From the IMG/VR virus record IMGVR_UViG_3300048591_000346, positions 1 through 41,969 of that record: a DNA stretch of 41,969 nt. One strand, written 5' to 3'. Position numbers and translations under genes: made by a program. Each line of letters begins with the position of its first letter. Position 1 is the first letter of the stretch. The notes under the pieces were generated by a model that was not told the origin of the DNA, searched no databases, and worked only from the letters and a program-made list of their open reading frames with translations. Of this stretch, positions 1 through 41,969 are shown one piece after another. This stretch comes from a virus.

Positions 1-2
1 CG

Positions 3-221
3 CCCGCGACGCAGAGCGCCGCGCGCCCTGCGCTGAAGAAAGCGATCCGCATCCTAGCGTCCGACGCATCTTGGGCAAACTGGATCGAACACATCGAGCA
101 ATCGGGAAGCCACGAGATGGCCGCGGCGGCACGCGCTGCCGGAGAGATCGTAGCGTGCTCCCGTTGGCCTACGGACGCATCGCCATTGCCGGCAGTGCAA
201 TCAATCTCAGGGGGCAAGTGA
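3..221 (+). CDS. C-terminal end of a truncated protein, possibly the replication protein
   Basis: An open frame enters from the left edge and ends at the TGA at 219-221, about 72 residues in. It is rich in Ala, Arg and Trp, with a tail in which an Arg-Trp-Pro motif precedes Ser-Pro-Leu-Pro. Tails of this kind end many helix-turn-helix replication proteins of rhizobial phages (recalled family resemblance, not searched). It could be the C-terminus of the gene cut at the right edge of the window (41491 onward). Direct joining of the two ends puts the halves out of frame, so bases must be missing. The next gene starts in its stop codon (ATGA). Confidence 0.6.
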   Translation, partial: PATQSAARPALKKAIRILASDASWANWIEHIEQSGSHEMAAAARAAGEIVACSRWPTDASPLPAVQSISGGK

Positions 222-874
222 TGGAAGAAACCTGGAAAAAATTCGTCGCATCTTTGCGACGGGAGCGGAGGGCCGAGGCACGGCATTTGAGGATGGCAAT
301 GGGTAATTTGTCGATCGCCGCCATGAGAATGCGGGCCGTTCAAAGCGCCATTTCGTGGTCGATCGATCAGAAGGCGTCACGTGAGGAGATAGAGCGGAGC
401 ATCTCTCAGGGTACAGCGCATGTGTTCGATGAAGTTGCGATGCAGGTTGCTGAGTTGACGCCGGCAGACAACGCAATCGAAGCATTTACCCTTCCGGAAG
501 GCGAGGGGGTAGCCGAGGCGTTGGCCGAATTGCATGCCCTACTCGAGGAGTTGCAGTCGCGTGCAAACCGAGGCGCCGATGTACATCCGAAACATAAGCC
601 TGAAGTGCGCAAGGCGGTGTGGGACCTGACTGGGGGCCGCTGTGCGTATTGCGAGATCGCGCTGAAGCCGGATGGATGCGATGGCGGAGCCTTCGTTGTT
701 GAGCACGTCGTTCCTGTTTCCGCCGGTGGCCCTGACAATCTCGCGAACTACGTTGCCGCCTGTGGAGCGTGCAATTCGGGCAAGAGCAACGGGCACGTTC
801 TCGACTTCATCAGGAAGCGGATGGGCAAGACACTGCCTGAGCGCCATTTGGCCGTCGTCGGCGCCGACGCATGA
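221..874 (+). CDS. HNH endonuclease with an N-terminal helical domain
   Basis: A 217-residue protein. The ATG at 221 overlaps the upstream stop and is preferred to a longer frame from 71 that covers the neighbour. The C-terminal third carries an HNH fold: Cys141 and Cys144 (CxxC), Glu161-His162 with Val-Val-Pro following, Asn173, then Cys181 and Cys184 (CxxC) followed by Asn185. The paired CxxC motifs would hold a structural zinc and His162 is the likely catalytic base. The first 120 residues are helical and charged, of unknown role. The gene sits in a rightward chain ending with the NusG-like gene. Possible roles are nicking during replication, recombination or defence; the sequence does not decide. 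Confidence 0.85.
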   Translation: MEETWKKFVASLRRERRAEARHLRMAMGNLSIAAMRMRAVQSAISWSIDQKASREEIERSISQGTAHVFDEVAMQVAELTPADNAIEAFTLPEGEGVAEALAELHALLEELQSRANRGADVHPKHKPEVRKAVWDLTGGRCAYCEIALKPDGCDGGAFVVEHVVPVSAGGPDNLANYVAACGACNSGKSNGHVLDFIRKRMGKTLPERHLAVVGADA

Positions 875-1104
875 CCAGCCGCGACGACCTTTTCACGATC
901 TTCGGCGAGACCTGGTTTCGCACCTGGTCTGGCGACCGCTACGACTGGACGAGCAGCGACGGGCGTTTGGTCTGCTGGCGTGATGTCAGACAGTACCGGG
1001 CAACACTCGACGGTTATCCATCCACCAAGACCTGGCCCACGCTGACAGCGGCAATGGTGGCCTCTGTCCAGTCGAGGGAGAAGTACGACAGGAGGGCAGC
1101 ATGA
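871..1104 (+). CDS. small conserved-looking phage protein, unknown function
   Basis: A 77-residue protein starting in an ATGA overlap with the HNH gene, so translational coupling is likely. It is rich in Trp, Tyr, Arg and Asp and has no membrane segment or signal peptide. The N-terminal half looks like a small beta-rich domain with several Trp residues in aspartate-containing turns. The methylase start lies inside its last codons. I do not recognise the family. Confidence 0.7.
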   Translation: MTSRDDLFTIFGETWFRTWSGDRYDWTSSDGRLVCWRDVRQYRATLDGYPSTKTWPTLTAAMVASVQSREKYDRRAA

Positions 1105-1979
1105 CAATAGCGGACGCGCCATCCCGCCCCGTCATCCGCTATCACGGCGGCAAATGGCGCCTGGCGCCGTGGATCATCGCGCAGTTTCCGCCGCACCGGG
1201 TCTACGTCGAGCCCTATGGCGGCGCCGGCAGCGTGCTGCTGCGCAAGCCGCGCGCCCGCGGCGAGGTCTACAACGACTTGTGGGGCCGGGTCGTCGATGT
1301 GTTTCGCGTGCTCCGGGATCCCGACATGGCGCACGAGCTGCAGCGCCGGCTCATTCTCACGCCATTCGCGCGCAGCGAGTTTGCCGCCGTCACGCCGGCG
1401 GCGTTCGAAACTGACGACATCGTCGAACGGGCGCGGATGACGATCGTGCGGGCCTACCAGGGCCACGGCTCCAACTCGCCCGATGAAACACAGGCGACAG
1501 GGTTCCGCTCGAACAGTATGCGCTCCAACACGACGCCGGCCGTCGAGTGGGCAAATTATCCCTGGCAGATCGCCGCGTTCGTCGAGCGGTTGCGCGGCGT
1601 CGTCATCGAGCAGCGCCCGGCCGCGGACGTTATGCGCGGCTTCGACGGGCCGGACACGCTGCACTACGTCGATCCGCCCTATGTCCACGAGACCAGATCG
1701 CGCGGGAATCCGTACTGCAAGAAGGGCTACGCCCACGAGATGAGCGACGCTGACCACGAGGCGCTGGCCGCGGCGCTGGGCGAGCTCGAGGGCATGGTGG
1801 TCGTCTCCGGTTATGACTGCCCACTGTATCGGCGCCTGTTCGGCGGCTGGAAGCGCATCGAGTGTCGCGCGCTTGCCGATGGCGCGCTCGAGCGAACCGA
1901 GGTGCTCTGGATGAACGAAGCGGCGACGTTGGCCGCAGTGCAGCCCTGCATGTTTTCACAACTCGTAGAGGTCGCATGA
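1101..1979 (+). CDS. D12-class adenine-specific DNA methyltransferase
   Basis: A 292-residue Dam/D12-type N6-adenine methyltransferase. The N-terminus has the motif X sequence (Arg13-Tyr-His-Gly-Gly-Lys18). Motif I for S-adenosylmethionine follows as Val36-Glu-Pro-Tyr-Gly-Gly-Ala-Gly-Ser44. The catalytic motif IV is Asp191-Pro-Pro-Tyr194. Length and motif order fit the Dam family; the recognition site cannot be read from sequence. No cognate nuclease with restriction features is beside it, so it looks like an orphan phage methylase for protecting or marking DNA. The phage also carries a gcrA gene (40955), whose host counterpart reads adenine methylation. The start overlaps the upstream stop (ATGA). 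Confidence 0.93.
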   Translation: MTIADAPSRPVIRYHGGKWRLAPWIIAQFPPHRVYVEPYGGAGSVLLRKPRARGEVYNDLWGRVVDVFRVLRDPDMAHELQRRLILTPFARSEFAAVTPAAFETDDIVERARMTIVRAYQGHGSNSPDETQATGFRSNSMRSNTTPAVEWANYPWQIAAFVERLRGVVIEQRPAADVMRGFDGPDTLHYVDPPYVHETRSRGNPYCKKGYAHEMSDADHEALAAALGELEGMVVVSGYDCPLYRRLFGGWKRIECRALADGALERTEVLWMNEAATLAAVQPCMFSQLVEVA

Positions 1980-2074
1980 ACCGCGTCCTCACCTGGGCCG
2001 ATGAACAGCTAACCGACCTCGGCGTGATGATTGCCGCGTTCTTCCGGGGATTTTCAGAGGGGATGCGGAAATGA
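1976..2074 (+). CDS. 32-residue hypothetical protein
   Basis: A very short gene between two stop/start overlaps: its ATG lies in ATGA with the methylase stop, and its TGA overlaps the next ATG. The product has an amphipathic middle (Leu, Val, Met, Ile, Ala, Ala, Phe, Phe) between charged ends, which suggests a membrane-surface helix. The overlaps and the GGGG-rich stretch before the next start support translation. Function unknown. Confidence 0.55.
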   Translation: MNRVLTWADEQLTDLGVMIAAFFRGFSEGMRK

Positions 2075-2277
2075 GCACCTGGGTTCTGTATTTGCTTTTG
2101 GCGACCGGCGACACGGAGCGCATCGGCGTTGCCCGTGAGCTTTGCGAGTACATTCCGATAGCCATAGAGGCGGGGCATCCGGTCCATTCGGAGCACTACG
2201 GCCGTCGCGTCGAGATCGTCCGCGCCGCCTGTCATGGGCCAGTGACAGACGATCCTTGCGGGGAGCCGGTGTCTTGA
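2071..2277 (+). CDS. 68-residue hypothetical protein
   Basis: The ATG at 2071 overlaps the preceding TGA, and its own stop overlaps a TTG start of the next gene. The product is a small soluble protein with a hydrophobic beta-like N-terminus, an Arg/Glu helix and a His-rich middle. It resembles many small early genes of alphaproteobacterial phages. Function unknown. Confidence 0.6.
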   Translation: MSTWVLYLLLATGDTERIGVARELCEYIPIAIEAGHPVHSEHYGRRVEIVRAACHGPVTDDPCGEPVS

Positions 2278-2909
2278 TCGCGGCGCTCTACGTCCAGAAA
2301 GGCGGCTGTTACTTCAACCTTGATGGCGTCGATCCTTGGGACGAGGCGCGGGATGCGCGGCGCTATGCCGGGCCGTGGCCGGTTGTTGCGCACCCGCCAT
2401 GCGCGCGGTGGTGCAAACTCGCCGGCTTCGTTGAGCATGTCTATCCGGGCCGGTTCAGGCGCGGGGATGACGGCGGATGCTTCAAGGCGGCCCTGGCGGC
2501 GGTTCGTAAATGGGGTGGAGTGCTTGAGCATCCTGAAGGTTCGGCAGCATGGGCCGCGCATGATCTGATTGAGCCGCCGCGGTGGGGCGGCTGGGTCGTT
2601 GCTGACTGGCAAGGCGGGTGGACCTGCTGCGTTGAGCAGGGTGCGTATGGTCACCGCGGCCGCAAGGCGACCTGGCTCTACGCGTTCGGCGTCGAATTGC
2701 CATCGCTTCGATGGGGCCCGGCCAGCGGTGAGTTCGAATGGACGTCCTGGTTAGAGCACAACACGCCGGAAGGTCGGCGTCGTGCAGTAAGGACAGGCGT
2801 TGTCCAACGCCTGTCCAAGCGTCAACGGGCGGCCACGCCGCCAGAGTTCCGCGACCTCCTGATCGCGATAGCACGCAGTGCACGCCCGGCAGAAAGGACA
2901 GCCGCATGA
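2274..2909 (+). CDS. phage protein with a Pro-Pro-Cys motif, unknown function
   Basis: A 211-residue protein. The likely start is the TTG at 2274, overlapping the upstream TGA and preceded by GGGGAG; an ATG-initiated version from 2142 would run over the previous gene. Striking features are His-Pro-Pro-Cys-Ala-Arg-Trp-Cys near residue 40 and a Leu-Glu-His-Pro-Glu-Gly-Ser box near residue 80, with many Trp and Gly after it. Proteins with these boxes are common in phages of actinobacteria and alphaproteobacteria and are usually left hypothetical. The Pro-Pro-Cys recalls cytosine-5 methylase motif IV, but the SAM-binding FxGxG and Glu-Asn-Val motifs are missing. Confidence 0.7.
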   Translation: MIAALYVQKGGCYFNLDGVDPWDEARDARRYAGPWPVVAHPPCARWCKLAGFVEHVYPGRFRRGDDGGCFKAALAAVRKWGGVLEHPEGSAAWAAHDLIEPPRWGGWVVADWQGGWTCCVEQGAYGHRGRKATWLYAFGVELPSLRWGPASGEFEWTSWLEHNTPEGRRRAVRTGVVQRLSKRQRAATPPEFRDLLIAIARSARPAERTAA

Positions 2910-3106
2910 ACATCTCCATTCCTCCTGCCATCGGCCAGGTGTTTGCGCTCATCACGACGCTTGTGGGCTACGGGCTCCTGCTGCTGATCGCGGCGGCTGT
3001 TCTCGGTGAATTCGGTGTGAGGGCGACGTTTCTGCCTCGTGTCTCGGGGCAATCATTGATCTGGGTGTGCGGGTGCTACTGGCTGGTGAAGGGAGGGAAG
3101 TTGTGA
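2906..3106 (+). CDS. 66-residue inner-membrane protein
   Basis: ATG at 2906 overlaps the previous stop. Residues about 11-33 form a strong transmembrane segment rich in Leu, Ile, Val, Ala and Gly. A second, weaker hydrophobic stretch with Trp and Cys lies at 50-60, before a Lys-rich end. A two-pass topology is possible. It belongs to a chain of tiny overlapping genes. Function unknown. Confidence 0.65.
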   Translation: MNISIPPAIGQVFALITTLVGYGLLLLIAAAVLGEFGVRATFLPRVSGQSLIWVCGCYWLVKGGKL

Positions 3107-3381
3107 CCCTCATCGAGGCCCGCCGTGAGCTTTCCGCTCTCCACTCCAACAATCTCGTTTTCACTGAGGCTCAGTGTAGGAGAGCCAACGAGTTAATCGA
3201 CATCATCAATGAGGCATCAATGGCAACACGCATCGGCAGGGCGACAGTGAAGGACGGCAAGGTGAAGCCTGCTTCTTCTGCTCCGAAAACGGCCCGTATC
3301 GCGGCCAAGAAGAAGGTCGCCAGAACGGTGAAGGGACTGGTGAAGAACCGAACAGCGACGAAGGCGAGGGCAGCGAAATGA
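3103..3381 (+). CDS. basic Lys/Ala-rich small protein
   Basis: A 92-residue protein. The start is the GTG at 3103, which overlaps the upstream TGA and follows a good ribosome site (GGGAGGGAAG); the longer frame from 3067 would lie inside the neighbour. The first 40 residues form a helical domain. The C-terminal half is a Lys/Arg/Ala/Thr tail like histone H1 or small nucleic-acid-binding tails. It may bind DNA or RNA non-specifically (inference). Confidence 0.6.
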   Translation: MTLIEARRELSALHSNNLVFTEAQCRRANELIDIINEASMATRIGRATVKDGKVKPASSAPKTARIAAKKKVARTVKGLVKNRTATKARAAK

Positions 3382-3632
3382 GCTATAATCCGGGGAACCT
3401 TAAGCTCCAGCCCTACGATCATGCAGCGGTCATTGAACTGGCGGATCACGCCGCACAGCTAGGCATCACATTCCACATCGGCGGCATTCCGTTCGGCGCA
3501 CCCTTCAACCGGGATTTATGGAGCAAACACCATGCAGAAGAGGGTGCTCCGGCAATACGCAACGATTGGGCGGAAACACAGGAAACGCCTCTACGGGGTG
3601 CCGTGGTCGGAACGCTGCGAGGAAGCGGCTAA
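3378..3632 (+). CDS. 84-residue hypothetical protein
   Basis: The ATGA overlap at 3378 with the upstream stop supports the start. The first 50 residues look like a normal globular protein (alternating hydrophobic and charged residues, a Gly-Gly-Ile-Pro-Phe-Gly turn). The last third shares DNA with the next small gene in another frame and has lower-complexity composition. Both frames may be used. Function unknown. Confidence 0.5.
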   Translation: MSYNPGNLKLQPYDHAAVIELADHAAQLGITFHIGGIPFGAPFNRDLWSKHHAEEGAPAIRNDWAETQETPLRGAVVGTLRGSG

Positions 3633-3693
3633 GGCCAAGCAGGCCAATCGGATCGCATCGAAGTCAAAGGCGGCGACGAAGAAGGCGGGGTAG
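3532..3693 (+). CDS. 53-residue very basic protein
   Basis: ATG at 3532, TAG at 3691-3693, overlapping the end of the previous gene by about 100 bases in another frame. The product starts Met-Gln-Lys-Arg-Val-Leu-Arg and is Lys/Arg/Ala-rich with an aromatic patch (Tyr-Gly-Val-Pro-Trp). It resembles the tail of the 3103 product and may bind nucleic acid. The composition is protein-like and the stop sits directly before the next ribosome site, but the overlap lowers confidence. Confidence 0.5.
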   Translation: MQKRVLRQYATIGRKHRKRLYGVPWSERCEEAAKAKQANRIASKSKAATKKAG

Positions 3694-3696
3694 GGG

Positions 3697-3939
3697 ATGG
3701 ACAACCCACTGTGGATTGCTGGTTACAGAGCTGGCGTGGATGCAGCACGGCAGGCCGCGTACAGCTCACGGGTAAACGTTTGGTGGGGGCCGAACGCACA
3801 TCCGAATGATGGCGTCGCAGTAGGAGAGGCAGGCGTGCGACATGCGGTCGATAGATTGCACAACACAATTCAAAGCGACGAATACTTCACCCCGCCGTCA
3901 ACGGAGTCCTCCCCGTCTCCGTCAAAGAGGGAAGGGTGA
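3697..3939 (+). CDS. 80-residue hypothetical protein
   Basis: ATG at 3697 follows a GGGG-containing ribosome site (taGGGGatg). The product is soluble, with a Trp-rich N-terminal half (Asp-Asn-Pro-Leu-Trp; Val-Trp-Trp-Gly-Pro) and a Ser/Pro/Lys-rich, probably disordered, tail. The Ala-Gly-Tyr-Arg-Ala-Gly helix is typical of small early phage proteins. Function unknown. Confidence 0.55.
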   Translation: MDNPLWIAGYRAGVDAARQAAYSSRVNVWWGPNAHPNDGVAVGEAGVRHAVDRLHNTIQSDEYFTPPSTESSPSPSKREG

Positions 3940-3942
3940 GGG

Positions 3943-4113
3943 ATGATTGATCTTAGTCCTCTGGCGACAATGACAGAGTGGGCGATCGCAGCGCTGCTGG
4001 CGTTCCTCATTCTCTTGATTGTGGGGATTTTCGCTGACGTCCAATTGTGGTGGATGGCGCCCGTCACGGCCGGACTGTGGGGCGTGTTTAAGCTGACACT
4101 GTTTCGGCGTTAG
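3943..4113 (+). CDS. 56-residue membrane protein
   Basis: ATG at 3943 lies just after the preceding gene with GGGTGAGGG as ribosome site; the stop is TAG 4111-4113. Residues about 13-32 form a strong transmembrane helix (Ala/Leu/Ile/Val with a central Phe). A second hydrophobic stretch with three Trp residues follows at 36-50, and the end is Arg-rich. A two-pass hairpin in the inner membrane is likely. Function unknown; its position before the NusG-like gene gives no direct clue. Confidence 0.6.
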   Translation: MIDLSPLATMTEWAIAALLAFLILLIVGIFADVQLWWMAPVTAGLWGVFKLTLFRR

Positions 4114-4141
4114 ACGCCCTCGCGGCGAGAAAGGGGGAACG

Positions 4142-4369
4142 GTGAGAGACCAGTTCGTTTCGTTCATGCCGTGGGTTCTGTCTGCCATCACGATTTGGAT
4201 GACGGTGTTGGCCGGGAACAAGCACCCGAGCGCATGGTTGGTCGGATTGGCGAACCAAGCCTTTTGGCTTTCATGGATCGTGGCGAGCGGCTCGTGGGGT
4301 CTGCTCCCGATGAATCTGGCCTTGTGGATCGTATACGGCCGCAACCATTGGAAATGGAACACGGCATGA
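4142..4369 (+). CDS. 75-residue Trp-rich membrane protein
   Basis: Starts with GTG at 4142 after an AAAGGGGG ribosome site. It has three hydrophobic segments (about 8-25, 33-48 and 53-66) and eight Trp residues, with a basic C-terminus. This looks like a small three-helix membrane protein. Its stop overlaps the start of the NusG-like gene (ATGA), so the two are probably co-translated. Function unknown. Confidence 0.65.
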   Translation: MRDQFVSFMPWVLSAITIWMTVLAGNKHPSAWLVGLANQAFWLSWIVASGSWGLLPMNLALWIVYGRNHWKWNTA

Positions 4370-4869
4370 GCACCACCTGGAACATACTTCGCGTGTCCAC
4401 TCTCCGAGAGACGACCGTAGCAGGGAACCTGATGATGGATCTGGGGCTCAAGACCTATGTGCCGATTGAGATCCGGCGCCGGCAAGGTAAGGGCGTGGTT
4501 CACGAGTTCCGTCGGCCGTTGATCCCTGGCTACGTGTTCGCCGGAACTCGGGGGAAGATGCCGTGGCGAGAGATTGCCGAGGCCAAGCACGTCATCGGAT
4601 GGCTTGTCACGGATGGCTCCCGTCCCGCCAGGGTCGCGAACTACGAGATTGAGCGTATCGAAACTCTCGCTCGTGATCACAACAGAGTGCTCGCCGATAC
4701 GTTTACGTTCCGGCCCGGCGACACCGTCCGTCCCACGCGGGGACCATTCCAATCCATTGAAGTTCTGTTGCGTTCTGTGAGGGGATCAACCGCCACCGTA
4801 GAGGTGAAGATGCTCGGATCGACACGCGAGGCAAAGCTGAAGGTTTCCGACCTTGAGAAGGTCGCATGA
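4366..4869 (+). CDS. NusG/RfaH-family transcription elongation or antitermination protein
   Basis: A 167-residue NusG paralogue. Residues 4-105 fit the NGN domain: Trp5 in the first strand, then the Arg-Pro-Leu-Ile-Pro-Gly-Tyr-Val-Phe segment at 50-58, typical of NusG where it contacts RNA polymerase. Residues about 116-145 fit a KOW motif (Phe-Arg-Pro-Gly-Asp-Thr-Val-Arg). Host NusG proteins are of similar length, so this is a complete two-domain paralogue. It is the last gene of the rightward early operon, the position of Q in lambda, so a role as late antiterminator is plausible but inferred. A phased GGAAC-box array begins 27 bases after its stop. Confidence 0.85.
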   Translation: MSTTWNILRVSTLRETTVAGNLMMDLGLKTYVPIEIRRRQGKGVVHEFRRPLIPGYVFAGTRGKMPWREIAEAKHVIGWLVTDGSRPARVANYEIERIETLARDHNRVLADTFTFRPGDTVRPTRGPFQSIEVLLRSVRGSTATVEVKMLGSTREAKLKVSDLEKVA

Positions 4870-4895
4870 TCGTCCCGTACCGCCGCATTCCGCCG

Positions 4896-4952
4896 TGAAA
4901 TCCGGTGGAATCGGCATGGAATGGGCTGGAACGGCGTGAAACCACGTGGAAC
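4896..4952 (+). repeat. phased GGAAC/GGAAT box array A
   Basis: Six TGRAAY boxes begin at 4896, 4906, 4917, 4927, 4937 and 4947, so the spacing is 10-11 bases, one helical turn. The region between the NusG-like stop and the downstream hairpin has no other feature. Related arrays lie at 30385, 38049 and 40695 on the opposite strand. Regular helical phasing suggests a DNA-binding protein array; the ligand is unknown. Confidence 0.6.
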
Positions 4953-4959
4953 CGGCACG

Positions 4960-4991
4960 AAAAAGCCCCGCTCGGATCTCTCCGGCGGGGC
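4960..4991 (-). terminator. hairpin terminator, second of a pair
   Basis: The stem GCCCCGC/GCGGGGC has an inner GGA/TCC pairing. On the minus strand the stem is followed by TTTTT, the layout of an intrinsic terminator. It backs up the hairpin at 5050 for the minus-strand membrane gene. It could also slow plus-strand transcripts from the NusG operon, though there is no U-tract on that side. Confidence 0.65.
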
Positions 4992-5040
4992 GCTTCGGTG
5001 GATGGTCGATCGAAGATGCCGTGCATATCCCGTCTGGCCA

Positions 5041-5069
5041 AAAGAGAACCCCCGGCGCTAACCGGGGGA
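5041..5069 (-). terminator. intrinsic terminator of the membrane gene at 5078
   Basis: Perfect stem CCCCCGG (5050-5056) with CCGGGGG (5063-5069) and a six-base loop. On the minus strand it is followed by TTCTCTTTT. It lies 9 bases after the stop of the minus-strand gene at 5078. Confidence 0.75.
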
Positions 5070-5077
5070 GGCAGTCG

Positions 5078-5938
5078 TTAAGCAGCTATGCTGCGTCTGT
5101 ATAGCGTAGTCCGTGCCATCGATGGGAACTTGGACTGCAACTCAGGGATCGTTGGCTTCCGACCATTTGCCGCTTTGAATGCTCGGACGAAAGGGACGAC
5201 GTTGTCCTCCTTCGCGGGCAGGGGCATCAGGTCTTCGTCGCGGAACTCGGGCTCGATGGGCTTCGGTGCCGGCTTATGGCCGAGGCCGAGGTGAAGGAAG
5301 GCGACCGTCCCCAGCTCGGAGATCAGCACGACGATGAAGGGCATATTCAATCCAAGCCAATCATCGGAAACGTCGATGCCCCAGCTCCGGAGCACCTTGG
5401 CGGCATGGGCGTAGCCGTTGACCTTGGGCGCCGGCAGGCTCGCCAGCGTGGCCATGTGCCCTTTGATCGCCGCCGCGTAGACATCCACCGTCGCCATGAC
5501 GCCGCGGCAGCGGGTGCCTCGTCCGGACGCGCACTCGGTCGCCATCTTGGCCTGGGCTTCCGCGAGCATGCTCTCGGCCTTGGCGAGCTGGGCTTCCTCA
5601 CGGGCCCGGACGTCGTTGGCGGCCGATATGGCTGCGATCTTGTTCCCGGCCGTCTCGGCGTTCCTGGCGCCGCTCGAGACGCAAACGTAGAACAGGGCAG
5701 CGATGGACAGGATTGTCAGCATTGCGCCCTGTACGAGCGTCTGGCGGCTCCGGAGCGCCGGCCAAGCCATGTGAGCGGCTGCGATGGCCCCGACGAGAGC
5801 GGCGAGTGTCTGCGCATGTGCCGTCGTGACGGGTGCCCCGTGCAACACATCCTCGAACAGCACAGCGCCGGTGATGGTTGCGAAGAAAGCTCCGAGGCCG
5901 ATTGCGGGCCACGAACGGACGGTGGTAGTGTGTGACAT
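5078..5938 (-). CDS. membrane protein with coiled-coil domain and C-terminal HTH-like segment
   Basis: A 286-residue protein transcribed against its neighbours, with its own terminators. It has three hydrophobic segments in the first 100 residues, then an Ala/Glu/Lys coiled coil (about 105-150). Two Cys residues seven apart lie in that region and could form a disulfide hairpin. Another membrane segment lies near 200. The last 40 residues (Gly-Arg-Lys-Pro-Thr-Ile-Pro-Glu-Leu ... Thr-Thr-Leu-Tyr-Arg-Arg) look like a helix-turn-helix. The order resembles the plus-strand gene at 7844. Function unknown; a lysogeny-expressed membrane protein is one option. Confidence 0.75.
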   Translation of the reverse strand: MSHTTTVRSWPAIGLGAFFATITGAVLFEDVLHGAPVTTAHAQTLAALVGAIAAAHMAWPALRSRQTLVQGAMLTILSIAALFYVCVSSGARNAETAGNKIAAISAANDVRAREEAQLAKAESMLAEAQAKMATECASGRGTRCRGVMATVDVYAAAIKGHMATLASLPAPKVNGYAHAAKVLRSWGIDVSDDWLGLNMPFIVVLISELGTVAFLHLGLGHKPAPKPIEPEFRDEDLMPLPAKEDNVVPFVRAFKAANGRKPTIPELQSKFPSMARTTLYRRSIAA

Positions 5939-6095
5939 AGTCGTCGTCCTTCTGAATCAAGGATGATGATCAGGGCTCGGCCGGTGTTTCCAGCACCTGT
6001 CGGGCCCGCTTTATTCGCGCCGAAATTCTCGACGCAAATCAGAGAGTAACACGCAACACTTAACTGAATCTCTAACTATTTGCCTGCACTGCGCA

Positions 6096-6119
6096 GGAAA
6101 AGAGCGCCCGAAGGCGCCT
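6096..6119 (-). terminator. intrinsic terminator after the 6212 gene
   Basis: On the minus strand the sequence GGCGCC-TTCG-GGCGCT is followed by C and TTTT: a six-pair stem with a stable UUCG loop and a U-tract. It lies about 95 bases beyond the stop of the minus-strand gene at 6212. A second imperfect hairpin without a U-tract lies at about 6163-6188. From 5939 to 6095 I see no gene; it should hold the promoter of the 5078 gene, but no clear -35/-10 pair stands out. Confidence 0.65.
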
Positions 6120-6211
6120 AGTTGCTGCACAGAAGGCTGGAGAGTCCTTCTATTGCCTCTGCCTCCCGTAGCCTTTCGGCTGGGAGGCGTTGGCGTGCCT
6201 TTGTGAGACAC

Positions 6212-6457
6212 TTACTCAGCTACCGCGAAGCCCGCCGCCCTGATCTCGTCAGCGCTTGCATGGGCGTTCGGCAGGATGGCGATGTCGCCGAGCTTTGCGC
6301 CGCAGTCCGGACCAGCGCCCCCCTCGAAATCCCGTCGAACCTGCAGGAGCGCGCCGTGCGGCGTGTTGGCGAAGATGCGCCGTCCAACTTCCGGAATAGC
6401 CTCGTCCTCACGCAGCACGATGTACTTGTCGTCGATCTTGTAAATTTGCAGAGCCAT
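6212..6457 (-). CDS. 81-residue hypothetical protein with its own promoter
   Basis: The start at 6457 follows GGGAG seven bases upstream; a longer frame from 6505 would cross the -10 box. The product has a beta-rich N-terminus (Ile-Tyr-Lys-Ile-Asp-Asp-Lys-Tyr-Ile-Val-Leu-Arg) and a Gly-rich acidic C-terminus with a single Cys. It is monocistronic, with a strong promoter and a terminator, the layout of a moron expressed from the prophage. No membrane segment or known motif. Confidence 0.7.
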   Translation of the reverse strand: MALQIYKIDDKYIVLREDEAIPEVGRRIFANTPHGALLQVRRDFEGGAGPDCGAKLGDIAILPNAHASADEIRAAGFAVAE

Positions 6458-6483
6458 TGGTCGTCTCCCTGTCTGATGATCTG

Positions 6484-6512
6484 AATATACGAAAATTATT
6501 CGCATTCGTCAA
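6484..6512 (-). promoter_or_regulatory. strong sigma70-type promoter with operator-like inverted repeat
   Basis: On the minus strand TTGACG (6512-6507) and TATATT (6489-6484) are separated by exactly 17 bases. The spacer contains CGAA-N5-TTCG (6490-6502), an inverted repeat well placed for a repressor. A perfect palindrome TTCGCGAA lies at 6529-6536, between this promoter and the divergent HTH gene. The promoter drives the 6212 gene. Confidence 0.7.
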
Positions 6513-6579
6513 TGGGCAATCGACGCCATTCGCGAAAAAAATACGCACATATCCCGGCTGAATCGTGTACTATCTTCGC

Positions 6580-6786
6580 ATGACGGCAAAACAGCTACGA
6601 TCTCTCCTGAACGAATTAGGCATCTCCCGCGGTGGGTTTGGCCTCATGCTAGGCGCAACCAGGCGTTCTGGCGAGAACTGGACCGATCCTGAGAAAACAG
6701 ACGAAGTTCCGGGGCCGGTCGCCACGGTGGCATGGCTTCTGAAAGAGAGACCGGAGCTTATCCACCTGCTCAAGAGCAGGCAGTGA
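6580..6786 (+). CDS. small helix-turn-helix regulator
   Basis: A 68-residue product with the start at ATG 6580; the GTG at 6565 is less likely because no ribosome site precedes it. The sequence (Lys-Gln-Leu-Arg-Ser-Leu-Leu-Asn-Glu-Leu-Gly-Ile-Ser ... Phe-Gly-Leu-Met-Leu-Gly-Ala) looks like the first helices of an HTH fold. The segment Ser-Gly-Glu-Asn-Trp is the kind found in Cro-like recognition regions. A TACTAT hexamer at 6568-6573 would place the transcript start at the ATG, so a leaderless mRNA is possible. It is divergent from the 6212 gene and probably controls the shared region. Confidence 0.65.
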   Translation: MTAKQLRSLLNELGISRGGFGLMLGATRRSGENWTDPEKTDEVPGPVATVAWLLKERPELIHLLKSRQ

Positions 6787-6828
6787 GTCGTTGCGGCAAC
6801 ACATCCACACAAAACCGAATCGTTGACG

Positions 6829-6857
6829 TTGCCCTTGGGTTCTCGCGCGCGTATACG
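6829..6857 (+). promoter_or_regulatory. possible late promoter
   Basis: TTGCCC (6829-6834) and TATACG (6852-6857) are 17 bases apart. It lies between the HTH gene and the start of the long late transcript. Match to consensus is only moderate. A hairpin at 6882-6904 follows directly, which recalls the lambda PR'-tR' arrangement. Confidence 0.3.
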
Positions 6858-6881
6858 GGGCAGTGACGGATGCGGGAAACA

Positions 6882-6909
6882 GCAGATCAGCGTGGTCGAT
6901 CTGCCTCTT
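6882..6909 (+). terminator. hairpin with short U-rich tail
   Basis: Perfect seven-pair stem GCAGATC (6882-6888) with GATCTGC (6898-6904), followed by CTCTTT. It could end the transcript of the HTH gene, or be an early terminator that late transcripts must read through. Confidence 0.45.
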
Positions 6910-6980
6910 TAGCCAGTAGTTTCCCCCCAGGCTCGCGCGATGCGCCATGAGCCAACAACGCCCGAAAAGCGCCCCGAGCA

Positions 6981-7193
6981 ATGCCTATCGACGAAGACGA
7001 CCTCGCAGAGGTCGATCTCGCAGTCACCAACGCAATTCTCGCGCTCTATCACGCCGGCGCCAGCCGCTCCCAGGCTGAGCGTGCTCTGCGTGAGCACGTT
7101 GAGATCATGTTCGACGCCCTAGACGAGTTCGAGGATGCCAGCCGCCCTCCGAGCGAGCCGATCTGGCCTGACTTGAAGAAATCAGTCCATTAG
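6981..7193 (+). CDS. 70-residue acidic hypothetical protein
   Basis: ATG at 6981. No good ribosome site precedes it, so the start is not certain, but no other in-frame ATG lies upstream. The product is acidic and helical (Asp/Glu/Ala/Leu-rich) with an Arg-Ser-Gln-Ala-Glu-Arg-Ala turn. It is the first gene of the plus-strand block that runs to the lysis genes. It could be a small regulator; function unknown. Confidence 0.55.
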   Translation: MPIDEDDLAEVDLAVTNAILALYHAGASRSQAERALREHVEIMFDALDEFEDASRPPSEPIWPDLKKSVH

Positions 7194-7203
7194 GAGCCCT
7201 CAT

Positions 7204-7827
7204 ATGCTGAAGTCTGTTTCCGCCGTGGCTTTGGCCGTGGCTCTCACTGCTGCGCCGGCTCTTGCCGCGGATAAAGCTGGCGCCCCGGCGATCATCCCCG
7301 ATCTGGCGCCGTCTGGCTATACAACCTCGTGCTATGTGCAGGGGCTCACCGGTGGATCGGTCGTTGCCGTCAACCCCGACAGCAGTGTCATTCCGACGTC
7401 GCTGTCCACGCAGGGCTGGACGATCGGCGCCGGCCTTGGCTGCGATCTCAAGATGGAGCGGTTTGTCGTCGGCGCGCTGGCCAGGATCGAGACGCCATTC
7501 ACGACGTCCGGCAGCCTGATTGACAATGACAAGTCATGGATGGCGGCGTTCCGCGCCGGCTACATGATCAACACCGGCCTGCTGGCCTACGGCCTGGTCG
7601 GCTACGAGGGGCGGGACATCAAGCTCGCCGGCATCGACATCGGCAAGGACGGTCTCCTTGTCGGCGGCGGCCTGGAGATCATGCTCGGCAAGCACTTCTC
7701 GCTGCTGACCGAATACACCTACGCCGGCCTCGGCGGTTCCAACGCGCTCGGGACGCGGGTCGATACGGATTCGCACAAGCTGCGGCTCGGCCTGACGTAT
7801 CGCTTCACGAGCATTTTCGGCGATTAA
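7204..7827 (+). CDS. outer-membrane beta-barrel protein (Omp25/31-like)
   Basis: A 207-residue protein. Residues 1-21 are a clear Sec signal peptide ending Ala-Leu-Ala-Ala. The rest alternates Gly and aromatic residues as in eight-stranded OmpA-type barrels, with Gly-Tyr-Met-Ile and Leu-Gly-Leu-Thr-Tyr-Arg-Phe strands typical of alphaproteobacterial surface proteins. The normal C-terminal Tyr-Arg-Phe is followed by six extra residues. It sits at the start of the late region. A phage copy of a host-type outer-membrane protein may alter the cell surface, mask a receptor or help release. Role unproven. Confidence 0.85.
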   Translation: MLKSVSAVALAVALTAAPALAADKAGAPAIIPDLAPSGYTTSCYVQGLTGGSVVAVNPDSSVIPTSLSTQGWTIGAGLGCDLKMERFVVGALARIETPFTTSGSLIDNDKSWMAAFRAGYMINTGLLAYGLVGYEGRDIKLAGIDIGKDGLLVGGGLEIMLGKHFSLLTEYTYAGLGGSNALGTRVDTDSHKLRLGLTYRFTSIFGD

Positions 7828-7843
7828 TCGGGGAGCACATGGC

Positions 7844-8857
7844 ATGAAACTGTTCCGCGATCTGTTCAACGACCTCGACGAGTTTGGCCGGTTCTGGCTG
7901 GTGCTCGGGCTGGGCTCGCTCACGGCGGCGGCCTCCATGTCGTTCGCCTTTGGGTGGGATGTGTCGGTCAAGCACGCCATCTTCCTCGCGTTCCTATCGG
8001 TGATCGCGGCCTTCGGGCCGATGGCTGCCGAGATGCTTTGGAGCAAGCGCCGCAAGGGGCCGGCAATCGCAACCGCTCTCATCTGCGTGCCCTTGCTCGG
8101 CATCGAATTCTACTCACACGCCGGCTACACGGCGGGGCTTCGTGGCACGAATATCGAGACGGCCACGGTCCAGAACACCAAATGGGACGGCGCCCAGAGC
8201 GCGGTCACCGAGGACGAGAGCAACGTCAAGCTCTGGCGGGAGCAGCTCGCGGCATTGCTCACCCAGAACGCATGGGCCGGCACTGTGAAGGCCGACGGTC
8301 TTCGTGCGCAGCTCGCCGTTGCTCAGAAGGAGATCGACCTCGAGGCGGCGCGCGGGGGCTGCAAGACCAAATGCGCCGCCCGCATGAAGGACAAGGCCGA
8401 CCTCGAGCAGCGCATTGCCACGATTGAGCAGGCCAGCGACCTGACCGCCCGCATCGAGGCGACGCAGCGCATCCTCGACAAAAAGCGGGAGACAGCCGCC
8501 ACGACCGAGCACAAGAGCAGCGCCGTCGATCACCAGAACAAGTTCTTGGTGAAGTCGGTCGCCCTGTTCGTCAACGGCTCGACGGAAGCCAGCGAGATCC
8601 AGGCTATGGGCGCCGAGCAGAGCGTCAACCTCGCCATGGCCATTGCCGGCACGGGGTTGCCCGCCTTCGCGCTGTTCCTGGCTGGGCTGTTCCGCACCGG
8701 ACGCCGCCGCGACGACGATCCGACCGCTCCGGCCGTTGCAACGCCGCTCGTGACCCCCGCCATCCGCCCCGCCGATCCCATCCACATCCACACCGTAGCT
8801 CCCAAGCCGGTGCTGGCAACCCGAACGATCGCTCAGCTCAGGGCGATGGCAGCGTAA
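7844..8857 (+). CDS. large membrane protein with periplasmic coiled coil
   Basis: A 337-residue protein. Three hydrophobic segments (about 17-38, 45-65, 77-95) are followed by a long Glu/Ala/Lys/Arg coiled coil (about 115-230). Within it a Gly-Gly-Cys-Lys-Thr-Lys-Cys turn probably makes a disulfide. Another membrane segment follows (about 262-285), then a Pro/Thr/Arg-rich cytoplasmic tail. This order matches the minus-strand protein at 5078 although the sequences differ. It lies just before the terminase genes. Function unknown; it is not a typical holin because of its size and coiled coil. Confidence 0.75.
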   Translation: MKLFRDLFNDLDEFGRFWLVLGLGSLTAAASMSFAFGWDVSVKHAIFLAFLSVIAAFGPMAAEMLWSKRRKGPAIATALICVPLLGIEFYSHAGYTAGLRGTNIETATVQNTKWDGAQSAVTEDESNVKLWREQLAALLTQNAWAGTVKADGLRAQLAVAQKEIDLEAARGGCKTKCAARMKDKADLEQRIATIEQASDLTARIEATQRILDKKRETAATTEHKSSAVDHQNKFLVKSVALFVNGSTEASEIQAMGAEQSVNLAMAIAGTGLPAFALFLAGLFRTGRRRDDDPTAPAVATPLVTPAIRPADPIHIHTVAPKPVLATRTIAQLRAMAA

Positions 8858-8870
8858 GAGGAGCGTTACC

Positions 8871-9359
8871 GTGAGCGACACGGGAGTGTCGAATAAGCCG
8901 GCCGGCTATGTGTTCGGCCGGCCGACGAAGTACCGCCCAGAGATCTGCGAGAAGGTCATCGAATGGGGGCGGCTCGGCAAGTCGAAGGCGTGGATCGCCT
9001 CTGAACTCGACATCGCCCGATCGACCCTGGACGAGTGGTGCGCCACGTTTCCAGACTTTTCGGAAGCTATAACGCGAGCGCATACCCACGCACAACGGTG
9101 GTGGGAAGACAAAGGCCAGAACGGGATGGAGAGCCGGGAATTCAACGGCTCGGTCTGGTCGCGCTCGATGGGCGCGCGATTTCCCGATGACTGGCGCGAG
9201 AAGACTGCCCTCGTTGGCGGAAGCAAAGACGACGGACCCATAAAGCAGGAAACAACCCTACTTGGTGCAGATGCTTTCACCCGCGCAATTGCTGGCATCG
9301 CTGCCAGAAGCGGAGAGAACGGCGCATCTCGCGAGGCTGACGCCGGAGATCAAGGCTGA
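8871..9359 (+). CDS. terminase small subunit
   Basis: A 162-residue protein starting with GTG at 8871 after GAGGAG. Residues about 20-60 form a helix-turn-helix (Trp-Gly-Arg-Leu-Gly-Lys-Ser-Lys-Ala-Trp-Ile-Ala-Ser-Glu-Leu-Asp-Ile), as in many small terminase subunits that recognise the packaging site. The middle is acidic and Trp-rich, and the C-terminus is flexible. It lies directly before the large subunit and overlaps it by about 90 bases. Confidence 0.85.
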   Translation: MSDTGVSNKPAGYVFGRPTKYRPEICEKVIEWGRLGKSKAWIASELDIARSTLDEWCATFPDFSEAITRAHTHAQRWWEDKGQNGMESREFNGSVWSRSMGARFPDDWREKTALVGGSKDDGPIKQETTLLGADAFTRAIAGIAARSGENGASREADAGDQG

Positions 9360-10659
9360 GCTGCTGCATCACTGGCCATTCTGGGCGCGTCCGAACCAAC
9401 TCCCGCCCGAAGGCAAGTGGCTAACCTGGATTATTCTCGCGGGTCGTGGTTTCGGCAAGACGCGGTGCGGATCGGAATGGGTCCGCATGATGGTGTGCGG
9501 GAAGACGCCGCTCGAGAAGGGGCACGCGTCTCGGGTTGCTCTTGTGGCTGAGACGGCGGCCGACTGCCGTGATGTGATGGTTGAGGGCGATAGCGGCATT
9601 CTCGGCGTGCATCCGAAGGATTTTCGTCCGGTGTACGAGCCATCGAAGCGCCGATTGACTTGGCCGAATGGGGCAGTCGCGACGCTGTTCAACGCCACGG
9701 AGCCGGATCAGCTTCGAGGCCCGCAGCATGACCTTGGTTGGTGCGACGAGCTTGCGAAGTGGCGCTACGCCCAAGAGACGTGGGACATGCTCCAATTTGG
9801 CCTACGTCTGGGCGATGACCCGAGGCAGCTCATCACGACGACGCCGCGTCCGATCATGCTTCTGAAGCAGATCATGAGAGATCCGCGCTCGGTGACGACG
9901 CGAGGCTCCACGTTCGACAACAGCACGAACTTGGCGAAAACGTTCCTCGACAACATCCGGGCGAAATACGAGGGCACGCGCCTTGGTCGTCAGGAGCTCG
10001 AGGCGGAAGTCCTTGACGACGTTCCGGGGTCACTCTGGACGCGTGAGATGCTCGACAAGACGCGCAAGTCCAAGAGCGACAAGCTCCCCGATATGCAGCG
10101 CGTGGTGGTTTCGATCGACCCCGCCGGCAAGAGCCAGGAGACGGCCATTAGCGACGGAACCGCAGAGACCGGCATCATTGTCAGCGGGATCGGCGTGGAC
10201 GGCCGTGGATATGTGCTTGATGATCTGTCGTGCTCTCTCAGCCCGAACGGCTGGGCGCGTCGGGCATTGTCGGGCTACGACATGTATTCTGCCGATGCGA
10301 TCGTCGTCGAGACGAACCAGGGCGGTGATATGGTCAAGCAGACCATTCAGAGCGCGCGTCCTGGCGTCCCCGTGATCGAGGTGCACGCATCTCGCGGCAA
10401 GGTCACACGGGCCGAGCCCATTGCCGCGCTCTACGAGCAGGGCCGTATCAGCCATGTCGGCGCGCACGCGGCCCTTGAGGACCAGATGGTACTGTTCACC
10501 CCGCTCGGCATCGCCGGCGAGACCACGGGAGACCGTGTTGACGCCCTCGTATGGGGGCTATCGCAATTGTTTCCATCCATCATCCGGAAGGTCGAGACGG
10601 ACTGGTCGGAGCAGTTTGCCAGCGAGTTCAGCGGTAGCGGTGCGTGGATGGGCGCCTGA
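9271..10659 (+). CDS. terminase large subunit (ATPase and nuclease)
   Basis: A 462-residue packaging motor. Walker A is at residues 57-64 (Ala-Gly-Arg-Gly-Phe-Gly-Lys-Thr). Walker B is around 155-160 (Leu-Gly-Trp-Cys-Asp-Glu). Thr-Thr-Thr-Pro-Arg-Pro is the coupling motif. The C-terminal nuclease carries Ser-Ile-Asp-Pro-Ala-Gly, Glu-Thr-Asn-Gln-Gly-Gly-Asp and Asp-Arg-Val-Asp-Ala, the usual metal-binding acids. The start is uncertain: TTG 9262, GTG 9265 and ATG 9271 are in frame; I chose ATG. The stop overlaps the portal start (TGATG). Together with a P22-type portal it suggests headful packaging. Confidence 0.93.
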   Translation: MLSPAQLLASLPEAERTAHLARLTPEIKAELLHHWPFWARPNQLPPEGKWLTWIILAGRGFGKTRCGSEWVRMMVCGKTPLEKGHASRVALVAETAADCRDVMVEGDSGILGVHPKDFRPVYEPSKRRLTWPNGAVATLFNATEPDQLRGPQHDLGWCDELAKWRYAQETWDMLQFGLRLGDDPRQLITTTPRPIMLLKQIMRDPRSVTTRGSTFDNSTNLAKTFLDNIRAKYEGTRLGRQELEAEVLDDVPGSLWTREMLDKTRKSKSDKLPDMQRVVVSIDPAGKSQETAISDGTAETGIIVSGIGVDGRGYVLDDLSCSLSPNGWARRALSGYDMYSADAIVVETNQGGDMVKQTIQSARPGVPVIEVHASRGKVTRAEPIAALYEQGRISHVGAHAALEDQMVLFTPLGIAGETTGDRVDALVWGLSQLFPSIIRKVETDWSEQFASEFSGSGAWMGA

Positions 10660-12755
10660 TGATCCCCGAAATCTCCGCACCCGAGCGCAAGCCCACGAAG
10701 AAGCAGGTCGGCACGGTGATCCGGGAGGCGAAGGATCGCCTTCAGGAGAGCTACGACTATGATCGGGACAACCGCCGAGAGTCCGCGATTGACCTGCAAT
10801 TCCTGGCTGGTGACCAGTGGCCAGAGCAGGTCCGTATCGAGCGTGAGCGCGATCGTCGCCCCATGCTCACGATCAACCGGCTCCCGCAGTTCGTGCGCCA
10901 GGTCACGAACGATGTGCGCCAGGCAGACGTCGCGATCAAGACGAGCCCTGTTGACGGCAAGAGCGATCCGGAACTGAGCCGCATCTTCAACGGGCTCTTG
11001 CGCCAGATCCAGTACCAGTCGAGCGCGAGCCACGTCTACGCGACGACGGCCGGACATCAGGTGGCATGCGGTATCGGCTGGTTCCGGATCACCACCGAGT
11101 ACACCGACGATACGACGTTCGACCAGGAAATCCGCGTTCGTGCGATCCCGAACCCGCTGAGCGTCTATTGCGACCCGGCGGCGGTGGAGATCGATCGCTC
11201 CGACGCAAGCTGGATCATCGTAGCGCAGGAGGTGCCGGTCGCCGCGTTCAAGGCGCAATGGCCCAAGGCGTCGGTTCGGGAGGTCGAGGCGCCGACGGAC
11301 TACACGTCCTCGATGCGCTGGTTTTCGAGCGATACGGTCCGTGTTGCTGAATACTGGCGCAAGGTGCCGGCCACGAAGACGCTGGCGCTGACACCGCAGG
11401 GCGAGTCCATCTGCATCGACGACATCCCGCGCGAGATGCACGCCATGCTCGGCATCGACCAGATGCCGCAGCGCGTGGTCAAGACGCACAAGGTCGAGAT
11501 GTACCTGGTCTCGGGCGCCGAGATCCTGAGCGGGCCGCACGACTGGCCGGGCAAGCACATTCCCATCGTGCCGGTGATCGGCGATGAGATCCCGCTCGAG
11601 AAGGTGCGCTATCGGTTCGGCATGGTGCGCTTCGCGCGCGACCCGCAGCAGCTCTACAACTTCTATCGCACCGCATCGGCGGAGAGCATCGCGCTCGCGC
11701 CGAAAGCGCCGTATCTCGTGACGCCGGACATGATCGGGCCCTACAAGGGCATGTGGGATACGGCCAATCTCAAGAACCGGCCGTACCTTCTCTACAAGCC
11801 CGATCCGGGCGCGCCGGGCTCAGCCCCGAGGCGTGAACATCCGCCCGAGACGCCCGTTGCGCTAATCAACGAGACGGAACGCGCCAGCGACGACATGAAG
11901 GCGACGACGGGCATCTATGACGCCGCCCTCGGTGCCAAGAGCAATGAAACGAGCGGCGTCGCCATCGCCCGCCGGCAGATGGAAGGCGATGTCTCGAACT
12001 ACCACTACTCGGACAATCTCGAGCGTGCGCTTGGCTATGCCGGCCGCATCTTGATCGATCTGATCCCGAAGATCTACGACAGCCAGCGCATCGTGCGCAT
12101 CATGGGCGATGATGACGAGGAAGAATTTGTCCCCATCAATCAGGTGATGTATGGCGTCGATGGCGTGCCTCAGATGGTCAATGACCTCTCAACCGCACGA
12201 TTCGATGTTCGTGTGACCATTGGCCCGAGCTATTCGACGCGCCGCATGGAGGCGGCGAACAGCGTGCTCGAGTTCCTCAAGGTGTATCCGAGCGCGGCCC
12301 CGCTGGTCGGCGATATCGTTGCAAAGAACCTCGATTTCGAGGGTGCCGAGGACGTGGCGAAGCGGCTCAAGAACGCCGTGCCGCCACAGATCCTGGCCGA
12401 TCCCGACGACCCGGAGAGCCAACCGCCACCGCCGCCCGATCCGATGGAAGATCCCGTGGTGCGGACCGAGGTCGAGCTCAAGGCCGCGCAGACCGACAAG
12501 ACGCGGATGGAAGCTGAGAAGATCCGGCACGAGATGATGATGCCGCCCGAGCAGCCGGCGCCGAAGCCAGTCGACCCCTATGGCGCACCGCAAGGTGAAG
12601 CCGCGACGATGAAAGCCTACGCCGACGCCGAGCTTGCGCAAGCCAACGCACGCAAGGCTCAACTGGACGTCGAGAATTATATTTCGCCGGCTGAAATGGC
12701 CGAGCGCAAGGCGCGTATGAGTTCCCCCGCCCAGCCGGGCGCCACCAAGCGATAG
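10659..12755 (+). CDS. portal protein, P22-like
   Basis: A 698-residue protein, close to the size of P22 gp1 (about 725). The ATG at 10659 overlaps the terminase stop and replaces a longer frame from 10644. Early residues have the Arg-Asp-Asn-Arg-Arg-Glu-Ser-Ala-Ile-Asp-Leu-Gln-Phe-Leu pattern of the P22 portal family. The C-terminal 150 residues are a Pro/Glu/Lys-rich extension with heptad-like helices, as in the P22 barrel. It forms the dodecameric DNA entry ring, between terminase and scaffold. Confidence 0.93.
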   Translation: MIPEISAPERKPTKKQVGTVIREAKDRLQESYDYDRDNRRESAIDLQFLAGDQWPEQVRIERERDRRPMLTINRLPQFVRQVTNDVRQADVAIKTSPVDGKSDPELSRIFNGLLRQIQYQSSASHVYATTAGHQVACGIGWFRITTEYTDDTTFDQEIRVRAIPNPLSVYCDPAAVEIDRSDASWIIVAQEVPVAAFKAQWPKASVREVEAPTDYTSSMRWFSSDTVRVAEYWRKVPATKTLALTPQGESICIDDIPREMHAMLGIDQMPQRVVKTHKVEMYLVSGAEILSGPHDWPGKHIPIVPVIGDEIPLEKVRYRFGMVRFARDPQQLYNFYRTASAESIALAPKAPYLVTPDMIGPYKGMWDTANLKNRPYLLYKPDPGAPGSAPRREHPPETPVALINETERASDDMKATTGIYDAALGAKSNETSGVAIARRQMEGDVSNYHYSDNLERALGYAGRILIDLIPKIYDSQRIVRIMGDDDEEEFVPINQVMYGVDGVPQMVNDLSTARFDVRVTIGPSYSTRRMEAANSVLEFLKVYPSAAPLVGDIVAKNLDFEGAEDVAKRLKNAVPPQILADPDDPESQPPPPPDPMEDPVVRTEVELKAAQTDKTRMEAEKIRHEMMMPPEQPAPKPVDPYGAPQGEAATMKAYADAELAQANARKAQLDVENYISPAEMAERKARMSSPAQPGATKR

Positions 12756-12765
12756 AGCACCACAC

Positions 12766-13599
12766 ATGGACGAGTTGAACACCACGCCGGCCCCAGAGCC
12801 GAGCGCCACGCCCCCTGTCGAGTCCACGCCGCCGGCAGCCGAGCCCGTACGCGGTCCTGACGGTAAGTTTGCGTCGAAAGAAGCGGTTTCGTCGGCGGAA
12901 ACGCCGAGCGCCACGACGGAATCGACCGAGACTGAGACGGAACAGCCTGAGAAGGACGACCTCCCGAAGCGCAATCGCGTGTCGGAGCGGATCAGCCAGC
13001 TCACGGCGGAGAAGCACGCGGCGATCAGAGAGGCCGCCGCATTGCGGTCCCGCCTTGAGGCATTGCAGCGGACGCAGCCGGCACAGGTCGACCCGAACGA
13101 TTACGAGGCCGTGCAGCGCGAGGGCATGCGGCAGGTCATCCGAGAGGAAACCGCGCAGCAAGCCGTCGAGCAGTACGGCCAAGCTGTCGAGAAGGCCCGC
13201 CAGGCCACGATTGACACGTTCCAGACCAAGGTTGACGCCGCTCGGGAGCGCATCCCCGACATCGATAGATCGGTGCAGGACTTCTTGCGGCTCCCTGTGA
13301 GCCAGCATGCTGCCGAGATCATCGCCGAGTCCGAACTGTCCGCGGAAATCGCGCATTACCTCGCCCACAATCCAGGCGAGGCGCATCGCATTCACATGAT
13401 GACCCCGGCCCAGCAGGGCCGCGAGCTGGCGCGTATCGAGTCGAAAGTCAGCCTCCCGGTCAAGAAAACGACCAAAGCACCGCCGCCGCCGCCGACAGTC
13501 ACTGGCGCTCAGCCTGCCCGTCAGAAGACGCCGCAGGAGGAGAGCACGCTCGAATACATGGAGCGTCGTCAGAAAGAGCTGAACGGCCGGGGCCGCTAA
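12766..13599 (+). CDS. capsid scaffolding protein
   Basis: A 277-residue protein. The first 75 residues are Pro/Thr/Glu-rich and disordered, with a Gly-Pro-Asp-Gly-Lys-Phe motif seen in many scaffold-like proteins. The centre is a Glu/Gln/Arg/Ala coiled coil. The C-terminus is basic and helical, where scaffolds bind coat. Its place between portal and coat is that of P22 gene 8. No protease signature is visible. Confidence 0.85.
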   Translation: MDELNTTPAPEPSATPPVESTPPAAEPVRGPDGKFASKEAVSSAETPSATTESTETETEQPEKDDLPKRNRVSERISQLTAEKHAAIREAAALRSRLEALQRTQPAQVDPNDYEAVQREGMRQVIREETAQQAVEQYGQAVEKARQATIDTFQTKVDAARERIPDIDRSVQDFLRLPVSQHAAEIIAESELSAEIAHYLAHNPGEAHRIHMMTPAQQGRELARIESKVSLPVKKTTKAPPPPPTVTGAQPARQKTPQEESTLEYMERRQKELNGRGR

Positions 13600-13615
13600 C
13601 CCAGGCAGATAGGCA

Positions 13616-14875
13616 ATGAGCAATACGACGCTGACCGCGGACGTCATCGCGAAAGAGTCGCTGGCGATCCTCGACAATGAGCTCGGCTGGATTGGCAAAA
13701 TCCACCGGGCGCACGAGTCCGAGTTTTCGGAGACGGTGAACGGCTACAAGAAGGGCGCGACCATCCGCATCCGTCGGCCGGCGGACTTCGTCGTCCGCCG
13801 CGGCAACGTGATGGACGTCCAGCCCGTCATCGAGGGCCGAACCACCCTGACGGTTGACCAGCAGGTCGGCGTCGATTTCGAGTTCACCTCGACGGATCTG
13901 ACGCTGTCGATGAACGATCTCTCGGAGCGCGTCATTCAGCCGGCGATCAAGACGCTGGTGAACGACGTCGCGAGCGATCTGCTGACGGTGTGCTACAAGG
14001 GGCTCTACAATTGGGCCGGCACGCCGGGCCAGACGATCAACTCGTTCGCCGACTTCTCGGCCGGAGCCAAGCGGCTTGACCAGATGGCCGTGCCGACGAG
14101 CGATCGCATTGCGCTGCTCTCGCCCGACGATCACTGGGCTCTGATCGGCGCGCAGACCCAGCTCTACAACACCGGCACGGAAGGCTCGGCATACCGTGAG
14201 GGCAGCCTCGGCCGCATCGCGGGCATCAGCACGTACATGACGCAAGTCCTGCCTGTGCACGTCAATGGCACCGCCGATGAGACCACGCCGCTGACCGATG
14301 GCGCGAGCCAGGCCAAAACCTACGACGAGGTGAAGAACACCTGGTCGCAGGACCTCGTGACGGACGGCTGGGACGCCTCGTCTACGATCACTGCGGGGAC
14401 GGTGATCAACATCACCGGCGTGTACATGGTCAACCCGCGAACGAAGCAGTCCACGGGAGTCCTTCAGGACTTCGTCGTCATGGCGAACGTGACGGCCAAC
14501 GGCACGACGACTAACGACACGACGCTGACGATCTCCCCGCCGATCATCACGTCTGGCCCGCACCAGACGGTGACATACAGCGGATCGTTCGACGGCAAGG
14601 CGATCACGATCCACGGGGCAACGTCCGCCGTGGCGCCGAACGGCTACGTGCAGAACATGATGATCCACAAGAATACCATGGGCCTCGCGGTGGTGCCCAT
14701 GGAGATGCCTCAGGCTGCGGTGAATGGCTCGCGACAGACCGCAAAGGGTCTGAGCATTCGCGTCATCCCGGTCTACGACGGCATCAACGACGTCTCGAAG
14801 TGGCGTCTCGACATGCTCTACGGGCGGACGGTTCTCGATCCCCGCACCGGCGCGCGTCTCTCTGGCTCGGCATAA
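13616..14875 (+). CDS. major capsid protein, P22-like coat
   Basis: A 419-residue protein, nearly the size of P22 gp5 (430). The N-terminus (Thr-Ala-Asp-Val-Ile-Ala-Lys-Glu-Ser-Leu-Ala-Ile-Leu-Asp-Asn) and the Lys-Gly-Ala-Thr-Ile-Arg-Ile-Arg-Arg-Pro segment match the P22-coat-like HK97-fold family. The stretch about 210-345, rich in Thr, Val and Gly, corresponds in place to the inserted beta domain of P22 coat. Strong ribosome site and position after scaffold support the call. Confidence 0.93.
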   Translation: MSNTTLTADVIAKESLAILDNELGWIGKIHRAHESEFSETVNGYKKGATIRIRRPADFVVRRGNVMDVQPVIEGRTTLTVDQQVGVDFEFTSTDLTLSMNDLSERVIQPAIKTLVNDVASDLLTVCYKGLYNWAGTPGQTINSFADFSAGAKRLDQMAVPTSDRIALLSPDDHWALIGAQTQLYNTGTEGSAYREGSLGRIAGISTYMTQVLPVHVNGTADETTPLTDGASQAKTYDEVKNTWSQDLVTDGWDASSTITAGTVINITGVYMVNPRTKQSTGVLQDFVVMANVTANGTTTNDTTLTISPPIITSGPHQTVTYSGSFDGKAITIHGATSAVAPNGYVQNMMIHKNTMGLAVVPMEMPQAAVNGSRQTAKGLSIRVIPVYDGINDVSKWRLDMLYGRTVLDPRTGARLSGSA

Positions 14876-14886
14876 GGAACAATCCC

Positions 14887-15090
14887 ATGGCAGCACGCCA
14901 ACTCTCTGACGGCAACGATGAGGGCACGATCCTCGGCAAGGCCACCGACAAGGTCGGGTTTTTCGGCAAGACGCCAGCCGTGCAGCCGGCGACCATCTCC
15001 GGTGACGCGACTGACGCGACCACTGCATCGGCTCAGGTCAATGCAGTGGTCGCGGCTCTCAAAGCCGTCGGTCTGATCGCGTCCTCGTGA
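14887..15090 (+). CDS. small capsid-associated (head fiber-like) protein
   Basis: A 67-residue protein starting at ATG 14887. The end (Ser-Ala-Gln-Val-Asn-Ala-Val-Val-Ala-Ala-Leu-Lys-Ala-Val-Gly-Leu-Ile) is the helical trimerisation motif seen in head-fiber or decoration proteins of many phages. The central Gly/Lys/Thr part has the short-strand look of these proteins. It directly follows coat. It probably decorates the capsid surface; the family assignment is by eye. Confidence 0.6.
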   Translation: MAARQLSDGNDEGTILGKATDKVGFFGKTPAVQPATISGDATDATTASAQVNAVVAALKAVGLIASS

Positions 15091-15104
15091 CAAAGGGCGG
15101 GAGC

Positions 15105-15776
15105 GTGAAAAAGCACGTCGTTATCGCGCTCCCGTCATATGCCGGGACCGTGCACATCGGCACCATGCGGTCGCTGATGCACGACATGGTGGGCTTCATG
15201 AAGCGAGGAGACACCGTGACGGTTTCGGACGAAAGCTGCAACACGGAGATCGCCGTTGCGCGTGCGCTCACCGTGTCTCGGTTTCTGGCCGGCCAGGGCA
15301 CGCATCTCGTCATGGTAGACCACGATGTGATGTGGCAGGCAGGCGGTCTCGCGCGCCTCGTGGATCATGGAGAGGATTGCGTGGCCGGTCTCTATCCGCA
15401 GCGCAAAGACCCGATTTCGTTTGCGATCCGCTGGCTCGACGACAAGCCGAACGCATTCGAGAGGCATCACAGCAAGCCGTTGCTGAGCGTCTCGGGTGTG
15501 AGCGCCGGGTTTCTGTGCTGCTCGCGGGTAATGCTCGATCGAATGGTGCAGGAATATGCGTCCGAGAAATTCGAGCGTGACGGCGAGACGTCGTGGGATC
15601 TGTTCGACCGGGTGCGTATCGGCGACCGACGCCTGAGCGAAGATTATTCGTTTTGCGAACGCTGGCGCCGCATGGGCGGCAAGGTCTGGATCGATCCCGA
15701 TATCCATATGGGCCACGTCGGCATGAAGGTGTTCTCCGGCTCATTCGGAAAGTGGGGCCATGGCGACAGTCCGTGA
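15105..15776 (+). CDS. glycosyltransferase-like protein, GT-A fold
   Basis: The product (223 residues) starts at GTG 15105, behind GGGCGGGAGC; an in-frame GTG at 15087 lies in the upstream stop but has a poorer site. The sequence opens with Val-Val-Ile-Ala-Leu-Pro-Ser-Tyr, a typical GT-A strand, and has Val-Asp-His-Asp-Val near residue 70 as a DxD-type metal site. Ser-Glu-Asp-Tyr-Ser-Phe-Cys followed by Trp-Arg-Arg-Met-Gly-Gly-Lys-Val-Trp is the usual acceptor-end motif. Such genes occur between head genes in several phages and may glycosylate a virion protein or host surface; the substrate is unknown. Confidence 0.75.
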   Translation: MKKHVVIALPSYAGTVHIGTMRSLMHDMVGFMKRGDTVTVSDESCNTEIAVARALTVSRFLAGQGTHLVMVDHDVMWQAGGLARLVDHGEDCVAGLYPQRKDPISFAIRWLDDKPNAFERHHSKPLLSVSGVSAGFLCCSRVMLDRMVQEYASEKFERDGETSWDLFDRVRIGDRRLSEDYSFCERWRRMGGKVWIDPDIHMGHVGMKVFSGSFGKWGHGDSP

Positions 15777-16383
15777 CGTCTGCGAACGGGCTCTCCGGCG
15801 CATTCGGGTCGCGTCTTCGACCGATCCCATAGCGCCGGAGGACGCGGCGATCGCTCGCGACGTGCTGAACAGCATGCTTGCGAGCTGGCCGCGGCAGGGT
15901 GTGCTGCCGCTCTATTCCGCGCTCGCCCTCTCTGCCCAGTTCCGGTTTTTCGTGCCGCCTGATGACGCCGCCGCCGGTGTCATCGACGCAGTGACATTCC
16001 GGGGCAATTGGGATGCGTCGACGAATATGCCTTCGCTGTCGTCGTCACATGGCGCTCTCGGGCATGTCTACATGGTGTCCGTGGCGGGTAGCACGACACT
16101 GGACGGCATTTCGTCATGGTCGGTCGGAGATTACCTGATCTTTGACAGCTGCCACTGGCTGAAGGGCATTTCATCGAGCGAGTTCGACCGGGCCGTCATC
16201 GATCTGCTGGCGCTCGAGCTGTGCGACGAGTTCGGGAAGGAGCCGACGGCCACGCTCGTGCGCGCTGCGCAGAACGCCTGGACGATGATCCAGGCGGCCT
16301 ACATCAAGCCGCCTTTGGCTGGGTTTGATCGTGCGGTCAGAGATACCACCATCAGGTCCGGGATTGAGGAGATACTGCAATGA
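15760..16383 (+). CDS. head-tail adaptor, P22 gp4-like, with an inserted domain
   Basis: A 207-residue protein; P22 gp4 is about 166. The N-terminal 60 residues (Ala-Leu-Arg-Arg-Ile-Arg-Val ... Leu-Asn-Ser-Met-Leu-Ala-Ser-Trp) match the gp4 tail-accessory family. The helical C-terminal part resumes at about 138. Between them (74-137) lies an extra segment with Gly-Asn-Trp-Asp-Ala-Ser-Thr-Asn and Gly-Ile-Ser-Ser-Trp-Ser-Val-Gly-Asp-Tyr, a pattern otherwise common in phage fiber and surface proteins. The gene overlaps the glycosyltransferase by 17 bases. Confidence 0.8.
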   Translation: MATVRDVCERALRRIRVASSTDPIAPEDAAIARDVLNSMLASWPRQGVLPLYSALALSAQFRFFVPPDDAAAGVIDAVTFRGNWDASTNMPSLSSSHGALGHVYMVSVAGSTTLDGISSWSVGDYLIFDSCHWLKGISSSEFDRAVIDLLALELCDEFGKEPTATLVRAAQNAWTMIQAAYIKPPLAGFDRAVRDTTIRSGIEEILQ

Positions 16384-16625
16384 GCCGGGAAGATCGGCCT
16401 AGCGGCCATATCCGCAAGGTCACGAAAAGCGACAGCGCAGACCTTCCGAAAATCGACAGTCTCTGGCCCCGCGCGCTTCTCGTCGGCACCGCCGGGACAG
16501 CCACCATCATCGACGGCAGCGGAGTGGTGTGTGCTGACGTCCCATTGCAACAGGGCATCAATCCAATTTCCATCCGTCGCGTATTGACCGGCGGGACAGC
16601 GGATGACATCTGGGCGCTCTACTGA
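16380..16625 (+). CDS. small beta-rich structural protein
   Basis: An 81-residue protein starting in ATGA with the adaptor stop. The core (Arg-Ala-Leu-Leu-Val-Gly-Thr-Ala-Gly-Thr-Ala-Thr-Ile) and the end (Gly-Gly-Thr-Ala-Asp-Asp-Ile-Trp-Ala-Leu-Tyr) match a small beta-sandwich protein found beside head-completion genes in many phages, commonly unnamed. The stop overlaps the next start. Confidence 0.7.
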   Translation: MSREDRPSGHIRKVTKSDSADLPKIDSLWPRALLVGTAGTATIIDGSGVVCADVPLQQGINPISIRRVLTGGTADDIWALY

Positions 16626-17854
16626 TGCTCTCCTGTGGCCTGAGCCTCTGGCGTTCTGCTGTTGCCGGTGGGGGAACGCCTCCCGATCCCATCCTCGCCG
16701 CCTTCGCCAACGGAGAGCAGGGCGCCTATTACGATTTCAGCGATCTGGGCTCGATGTACGCCGACATGGCCGGCCAGACCGCTGTGACAGGCGGTGGCAC
16801 CGTTGCGCAGGTCCTGGACCTCAAACGTGGCCCGCCTGCACTCGGGCCTGAGCTGGTCGTTAACGGCGATTTCTCGGACGGCTCCAGTGGATGGACGCTA
16901 TTCGAGGGGTGGTCCGTGGCTGGAGGGCTGGCGACAGCCAACACGACACTCAGTAGCCAATTCCTCCTGCGCGCGTACTCTGGCGCCAATAACCGCATGT
17001 ACAGAGTGGCGGCCACCGTCCACATGCTGGCGACACCAAACAGCGCCGCGCGGGTCAGTGTTATGATGTCGGGGAGCGGCGAGGCGATCTCCATTGCGTC
17101 ACCGTCTGGGCTCGTAGCCGGCCAGACGATCGAGATGCTGGGCTATTGCAGGACGACGTCTGCGGGGTCGTGGGCGGTCAACGTCGGATCGAACGCAAAC
17201 TATCCGATGAATTACACGATCACGGGCATCTCTATCCGTGAGGTCCTCGGCAATCACCTCGCCCAGGCCACCAACGCCCGACGCCCGCTCATCGAATATT
17301 CCGGTGGTATCGGCGCCATCGTTGGCGACGGCATTGATAAGCACATGCGGACGGGTCCGATTGATCTCAGCCACACCGACAGGGTGACGTTGATGGCCGT
17401 CGTCAATATCAACGGCGGCGCCAATAAAGTCTTATCGGAGATCGGCACAGCGTACAATGTCAACGGCGATATCTATTTGTCATCTGAATTAGGATTTAAA
17501 GCAAATATGGGAGGTGTTTCCGGAGGTTTTCGGAGTAGAGATTCGATCCCCTATACCCCCGCATTAGCTACCGTCATTGTCGAAGTTTTGTATGACCGTG
17601 CCGACATCACGACGCCAACATTCTACGTCAATGGCGTGCTCCGTAACGGCACCCTGGCGGCTTCGAATCTCACTACCGGCAATTTCGTTGCGACGTTTCC
17701 ACTCTCGCTACTGGCCAGATGGACCGGCAGCGCCGTATCGAATGCGAGCACCGCGAAGTTCTTCAAAAGTCTCCACATCGACCGATTGTTGACGGCAGAT
17801 GAGCGTCTCGTCATCCGGCAGAAATGGGCTACTGAGCTGGGGATCGTACTATGA
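16625..17854 (+). CDS. virion protein with lectin-like (LamG/ConA-type) domain
   Basis: A 409-residue protein beginning at ATG 16625 in the preceding TGA. The Glu-Gln-Gly-Ala-Tyr-Tyr-Asp-Phe-Ser-Asp segment near 35, Asp-Leu-Lys-Arg-Gly-Pro and the later Asn-Gly-Asp-Phe-Ser repeat with Trp match a beta-jelly-roll family common in alphaproteobacterial phages. The C-terminal part (about 240-409) has the LamG order, ending Leu-Leu-Thr-Ala-Asp-Glu-Arg-Leu-Val. Likely exposed on the virion, binding carbohydrate; role inferred. The stretch 17470-17560 has lower GC than its surroundings. Confidence 0.65.
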   Translation: MLSCGLSLWRSAVAGGGTPPDPILAAFANGEQGAYYDFSDLGSMYADMAGQTAVTGGGTVAQVLDLKRGPPALGPELVVNGDFSDGSSGWTLFEGWSVAGGLATANTTLSSQFLLRAYSGANNRMYRVAATVHMLATPNSAARVSVMMSGSGEAISIASPSGLVAGQTIEMLGYCRTTSAGSWAVNVGSNANYPMNYTITGISIREVLGNHLAQATNARRPLIEYSGGIGAIVGDGIDKHMRTGPIDLSHTDRVTLMAVVNINGGANKVLSEIGTAYNVNGDIYLSSELGFKANMGGVSGGFRSRDSIPYTPALATVIVEVLYDRADITTPTFYVNGVLRNGTLAASNLTTGNFVATFPLSLLARWTGSAVSNASTAKFFKSLHIDRLLTADERLVIRQKWATELGIVL

Positions 17855-18240
17855 GCCTGCTATCCATGACACTCATCCTCCCTGCTCAGTATCGCGACGA
17901 CGGCAATGCCATCTCCATCGCGCTAGGCCACGATGTCGAACCCGGCCACACGTACAGCGTGCCTCTCTCTGCGACGGGAGCGGAGCCCGCGACGCATTAC
18001 GGATGTCGCCCGTGGTGCACGCCGGGCTTTGCGCTGCTCGTGCAGATGGCGCAGGGCATTCCGCCGCCGGAAGGCACGTCGCCCGAGCTGATCGCAATGG
18101 CGCAATCCGTCGTGGCGCAGTGGCCAGACACGATCGCCGCGCTCATCGCCGACGTGCGGGAGACGAGCGAGCCATATCAGCATTGGATGGACGTGCTCGG
18201 CGCACACGGGCTGGCGGTGGTCGAGACGGGCGGGATCTGA
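17851..18240 (+). CDS. 129-residue hypothetical virion protein
   Basis: Starts in an ATGA overlap with the lectin-like gene. It has a Cys-Arg-Pro-Trp-Cys pair near residue 54 and Trp-rich helices. The Pro-Pro-Pro-Glu-Gly-Thr and Ala-Gln-Ser-Val-Val-Ala-Gln-Trp segments give no family match I recognise. Its place between head-completion genes suggests a structural or assembly role. The fused longer frame from 17799 is not real: the gp10-like protein starts at 18243. Confidence 0.6.
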   Translation: MSLLSMTLILPAQYRDDGNAISIALGHDVEPGHTYSVPLSATGAEPATHYGCRPWCTPGFALLVQMAQGIPPPEGTSPELIAMAQSVVAQWPDTIAALIADVRETSEPYQHWMDVLGAHGLAVVETGGI

Positions 18241-18242
18241 CA

Positions 18243-19679
18243 GTGCCAATCCTTCCGCTGGCTCTCCCCGCGTCCTCGAACCAGGGCGAGCAGCCTCATA
18301 GCGGCGTCGCGGCGCTGATCAACGCATATGCGATCCCGACGGGCTCGGGGCGCAAGAGCGAGATGATCATCAGAGCATCGTCCGGACTGTCGTCAATGGC
18401 GTCTCTTGATGCAGGCGGCGGCATCAGGGGGCTGCAAGAGGTCGATGGCACCATATTCGCGGTCGTGGGGAGGGTTCTGCTCGCTGTCGACTCCGGGGGA
18501 CATTCGACGGTCCTCGGTGGCATCCCGTCGGACGGATTTGTCGGCATCGCTCGCAACCAGCGCGGCACGGGTGTGCAGACGTGCATCGTATCTGGCGGGC
18601 TCGCCTGGATCGTAGAGAATGGTGTGCTGATGCCGATCAGCGATGTTGATCTGCCGCCGCCGATCGACGTGTGCTGCATCAACCAGAGCTTCATCTTCGC
18701 GGCCTCGGACGGGCGCATGGTCCGGTCGGAGATCAACGATGGCTTTGATATCGACGGGCTCGACGTCGCAGTCGCAGAGAGCGCGCCGGACGAGCTGCTG
18801 CGGGTTGTGGACCGGGGCTCGGACCTGATTGCCATAGGGGCTCGATCAACAGAGGTCTGGACGGACCAGGGTGGAGAGGCGTTCGGGTTCTCCCGCGCCA
18901 ACGTCATCTCGGTGGGCGCTGTTGGTCCGCGCGCAGTCACCAAGGCGACGGTGCTCGGAGAGGTCGTGACGGATACCGTGGCATGGTGCGCGACGGATGC
19001 CGCGGGCCGGTTCGCCGGCGTGATCATGCTCAACGGCTACACGCCGCAGAAAATCTCGACGGCGTACATCGACCGGATCGTCGATCAGGTGGCCGACAAG
19101 TCCGGCATCATCGCGTCCTCGTGGGTGGAGCGCGGCCGGGCCATGATCGCATGGCGCCTGCCGGACACCACCATCGTCTACGACACGTCCACAAGCCTCT
19201 GGCACGAGCGCCGGAGCCGGTCCTCCACCGGTGGCGAGGCGACATGGCGCGTCGGTCTGACCACGGTCGTCAACGGCCGTGTTGTCGCCGGGGACGCGGA
19301 TCGACCGGAGCTCTACTGGCTCGAACCTGACGTCGAGGACGAGGCCGGCGACGAGATGATCATGATCATCCGCACGCCGCCGCTGCACGCGTTCCCAGGG
19401 CGCGTCGAGTGCAATCACGTGCATCTCGATATCGTACCCGGCGTCGGCCTTGTCCACGGCGATGCAAATCCCGTCGTGGTCATGCGCAAGAGCCTCGACG
19501 GCGAGACCTGGGGCGGCGAGCGCGAGCGGGCCATGGGGCAGCAGGGGCAACGCCTGAAGCGGGTGTCGTGGTCATCCCTCGGCACCTTCGACAGCGCCAC
19601 GCTGGAGTTTCGGTGCTCGGCCGCAGTGACGCGCGAGATCCTGAGCGCGTCCTGGGACGGGAAGGTGCTGTCCCCATGA
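18243..19679 (+). CDS. packaged-DNA stabilisation protein, P22 gp10-like
   Basis: A 478-residue protein, close to P22 gp10 (472), starting with GTG at 18243 behind GGGCGGGAT. It has the repeated beta-propeller style of gp10: many Gly-Asp-Ile, Val-Val-Asp-Arg-Gly-Ser and Trp/Thr strands, and Ser-Thr-Glu-Val-Trp in the centre. It plugs the portal channel and joins the tail needle or spike. Its place after the adaptor matches P22 order (4, 10, then injection genes). Confidence 0.85.
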   Translation: MPILPLALPASSNQGEQPHSGVAALINAYAIPTGSGRKSEMIIRASSGLSSMASLDAGGGIRGLQEVDGTIFAVVGRVLLAVDSGGHSTVLGGIPSDGFVGIARNQRGTGVQTCIVSGGLAWIVENGVLMPISDVDLPPPIDVCCINQSFIFAASDGRMVRSEINDGFDIDGLDVAVAESAPDELLRVVDRGSDLIAIGARSTEVWTDQGGEAFGFSRANVISVGAVGPRAVTKATVLGEVVTDTVAWCATDAAGRFAGVIMLNGYTPQKISTAYIDRIVDQVADKSGIIASSWVERGRAMIAWRLPDTTIVYDTSTSLWHERRSRSSTGGEATWRVGLTTVVNGRVVAGDADRPELYWLEPDVEDEAGDEMIMIIRTPPLHAFPGRVECNHVHLDIVPGVGLVHGDANPVVVMRKSLDGETWGGERERAMGQQGQRLKRVSWSSLGTFDSATLEFRCSAAVTREILSASWDGKVLSP

Positions 19680-19951
19680 AGAACGCCCTCACGTCGCCCA
19701 ACGCCAACGAGCGCGTGCTCGAGGGCACGGTGCTCGCCCGGCTGTGGTTCAGGTGGGTTTCACGTGTGACGGGCGTTCTGAACGGTCGGGAACCGCTCCG
19801 CATCGCAGCCTACGAGGTCGCGAAGCTGCCGCCAGCCGCGGACTGGTCGGGCTGCATGGTGATCGTCACGAACGAGGTCGGAGGCCGCACGCTGGCGACG
19901 TCCGACGGAACGCAATGGCTCCGCGTGTCGGACGGAACGGAGGTGGTGTGA
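19676..19951 (+). CDS. 91-residue hypothetical tail-region protein
   Basis: The ATG at 19676 overlaps the gp10-like stop (ATGA). The N-terminus is basic (Trp-Phe-Arg-Trp-Val-Ser-Arg), and the C-terminus (Gly-Arg-Thr-Leu-Ala-Thr-Ser-Asp-Gly-Thr-Gln-Trp-Leu-Arg-Val-Ser-Asp) is a beta-strand pair common in tail fiber and head-fiber proteins. It may be a small tail component. Stop overlaps next start. Confidence 0.55.
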   Translation: MKNALTSPNANERVLEGTVLARLWFRWVSRVTGVLNGREPLRIAAYEVAKLPPAADWSGCMVIVTNEVGGRTLATSDGTQWLRVSDGTEVV

Positions 19952-20658
19952 TGGGACTGCTGGACACATTCCTGGGCAAGACAGGCAAGAAGATCGCCGG
20001 GCAGACGCTGGCCTACAACAAGGAGCAGGCGACGACCGGCTACGACAACACGAAGAACTATCTCTCACAGGGCTATGCGAGCGCTCAGGGGCGCCTGGAC
20101 CCATATTCTGAGCAGGGCCGCACCGCGAATACGGCCTACACCAATCTGCTTGGCCTGAACGGCGCTGACGCGCAGAAAAGCGCGACGGCGGCCTACCAGG
20201 GCTCGAACCCGTACCTCGCGTCGACCATGGACATGCAGACGAAAGCCCTCGACCGGCGCGCGGCGGCGACGGGCCAGTTCGGTTCGGGGCTCAATGCGCT
20301 CGCCAAGTCCCGCGTGGTCGATGAGACGGCCAATCGCGACTACAGCGACTACATGGGTCGACTGCAAGGGCTCATGGCGCAGGGCTACACGGCAGACCAG
20401 GCTCTGGCGGCGCTGGACAGCGGTCACGCGGAGAACATGACCGGCGTCGAGGGCAATTACCGGAACGCCTTGGCTGGCCATCAGAGCCAGTACGGCAAGG
20501 ACTACGTGGCCGCGGACACGGCGGGGCTCCAGAACATCCTGGGCCTGGTCGGAACGGGCCTGAACGCCTTCGGCATGGTCGGCGGCGGCGCCAAGCCCGC
20601 GGCGGGCCAGGCGACGGCGCCGGCCAGCAACAACTTCTTCAACTGGCTGGGGAAGTAA
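19951..20658 (+). CDS. DNA ejection (injection) protein
   Basis: A 235-residue protein with a Gly/Ala/Gln/Tyr-rich composition and repeated Tyr-Asn-Lys, Gly-Tyr, Gln-Gly segments, like the small ejection proteins of P22-type phages (gp7-like role). A hydrophobic Gly/Ala-rich stretch near the C-terminus (about 190-220) could insert in membrane. It is the first of three ejection genes here. Family position, not a strict motif, supports it. Confidence 0.65.
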   Translation: MGLLDTFLGKTGKKIAGQTLAYNKEQATTGYDNTKNYLSQGYASAQGRLDPYSEQGRTANTAYTNLLGLNGADAQKSATAAYQGSNPYLASTMDMQTKALDRRAAATGQFGSGLNALAKSRVVDETANRDYSDYMGRLQGLMAQGYTADQALAALDSGHAENMTGVEGNYRNALAGHQSQYGKDYVAADTAGLQNILGLVGTGLNAFGMVGGGAKPAAGQATAPASNNFFNWLGK

Positions 20659-20659
20659 C

Positions 20660-21658
20660 ATGGCACGCAATCCGCTTGCGCTCGATTGGGCGCCGATCAC
20701 GAACGCTCTCGACGGCTGGCAGAAGCAAAGGAACAACGACCGGGAGTTCGAGGCGCGGAACTATCTCGCGCAAGAGCAGCTCGGCATCCAGAAGCAGAAC
20801 GCGGCACGTCAGCAGGCCGAATATGACAGGCAGAACGCCACCCGGGGCGAGGTCACCAACTGGCTGGCGAGCAATCCGAACGTCGGCGGTGTGCCGCAGC
20901 CGCTCGTCGAGCTGTCGCGCATCCAGGGTGATGCGTCGCCCGTGCAGCAGTATCTGCTGGCCGAGGCGAAGCGGAAGGCAACGCTTTCTGGTCCGGAAGA
21001 GTACGGTAAGTCTGGCGCTGTATTCCAGGGTCCGGACGGGAATTTCTACACGGTGCAATTCGGATCACGCGGGCAACGCAGCATCCAGAGAGTTGAAGCG
21101 GGTGGGCAGCCGCTGACGCCCGCGAAGGGTGTCGGTGTTGTCGGTGACGAAATGTATGACAGTGCAACGGGGCAGACGGTGCGGTCCGTTGCACCGCAAC
21201 TGGCCGGAAAGAAGCGCGCGGAGGAGATGGGCGAGGCGAGTGGCAAGGCGGCTGCTGATTATCCGCGCATCGCTGCAAACGCCGTTGATGCTCTGAAGAC
21301 GATCGACCAGATTCGGGGACATCCTGGGAAGACCACTGGCATTGGGGCGATCGGCGGCTTGGCTCCCGCTATTCCGGGCACCTCACAAGCCGGTTTTGTG
21401 GACTTGGTCGATCAGGCCAAAGGCAAGGCGTTCCTCGAGGCATTCAATAGCCTCAAGGGCGGCGGCCAGATCACAGAAGCGGAAGGGCGTAAGGCAACGG
21501 AGGCCATTGCGCGCCTTAATCGGGCACGCCGCGTAGAGGACTTCGACAAGGCGTTGCAGGACTTCGAAGACGTCGTGAAAGCGGGCGCCGAGCGCGCGCG
21601 ACGGGCCGCGCAGCCTCCGGCAACCAGCGGCGGCATCTCTATTCGGAGGCTTGACTGA
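20660..21658 (+). CDS. DNA ejection protein, second
   Basis: A 332-residue protein with a charged helical first 120 residues (Gln-rich). The C-terminal domain carries a Gly-Gly-Gly-Gln-Ile-Thr-Glu-Ala-Glu-Gly-Arg-Lys-Ala-Thr-Glu segment found at the end of many podophage internal virion proteins. It probably leaves the head with the DNA. Position matches P22 gp20. Stop overlaps the next ATG. Confidence 0.65.
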   Translation: MARNPLALDWAPITNALDGWQKQRNNDREFEARNYLAQEQLGIQKQNAARQQAEYDRQNATRGEVTNWLASNPNVGGVPQPLVELSRIQGDASPVQQYLLAEAKRKATLSGPEEYGKSGAVFQGPDGNFYTVQFGSRGQRSIQRVEAGGQPLTPAKGVGVVGDEMYDSATGQTVRSVAPQLAGKKRAEEMGEASGKAAADYPRIAANAVDALKTIDQIRGHPGKTTGIGAIGGLAPAIPGTSQAGFVDLVDQAKGKAFLEAFNSLKGGGQITEAEGRKATEAIARLNRARRVEDFDKALQDFEDVVKAGAERARRAAQPPATSGGISIRRLD

Positions 21659-23388
21659 TGGCGAGATACGAAGTCACCGGCCCTGATGGCGCCCGTTACG
21701 AGGTTACGGCACCGGACGATGTGTCGGAGCAGGACGTGCTCGCCCATGTGCAGCAGCAGCTCGGCCGGCCGGCACCGAGCCAGGAGCCGGGTCGGTTCTC
21801 TCCGGGTGCGCGTCCGGGGCTGGCAATCCCGCAAGCCAACCCCGTCGCGGACGTGGCGAAGAGCGCCGGTGCTGGCGTCGCGCGCGGTGCGCTTGGAATG
21901 GCTGGGCTTCCGGGCACTGTCGAACAGCTCGGCCGGATGGGGATCAACGCCGGAGCAAGAGCGCTTGGGGCTCAGGGAGATGTTGTGTCTCCGGAGACGG
22001 CCCTGCCAACTGGGGCGGATCTGCAAAAGCGTGTCGAAGGAGTCACCGGTAAGTTTTACGAGCCGCAAACAACGGCTGGGAAATATGCCCGCACGATGGG
22101 CGAGTTCGCGCCTGGGCTTGCATTTCCCGGCGGTGCTGTTCAGCGCGTGCTCGGCAATGTTGTCGGTCCGGCCGTGGCATCGGAAACTGCTGGACAGATG
22201 ACGGAGGGAACCGCCGCAGAGCCTTGGGCTCGGGTTGGCGGGGCTCTGGTCGGCGCGGGCCTGCCGGGCATGATCTCTCGCGCGTACACGCCAGTGCCGA
22301 CCGATCCCACGCATGCGGCCCATGTGCGGCGACTGAGAGCGGAAGGTGTAACAGACCTGACGGCCGGTCAGGCCACGGGCTCGACTCCGCTCCGTTACCT
22401 CGAGCAGCACGCTTCTGACATCCCAGGTAGCGGTGGTCGCGCCAGGATCCAGGCGGACCGTGCCGCGGAGCAGTTCACGCGGGCGGCGCTGAGGCGTGCA
22501 GGGGTAGACGCACCTCGCGCAACGCAAGACGTGATTGACGCCGCGTTCACGGCGCATGGGCAGAGGTTCGATGACCTCGCCAATGCATCGACAATGGTGC
22601 TGAACCAAGTCGACAGGCGGAGAATGGCGAACGCGTTGCAAGGATACGCGCGTATCACGCCTCCAAATCAACGTGCGCCTGTCATCGCAGAGTTTTTTGC
22701 TGACATTGACGGCCTTCTCGGACGCCAGGTTCCAGGTGCTGTTTACCAGCGCTATCGATCGATGATCGAGACCACTGCGAGGCAGACGAAAGACCCAGCG
22801 TTGGCTGAAGGGCTTCGTGGCATACGAAATGTGCTTGATGGCGCTGTGGAGCGAGGACTCCCGCAGAATCTGCAAGGGCAGTGGCGTGAGGCACGAACCC
22901 AGTATCGCAACCTGTTGACCGTTTCGCGCGCCGCAGGCGCTGCCGGGGAGAGGGCTGCTGATGGCTTTATCTCGCCGGCGCAACTTGCGTCCGCGACGAA
23001 AGCAGTTCAGGGCACTCGAAACTTCGAGCGCGGCCGAGGTGAATTGCAGCAGTTGGCGAGAGCCGGCCAGTCTGTCATGAGTTCGCTGCCAAACTCCGGC
23101 ACGCCTGCTCGGCTCGCCGTGCAATCCGTGGGGGCAGGTGTTGGTGGGTTGATGGCCGGATCACCCGGAATGCTGTTGTCTCCGATTGCCACCGGCCTGA
23201 CGGCTCGGGCGTTTATGAGCCCCCCAATGCAGCGCTACTTGGGTGCCAACGCACGAATGGCGCCGATGGAGACAAATATGAGGCAAAGCGCGCTTGCGGC
23301 TCTGTTCCCATCCTTGCCGTCAGCGACCAACCAACAGCCCCTTGAAGTCACGGTTTATCCACCTGGCGACCCTCGGAACCGGCGCTAG
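21658..23388 (+). CDS. DNA ejection protein, large (P22 gp16-like position)
   Basis: A 576-residue protein starting at ATG 21658 in the preceding TGA. The first 40 residues match the small domain (Arg-Tyr-Glu-Val-Thr-Gly-Pro-Asp-Gly ... Leu-Ala-His-Val-Gln) that begins many internal virion proteins. Gly/Ala-rich hydrophobic stretches near 60-110 and 180-200 could cross the membrane, and the C-terminal half is helical. In size and order it corresponds to P22 gp16. It may help form the channel through the cell envelope. Confidence 0.7.
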   Translation: MARYEVTGPDGARYEVTAPDDVSEQDVLAHVQQQLGRPAPSQEPGRFSPGARPGLAIPQANPVADVAKSAGAGVARGALGMAGLPGTVEQLGRMGINAGARALGAQGDVVSPETALPTGADLQKRVEGVTGKFYEPQTTAGKYARTMGEFAPGLAFPGGAVQRVLGNVVGPAVASETAGQMTEGTAAEPWARVGGALVGAGLPGMISRAYTPVPTDPTHAAHVRRLRAEGVTDLTAGQATGSTPLRYLEQHASDIPGSGGRARIQADRAAEQFTRAALRRAGVDAPRATQDVIDAAFTAHGQRFDDLANASTMVLNQVDRRRMANALQGYARITPPNQRAPVIAEFFADIDGLLGRQVPGAVYQRYRSMIETTARQTKDPALAEGLRGIRNVLDGAVERGLPQNLQGQWREARTQYRNLLTVSRAAGAAGERAADGFISPAQLASATKAVQGTRNFERGRGELQQLARAGQSVMSSLPNSGTPARLAVQSVGAGVGGLMAGSPGMLLSPIATGLTARAFMSPPMQRYLGANARMAPMETNMRQSALAALFPSLPSATNQQPLEVTVYPPGDPRNRR

Positions 23389-23672
23389 GAGTCGTTCAAC
23401 GGTGGCAGGTCTGATGGTACTTCGTTGGCGATCCATTTGCGCAGAGCGTCGTAGTGCCACTGTGGGTGCAGCCCGCGCGCAAAGTTGTCCATATTGCATG
23501 CCTCCCGTTCCAGCTTCTCAAGCCGGTAGCGCAGATCCTTGTTCACGTAGGCTTGGTTCTTTTTCTCGGCTTCGAGATCGTTCACACGCTGGTGCAAATA
23601 GGTCAGCCAAAGCGCCGCGGCGATTGCGGCTACGGCAAATGCGATCTCTCGCCACCAGTCCAAAAGTTCCAT
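23385..23672 (-). CDS. small membrane protein with coiled coil, possible exclusion gene
   Basis: A 95-residue minus-strand gene overlapping the end of the ejection gene by four bases. It has a transmembrane segment at about 9-27 (Ile-Ala-Phe-Ala-Val-Ala-Ala-Ile-Ala-Ala-Ala), then a coiled coil (Asn-Asp-Leu-Glu-Ala-Glu-Lys-Lys; Arg-Leu-Glu-Lys-Leu-Glu-Arg) and an acidic tail. In P22 this interval, between gene 16 and the tailspike, holds the immI genes and nearby sieA. A prophage-expressed exclusion protein is therefore plausible but unproven. Confidence 0.65.
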   Translation of the reverse strand: MELLDWWREIAFAVAAIAAALWLTYLHQRVNDLEAEKKNQAYVNKDLRYRLEKLEREACNMDNFARGLHPQWHYDALRKWIANEVPSDLPPLNDS

Positions 23673-23740
23673 GCCCCTCCTTCCGTCATCCCTTCGGCTT
23701 GGCCTGCGCGGCTATTCCGTGGGGAATGTGATGAGGCCGA

Positions 23741-23929
23741 TTAATAGCCGAGACGGTCGCGAATAGCATCAATGATTGTCTTGATGATAGCAACGACAGC
23801 GTGCCGCGCTTCGCCCGCCAGCATACGCAGATCGCCCGGAAGTCTCACCTGCCATGTGTAGGAGGAGCATTCGAGGCCGCCCCGGCATGCTTGGGCGGCT
23901 TCAGCATTTTCAGCGGTTGGCGGAACCAC
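23741..23929 (-). CDS. possible 62-residue minus-strand protein
   Basis: A short frame starting with GTG at 23929 and ending TAA at 23741. The N-terminus has two Cys and is low in order; the end is an amphipathic helix (Ala-Val-Val-Ala-Ile-Ile-Lys-Thr-Ile-Ile-Asp-Ala-Ile-Arg). An ATG at 23821 would give only the helix. No strong ribosome site. It lies in the same accessory slot as the 23385 gene. Could be real or chance. Confidence 0.35.
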   Translation of the reverse strand: MVPPTAENAEAAQACRGGLECSSYTWQVRLPGDLRMLAGEARHAVVAIIKTIIDAIRDRLGY

Positions 23930-24074
23930 AGCTCAGCCGGTCAGCTATTGGCTGGCGCGCAGCGGTGGTGATCCCGATGCGCTCATCGACGACATCAGCC
24001 GCCGTCTCGTCTGCTCAGCCTGCGGCGGCCGCGGCGCCGCCCTCCGCCTGACGGGCGCAGAGACTGGCTGAGGC
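23862..24074 (+). pseudogene. remnant of a zinc-ribbon-like coding region
   Basis: A plus-strand frame without ATG start ends at the TGA near 24070. Its second half reads Tyr-Trp-Leu-Ala-Arg-Ser-Gly-Gly-Asp-Pro-Asp-Ala-Leu-Ile-Asp-Asp, then Cys-Ser-Ala-Cys-Gly-Gly-Arg-Gly-Ala-Ala-Leu-Arg-Leu. This looks like the second half of a small zinc-ribbon protein common in alphaproteobacteria; the first CxxC half is missing. It may be a decayed accessory gene. Confidence 0.3.
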
Positions 24075-24220
24075 GGGCCGGACAGCCCGGCGCTGAGCCC
24101 GGTTCTGCGTCGCCTCGCGACGGTGCGGAGATGATCAGGCACCCGGGCTTGTCGGCTGCCTACAACCCTTTCCTGTATCGCGTCCCCCAAACATCTTTTG
24201 CAACAGCCAAGGACGCAACG
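23930..24220. other. gene-poor stretch before the tailspike
   Basis: About 290 bases hold no convincing intact gene. Besides the possible zinc-ribbon remnant there are GC-rich inverted repeats around 24070-24115 (GCCCGGC with GCCGG). The frame open from 24131 in the tailspike phase has no conserved look and lacks a ribosome site, so it is taken as leader sequence. No clear promoter seen. Confidence 0.5.
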
Positions 24221-27200
24221 ATGGCCGACGCACAGCTCGTCCTCTCACCACTCGTGCGCGTAACCGACGCGAACAACGAGCCTATTGCCGGCGGGCAGCT
24301 CCGGTTCTTCGAGGCCGGCACGTCAAGCCCGCTCGTCGTCTACTCCGATGCCGAGCTGCAGACGGCGCTCGGTAGCGTGGTCGAGACCGACGATGGCGGC
24401 TATCCGATCTCCGGCGGCGGCGCGAAGACGCTGATCTGGACGGGGCCTGACGAATACAAGGTCGTCGTGCACGACGCCGACGGCGTGCCGGTGCTCACGC
24501 ATGACCATATCCGCGGCGCCCTGGTCGTGCCGGATACGACAGCGGCATCCTATCCCAAGACGCCCGTCGTTGTGCGCTCCACCAACACGGTGATTGCGGC
24601 GGATCTCGATGCGTACCGGGGGCGTCTGATCGACGCCGACCCGAATGTTGGAGCAATCGCGATCACGCTCCCGAGCGCGATTGCGGCCGATGATGGTTAT
24701 CGTCTTGGCGTCCGCCATGCCGGCGCCGCCAATACCGTCACCATCAAGTCGATCGGTGCGCAGACGATCCGCACCATCGGCCAGTCGTCCGTCACGAGCT
24801 TCGCGCTCACCGGCATGGGGCATACCGTCTGGCTCGTCTCCAACGGTGCCAGCTGGATCGTCGATACCGAAGTGCCGGCCCTCATCGACAGCCCGTATTT
24901 CCGGGTTGCGGACCGCTTGACTGCCCCTCCGGTCTCTCCGACGCCAGGCGCGCGCTACATCATCAACGGCACGCCGGCGGGGGGCTGGGCCACGCTCGGC
25001 TTCGACGAGCACGATATCGTGGAGTTCGACGGGAGCGGCTCGTGGTTTCGCTACGCGCCTGCCGACGGCTATCTGGCCTACGTGGTCGATGAGGAGATGC
25101 TGACGCAGTGGCGCGGGACCGCCTGGGCAGATCTCTCGAACATCACGGCGCCGAACATTTCCAAGCTGAAACTCGCGATCTTCGAGCACCGTGAGAGCAG
25201 TGGCGGAGGTGGTGGCTCATCGACGGTATCGACATGGGCCAATCGCGTTCTGAACACCACGGTCGTCAACACGATCGCTGGCGCATCCATCAACTCGAGC
25301 CATGTCACCCTTCCGGTCGGGACGTATCTCGTCACGGCGGCGCAGAAATTTTCCGGGGTCGCCGCGACCAGTGGGGATAACAACGCGGAAATCCGAGCCC
25401 GTCAGAGGATCAACCCTGTCTCCGCGGTTCTGTCCCCATCGAACTTCTACGGTCTGTCGCAGGAGCACACGGTCTTTGTCGCCGGCGGCGGTGTGGCGTC
25501 GTTCACCGCACAGTCCACCTGCGCTCCGGTGGACACGTTCGTGCTCAACGTGACGACTGCTGGGTCGATCACGTTGCAGTATTACGTCAACAAGGGCAAT
25601 CAGGGCCTCCCATCCTACGATACGACGGACCATGAGACCTATGCGCGCCTGACGATATTGGATCTATCGTCCCTGCAGGGGCCTCAGGGCATCCAGGGGA
25701 TACAGGGCCCGCCGGGCGAGTCCGGGTCGATCGACGGCCTGGTCTATGTCCCTGCCGCCAACACCGCGGCGGCCATCAATGCGTCCATTGCGGAGGCGTA
25801 TGGCGACGGCGGTGGGCAGGTCTACCTGCGGGCCGGCGACTGGATCATCGACGAGCCCATCGTCCCGCGGAGTGGCGTCCATGTCTCGGGTGAGGGGTTC
25901 CCGACGCGTCTGCTCGTATCGACGCCGACTGTGGTCGAGCAGGCCAGCGGCTCCCAGCTTCATGACACCCGCCTGACGGATGTGCTGTTCGAGGCGGAGG
26001 CTGGCTACGAGGACGCCGTGGTGTTCGACATCACGTCCATCCAGCACTCGCACATCTCCCGCATCTGGGGGCGCGGGTTCACCGATCCGGCGTCTGTCGC
26101 CCTACAGATCATCAGCGACGAGGTGACGTCGTATGACGTGCCTGGATACGAGCACTATTCCAACAGCGTCTTCAACGTGTTCCAGGACTGGTACTTCGAC
26201 GGCATCGGCACGGGCATCCATCTTAAGGGGCGCTACGGCAGCACGCCGACGGGGTCACCGGCCAATTCGTCCAACCAGCCCGATATCGTCATCACCCACA
26301 ACCGGTACGAGAACCTCAACTTCTGGGGTGTCCAGACGAAGGGCATCGACGTCGAGGGCGCCTGCGATACCGAGGGGTTCAAGAACGTCTTCGTCAAATT
26401 GACGGGCAACAACTCGATCGGTGTCCATCTGGCATCGGATGCCACCTACACGGGCAACAACTACGTGTCGGGGATGGACTTCAAGTCGCTCATTCTCTCC
26501 GTTCATGGGACGCCGACGGGGGTTGAATTCATTCGGCTCGGGTGGACGTTCGGGAACACCTTCGACATCAAGCACGACGTCGATATCTCGATGGTCACCG
26601 TGCTCAATGACATCGCCTCGCAGTCGCACGACATCGTCACGCAGCGGATCTACGGAACCGACAACACCAAAATCGAGCGTATTATAAAGGGCGGGTCGAT
26701 CCTACATTCGGACGGCACTGCCGCGCTCCCGTCGTACTCGTTCCGGAACGACCGCAACACGGGGCTGTATCGCGTCGATAATGATATCGTGGGGCTGACC
26801 GGCAACGGCGTGCTCGGGCTCATGGTCGGCGAGTATGGCCCCGTCGTGCCGACGGGCAGATCGCTCATTTTCCAGGATACCAACCAGTCGCACGTTCTGC
26901 TCGCATCATTCGGTACTGACATCACCGCCAACCGGACGCTGTCGATCCTGACCGGAGATGCGAACCGGACGCTCAACCTGGCCGCGATCGACGGTGCATG
27001 GTCCTCCTACACGCCGACCGTTAGTGCCGGATCGGGGTCCATCACGACCTCGTCGGCCACCGGCAAGTACCGTGTGGTCGGGAAGACGACAGAAGTTCAG
27101 ATCAGAATTGAGATCACGACGAATGGCACCGGTGCATCCAGAGTCATCGCCTCGCTCCCGAATACTGCGCTGAATGCCGCCACGCTCGTCGGGCGGGAAA

Positions 27201-27337
27201 CGACCGGGTCCGGCGTGGCGGTCGTCGGTTCGATCGCAGCATCCGGCACGCAGGTCAGCATCACGACATTCAGCAATACCTATCCCGGCGGGAACGGCTA
27301 TGTGATCGTGATCAACGGGACGTACGAGAATGCGTAG
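24221..27337 (+). CDS. tailspike / tail fiber with beta-helix domain
   Basis: A 1038-residue protein. The start is ATG 24221 behind AAGGA; an in-frame ATG at 24131 has no ribosome site. Residues 5-40 (Ser-Pro-Leu-Val-Arg-Val-Thr-Asp-Ala-Asn-Asn-Glu-Pro-Ile) form the N-terminal domain found in many phage fibers. A collagen-like Gly-Pro-Gln-Gly-Ile-Gln-Gly-Ile-Gln-Gly-Pro-Pro-Gly stretch near 485-500 links to a right-handed beta-helix-like region (about 510-860) of pectate-lyase type, with short repeated strands. A C-terminal trimer domain follows. It probably binds or cleaves host polysaccharide; catalytic residues cannot be named. Confidence 0.85.
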   Translation: MADAQLVLSPLVRVTDANNEPIAGGQLRFFEAGTSSPLVVYSDAELQTALGSVVETDDGGYPISGGGAKTLIWTGPDEYKVVVHDADGVPVLTHDHIRGALVVPDTTAASYPKTPVVVRSTNTVIAADLDAYRGRLIDADPNVGAIAITLPSAIAADDGYRLGVRHAGAANTVTIKSIGAQTIRTIGQSSVTSFALTGMGHTVWLVSNGASWIVDTEVPALIDSPYFRVADRLTAPPVSPTPGARYIINGTPAGGWATLGFDEHDIVEFDGSGSWFRYAPADGYLAYVVDEEMLTQWRGTAWADLSNITAPNISKLKLAIFEHRESSGGGGGSSTVSTWANRVLNTTVVNTIAGASINSSHVTLPVGTYLVTAAQKFSGVAATSGDNNAEIRARQRINPVSAVLSPSNFYGLSQEHTVFVAGGGVASFTAQSTCAPVDTFVLNVTTAGSITLQYYVNKGNQGLPSYDTTDHETYARLTILDLSSLQGPQGIQGIQGPPGESGSIDGLVYVPAANTAAAINASIAEAYGDGGGQVYLRAGDWIIDEPIVPRSGVHVSGEGFPTRLLVSTPTVVEQASGSQLHDTRLTDVLFEAEAGYEDAVVFDITSIQHSHISRIWGRGFTDPASVALQIISDEVTSYDVPGYEHYSNSVFNVFQDWYFDGIGTGIHLKGRYGSTPTGSPANSSNQPDIVITHNRYENLNFWGVQTKGIDVEGACDTEGFKNVFVKLTGNNSIGVHLASDATYTGNNYVSGMDFKSLILSVHGTPTGVEFIRLGWTFGNTFDIKHDVDISMVTVLNDIASQSHDIVTQRIYGTDNTKIERIIKGGSILHSDGTAALPSYSFRNDRNTGLYRVDNDIVGLTGNGVLGLMVGEYGPVVPTGRSLIFQDTNQSHVLLASFGTDITANRTLSILTGDANRTLNLAAIDGAWSSYTPTVSAGSGSITTSSATGKYRVVGKTTEVQIRIEITTNGTGASRVIASLPNTALNAATLVGRETTGSGVAVVGSIAASGTQVSITTFSNTYPGGNGYVIVINGTYENA

Positions 27338-27406
27338 GCGGCTCGATACGCGCGTTCGCGATAGGCAAGGGCCACGCTGATGGCCGCCTTTCGGGATGAG
27401 GGCCAC

Positions 27407-27892
27407 ATGAGCGTGGCCAACAAGCCCTTGCGGTTGCGCCTTTACCGATCCGACAAGCTGCCGTGCCCGGTGCAGCACGCCGGCTGCGTGATCCTGGTCA
27501 ACGATCGACACGACGCTGAGCGGCTACGCCTTGCGCTCTCGGATGGCTCGAGCTGGACGTTCTTCGTGCGCGAGGGAGACGTGGGTTCGCAAGCTGTCGC
27601 AGTGCGGCCGACGGAGGTCGACCTGATGCCTGCGGTACGCGCTGCCATTGCGGCCGAGCTGCCGGACATGCTGCCTCAGCCGGTCAAGGTCATTGAGCAT
27701 GCTCGGGAGACACCGCTTTCCGACCTCGCAAAGATTGACCAGCTTCGGGAGGACATCAAGGTCTTGGCGGCGGCCGACATCGAGATCGGCGAGCACCTGG
27801 GACCGATGCTCCGGCAAATAGCTGAACTAATGGCACGCGTGGAGTTCATCGAGCAGAACGCTCTGGCAAGAGCCAGACTCGAGGTCCAGTGA
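27407..27892 (+). CDS. hypothetical protein after the tailspike, with coiled coil
   Basis: The product has 161 residues from ATG 27407 (GAGGG five bases upstream); an in-frame ATG at 27380 would add nine. The N-terminal half is beta-rich (Leu-Arg-Leu-Arg-Leu-Tyr-Arg-Ser-Asp) and the C-terminal half is helical, ending in a coiled coil. It may be a spike-associated or chaperone protein, judging only by place. Its stop overlaps the next small gene. Confidence 0.6.
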   Translation: MSVANKPLRLRLYRSDKLPCPVQHAGCVILVNDRHDAERLRLALSDGSSWTFFVREGDVGSQAVAVRPTEVDLMPAVRAAIAAELPDMLPQPVKVIEHARETPLSDLAKIDQLREDIKVLAAADIEIGEHLGPMLRQIAELMARVEFIEQNALARARLEVQ

Positions 27893-27996
27893 TGCTGGCC
27901 ATGGCCAACGAGCTCGACGTGGCCCGCGAGCGGATCAGAAGACTAGAGGCAGTCATCGCGCGTCTTGCGATCGAAGCAGCGCAGGAAGAGCCATGA
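27892..27996 (+). CDS. 34-residue helical protein
   Basis: The ATG at 27892 shares a base with the preceding TGA, and its own TGA overlaps the endolysin ATG (ATGA). The product is one amphipathic helix (Ala-Asn-Glu-Leu-Asp-Val-Ala-Arg-Glu-Arg-Ile-Arg-Arg-Leu-Glu), similar in style to the end of the previous protein. The double overlap argues for real translation. Confidence 0.5.
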   Translation: MLAMANELDVARERIRRLEAVIARLAIEAAQEEP

Positions 27997-28817
27997 TCCC
28001 CGCCAGCATCAGAAACCGCAATCCCGGAGCTATGCAACCGGGGTTCGCATCGAAGCGCTTCGGGTCCACGACCTTCGAGATCCTCAAATGGACCTACAAG
28101 GACCCGAGTACGGGCAAGAAGGAGCCCAAGACCAACCAATGCGCGACGTTCCCGACGCACCTCCATGGTGCCGCGGCGATGTTCGTGCTGATGGACGAGG
28201 GCAAGACGAAGCCGAAGGGCTCGGTCACATACAGGTGGCTCTATCGCGACCAGACGATCGCGGAGGCGATAAAGACCTGGTGCGGCGACTACTGGGCCGA
28301 CGGCTACACCGCCCATATGTTCGAGCAGACAGGCCTCAAGCCCACGTCGATCCTCACGCAGGAGCGCATTCGAGATCCGGACGTGGCGGTCTCCATTGCT
28401 CGAGCCATAGCGATGTGGGAGCGAGGGAAGCCGTATCCGGAGCAGTTGACGGAAGCCGAGTGGCACCAGGCGCACGCCATGGCGTTCTCCGGCGCCGTCG
28501 CTCCGGCTCCATCCCACGAGAATGATGTGCCTCTGATCCCGCCGGCGGCGACCAGCAGCCTGACCATCGCGCAGCGCGTCAAGCGGGCCTACCAGGCCTT
28601 CTGGGCCTCGGTGAGCGCGATCGGCAGCGTCGGCGTCGTCGGGGCGATCTCGGGCGAGCAGTCGTACCTGCCGGCGGTTCCGCAGGGTCTCTCGCAGAGC
28701 GTCAAGAACGTGGGCGGCTGGACGGATCTCGTCTCGGGCCACACGTGGCAGATGCTGCTGTTTGGTGCGGCCGCGTTCGGGGCCGTGGCTGTCATCCAAA
28801 AGGTGCGCAATGGCTGA
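27993..28817 (+). CDS. endolysin-like muralytic protein with C-terminal membrane segment
   Basis: A 274-residue protein. The N-terminus (Ile-Arg-Asn-Arg-Asn-Pro-Gly-Ala-Met, then Arg-Phe-Gly-Ser) resembles the Arg-Asn-Asn-Asn-Pro-Gly start of phage structural/lysozyme-type peptidoglycan enzymes. The body to about 180 is a helical domain with several Trp. The last 85 residues carry two hydrophobic segments, the final one (about 250-268) ending in a Lys/Arg tail. No N-terminal signal peptide, so export may use the holin or the C-terminal segment. Catalytic residues not assigned. Confidence 0.65.
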   Translation: MIPASIRNRNPGAMQPGFASKRFGSTTFEILKWTYKDPSTGKKEPKTNQCATFPTHLHGAAAMFVLMDEGKTKPKGSVTYRWLYRDQTIAEAIKTWCGDYWADGYTAHMFEQTGLKPTSILTQERIRDPDVAVSIARAIAMWERGKPYPEQLTEAEWHQAHAMAFSGAVAPAPSHENDVPLIPPAATSSLTIAQRVKRAYQAFWASVSAIGSVGVVGAISGEQSYLPAVPQGLSQSVKNVGGWTDLVSGHTWQMLLFGAAAFGAVAVIQKVRNG

Positions 28818-29634
28818 CAATTATCTGGACCCCAGGCTGTTCAAGCCACCGCCTCAGAATATGCTGAGCCAGGGGCAACGGCCTATCGACCTGATGGATG
28901 ATCCTTGGGCGTGGCGTTCGAACATGGACGCGCCGCAGCCAGACAACTATCTGGCCCCGAAGACTCAGGCGACACTCAGTCCGGGCCCGGCTCCCACCGG
29001 GCGGGATCGCGTGTTCGACATGGCGTACGGTTGGCTCGGCGGTCTGCCCGAGAACCGGGCGACGGCATCTGCGCTCACGAACCTGTTCGACGTCGGCACG
29101 CTCGGCATGGCGACAGGAGCGTATGATGGGGCACGGGAGCTCGCTGAGACCGGCCGGCCATCTGCCCTGGCAATGGCCCTTATGCCGGGAGCAAAACCAG
29201 TTTCTAAGGTCATCCCGAAGACTGCAGTAGAGGCCCGCAAGGCCGCCGCAGAATTGTGGCGTGCGATGAGGGCAAGCCCTCACGAATATCATGGTGTGCG
29301 GGCAACCGAAGCGCCCTTGCCTGCAGGAGAGCGGGCGCCAGCCTCCTATGTGTGGGACGATGGCAGTTGGACGGACACGCCGCTCCCAGGTGCTTCGACA
29401 ATCGGCGTAGACCCATACAAATCAACAGAGGGTCCTGGGTCCATTCCATGGGCACTCGAGAGGATGGGCTTCGATGCCGGTCAAGGGTCGCGGAACCGCC
29501 ACGGCTATTATCCTGGCCCCCACGTGAGCGTCATTGGAGGGGATCGGCGCGAATTTGGTGAGGACCTGGGAGAGTGGGTGATTGACGGGAGTGTGGTGGG
29601 TCTTTTGCCTGATCAACCGAGGCGCCAGCGATGA
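28810..29634 (+). CDS. hypothetical protein in the lysis cassette
   Basis: A 274-residue protein; the ATG at 28810 lies inside the endolysin end. The first 100 residues are Pro/Gln/Asn-rich and flexible. The centre has a Gly/Ala-rich, partly hydrophobic stretch (about 95-140). The C-terminal 90 residues are Gly/Trp/Asp-rich. I do not recognise the family. Being between endolysin and spanin genes it may be accessory; it could also be a late toxin-like or virion protein. Confidence 0.55.
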   Translation: MADNYLDPRLFKPPPQNMLSQGQRPIDLMDDPWAWRSNMDAPQPDNYLAPKTQATLSPGPAPTGRDRVFDMAYGWLGGLPENRATASALTNLFDVGTLGMATGAYDGARELAETGRPSALAMALMPGAKPVSKVIPKTAVEARKAAAELWRAMRASPHEYHGVRATEAPLPAGERAPASYVWDDGSWTDTPLPGASTIGVDPYKSTEGPGSIPWALERMGFDAGQGSRNRHGYYPGPHVSVIGGDRREFGEDLGEWVIDGSVVGLLPDQPRRQR

Positions 29635-29864
29635 CCATCCTCGGCCGCTTTGCGCTGCCCCTGGCGGCGGCTCTTGCTGTCATGGCCGGGTGGTCATGGA
29701 CGATGCAGCAGCGTGGCGTTCAGCGTGAGAAAGTGCGCGTCGAAGCCATAGGGAAAAAGCTCGATGCGAAAGCGGGCGAAGCACGCAAGAAAGTGGCGGC
29801 AAAGCCGCCGTCTCAGATCCAGGCTGATCTGCAGCGGTTTTGCAGGGATTGCGGCACTCCTTAG
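29631..29864 (+). CDS. Rz-like inner-membrane spanin
   Basis: A 77-residue protein starting in ATGA with the preceding stop. An N-terminal transmembrane anchor (about 7-23: Ala-Leu-Pro-Leu-Ala-Ala-Ala-Leu-Ala-Val-Met-Ala-Gly-Trp) is followed by a Gln/Lys/Arg/Glu periplasmic coiled coil. It is short for Rz but has the right order, and a lipoprotein gene is nested in another frame, as in Rz/Rz1. Role: joins inner and outer membranes at lysis. Confidence 0.7.
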   Translation: MTILGRFALPLAAALAVMAGWSWTMQQRGVQREKVRVEAIGKKLDAKAGEARKKVAAKPPSQIQADLQRFCRDCGTP

Positions 29865-30036
29865 CGGCTGCACACAGGCCGTCGACGGCACGGTAGCCCA
29901 GGTCTGCGGCGACAACGGATGGCGGGAGATCGGCGTCCGGAAGGCCGACAGGATCACCGACGACACGGCCCGGGAGATCATCGGCAACAACGAAGCTCGT
30001 TCTGCGTGGTGCAACGCCAAGAGGGCAGGGGCATGA
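29764..30036 (+). CDS. Rz1-like outer-membrane lipoprotein spanin, nested
   Basis: A 90-residue frame starting inside the Rz-like gene in another phase and running past its end. The first 36 residues are a long, very basic signal region followed by a hydrophobic core and a lipobox (Ala-Leu-Leu-Ser-Gly-Cys36). The mature part, about 55 residues, has two more Cys and few Pro, unlike the classic Pro-rich Rz1. The overlap and lipobox strongly support the spanin pair. Confidence 0.7.
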   Translation: MRKRAKHARKWRQSRRLRSRLICSGFAGIAALLSGCTQAVDGTVAQVCGDNGWREIGVRKADRITDDTAREIIGNNEARSAWCNAKRAGA

Positions 30037-30039
30037 GCT

Positions 30040-30288
30040 ATGCAGGTCAATGGGCACCACGGGCCGGTGCCGCCGCCGGATCATACGTCGATCCTGATCG
30101 GGTTCGCGCTGAGAATTGGGCGACTGGAGGGGGCCGTGTTCAATCGCCAGCAGGAGCAGCCGCCGCTGCCGCCGCGCAACGAGCTGATGGCCTACGTCAT
30201 CGGGGCCGTGATCCTCGGCGCGGCTACGTTCGGAAAGATCACCTGGGCGGACGCGCTGCCGTCCGTGCTTGGCCTGTTCGGCAAATGA
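30040..30288 (+). CDS. small membrane protein, holin candidate
   Basis: An 82-residue protein with ATG 30040 after GAGGGCAGGGG. The first 45 residues are soluble with a Pro-rich stretch (Pro-Pro-Leu-Pro-Pro). A hydrophobic segment (about 48-66: Met-Ala-Tyr-Val-Ile-Gly-Ala-Val-Ile-Leu-Gly-Ala-Ala) follows, with a second weaker one at 67-80. Its place in the lysis cassette fits a holin or antiholin, but a single strong segment leaves doubt. Stop overlaps a 17-residue frame. Confidence 0.55.
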   Translation: MQVNGHHGPVPPPDHTSILIGFALRIGRLEGAVFNRQQEQPPLPPRNELMAYVIGAVILGAATFGKITWADALPSVLGLFGK

Positions 30289-30338
30289 CGATCATCGGGC
30301 TATTCGTGTTGGCCGCGGTGGCGGTGCTGGTGGTGTGA
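30285..30338 (+). CDS. 17-residue hydrophobic micropeptide
   Basis: An ATGA overlap with the previous stop starts a 17-residue frame that is almost wholly hydrophobic (Met-Thr-Ile-Ile-Gly-Leu-Phe-Val-Leu-Ala-Ala-Val-Ala-Val-Leu-Val-Val), then TGA. It would make one short membrane helix. The coupling geometry equals that of clear genes nearby. It could be a holin helper or chance. Confidence 0.35.
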   Translation: MTIIGLFVLAAVAVLVV

Positions 30339-30358
30339 GGCCCATGGGTGCATGGGTC
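30339..30358 (+). terminator. hairpin at end of the lysis block
   Basis: Stem CCCATG/CATGGG extended by outer pairs, loop GGTG, directly after the TGA at 30336-30338. There is no U-tract, so it may be a weak terminator or transcript-end protector for the late transcript. Confidence 0.35.
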
Positions 30359-30384
30359 CAATCTGGGACAACGCACCCAGTCAC

Positions 30385-30422
30385 GTTCCACGCTGGTTCC
30401 GTGCGTGTTCTCTGCGCGTTCC
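30385..30422 (-). repeat. phased GGAAC box array C
   Basis: On the minus strand four boxes (three GGAAC, one AGAAC) lie at exactly 11-base intervals; on the plus strand GTTCC/GTTCT start at 30385, 30396, 30407 and 30418. It occupies the space between the lysis genes and attP. The GTGGAACGTGAC unit is shared with array D near 38059. Confidence 0.6.
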
Positions 30423-30475
30423 GGCAAGACAACGCTACCATCTACTGCCTCGCGTCGGCAAAATGATCAATGATT

Positions 30476-31663
30476 TCAGTGCGTTCCATGGTGGGCGCGA
30501 CAGGGATTGAACCTGTGACCCCACCCGTGTGAAGGGTGGGTTAGATGCGCTATTTCTTCTTTTTTTTTCAATATGGTTCCCCGTTTGGGGTGGGCGGCGG
30601 GTCCCTTTTGGGACACGATCCGCGCGCCAATCTTGTTCGCGCGCGGCAGGTATTTCTCGTCGAGCGCCGTCTCCTCCCGGTGGCCGTACAGCATTGCCGG
30701 CAACTCGGGTCCTGACCACCGCCCGAGCTGGGTCAGGTCCGCCAGCGAGCCGCCGCTGTCCAGATGATGCTTGGAGGCGGCGTGCCGCCCCGCCTTGTGC
30801 AGCGAGAACATGGGCACGCCGGCTTTCGTGCAGGCCCGCTTGAGATCCCGGTAGGCGTTGCGCCGGGTCGAGTACCGATAGCCGAACAGCGGGTCGTCGG
30901 CCGCCTTCTTGCCGGCTTCCTTCAGCGCCGCGATCACAGCATCAGCCAGCTTTATCCGCTCCGCCTTCTTGATCTTCGAGCTGCGGCGCGGAATCTCGAG
31001 GTAGCCGTTCCGCAGATGCCCCGCAGTGGCCCGGAATGCCTCTCCGGATCTGCGGTTGTGGAGCCGCACGAACAGTACCAGGGCGCGCAGGTTGGCGGAG
31101 CAATGAGGTAGCACCTTGCGATACCATGACAGCCCTTCGGGCGCCTCTGCTGGCCTGTTCTCGCGATGGCCTGCAGGTCTGGTGATATCGACCTTCCAGG
31201 GCTTGCCCTTGGCCGCGTGGCGCAGCACCGAGATGATCGGCGTGTAGATGTGTCGGTTCAGCGTCGCCGGCGCGGCTCCGTTGGGATAAAGGGCGGCGAC
31301 GACCGACAGCACTGCCTTGTCGTCGACCTGATCAACGGGGGTGTCTCCGATGATCTCGCTCGCCCGCAACAGATGCTTGTGCAGTTGCTGCTTGCTGGTA
31401 TTGAGTTTGCCGTAGATGGCCGCCGCAACCGCGAACTTCTGCACTCCCAGCCGCGCGCGGTTGGCCGCATCGACAAGAGCTGCATTCAGTCGATCGCATT
31501 CGGCCTGGCACTCAGCTCGCGTAGCATATCCACCGCCGCGCCAGCCTCGGTGCTGAGTGACGTTACCATCCTCGTTGATCTCCGGATACGACCCGCGCGG
31601 ATGCCAGCGGTTGCCGCGGTCTGGACGCTGTTTTGGGGCGAGTGTCGATTTGATCCTTTGCAT
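30476..31663 (-). CDS. int: tyrosine-type site-specific integrase
   Basis: A 395-residue tyrosine recombinase. The N-terminus (Trp-His-Pro-Arg-Gly-Ser-Tyr-Pro-Glu ... Tyr-Ala-Thr-Arg-Ala-Glu-Cys) is the small arm-binding domain. A core-binding helix bundle follows. The catalytic domain has the first Arg in His-Asn-Arg-Arg-Ser-Gly-Glu-Ala, a His/Arg box in Leu-His-Lys-Ala-Gly-Arg-His, Leu-Gly-Arg-Trp-Ser-Gly, and the Tyr in Met-Leu-Tyr-Gly-His. About 20 C-terminal residues are encoded by the tRNA half of attP, so integration would change the protein end. It closes the leftward operon. Confidence 0.9.
   Translation of the reverse strand: MQRIKSTLAPKQRPDRGNRWHPRGSYPEINEDGNVTQHRGWRGGGYATRAECQAECDRLNAALVDAANRARLGVQKFAVAAAIYGKLNTSKQQLHKHLLRASEIIGDTPVDQVDDKAVLSVVAALYPNGAAPATLNRHIYTPIISVLRHAAKGKPWKVDITRPAGHRENRPAEAPEGLSWYRKVLPHCSANLRALVLFVRLHNRRSGEAFRATAGHLRNGYLEIPRRSSKIKKAERIKLADAVIAALKEAGKKAADDPLFGYRYSTRRNAYRDLKRACTKAGVPMFSLHKAGRHAASKHHLDSGGSLADLTQLGRWSGPELPAMLYGHREETALDEKYLPRANKIGARIVSQKGPAAHPKRGTILKKKEEIAHLTHPSHGWGHRFNPCRAHHGTH
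30489..30540 (-). other. attP core: 3' half of tRNA-Val(CAC)
   Basis: On the minus strand this contains a tRNA anticodon arm (CACCC-TTCACAC-GGGTG, anticodon CAC), the variable loop, a complete T arm (ACAGG-TTCAATC-CCTGT), the acceptor strand and CCA. The 5' half (acceptor, D arm) is absent; upstream is a run of A's. A tRNA 3' half next to an integrase gene is a typical attachment core. Because late genes lie on one side and int on the other, this is attP. The right-hand limit of identity with the host tRNA cannot be fixed without the host. Confidence 0.85.
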
Positions 31664-31833
31664 TTGAGGGTTTCCACGAACTCTGCGAGGTGCTCTTCAG
31701 ACAGAGCGATCTGATGGCCGTGGGTGTAGCAGAGGCCGAGTTCTCGGACGCGCTTCCGGAAGACACGCTCGGCCATTCTGACTGGCAATCTCGATAAGCA
31801 TTCGTCCACCGTTAGGTGTGGCTTGTCACTCAT
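31486..31833 (-). CDS. xis: excisionase-like small DNA-binding protein
   Basis: The first 60 residues (Leu-Thr-Val-Asp-Glu-Cys-Leu-Ser-Arg-Leu-Pro ... Phe-Arg-Lys-Arg-Val-Arg-Glu-Leu-Gly-Leu ... Ala-Leu-Ser-Glu-Glu-His-Leu) resemble a winged-helix excisionase or MerR-like domain. The frame runs on to 115 residues, its last 59 codons overlapping the integrase start in another frame. Position directly before int is the usual one for xis. The long tail may be partly shadow of int. Confidence 0.6.
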   Translation of the reverse strand: MSDKPHLTVDECLSRLPVRMAERVFRKRVRELGLCYTHGHQIALSEEHLAEFVETLKCKGSNRHSPQNSVQTAATAGIRAGRIRRSTRMVTSLSTEAGAAVDMLRELSARPNAID

Positions 31834-31834
31834 C

Positions 31835-32104
31835 TCACGTCACCTTGGGGCTGGTGGAGAGCATGCGCTCAAGAGCGCGCAAGGCGTCCTTGGTTCGATC
31901 ATGGTTGAGGCCGGTCAACTTCAGGTCGAACTCTGCGGCCGGGGCACGGTCGGAAAAATGGTAGCCGTTTGGCACTGGCAGGATGGCGTAGCCGGCCTTG
32001 TGGAGCCGCTGCTCTAAACGCTGGGCCGTCTCGTAGGGATCGACGCACTCGCCGGCGAGAGCCGCCTGGATTGCCGTGAAGATGTCTGTTGGCGCGATGG
32101 TCAT
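31835..32104 (-). CDS. 89-residue hypothetical protein
   Basis: ATG at 32104; the stop lies just before the excisionase-like start, and its own start overlaps the upstream gene's stop. Composition is balanced, with an amphipathic helical N-terminus and a basic Arg/Lys C-terminal helix. It is part of the leftward operon before xis. No known motif. Confidence 0.65.
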   Translation of the reverse strand: MTIAPTDIFTAIQAALAGECVDPYETAQRLEQRLHKAGYAILPVPNGYHFSDRAPAAEFDLKLTGLNHDRTKDALRALERMLSTSPKVT

Positions 32105-32430
32105 GCTTCACCTCGCGCCTTGGCGAGAGCGGTTTCGGCGGATTTCCAGACGTCTCGTAATTCGTCAGGAACGACTCCGCCTTCCGCTATCTCCCAATTC
32201 CGATACGAGATACACCCCCGAAGCGCCTCCACTAGATCAGGAGCCGAAGCAATGAGGGTCGCATTCGCCACGCCTTCCGGGTATGGTTCGCATTCTATCT
32301 CTATAACGACCTGGGCAAGGCCGTCATGCCTGCGAGGGCCATCTGGCGATGAGATGCCGATGTAACCTGGGTCGGCTGCGTAACCCGAATCCAGACACCA
32401 TGGCCCTGGCGTATATGCTGCCTTCTTCAT
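32101..32430 (-). CDS. conserved phage protein starting near His/Thr-Pro-Gly-Pro-Trp motif
   Basis: A 109-residue protein. The Tyr-Thr-Pro-Gly-Pro-Trp-Cys start and the Ala-Asn-Ala-Thr-Leu-Ile-Ala-Ser-Ala-Pro-Asp-Leu-Val-Glu-Ala-Leu-Arg segment are characteristic of a widespread phage family with no known function. The C-terminus is helical and ends in a Lys/Ala pattern. ATG at 32430; its stop overlaps the next gene's start. Confidence 0.75.
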   Translation of the reverse strand: MKKAAYTPGPWCLDSGYAADPGYIGISSPDGPRRHDGLAQVVIEIECEPYPEGVANATLIASAPDLVEALRGCISYRNWEIAEGGVVPDELRDVWKSAETALAKARGEA

Positions 32431-32432
32431 GG

Positions 32433-33683
32433 CTATGTCCTCACCGCTTCCCGGTATTTGGCTTCCGGACGGCCGTAACTGGCAGCCACCGCGCCAACTG
32501 GGGTCGAGGCGCCGGGATCGGCGCCAAGTAGAAACTCGCGCCTGCTCCCATCCGGCTCCAGGCTGCCGTTGACCACGTGCAGATACCGATCCGCACCGAC
32601 CTGATAGAGACTCCGCGGCCGGCCGTGTGACGTGTCCTCCGAGATCAGCTTTGCGCCGAGATCCGTCGCAAACCGCTCCGGCCCATGCACATGACCGTAG
32701 ATCTCGATCGCAACGCGCCGGTGCTCCGCGTTGCTGATGGACGTGATCTGTTGCGCGGTCCGCTCATGCCGCAGATCGATGATCCCGGCGGGCACTCTCA
32801 GGCCACGCCACGCATAGATGCTGTAGCCGTCCCGCCAGCGCACCGCGGGGCCGTCATCAGCATGCAAGCGTCGTTGATGATCGAAACAGATGCGTTCGGG
32901 CCGGTCGGAAACGAAGGCGACATCTGGATACAGATAGGCCACTCCGCAGCTCGCAGCATAGGCGCGATACGCGTCGAACTTCGTGGCGGTGTCCTCCCGA
33001 TACGTCACACCGATCTGCCGGCCGAAATCGTAGAAAGCCAACCAGAAATTGTCCCATCCTCCGATGAGCCACGTGTCCTGATGCAACTCGCTATTCGCGA
33101 GCTGGCCCCTGAGCTGGTCCACGAGCTGGTCCACGAGCTGGTCCCAGAGCTGGCCCCCGAGCTGGTCCCAGAGCTGGTCCCTGAGCTGGCCCCCGAGCTG
33201 GTCCCTGAGCTGGTCCCTGAGCTGGCCCCCGAGCTGGCCCCCGAGCTGGTCCCAGAGCTGGTCCCTGAGCTGGCCCCCGAGCTGGTCCCTGAGCTGGTCC
33301 ACGAGCTGGTCCCTGAGCTGGCCCCCGAGCTGGTCCCAGAGCTGGCCCCCGAGCTGGTCCCAGAGCTGGCCCCCGAGCTGGTCCCAGAGCTGGTCCCTGA
33401 GCTGGCCCCTGAGCTGGTCCCAGAGCTGGTCCCTGAGCTGGTCCCCGAGCTGGCCCTCGCCTACTCGCATCAGCCCGCGGGCCATCAGGCACTGCATCGG
33501 GCTTTGCAGCAGGATCGTGTATTTCGGCGCCGCCAATCCGGCGGTTGTGTAGAGGCGGTTGACGGCGTCACGCGCCGCCGCCTCGTCAATGCGATCGGTG
33601 CGCAGCGCATCACGCCGCTGCGCCTCGCGGTAGTCGCGCATTTGCGCCCATTGCTCTGCGCTGAGTGTCTCGATGCGTGCCAT
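32433..33683 (-). CDS. DUF6745-like protein with 30 Gln-Leu tetrapeptide repeats
   Basis: A 416-residue protein from ATG 33683, which overlaps the upstream stop; the longer frame from 33719 is rejected. Residues about 70-195 consist of 30 four-residue units of the form [Arg/Trp/Gly/Val]-[Asp/Gly]-Gln-Leu, encoded by 12-base repeats. After it (about 200-416) comes a domain with Trp-Asp-Asn-Phe-Trp and Arg-Trp-Arg-Asp-Gly-Tyr-Ser-Ile-Tyr-Ala-Trp-Arg-Gly, as in DUF6745 proteins, many of which carry variants of such repeats. Function of the family unknown. Confidence 0.75.
   Translation of the reverse strand: MARIETLSAEQWAQMRDYREAQRRDALRTDRIDEAAARDAVNRLYTTAGLAAPKYTILLQSPMQCLMARGLMRVGEGQLGDQLRDQLWDQLRGQLRDQLWDQLGGQLWDQLGGQLWDQLGGQLRDQLVDQLRDQLGGQLRDQLWDQLGGQLGGQLRDQLRDQLGGQLRDQLWDQLGGQLWDQLVDQLVDQLRGQLANSELHQDTWLIGGWDNFWLAFYDFGRQIGVTYREDTATKFDAYRAYAASCGVAYLYPDVAFVSDRPERICFDHQRRLHADDGPAVRWRDGYSIYAWRGLRVPAGIIDLRHERTAQQITSISNAEHRRVAIEIYGHVHGPERFATDLGAKLISEDTSHGRPRSLYQVGADRYLHVVNGSLEPDGSRREFLLGADPGASTPVGAVAASYGRPEAKYREAVRT
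33091..33470. repeat. 12-base tandem repeat tract in the DUF6745-like gene
   Basis: About 30 copies of a 12-base unit GAGCTGGTCCC(T/A) and variants, reading plus strand, about 370 bases. Variation is confined to positions that change the first and second residue of the encoded tetrapeptide. Copies are near identical, so length change by slippage or recombination is likely. Confidence 0.9.
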
Positions 33684-34144
33684 TAGTCCGCGACCCTCCG
33701 AGCTTCGCCAGCGTCCCATTCCATTTGCCCGCCGACATAAAAACGTCCCGGCGGAATGCGGATTGCATCGTGCTCGTCATGGCGCAGGACAACGGGACCA
33801 CCCTCGACCTCTAGGATGCCGATGGCGAGACGGTCAGTCGTGAGTTCTCCGGCGCGCACCAGCGCCTGTACGGTCGCCGCGGCTCGATAGAGCTTTGCGG
33901 TCGCGACAGGCGCCATGGCCTCCATGTCGCGCGCCAGGCCGTCGTCGCGGAAGGCGACGGTCTGCGGAACGAGCCGGATAGCGTGGTGATGACCTGTGAT
34001 TTCTCCCTCCGCCAAGATCAGCCGGTTTTCGCGCGGCGTGATCTCATCGCTGCGATCTGTGGCAATGTGGTCGGGAACGCGGAACAAGATCACGTCGCCT
34101 TGCAGGGCGTCGCCGTCGGCAGGGTTCCAATCGTGGATTTTCAT
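33683..34144 (-). CDS. conserved protein with His-His-His motif, partner of the DUF6745 gene
   Basis: A 153-residue protein; ATG 34144 follows AAGGA, and the stop overlaps the next start. The centre (Ala-Glu-Gly-Glu-Ile-Thr-Gly-His-His-His-Ala-Ile-Arg) and the later Leu-Arg-His-Asp-Glu-His-Asp-Ala-Ile segment with Pro-Pro-Gly-Arg-Phe-Tyr-Val are typical of a small cupin-like beta protein often found next to DUF6745 genes. His and Glu clusters suggest metal binding. Function unknown. Confidence 0.7.
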   Translation of the reverse strand: MKIHDWNPADGDALQGDVILFRVPDHIATDRSDEITPRENRLILAEGEITGHHHAIRLVPQTVAFRDDGLARDMEAMAPVATAKLYRAAATVQALVRAGELTTDRLAIGILEVEGGPVVLRHDEHDAIRIPPGRFYVGGQMEWDAGEARRVAD

Positions 34145-34184
34145 TGCTGTGTCCTTGGTGTGAAGCTGGATTGAACTCAACGCG

Positions 34185-34502
34185 CTATCGTGTCCCCCAT
34201 GATCGGGAGCGCCGGAATGCACTCGGAACATTGTGTTTGGTGTACGCTCGGCGGGCGTGGCCGGCCTTCGCGTGGTCCTCGGCGGTCTTGGGCGCATGGC
34301 ACCATTCGCAAAGAGGTTGGAGGTTTTCGATTTCGTCTTTGCCGCCATTCTCCAATGCAATGATGTGGTCTGCGTCCCACTTATCCGCCGGGCTCAGCTT
34401 CCTCTTGCAGCAGGCGCAATGGCCGTCCGTGCTGGCAAACACGCGGGCATAATCCATGCCGGTCAGGCGGCGACGGCGATTGTGTTGAAAAGGATTTGTC
34501 AC
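34185..34502 (-). CDS. HNH endonuclease
   Basis: A 105-residue protein. Cys-Ala-Cys-Cys-Lys-Arg-Lys-Leu near residue 30 gives the first metal pair. Asp-Ala-Asp-His-Ile-Ile-Ala-Leu-Glu-Asn-Gly-Gly with Asn-Leu-Gln-Pro-Leu-Cys and Cys-His-Ala-Pro-Lys-Thr forms the catalytic HNH core. The fold is small and complete, like phage HNH proteins that act in packaging or recombination. It is not next to terminase. The plus-strand frames here are shadows. Confidence 0.85.
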   Translation of the reverse strand: MTNPFQHNRRRRLTGMDYARVFASTDGHCACCKRKLSPADKWDADHIIALENGGKDEIENLQPLCEWCHAPKTAEDHAKAGHARRAYTKHNVPSAFRRSRSWGTR

Positions 34503-34948
34503 GCTGCCCTCCCGTGCTCCCTGAGAAGCTGCTCGGGTTCAACGCCGATGATGTTGCGGATCACATCCTCGACGGCATTGTTTAGCGCGCAGAACTCCAG
34601 GTGCGGCATGCGGGCGAACGAAATGGACTTGGGCTTGAAGATCACCAGCGTATCGCGATGCAGTACAGGCATGGCGTAGGAGCCTGCGCCGCGAATGGCC
34701 GCCTCGGCGAGCATCATTGCTCTCTCCTTGCTGATGCCGGAGAGCGGGATTTGAGCCCCGATCTCTCGCCACCCGGCCTTCATCTCGAGATATTTTCGCA
34801 GAGCCTCGATGCTGGTGAATTGGTGCTCGTGGTGCTCGGGCCAGTGCTCCATGGCGGCGGCGATAAGGAGGAAATAGCGGCGGTGCTGATCCAGCGACCT
34901 CGGCTTACCCTTCTTGGGCTCGGCGTATCCGCAGCATGGGCATGTCAT
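34499..34948 (-). CDS. phage protein with Cys pair, DUF1367-like region
   Basis: A 149-residue protein. ATG 34948 has GGAG nine bases upstream; longer frames include non-coding-like sequence. It starts Met-Thr-Cys-Pro-Cys-Cys-Gly-Tyr. The later part (Phe-Lys-Pro-Lys-Ser-Ile-Ser-Phe ... Glu-Phe-Cys-Ala-Leu-Asn-Asn-Ala-Val-Glu-Asp-Val-Ile) resembles DUF1367-type phage recombination-region proteins, by eye. Start of the HNH gene overlaps its stop. Function unknown. Confidence 0.65.
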   Translation of the reverse strand: MTCPCCGYAEPKKGKPRSLDQHRRYFLLIAAAMEHWPEHHEHQFTSIEALRKYLEMKAGWREIGAQIPLSGISKERAMMLAEAAIRGAGSYAMPVLHRDTLVIFKPKSISFARMPHLEFCALNNAVEDVIRNIIGVEPEQLLREHGRAA

Positions 34949-35112
34949 GTCCGGTATCTCCTGCTGTAGCTCGAGAGGCCGAGCACGTAGCGGCGGATGA
35001 ACGCGCGGTCCCGGTCGCAAGCCAGGCCGTGTGCCTTAAGCATGACGAACACGTCCTCGTGGCCGTATCCCTTGCCGGCCATGTCCTTGCAGATCCTGCC
35101 CACCGTGCTCAT
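34945..35112 (-). CDS. 55-residue hypothetical protein
   Basis: ATG 35112 to TGA 34945. It overlaps the start of the downstream gene (four bases) and the stop of the upstream one. Composition (Arg-Ile-Cys-Lys-Asp-Met-Ala-Gly-Lys-Gly-Tyr-Gly-His-Glu-Asp-Val; Arg-Arg-Tyr-Val-Leu-Gly) is typical of short HTH-like phage proteins. The longer frame from 35403 is rejected because it crosses the 95-residue gene. Confidence 0.6.
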   Translation of the reverse strand: MSTVGRICKDMAGKGYGHEDVFVMLKAHGLACDRDRAFIRRYVLGLSSYSRRYRT

Positions 35113-35396
35113 TCGAGTTCCGGGAAGCTCTGCGGGAATTCCACCTTCGCTCCGCACTCTTTCAGGCGCTCCGAGATGCGAGCCCTGGCGGCCGTCAGGT
35201 GCTCGACCTTCTCCCGATAAACCATGGCTGCCCTGTCGCATTCGATCCCCGCTGAAATCACTGCGTTGTTGGCGTCGATGAGTTGGCGCTCGAGCTCGCC
35301 GAGATCCGGCCGAGGCATGCGCACGACGTTGTCCTGCTGCTCGTCCGTCTCGGATGTCCGCACGCCGCGCCACCATGCCTTGGGCTTCTCGGTCAT
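35109..35396 (-). CDS. 95-residue coiled-coil protein
   Basis: ATG at 35396. A basic Trp-Trp-Arg N-terminus is followed by a helical coiled coil (about 28-85) with Glu/Leu/Arg heptads, then a short acidic tail. It sits in the recombination block next to YqaJ, so a role in DNA metabolism is possible. No motif identifies it. Confidence 0.65.
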   Translation of the reverse strand: MTEKPKAWWRGVRTSETDEQQDNVVRMPRPDLGELERQLIDANNAVISAGIECDRAAMVYREKVEHLTAARARISERLKECGAKVEFPQSFPELE

Positions 35397-35399
35397 GGG

Positions 35400-36047
35400 T
35401 CACTCCGCGGCTTGGGCGGCTGGTCTGTACGCAGCAACCAAGCGGTTCACCGTGTCGTCGATCTCAGCAAGGAAGATGCGCACCTCCTTCTCGATGTCGG
35501 CGATGGTGACGGGGCAGCGTTCGATGCGGCGCACGAACAAGCGCATGTCTTCCGGCATCCTTAGATCAAACGAGACGAAGTCGCACCACTGGCGCCCGGT
35601 GCACGCCATCTGCCACATCATCTGGAGGCGGTACTTGCCCGGCACTGCGCCTTCCAGAAGCGTCTCGATGTGTGTCGCCGTGTTTGGGCACTTCACCTCG
35701 ATCAGCCCGTCGTCTCCGATGAGACGATCCGGAGACGCGCCAGCCATTGCGATCGTCGGGTGCGGCACGAACCCAACTGGGGCAGGGTCAGCGCCATGGT
35801 AAAACGCGTAGGCGGCAACGGCCTCGGGCTCCATATCGGTGCCCCATTGCATGGCAGCGTTGGTGTATCTGTCAGCTACGCTGCCGGTCAGCCGTTCGGC
35901 TACGAGCTGCGCCTTGTAGTTGGCGCGGGAGGCGCCCCACCCGGATTCCGTCTTCGCCAGCATGTCGGCGATGCGCGAGGCAGTTACCCGGCCGCAGCGC
36001 GCGGCATGCCATTCGGGCGAGTTTTGCTCAATAGTGGATGCTGACAT
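35400..36047 (-). CDS. YqaJ/lambda-exonuclease-family recombination nuclease
   Basis: The product has 215 residues from ATG 36047. The N-terminus (Ser-Pro-Glu-Trp-His-Ala-Ala-Arg-Cys-Gly-Arg-Val-Thr-Ala-Ser) is the YqaJ box. The active site is visible as Ala-Ser-Pro-Asp107 and Leu-Ile-Glu117-Val-Lys119-Cys-Pro-Asn, the Asp-Glu-x-Lys metal centre. It resects double-strand ends to make 3' tails, working with the ERF annealer two genes upstream. It overlaps the end of the coiled-coil gene by 20 bases. Confidence 0.93.
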   Translation of the reverse strand: MSASTIEQNSPEWHAARCGRVTASRIADMLAKTESGWGASRANYKAQLVAERLTGSVADRYTNAAMQWGTDMEPEAVAAYAFYHGADPAPVGFVPHPTIAMAGASPDRLIGDDGLIEVKCPNTATHIETLLEGAVPGKYRLQMMWQMACTGRQWCDFVSFDLRMPEDMRLFVRRIERCPVTIADIEKEVRIFLAEIDDTVNRLVAAYRPAAQAAE

Positions 36048-37035
36048 TGGGAATCTCCCGCTGTGCAATGAGGGTGATAACGGCCTTGGCCGTATCCTTG
36101 GCGATGCCACCGCGAACAAACGCGTCGAGCGCAGCCTTGTTGATCTTGGCGCGGTGCGCCTTGTCGGCTTCACGACGGGCAGCCGCAGCGCGCTCTTGTT
36201 CGGCCTCCCGCTTTGCCTTGGCTTCCGCCTCGAGCGCGCGGCGCTCCGCTGCCTCGGCTTGCAGCTTGAGCTCAAGCTCTCGCTTCTCTGCGGCGTCACG
36301 CTCGCGCTTGGCGGCGTCATCGGCTGCCTTGCGTTCGGCTTCGGCCTTTGCTTCGGCGTCGCGCTTTGCTTTTTCAGCAGCCTCGCGAGCAATCTGTTCG
36401 TCGCGTTCTTTCTGCTTGCGCTCGGCCTCGGCAGCGCGGAGGCGTGCCAGTTCCGCTTGTTCTGCCTCTCGCTGTTCGGCGCGTTTCAGAGCGTCCCGTA
36501 GCGCCGCCAGGGCCTTATCCTTCAGCTCGGCAGCGGCGCTGACGTATTCGGCGTAGAACTGCTCGGTGATGGCCTCGCGCTCAACCTTGCCAAGGCGCTC
36601 CCGGATCAATGCAGCGGGTCGCTCTGATTGATCGTCGATGACGGCCTGGAATTCTGCCAGCGATGATTTAATCCGCTCGACTCGCTCGTCCTCCGCTGCT
36701 TCCCATGCCGTAAGCGGAGCGCGGACTTCGTCCTTCCATTTGTCCAGCGTGTCACGGATGAGCTTTCGCGTGGCGTCGATCTTCTTCGGAATTTCCTTCT
36801 GCTGATCGGCCAGCTTCCTTCCGGCATCGTCCAGATAGGTCTTGGCGCGAGCGACCTTGTACGCCATCGAGGCGACTGCCTTGCGGCCCTTGTCGCTGCT
36901 GATATCGGGCTCAAAGGCGTCGATTTCTTTGCGGATGCGGTCAAGCAGAGGATCTATCGCTGCTGGCGTCGTGAACAGTTGCAGAGCGCTGCCGGGCTCG
37001 ATCGCCACCAGATCGCTGACGGACACATCGTTCAT
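36028..37035 (-). CDS. long coiled-coil protein between annealer and exonuclease
   Basis: A 335-residue protein. The first 105 residues are a helical domain (Asp-Ile-Ser-Ser-Asp-Lys-Gly-Arg-Lys-Ala ... Asp-Thr-Leu-Asp-Lys-Trp-Lys-Asp). The middle is a very long Ala/Glu/Lys/Arg coiled coil (about 180-300). The end has a short helical motif (Asp-Ala-Phe-Val-Arg-Gly-Gly). Such proteins stand between recombinase and exonuclease genes in many phages. It may hold the pair together; function unproven. Confidence 0.75.
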   Translation of the reverse strand: MNDVSVSDLVAIEPGSALQLFTTPAAIDPLLDRIRKEIDAFEPDISSDKGRKAVASMAYKVARAKTYLDDAGRKLADQQKEIPKKIDATRKLIRDTLDKWKDEVRAPLTAWEAAEDERVERIKSSLAEFQAVIDDQSERPAALIRERLGKVEREAITEQFYAEYVSAAAELKDKALAALRDALKRAEQREAEQAELARLRAAEAERKQKERDEQIAREAAEKAKRDAEAKAEAERKAADDAAKRERDAAEKRELELKLQAEAAERRALEAEAKAKREAEQERAAAARREADKAHRAKINKAALDAFVRGGIAKDTAKAVITLIAQREIPNVSIHY

Positions 37036-37862
37036 TGCACTCTCCGCTTCTTGGCCGACGCCTCGATCGCCTGCATGGCGCTGTCAAACTTCGAGGCCGG
37101 AAGGTCCGTGATCTTCTGGAGCTTGTAGTAGGCGCAGAAGCGGGGAAGCTCGGCGCCGGTGCGCTCGATGGCGGCCTTGATCTGCTCGGCCTGCTCGTCG
37201 GTGATCGTTTCAGCGTCAGTGCCGCCGGCCGAGCGCGCGTCATCGTCGTGCGACGACGCCAGGCCAAGCGCAAGTTTCAGGGTGTACCGCTGCAAATACG
37301 TGGTGGCCGATCCGATCGCCTGGATGGCGTTCTTGTTGCCGCTGTGGTCCTCGGCAGCTTCGAGCGTCGTCTCCTCGGAATGGCCGCGAACGTGCGACAG
37401 AATGCAGGTTACGCTGAGCTTGCTGCCGGCCTGCGCTGATCGGAAACGATAGGCCAGTCCATTCTCTTTGAGCACAGGATCAACCACGGCAGCAATGCCG
37501 GCGAAATCCTCGTGCTGATAACTTGTGCGTCCCTTGGCGCTTGCGTAGTCAACCGTGCGGTTCTTGGAGATCGTGCCGAACTGACCCTTCGCCTTTGCGA
37601 CAGCATCGTTGAATGCCATGACGGCATGCTGACGTTCGACGCGCTCTCTCATGAGCATCAGGCGCTCGAACTTCTCGACGTCCACGCTCGTATCCCGAGC
37701 CGCCCGCTCGATCATGCTGATGAGCGCGGCGCTTTCGCTGGCTACCGCAGTACCAGCACTACCGCCGCCGTTACCGTGATGCACGATGCCGCCAGCACCG
37801 TCACCATTATGACCAGAATTTCCCTGAATTTCTGCGATTGCATTCTGCCCCTGCATATCCAT
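37032..37862 (-). CDS. erf: ERF-family single-strand annealing protein
   Basis: A 276-residue protein. After a Gly/Asn/His-rich disordered first 40 residues comes the ERF core: Asn-Asp-Ala-Val-Ala-Lys-Ala-Lys; Tyr-Gln-His-Glu-Asp; Gly-Ser-Ala-Thr-Thr-Tyr-Leu-Gln-Arg-Tyr at 184-193; and Ser-His-Asp-Asp-Asp-Ala at 204-209, both hallmarks of the family. The C-terminal third is helical. It anneals complementary single strands for recombination or circularisation of the injected genome. P22 also uses Erf. Confidence 0.93.
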   Translation of the reverse strand: MDMQGQNAIAEIQGNSGHNGDGAGGIVHHGNGGGSAGTAVASESAALISMIERAARDTSVDVEKFERLMLMRERVERQHAVMAFNDAVAKAKGQFGTISKNRTVDYASAKGRTSYQHEDFAGIAAVVDPVLKENGLAYRFRSAQAGSKLSVTCILSHVRGHSEETTLEAAEDHSGNKNAIQAIGSATTYLQRYTLKLALGLASSHDDDARSAGGTDAETITDEQAEQIKAAIERTGAELPRFCAYYKLQKITDLPASKFDSAMQAIEASAKKRRVQ

Positions 37863-37865
37863 CTC

Positions 37866-37964
37866 CTATGCCAATAGCGCGATCACGCCGCCGACCGTGA
37901 AACCGAAGAACAACCCAACGAAGAACCCGCAAATCGCGAACATCAGTTGGTCCAAGAGGTACAT
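37866..37964 (-). CDS. 32-residue membrane peptide
   Basis: A 32-residue frame reading Met-Tyr-Leu-Leu-Asp-Gln-Leu-Met, then a Gly/Phe/Val-rich hydrophobic helix to Ala-Leu-Leu-Ala. It starts one base after the stop of the previous tiny gene and ends just before the ERF start. One membrane segment. Overlap-like packing suggests translation. Confidence 0.5.
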   Translation of the reverse strand: MYLLDQLMFAICGFFVGLFFGFTVGGVIALLA

Positions 37965-37965
37965 C

Positions 37966-38058
37966 TCAGCGCTCCATCCACCGGACGAGCATGACGCCGA
38001 GGACGATCGACAACAGCGCGATCAACGCCAGCCATGCCCGAAACTCTAGATCCGTCAC
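37966..38058 (-). CDS. 30-residue membrane peptide
   Basis: Starts with GTG at 38058; the GGAG within array D is a likely ribosome site. It reads Met-Thr-Asp-Leu-Glu-Phe-Arg, a hydrophobic helix (Ala-Leu-Ile-Ala-Leu-Leu-Ser-Ile-Val-Leu-Gly-Val-Met-Leu-Val), then Arg-Trp-Met-Glu-Arg. Probably a one-pass inner-membrane peptide paired with the next one. Confidence 0.45.
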   Translation of the reverse strand: MTDLEFRAWLALIALLSIVLGVMLVRWMER

Positions 38059-38151
38059 GTTCCACTCCGTTCCGGCGGGACTGGCTCCCGTCCGCGTGCT
38101 CGCCAGTCCCGCCGCGATCCCGCTGGCACCCCGCTACGTCCCACCAGCGGG
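38049..38151 (-). repeat. array D: phased GGAAC boxes and two strong inverted repeats
   Basis: On the minus strand GGAAC boxes at plus positions 38059 and 38069 are 10 apart, with GGATC at 38049 in phase and GGGAC-type variants extending to about 38140. Two perfect inverted repeats follow: 12 bases at 38074-38085 with 38102-38113, and 8 bases at 38119-38126 with 38144-38151. Neither has a U-tract. The block separates the 38159 gene from the membrane peptides. Confidence 0.55.
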
Positions 38152-38158
38152 AAACCAG

Positions 38159-38440
38159 TCAAATCCGCACCGGCGCGTAGCCGGGCCAGTGCTCGTTTGG
38201 CATCGTCGATTGCAGCTGCTCGTGCCGCACGTTTGGGCAGTCCATGAGCTGCCGGAACACGCCCTCGGCCAGCGCCCGGCAAATCGGATCGCGATGCGTG
38301 GCGACGCCGCGGTCGTTCATGACGACCTCTTCGCCGTCGGGCAGCTCGATCGTGTCGATCGACCCGCAATCGGCGGTGTAATGGCCGCAGATGGCGCCGA
38401 GCCCGGCGAGTTCGACCTCGTATCCGAAATGTCTTCGCAT
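38159..38440 (-). CDS. 93-residue hypothetical protein
   Basis: ATG 38440 lies seven bases after GGGGC; the longer frame from 38611 covers other genes. The product has a Cys-Gly-His-Tyr pair, a central Glu-Leu-Pro-Asp-Gly-Glu-Glu-Val-Val beta turn and a Cys/Asn-rich C-terminal half. Small soluble protein of the leftward operon, unknown family. Confidence 0.6.
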   Translation of the reverse strand: MRRHFGYEVELAGLGAICGHYTADCGSIDTIELPDGEEVVMNDRGVATHRDPICRALAEGVFRQLMDCPNVRHEQLQSTMPNEHWPGYAPVRI

Positions 38441-38574
38441 TCGTCTGCCCCTTCGTAATCCAGCGCGTTCAGCAATGTTCTGATGTGCCCGCAGGCATGC
38501 TCGCTTATGCAGTAGCCGTTCACGACGCGGCCGCCGCAGAACGGGCACATCACGCGGCCTGTTACTTTGGACAT
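38317..38574 (-). CDS. small zinc-finger protein
   Basis: ATG 38574; the first 50 residues hold Cys-Pro-Phe-Cys-Gly-Gly-Arg and Cys-Ile-Ser-Glu-His-Ala-Cys-Gly-His, a plausible zinc ribbon, with an acidic helical stretch after it. The frame runs on to 38317 in a Ser/Pro-rich tail that overlaps the next gene. The zinc part is convincing; the tail may be partly shadow. Possibly nucleic-acid binding. Confidence 0.6.
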   Translation of the reverse strand: MSKVTGRVMCPFCGGRVVNGYCISEHACGHIRTLLNALDYEGADECEDISDTRSNSPGSAPSAAITPPIAGRSTRSSCPTAKRSS

Positions 38575-38741
38575 TTGAGCGCCACGAGCTCGTGGGCCAT
38601 TTCGGCGGCACGGCGGGCGAGCATGTTGCGCTCCTCGCGGACCTTTTCGAGTTCGAGGCTGGTTCGCTCTCCCCGCTCTAGCAACGAGTGTGTGCGGGCG
38701 CGCTCTAGGCGGAACAGTTCCTCGTAATCATGCTGGGTCAT
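38562..38741 (-). CDS. 59-residue coiled-coil protein
   Basis: ATG 38741 to TAA 38562-38564, overlapping the zinc-finger gene's start. The sequence is Glu/Arg/Leu-rich throughout (Leu-Phe-Arg-Leu-Glu-Arg-Ala-Arg; Leu-Glu-Lys-Val-Arg-Glu-Glu-Arg) and predicts one continuous coiled coil. Close packing with neighbours supports it. Function unknown. Confidence 0.6.
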   Translation of the reverse strand: MTQHDYEELFRLERARTHSLLERGERTSLELEKVREERNMLARRAAEMAHELVALKCPK

Positions 38742-38753
38742 CGGTCGCCCCTA

Positions 38754-39047
38754 TCAGCTGTTTGCCAAGGCATGACGGCCGACTTCGGAAATGCTGATCG
38801 TCAAATGGCGACGCTTGAGGCCGGGCTTCCCGACGGCATTGCGTGGCGCGAAGGTGGTGCCCCTATCGACCGTGATCGCCCCTGCGAGTTCGAGGGCGGA
38901 CAGGGTTTTGATGTTCCCCATGTGCCATTCGAGCTTGATCTTTCTGCTGCCATCCATCGACGGCGCGCAGACCACCTCCGTGGCCTTGCTCGGTCCGAAT
39001 TCTTGGAGTGTGCACAAGACCCCGAACTGTGAAGCAGTGAGTTTCAT
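38754..39047 (-). CDS. winged-helix-like protein
   Basis: The product has 97 residues from ATG 39047 behind GAGGGG. The N-terminus (Leu-Thr-Ala-Ser-Gln-Phe-Gly-Val-Leu-Cys-Thr-Leu) and the Leu-Ser-Ala-Leu-Glu-Leu-Ala-Gly-Ala-Ile segment give a winged-helix pattern as in small MarR-like proteins, with basic residues near the end (Leu-Lys-Arg-Arg-His). A regulator of the leftward operon is possible. Confidence 0.6.
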   Translation of the reverse strand: MKLTASQFGVLCTLQEFGPSKATEVVCAPSMDGSRKIKLEWHMGNIKTLSALELAGAITVDRGTTFAPRNAVGKPGLKRRHLTISISEVGRHALANS

Positions 39048-39119
39048 GTGTTGTCCCCTCGTCCTTGTGGCATAGATGCAGCGCCACATTGTGCGTTTAG
39101 ATGCGCTAGTGAGAGCCGA

Positions 39120-39488
39120 TCACCCGTCCCCGGCCAGGGACCCGTCCCCGTTCCCGTTCCCGTTCCCGTACCCGTTCCCGTCCCCGTTCCCGTCCCCGTT
39201 CCCGTCCCCGTTCCCGTCCCCGTTCCCGTCCCCGTCCCCGTACCCGTCCCCGTTCCCGTACCCGTACCCGTTCCCGTACCCGTTCCCGTTCCCGTACCCG
39301 TACCCGTTCCCGTCCCCGTTCCCGTACCCGTTCCCGTTCCCGTTCCCGTACCCGTTCCCGTCCCCGTCCCCGTACCCGTTCCCGTACCCGTTCCCGTACC
39401 CGTACCCGTTCCCGTTCCCGTACCCGTACCCGTTCCCGTTCCCGTTCCCGTTCCCGTTCCCGTACCCGTTCCCTTGTTCCGCGCTCAT
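39120..39488 (-). CDS. Gly-X repeat protein (X = Asn, Tyr or Asp)
   Basis: A 122-residue protein. After Met-Ser-Ala-Glu-Gln come 55 consecutive Gly-X dipeptides, X being Asn (28), Tyr (16) or Asp (11) and nothing else, then a short tail (Gly-Ser-Leu-Ala-Gly-Asp-Gly). Codons are GGG alternating with (A/T/G)AC. The start is in an ATGA overlap with the upstream DUF6948-like gene, so it is probably translated. Composition resembles low-complexity, prion-like or phase-separating sequences. No family known to me. Six frames are open here, but only this one has the coupled start. Confidence 0.7.
   Translation of the reverse strand: MSAEQGNGYGNGNGNGNGNGYGYGNGNGYGYGNGYGNGYGDGDGNGYGNGNGNGYGNGDGNGYGYGNGNGYGNGYGYGNGDGYGDGDGNGDGNGDGNGDGNGDGNGYGNGNGNGDGSLAGDG
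39139..39474. repeat. hexanucleotide tandem repeat CCCGT(T/A/C)
   Basis: About 55 copies of a 6-base unit CCCGTN, N being T, A or C but never G, in mixed order. On the coding (minus) strand N is the first base of the variable codon. It keeps all six frames open. Such tracts are prone to length change. Confidence 0.95.
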
Positions 39489-39796
39489 GCTGCGATCGCC
39501 TCCGCGCCGGTGATGCTGGCCTTGGCCTCGTCCGTCGTGGACAGGACCTCACAGACCTCGAGCACAATTGCTGTGCTGACAGGTTCAGCGATCCGACAGT
39601 CCTTGAGATGCTTGGGATGGAGGCCGGCAGCGGCTACGCCACTGAGGCTGACGCCCTTGGCGGCCCACCAGCGCCAGAGCCGGCGCGCGTCGGTGAGGGT
39701 GACGGTATTGCCGTCCATGGTCTGGAGCGTTCCCGCCCAGCAGCCGGACGGGCTCGAACGCACGATCACGTATTGTCCGATAAGAGAGTTGGTCAT
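39485..39796 (-). CDS. DUF6948-like phage protein
   Basis: A 103-residue protein and the first gene of the leftward transcript. ATG 39796 follows GGGGAACAC. The sequence has a Tyr-Val-Ile-Val-Arg-Ser strand, Val-Trp/Cys-Trp-Ala-Gly-Thr-Leu, and Arg-Arg-Leu-Trp-Arg-Trp-Trp-Ala-Ala-Lys, then Ser-Leu-Ser-Gly-Val-Ala, all features of the small beta-barrel-like DUF6948 family common in phages. Role unknown; first early protein, perhaps host take-over. Confidence 0.75.
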   Translation of the reverse strand: MTNSLIGQYVIVRSSPSGCWAGTLQTMDGNTVTLTDARRLWRWWAAKGVSLSGVAAAGLHPKHLKDCRIAEPVSTAIVLEVCEVLSTTDEAKASITGAEAIAA

Positions 39797-39810
39797 GTGT
39801 GTTCCCCGTG

Positions 39811-39866
39811 TTGAGAAAATCCGGGGCTGCTAGCTCTGGGAGACCTTTGCGCGCCAACCGCCCCGG
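39811..39866 (-). terminator. leader terminator of the leftward operon
   Basis: On the minus strand CCGGGGC (39866-39860) pairs with GCCCCGG (39827-39821) across a 32-base loop, followed by ATTTTCTC. It lies between promoter PL and the first gene, so transcripts may stop here unless antitermination acts. The long loop lowers confidence. Confidence 0.45.
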
Positions 39867-39931
39867 TGATCACCTCGACCGTCTCGCTGGGCTTAGGGGG
39901 CCCGGCGGGGGAGCGGTGAGGCGATGAGTGG

Positions 39932-39960
39932 AGATTATTCACAACTGGTGTATTCGTCAA
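39932..39960 (-). promoter_or_regulatory. leftward early promoter PL with operator O1 in the spacer
   Basis: TTGACG (39960-39955, minus strand) and TAATCT (39937-39932) are 17 bases apart. Operator O1 (39938-39952; TACAC-N5-GTGAA on the minus strand) fills the spacer, so a bound repressor would block polymerase. Transcription would start near 39925 and run toward int. Confidence 0.8.
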
Positions 39961-39969
39961 GGAATAAAA

Positions 39970-39984
39970 TACACCAAAAGTGAA
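39970..39984 (+). promoter_or_regulatory. operator O2, TACAC-N5-GTGAA
   Basis: A second copy of the operator, centred 32 bases (three helical turns) from O1, just upstream of the PL -35 box. The spacing suggests cooperative binding of repressor dimers on one face of the DNA. Confidence 0.65.
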
Positions 39985-40051
39985 CGATGTGGCAGCGCGA
40001 CAACACGCCTTGACGAATGGCGCGCCATCAACACAACTTTATGAAGTTAGG

Positions 40052-40354
40052 TCAGGAGGATGACGACAGATGCTCAGATCGTGCATCAAGCATGGCGTCT
40101 ATTGCGCGCCCCATGCCGTGAGGCAAATCGCCGGTGTCGCCCCGAAAAATGAAGTCCAACGTCAGCCGATGGGCATCGCATATGGCGATTGCGACGAGGA
40201 TGGTCGGAGCTAGTTTAGCCCGCCTGCCGAACTCGGCTTGATTCAGCCCTAGGACGTCGCGCACGGCCCTGAGCCGCTGGCCGACTGCCTTTTGCAGCCT
40301 GACCTCGGCTTCCTTCCTGGCCGGTGATTTGGTTCGCCCGGAAACTTTTCCCAT
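40052..40354 (-). CDS. CI-like repressor with apparent loss of the recognition helix
   Basis: A 100-residue XRE-type protein. Residues 26-51 (Gln-Arg-Leu-Arg-Ala-Val-Arg-Asp-Val-Leu-Gly-Leu-Asn-Gln-Ala-Glu-Phe) form helices 1 and 2 of the HTH. After Ala-Lys-Leu-Ala-Pro-Thr it jumps directly to Ile-Leu-Val-Ala-Ile-Ala-Ile-Cys-Asp-Ala-His-Arg, the helix after the HTH, so about 15 residues with helix 3 seem missing in frame. The rest (Leu-Thr-Leu-Asp-Phe-Ile-Phe-Arg-Gly-Asp) is standard for the family. It is divergent from the Cro-like gene across operators O3 and O4. Confidence 0.75.
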   Translation of the reverse strand: MGKVSGRTKSPARKEAEVRLQKAVGQRLRAVRDVLGLNQAEFGRRAKLAPTILVAIAICDAHRLTLDFIFRGDTGDLPHGMGRAIDAMLDARSEHLSSSS

Positions 40355-40367
40355 GAGCGGCTTTTAC

Positions 40368-40382
40368 TACACCAAGTGTGAA
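40368..40382 (+). promoter_or_regulatory. operator O3, TACAC-N5-GTGAA
   Basis: A third operator, beginning 14 bases upstream of the repressor start. It likely controls repressor transcription. Confidence 0.65.
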
Positions 40383-40409
40383 TAACGTAAGCCGTTTGTG
40401 AGATGTCGC

Positions 40410-40438
40410 TTGACCGCTACACGAGGAGTGAATAATAT
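40410..40438 (+). promoter_or_regulatory. rightward early promoter PR with operator O4
   Basis: TTGACC (40410-40415) and TAATAT (40433-40438) with exactly 17 bases between. Operator O4 (TACAC-N5-GTGAA, 40418-40432) fills the spacer as in PL. The start site should be about 40444-40445, at the ATG of the Cro-like gene, giving a leaderless transcript. Confidence 0.85.
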
Positions 40439-40444
40439 CACGTC

Positions 40445-40678
40445 ATGGTGTACGATATCAACACGCTTGATGAGCTGATCGCCGCCCTAGATGGACCTGT
40501 CAAAGGGGCTCAATGGGCCGGGGCTGGCGCCTCGGCGATCTGCAACTGGAAGGCGCGCGGTTACGTTCCGCCATCGCGTCATCTGCCATTGCTGATCGAG
40601 CTGAAGCGGCGAGGCAAATCCATCAATCCCGCATTGTTTGAGCTTTCCGAAGAGGACTTCGATCTGCTTCGCGCTTGA
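40445..40678 (+). CDS. Cro-like regulator
   Basis: A 77-residue protein, first on the rightward transcript. It has a helix-turn-helix-like stretch (Ala-Gln-Trp-Ala-Gly-Ala-Gly-Ala-Ser-Ala-Ile-Cys-Asn-Trp-Lys-Ala-Arg-Gly) followed by Val-Pro-Pro-Ser-Arg-His-Leu-Pro-Leu, as in Cro/YdaS-type proteins. It starts right after PR with no room for a ribosome site. It likely binds the same operators and promotes lytic growth. Confidence 0.75.
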   Translation: MVYDINTLDELIAALDGPVKGAQWAGAGASAICNWKARGYVPPSRHLPLLIELKRRGKSINPALFELSEEDFDLLRA

Positions 40679-40694
40679 TGGCGCGGGGCGCTTA

Positions 40695-40752
40695 ATCCCG
40701 CCTAGTTCCGGCTAGTTCCAGCCGAGTTCCACCGAGTTCCAGTCGCGTTTCA
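40695..40752 (-). repeat. phased GGAAC box array B
   Basis: On the plus strand GTTCC/GTTTC start at 40705, 40715, 40726, 40736 and 40747, with an in-phase ATCCC at 40695: steps 10, 10, 11, 10, 11. On the minus strand these read TGGAACTCGG and variants. It lies directly after the Cro-like gene. Confidence 0.65.
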
Positions 40753-40775
40753 CGTGCGTATCGGGCTGTTCCGCC

Positions 40776-40838
40776 CGACGGCATGGCGTCGTGCACCTGA
40801 GTTTCCCCCCTGGGCGCGCGTCCGATGTCATGCCGTCG
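40776..40838. repeat. 10-base perfect inverted repeat
   Basis: CGACGGCATG (40776-40785) and CATGCCGTCG (40829-40838) are a perfect inverted pair with a 43-base loop. It may fold in the rightward leader RNA or bind protein; no U-tract follows. Confidence 0.6.
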
Positions 40839-40890
40839 AGCCGAGTAGTCACCGCGCTGCTAATTCTCCAGGGGCGACCGGCGTCCCAGA

Positions 40891-40939
40891 GCCCGGCAGG
40901 TGCAGCGCGGAGCCATAGGCCTGCCGGGCACCGGTTTTT
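40891..40939 (+). terminator. leader terminator before gcrA
   Basis: GCCCGGCAGG (40891-40900) pairs perfectly with CCTGCCGGGC (40920-40929), loop 19, followed by ACCGGTTTTT. Placed between Cro-like and gcrA genes, as lambda tR1. Transcripts would need antitermination to express gcrA and replication genes. Confidence 0.6.
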
Positions 40940-40954
40940 CGATGGGGGTAACCA

Positions 40955-41344
40955 ATGAGTTTCCTGTGGGACGACACGGCAATCGACCAGCTCAAGGGCC
41001 TGCACCGGCTCGGCCACTCGGCCAGTGAGATCGGCAGGGTGATGGGCACCAGCAAGAACTCGATCGTCGGCAAACTGCGCCGCCTGGGCGTGTCGGCCAA
41101 GCCGCAGGTCGAGAAGGTAGCGCTCCGGCGCCCGCCACCGATGCCGGTGGAGCCGGTGAAGGTGATGGCGATCAAGCGCAGCAGGATCGTCACATTCGCC
41201 GATCTGGAGGCCAACCAGTGCCGCTGGCCCATCGGGGACCCCAGGGCGCCTGACTTCGGCTTCTGCGGCCAGGAGCGCCTTCCAGGCCGTCCCTACTGCA
41301 TCGCCTGCACGGATAGGTCCATTGCCCGGAAAGAGGCCGCATGA
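40955..41344 (+). CDS. gcrA: GcrA-family transcription regulator
   Basis: A 129-residue protein from ATG 40955 behind GGGGG. The N-terminus (Trp-Asp-Asp-Thr-Ala-Ile-Asp-Gln-Leu-Lys-Gly-Leu; Gly-His-Ser-Ala-Ser-Glu-Ile-Gly; Ser-Lys-Asn-Ser-Ile-Val-Gly-Lys) is the GcrA DNA-binding domain. The C-terminus (Asn-Gln-Cys-Arg-Trp-Pro-Ile-Gly-Asp-Pro; Phe-Cys-Gly; Pro-Tyr-Cys) is the sigma70-binding zinc-like end. In Caulobacter GcrA activates promoters with methylated GANTC. A complete viral copy may redirect host transcription. It is shorter than host GcrA. Confidence 0.9.
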   Translation: MSFLWDDTAIDQLKGLHRLGHSASEIGRVMGTSKNSIVGKLRRLGVSAKPQVEKVALRRPPPMPVEPVKVMAIKRSRIVTFADLEANQCRWPIGDPRAPDFGFCGQERLPGRPYCIACTDRSIARKEAA

Positions 41345-41348
41345 AAAG

Positions 41349-41383
41349 CGACGAGCCCGCTCGGGGCAATCGAGAGGGCTCGT
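41349..41383 (-). terminator. hairpin after gcrA
   Basis: ACGAGCCC (41351-41358) with GGGCTCGT (41376-41383) forms a strong stem. On the minus strand it is followed by CGCTTTTC, so it may stop leftward or, weakly, rightward transcripts. Degenerate TGAAAG/TGAAAC boxes follow at 41383 and 41394. A 12-codon leader frame (41448-41486) ends four bases before the next gene. Confidence 0.4.
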
Positions 41384-41490
41384 GAAAGCGTGCTGAAACG
41401 CTGAACTAACCGGAACAGAAACCCAACCCAGTACGAGGTCTCTATCCATGTTTCTATTAAAGCCCAGCATGGCGGCGAAAGTTTGACGCG

Positions 41491-41969
41491 ATGAGCGGGC
41501 ATCTGACATCGCTCCTGTGGGAGGTCGATTTTCCTACGAGCACGCAGAAGCTGCTGATGCTGCGGCTTGCGGACTACGCCGACGATGATGGGCGCGGAAT
41601 CTATCCGTCGATCCCCGAGGTGGCGCGCCAGATCGGATCGTCTGAGCGGCAAATACAATACGCGCTCAAGGCACTTGAGGCCGTGAACCTGATCGACCGC
41701 GTGGCCTTTGGCGGGACTGGTCCGAAACGCACCAATGTCTGGACGATTAACGTCGATCTTGTCGCGAAACTTGCCCTCCAAGAACTCGTTCTCAACGGAA
41801 CTCACAGTGAGCTGGAGGCTGTGGAAAACGAGGGTGCAATAATTGCGCCCCGCACCCTTGCAAGGGTGCAATCTCGGATCAAAAGGGTGCAATCAGCGAC
41901 CGATAAGGGTGCAACTGATTGCACCCAAGCTACCAAAGAACCCAATTTAGAACCCATAGCGCGGGCGCG
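41491..41969 (+). CDS. replication-type winged-helix protein, cut by the window end
   Basis: A partial gene, 159 codons present. Residues 1-75 (Leu-Leu-Trp-Glu-Val-Asp-Phe; Met-Leu-Arg-Leu-Ala-Asp-Tyr-Ala-Asp; Ile-Pro-Glu-Val-Ala-Arg-Gln-Ile-Gly-Ser-Ser-Glu-Arg-Gln-Ile-Gln-Tyr-Ala-Leu) are a clear winged helix of the phage replication-initiator type. A Gln/Lys/Ala-rich linker with repeated Arg-Val-Gln segments follows. It probably continues in the fragment at 3-221. The downstream genes of the rightward operon are then those of the left end. Confidence 0.75.
   Translation, partial: MSGHLTSLLWEVDFPTSTQKLLMLRLADYADDDGRGIYPSIPEVARQIGSSERQIQYALKALEAVNLIDRVAFGGTGPKRTNVWTINVDLVAKLALQELVLNGTHSELEAVENEGAIIAPRTLARVQSRIKRVQSATDKGATDCTQATKEPNLEPIARA

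Follow-up and report, generated by a model that had tools for sequence, protein, structure and literature searches.

We consider it likely that the window, by which we mean the whole 41,969-nucleotide stretch of viral DNA analyzed here, belongs to a temperate phage whose virion is P22-like and carries its lambda-like immunity region, and that the CI-like repressor has lost the recognition helix, making the phage a clear-type mutant. The gene order is lambda-type and runs from the promoter pL through the CI-like gene (40052-40354) and the promoter pR to the Cro-like gene (40445-40678). An earlier note on this DNA had proposed an immunity region whose two divergent promoters contain operators; comparison supports that proposal, and CI-like and Cro-like genes flank the control elements. 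The layout belongs to the lambda-type CI/Cro family, of which the window's copy, judged by its sequence, is not a working member. The predicted control elements are as follows.

39932..39960, minus strand: promoter pL, TTGACG-AATACACCAGTTGTGAA-TAATCT, with a 17-bp spacer filled by oL1; same geometry in the related contigs L005 and L006
39938..39952, minus strand: operator oL1, TACACCAGTTGTGAA; exact match, position conserved in L005 and L006
39970..39984, plus strand: operator oL2, upstream of pL, TACACCAAAAGTGAA; exact match, distance of 32 bp to oL1 kept in the window, L005 and L006
40368..40382, plus strand: operator before the CI start, oR3-like by position, TACACCAAGTGTGAA; exact match
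40410..40438, plus strand: promoter pR, TTGACC-GCTACACGAGGAGTGAA-TAATAT, with a 17-bp spacer filled by oR1; same geometry in L005 and L006
40418..40432, plus strand: operator oR1, TACACGAGGAGTGAA; exact match

A pattern search of the whole 41,969-base record for exact TACAC-N5-GTGAA returns four sites, at 39938 (-), 39970 (+), 40368 (+) and 40418 (+), which are the four that the earlier note had listed and the only ones in the record; the reversed pattern, used as a control, occurs nowhere. A first-order Markov simulation gives a chance expectation of 0.013 sites for the window and 0.00015 for a 507-base stretch, although the motif was picked after the fact, which makes this expectation the weaker proof. 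For the same reason, the stronger and independent proof is the presence of the same motif at the same places in L005 and L006. Within the window, oL1 and oL2 lie 32 bp apart, and oR1 and the oR3-like site 50 bp apart.

Two of the sites fill the 17-base spacers of a leftward and a rightward promoter, with the sequences that had been reported. Their orientation is alike in pL and pR, TACAC pointing toward the -35 box and GTGAA adjoining the -10 box. The description of these promoters as strong or ideal is overstated: the hexamers agree with the consensus at 8 of 12 positions in pL and 9 of 12 in pR, which is good but not ideal, and a general promoter scan detected pR and left pL under its cut-off. 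The promoter pRM was not located, the hexamers around 40368 being too weak to name.

L005 and L006 are two virus contigs with homologous immunity regions, encoding CI and Cro homologues of ~45-65% identity. The pair of sites at pL is spaced exactly 32 bp in the window and in both relatives, the distal site of L006 having one mismatch. At pR, the window has its two sites 50 bp apart; L005 spaces them by 51 bp, with one mismatch in the second, and L006 possesses only a half-site in place of the full second operator. Among the papers searched, none describes a switch of this CI/Cro family. Pattern searches of viral contigs also returned look-alikes, which were rejected. The composite pattern TTGACNNNTACACNNNNNGTGAATA gave four matches, of which only the L006 contig is real; the others (L015-L017) sit among unrelated genes and appear fortuitous. 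The pL-pair pattern matched L005, L006 and L091, the last being an unrelated phage with different HTH genes. At 5040-5086 of L091, a TTCAC-N5-GTGAA / TACAC-N5-GTGAA pair is found 32 bp apart between divergent HTH genes, a case of either chance or convergence.

The repressor gene is defined by an in-frame loss.

40052..40354, minus strand: CI-like repressor gene, 100 aa, without helix 3 (family alignment, HTH_3 test, structure model)
40203..40204, minus strand: junction of an in-frame 39-nt deletion in the CI-like gene (DNA and protein alignment against L005 and L006)

Relative to L006 and L005, the window CI is missing 13 residues, the equivalent of NTYNMIENGAKLP, which constitute helix 3, the recognition helix. 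Of the 18 family members aligned, Pfam HTH_3 recognizes 17, missing just the window CI; the family profile as such matches P22 C2 and the 434 repressor. Among 99 distinct family CIs, none has the deletion; three imperfect alignments (L043, L079 and L196), read by eye, represent a single-residue gap, an insertion and a partial match. The AlphaFold2 model of the window CI places helices at residues 11-35, 39-46, 52-62, 66-71 and 79-98, with nothing at the place of helix 3, and has no significant match in the PDB. A substitute for CI in the form of another HTH_3 protein was considered and rejected, as none is encoded elsewhere in the record. The recognition helix, present in every comparable relative, is missing from the window's repressor, and the earlier reading of the region as a complete two-promoter switch is not supported; as predicted from its sequence, this CI should not read the operators.

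Several features of the remnant nevertheless speak against a clear-type phage. Outside the gap, the window CI is about as conserved as expected and its frame is still open, unlike a long-dead gene, so that either the deletion happened recently or what is left of the protein still has a use. Also counting against this explanation are the failure to locate pRM and the lack of a full second pR-side operator in L006. The open frame, the conservation of the rest of the protein and the intact operators would fit a switch that is complete and working, in which the shortened CI retains binding, perhaps by way of a different helix or a partner protein. We regard this as very unlikely, given that the 13 missing residues make up the fold's recognition helix, that the HTH_3 match is gone and that the same deletion is absent from all the distinct relatives. 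Another use would be in mixed dimers: the shortened CI, whose frame and C-terminal half are conserved after the deletion, could be kept because it pairs with intact CI made by a related prophage already resident and so weakens that prophage's immunity. This idea is highly improbable in our view, since the 99 distinct CIs offer no second example and a recent loss without new function accounts for the same facts. Finally, the record comes from one assembly and the deletion may therefore not represent the population, which could carry an intact CI; the deletion would then be confined to a minority of the phages or be an artifact of assembly. Sequencing errors do not usually take the form of a clean 39-nt in-frame loss in a conserved gene, however, and the junction shows no obvious repeat to explain a collapse; we judge this account unlikely. 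The reading we retain is that of a probable clear-type mutant whose own repressor has lost its recognition helix.

In contrast to the repressor, the Cro-like gene is intact.

40445..40678, plus strand: Cro-like gene, 77 aa, intact (family alignment, model, fold match; AUG 6 nt after the pR -10 box)

The Cro model has all helices, and its fold matches the Cro proteins of N15, Xfaso1 and P22. P22_Cro is found in 12 of 17 Cro family members, a scoring that does not include the window's own Cro, and the window Cro used alone as query found no viral relative. Two features bear on the cro transcript. Firstly, the AUG is close to the pR -10 box, as it is across the family, where 23 of 25 dyad-bearing promoters directed at cro place it 4-8 nt past the -10 box. 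Secondly, a count over 62 loci, made without a promoter model, has its TTGA[CGT] maximum at 30-41 nt upstream of the divergent start. On account of both, the cro mRNA is predicted to be leaderless, with the transcript from pR starting at or next to the AUG. In PY54, leaderless mRNAs of both cro and cI have been shown by RACE (PMC4488713).

The surroundings include genes typed by Pfam and PHROGs on both sides of the control region.

37032..37862, minus strand: Erf-like ssDNA annealing protein, pL operon (Pfam and PHROGs)
39485..39796, minus strand: first gene of the pL operon, DUF6948 (Pfam; homologue at the same place in L006)
40955..41344, plus strand: GcrA-like gene, pR operon (Pfam)
41491..41969, plus strand: O-like replication initiation gene, truncated by the record end (PHROGs)

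The leftward operon from pL comprises the DUF6948 gene, small genes, the Erf gene and further genes. The window also encodes a P22-like portal, a P22-like coat protein and a terminase, and 30476-31663 matches the integrase family PF00589 weakly (E 1.4e-05, 25.4 bits, just under the curated cut-off of 27.1). The GcrA-like cell-cycle regulator directly follows cro in the window (40955-41344, plus strand), and a similar protein follows cro in L006 (1875-2471, minus strand). Repeats are found at several places. Immediately 3' of cro, 40696-40753 is a cluster of short direct repeats, TCCAGCCGAGTTCCACCGAGT. Within the pL operon, the gene at 39120-39488 (minus strand) consists almost wholly of the 12-bp tandem repeat CCCGTACCCGTT and encodes a GNGY-type glycine repeat; other glycine-dipeptide repeats occupy its place in L006 (3901-4323) and L005 (from ~3870), so this low-complexity gene is positionally conserved. 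A second repeat protein at 32433-33719 (minus strand) contains ~30 copies of a 12-bp unit of the LRDQLGGQLWDQL type (array 33098-33453) fused to a DUF6745 domain. Units of AGGGTGCAAT are repeated within the O-like gene (41840-41930) and are possibly origin iterons, as in lambda O. The left end of the record (1-200) opens with a frame that resembles the C-terminal part of the right-end replication gene in a different phase; together with the truncation of that gene at 41969, this suggests that the record may be a nearly complete circle minus a few bases.

From these elements we propose the following mechanism. The four 15-bp sites would be operators for the CI-like and Cro-like HTH proteins, and a CI or Cro dimer on oL1 or oR1 would cover the promoter spacer as far as the edge of the -10 box, excluding RNA polymerase from pL and pR. 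The fixed 32-bp spacing suggests that oL2 may assist through cooperation, and Cro on the oR3-like site before CI would shut CI off. The promoter pL is expected to drive the recombination operon, and pR to drive cro, the GcrA-like gene and the replication gene. With a CI unable to read DNA, only Cro could restrain the two promoters, leading to lytic growth in which lysogeny would not be established; the virus probably cannot keep itself silent in its host. Because its operators are intact, the phage should remain open to repression by a related prophage that shares them, through that prophage's CI. As helix 3 of CI is lost, and Cro and the operators are intact, the phage should be clear-type yet sensitive to a relative's repressor.

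The operator arrangement extends across the family. A perfect 5-5-5 dyad lies within a promoter spacer upstream of CI at 20 of 72 family loci, compared with 4 of 577 control stretches (Fisher p 4e-17, rising to 6e-11 when near-duplicates picked out by eye are collapsed). For 38 of the 99 distinct CIs, a pR predicted to be leaderless is present with a gap of 3-8 nt, chosen without reference to symmetry, and 35 of these 38 have a dyad of at least 4/5; where several promoters fit one locus, the one with the best dyad is listed, a slight bias toward symmetry.

That an operator code could be read from sequence was also part of the earlier note, and the family carries this beyond what was claimed, as a CI helix-3 residue tracks the half-site. 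Across the 35 loci with such a dyad, glutamine at helix-3 position 5 is associated with TTCA (11/12), asparagine with TCCA (5/8, plus one ACCA), lysine with TGGA or GGGA (10/11), arginine with TGGA (1/1) and methionine, the residue of the window's group, with TACA/TTCA (2/2). Between CI pairs less than 45% identical, operator bases 2-3 agree in 69% of cases when the position-5 residue is shared and in 9% otherwise. Position 5 is the best of nine helix positions, and none of 2000 label shuffles reached its agreement. Of the loci retrieved once the rule had been seen (from L094 on), many obey it, but some of them share clades, so that the effect of common ancestry is reduced and not eliminated. 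The helix of L085 had aligned poorly and was adjusted manually. In our own alignment, position 5 of xxYN[Q]YExG corresponds to Gln33 of the 434 repressor, a known specificity residue. We lean somewhat toward the view that this one CI helix-3 residue sets the operator half-site, with glutamine giving TTCA, asparagine TCCA, lysine or arginine TGGA, and methionine TACA/TTCA.

The switch itself is textbook lambda-type, and what the analysis adds is the damaged repressor, the rule linking spacer and AUG, and the rule linking helix 3 and half-site. A natural phage that has all its operators and has lost the recognition helix of its repressor would be a clean case of lysogeny loss. If the residue/half-site rule is causal, the immunity groups of uncultured temperate phages would be readable from sequence, and the window would represent a mutant that arose naturally by losing the reader residue while keeping its operators and Cro. 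Should binding tests bear the rule out, superinfection immunity would become predictable from metagenomes. The rule that an operator sits in the spacer, with the cro AUG just past the -10 box, could likewise enable automatic operator finding in uncultured phages.

Comparison with the lambda record reveals the same gene order, divergent promoters flanking cI, and oL1 and oR1 at the equivalent positions within the two promoters. Lambda has three sites per side, 20-24 bp apart, whereas the window has two per side, 32 and 50 bp apart. The window also differs from lambda in a CI of 100 aa without the cleavable C-terminal domain, in the absence of rex genes, in a cro mRNA predicted to be leaderless and in the loss of helix 3 from CI. 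P22 C2 and the 434 repressor, as well as the Cro proteins of P22, Xfaso1 and N15, are matched by the window's family profiles; compared with P22 C2 and the 434 repressor, the window's CI family consists of the DNA-binding domain only, and the window CI additionally lacks the recognition helix. Among the PY54/N15 immB systems, the window Cro is closest in fold to N15 Cro. PY54 has an operator, OR3, upstream of its repressor gene (PMC4488713), and its Cro binds one 16-bp site only, in contrast to the four predicted sites of the window, two of which lie inside promoter spacers. A deletion in the repressor gene of mycobacteriophage D29 makes that phage obligately lytic (PMC6550527). Although the immunity systems of D29 and the window are unrelated, both represent natural repressor-gene deletions: D29 has lost the 5' end of the gene, whereas the window has lost only the recognition helix and retains an open frame.
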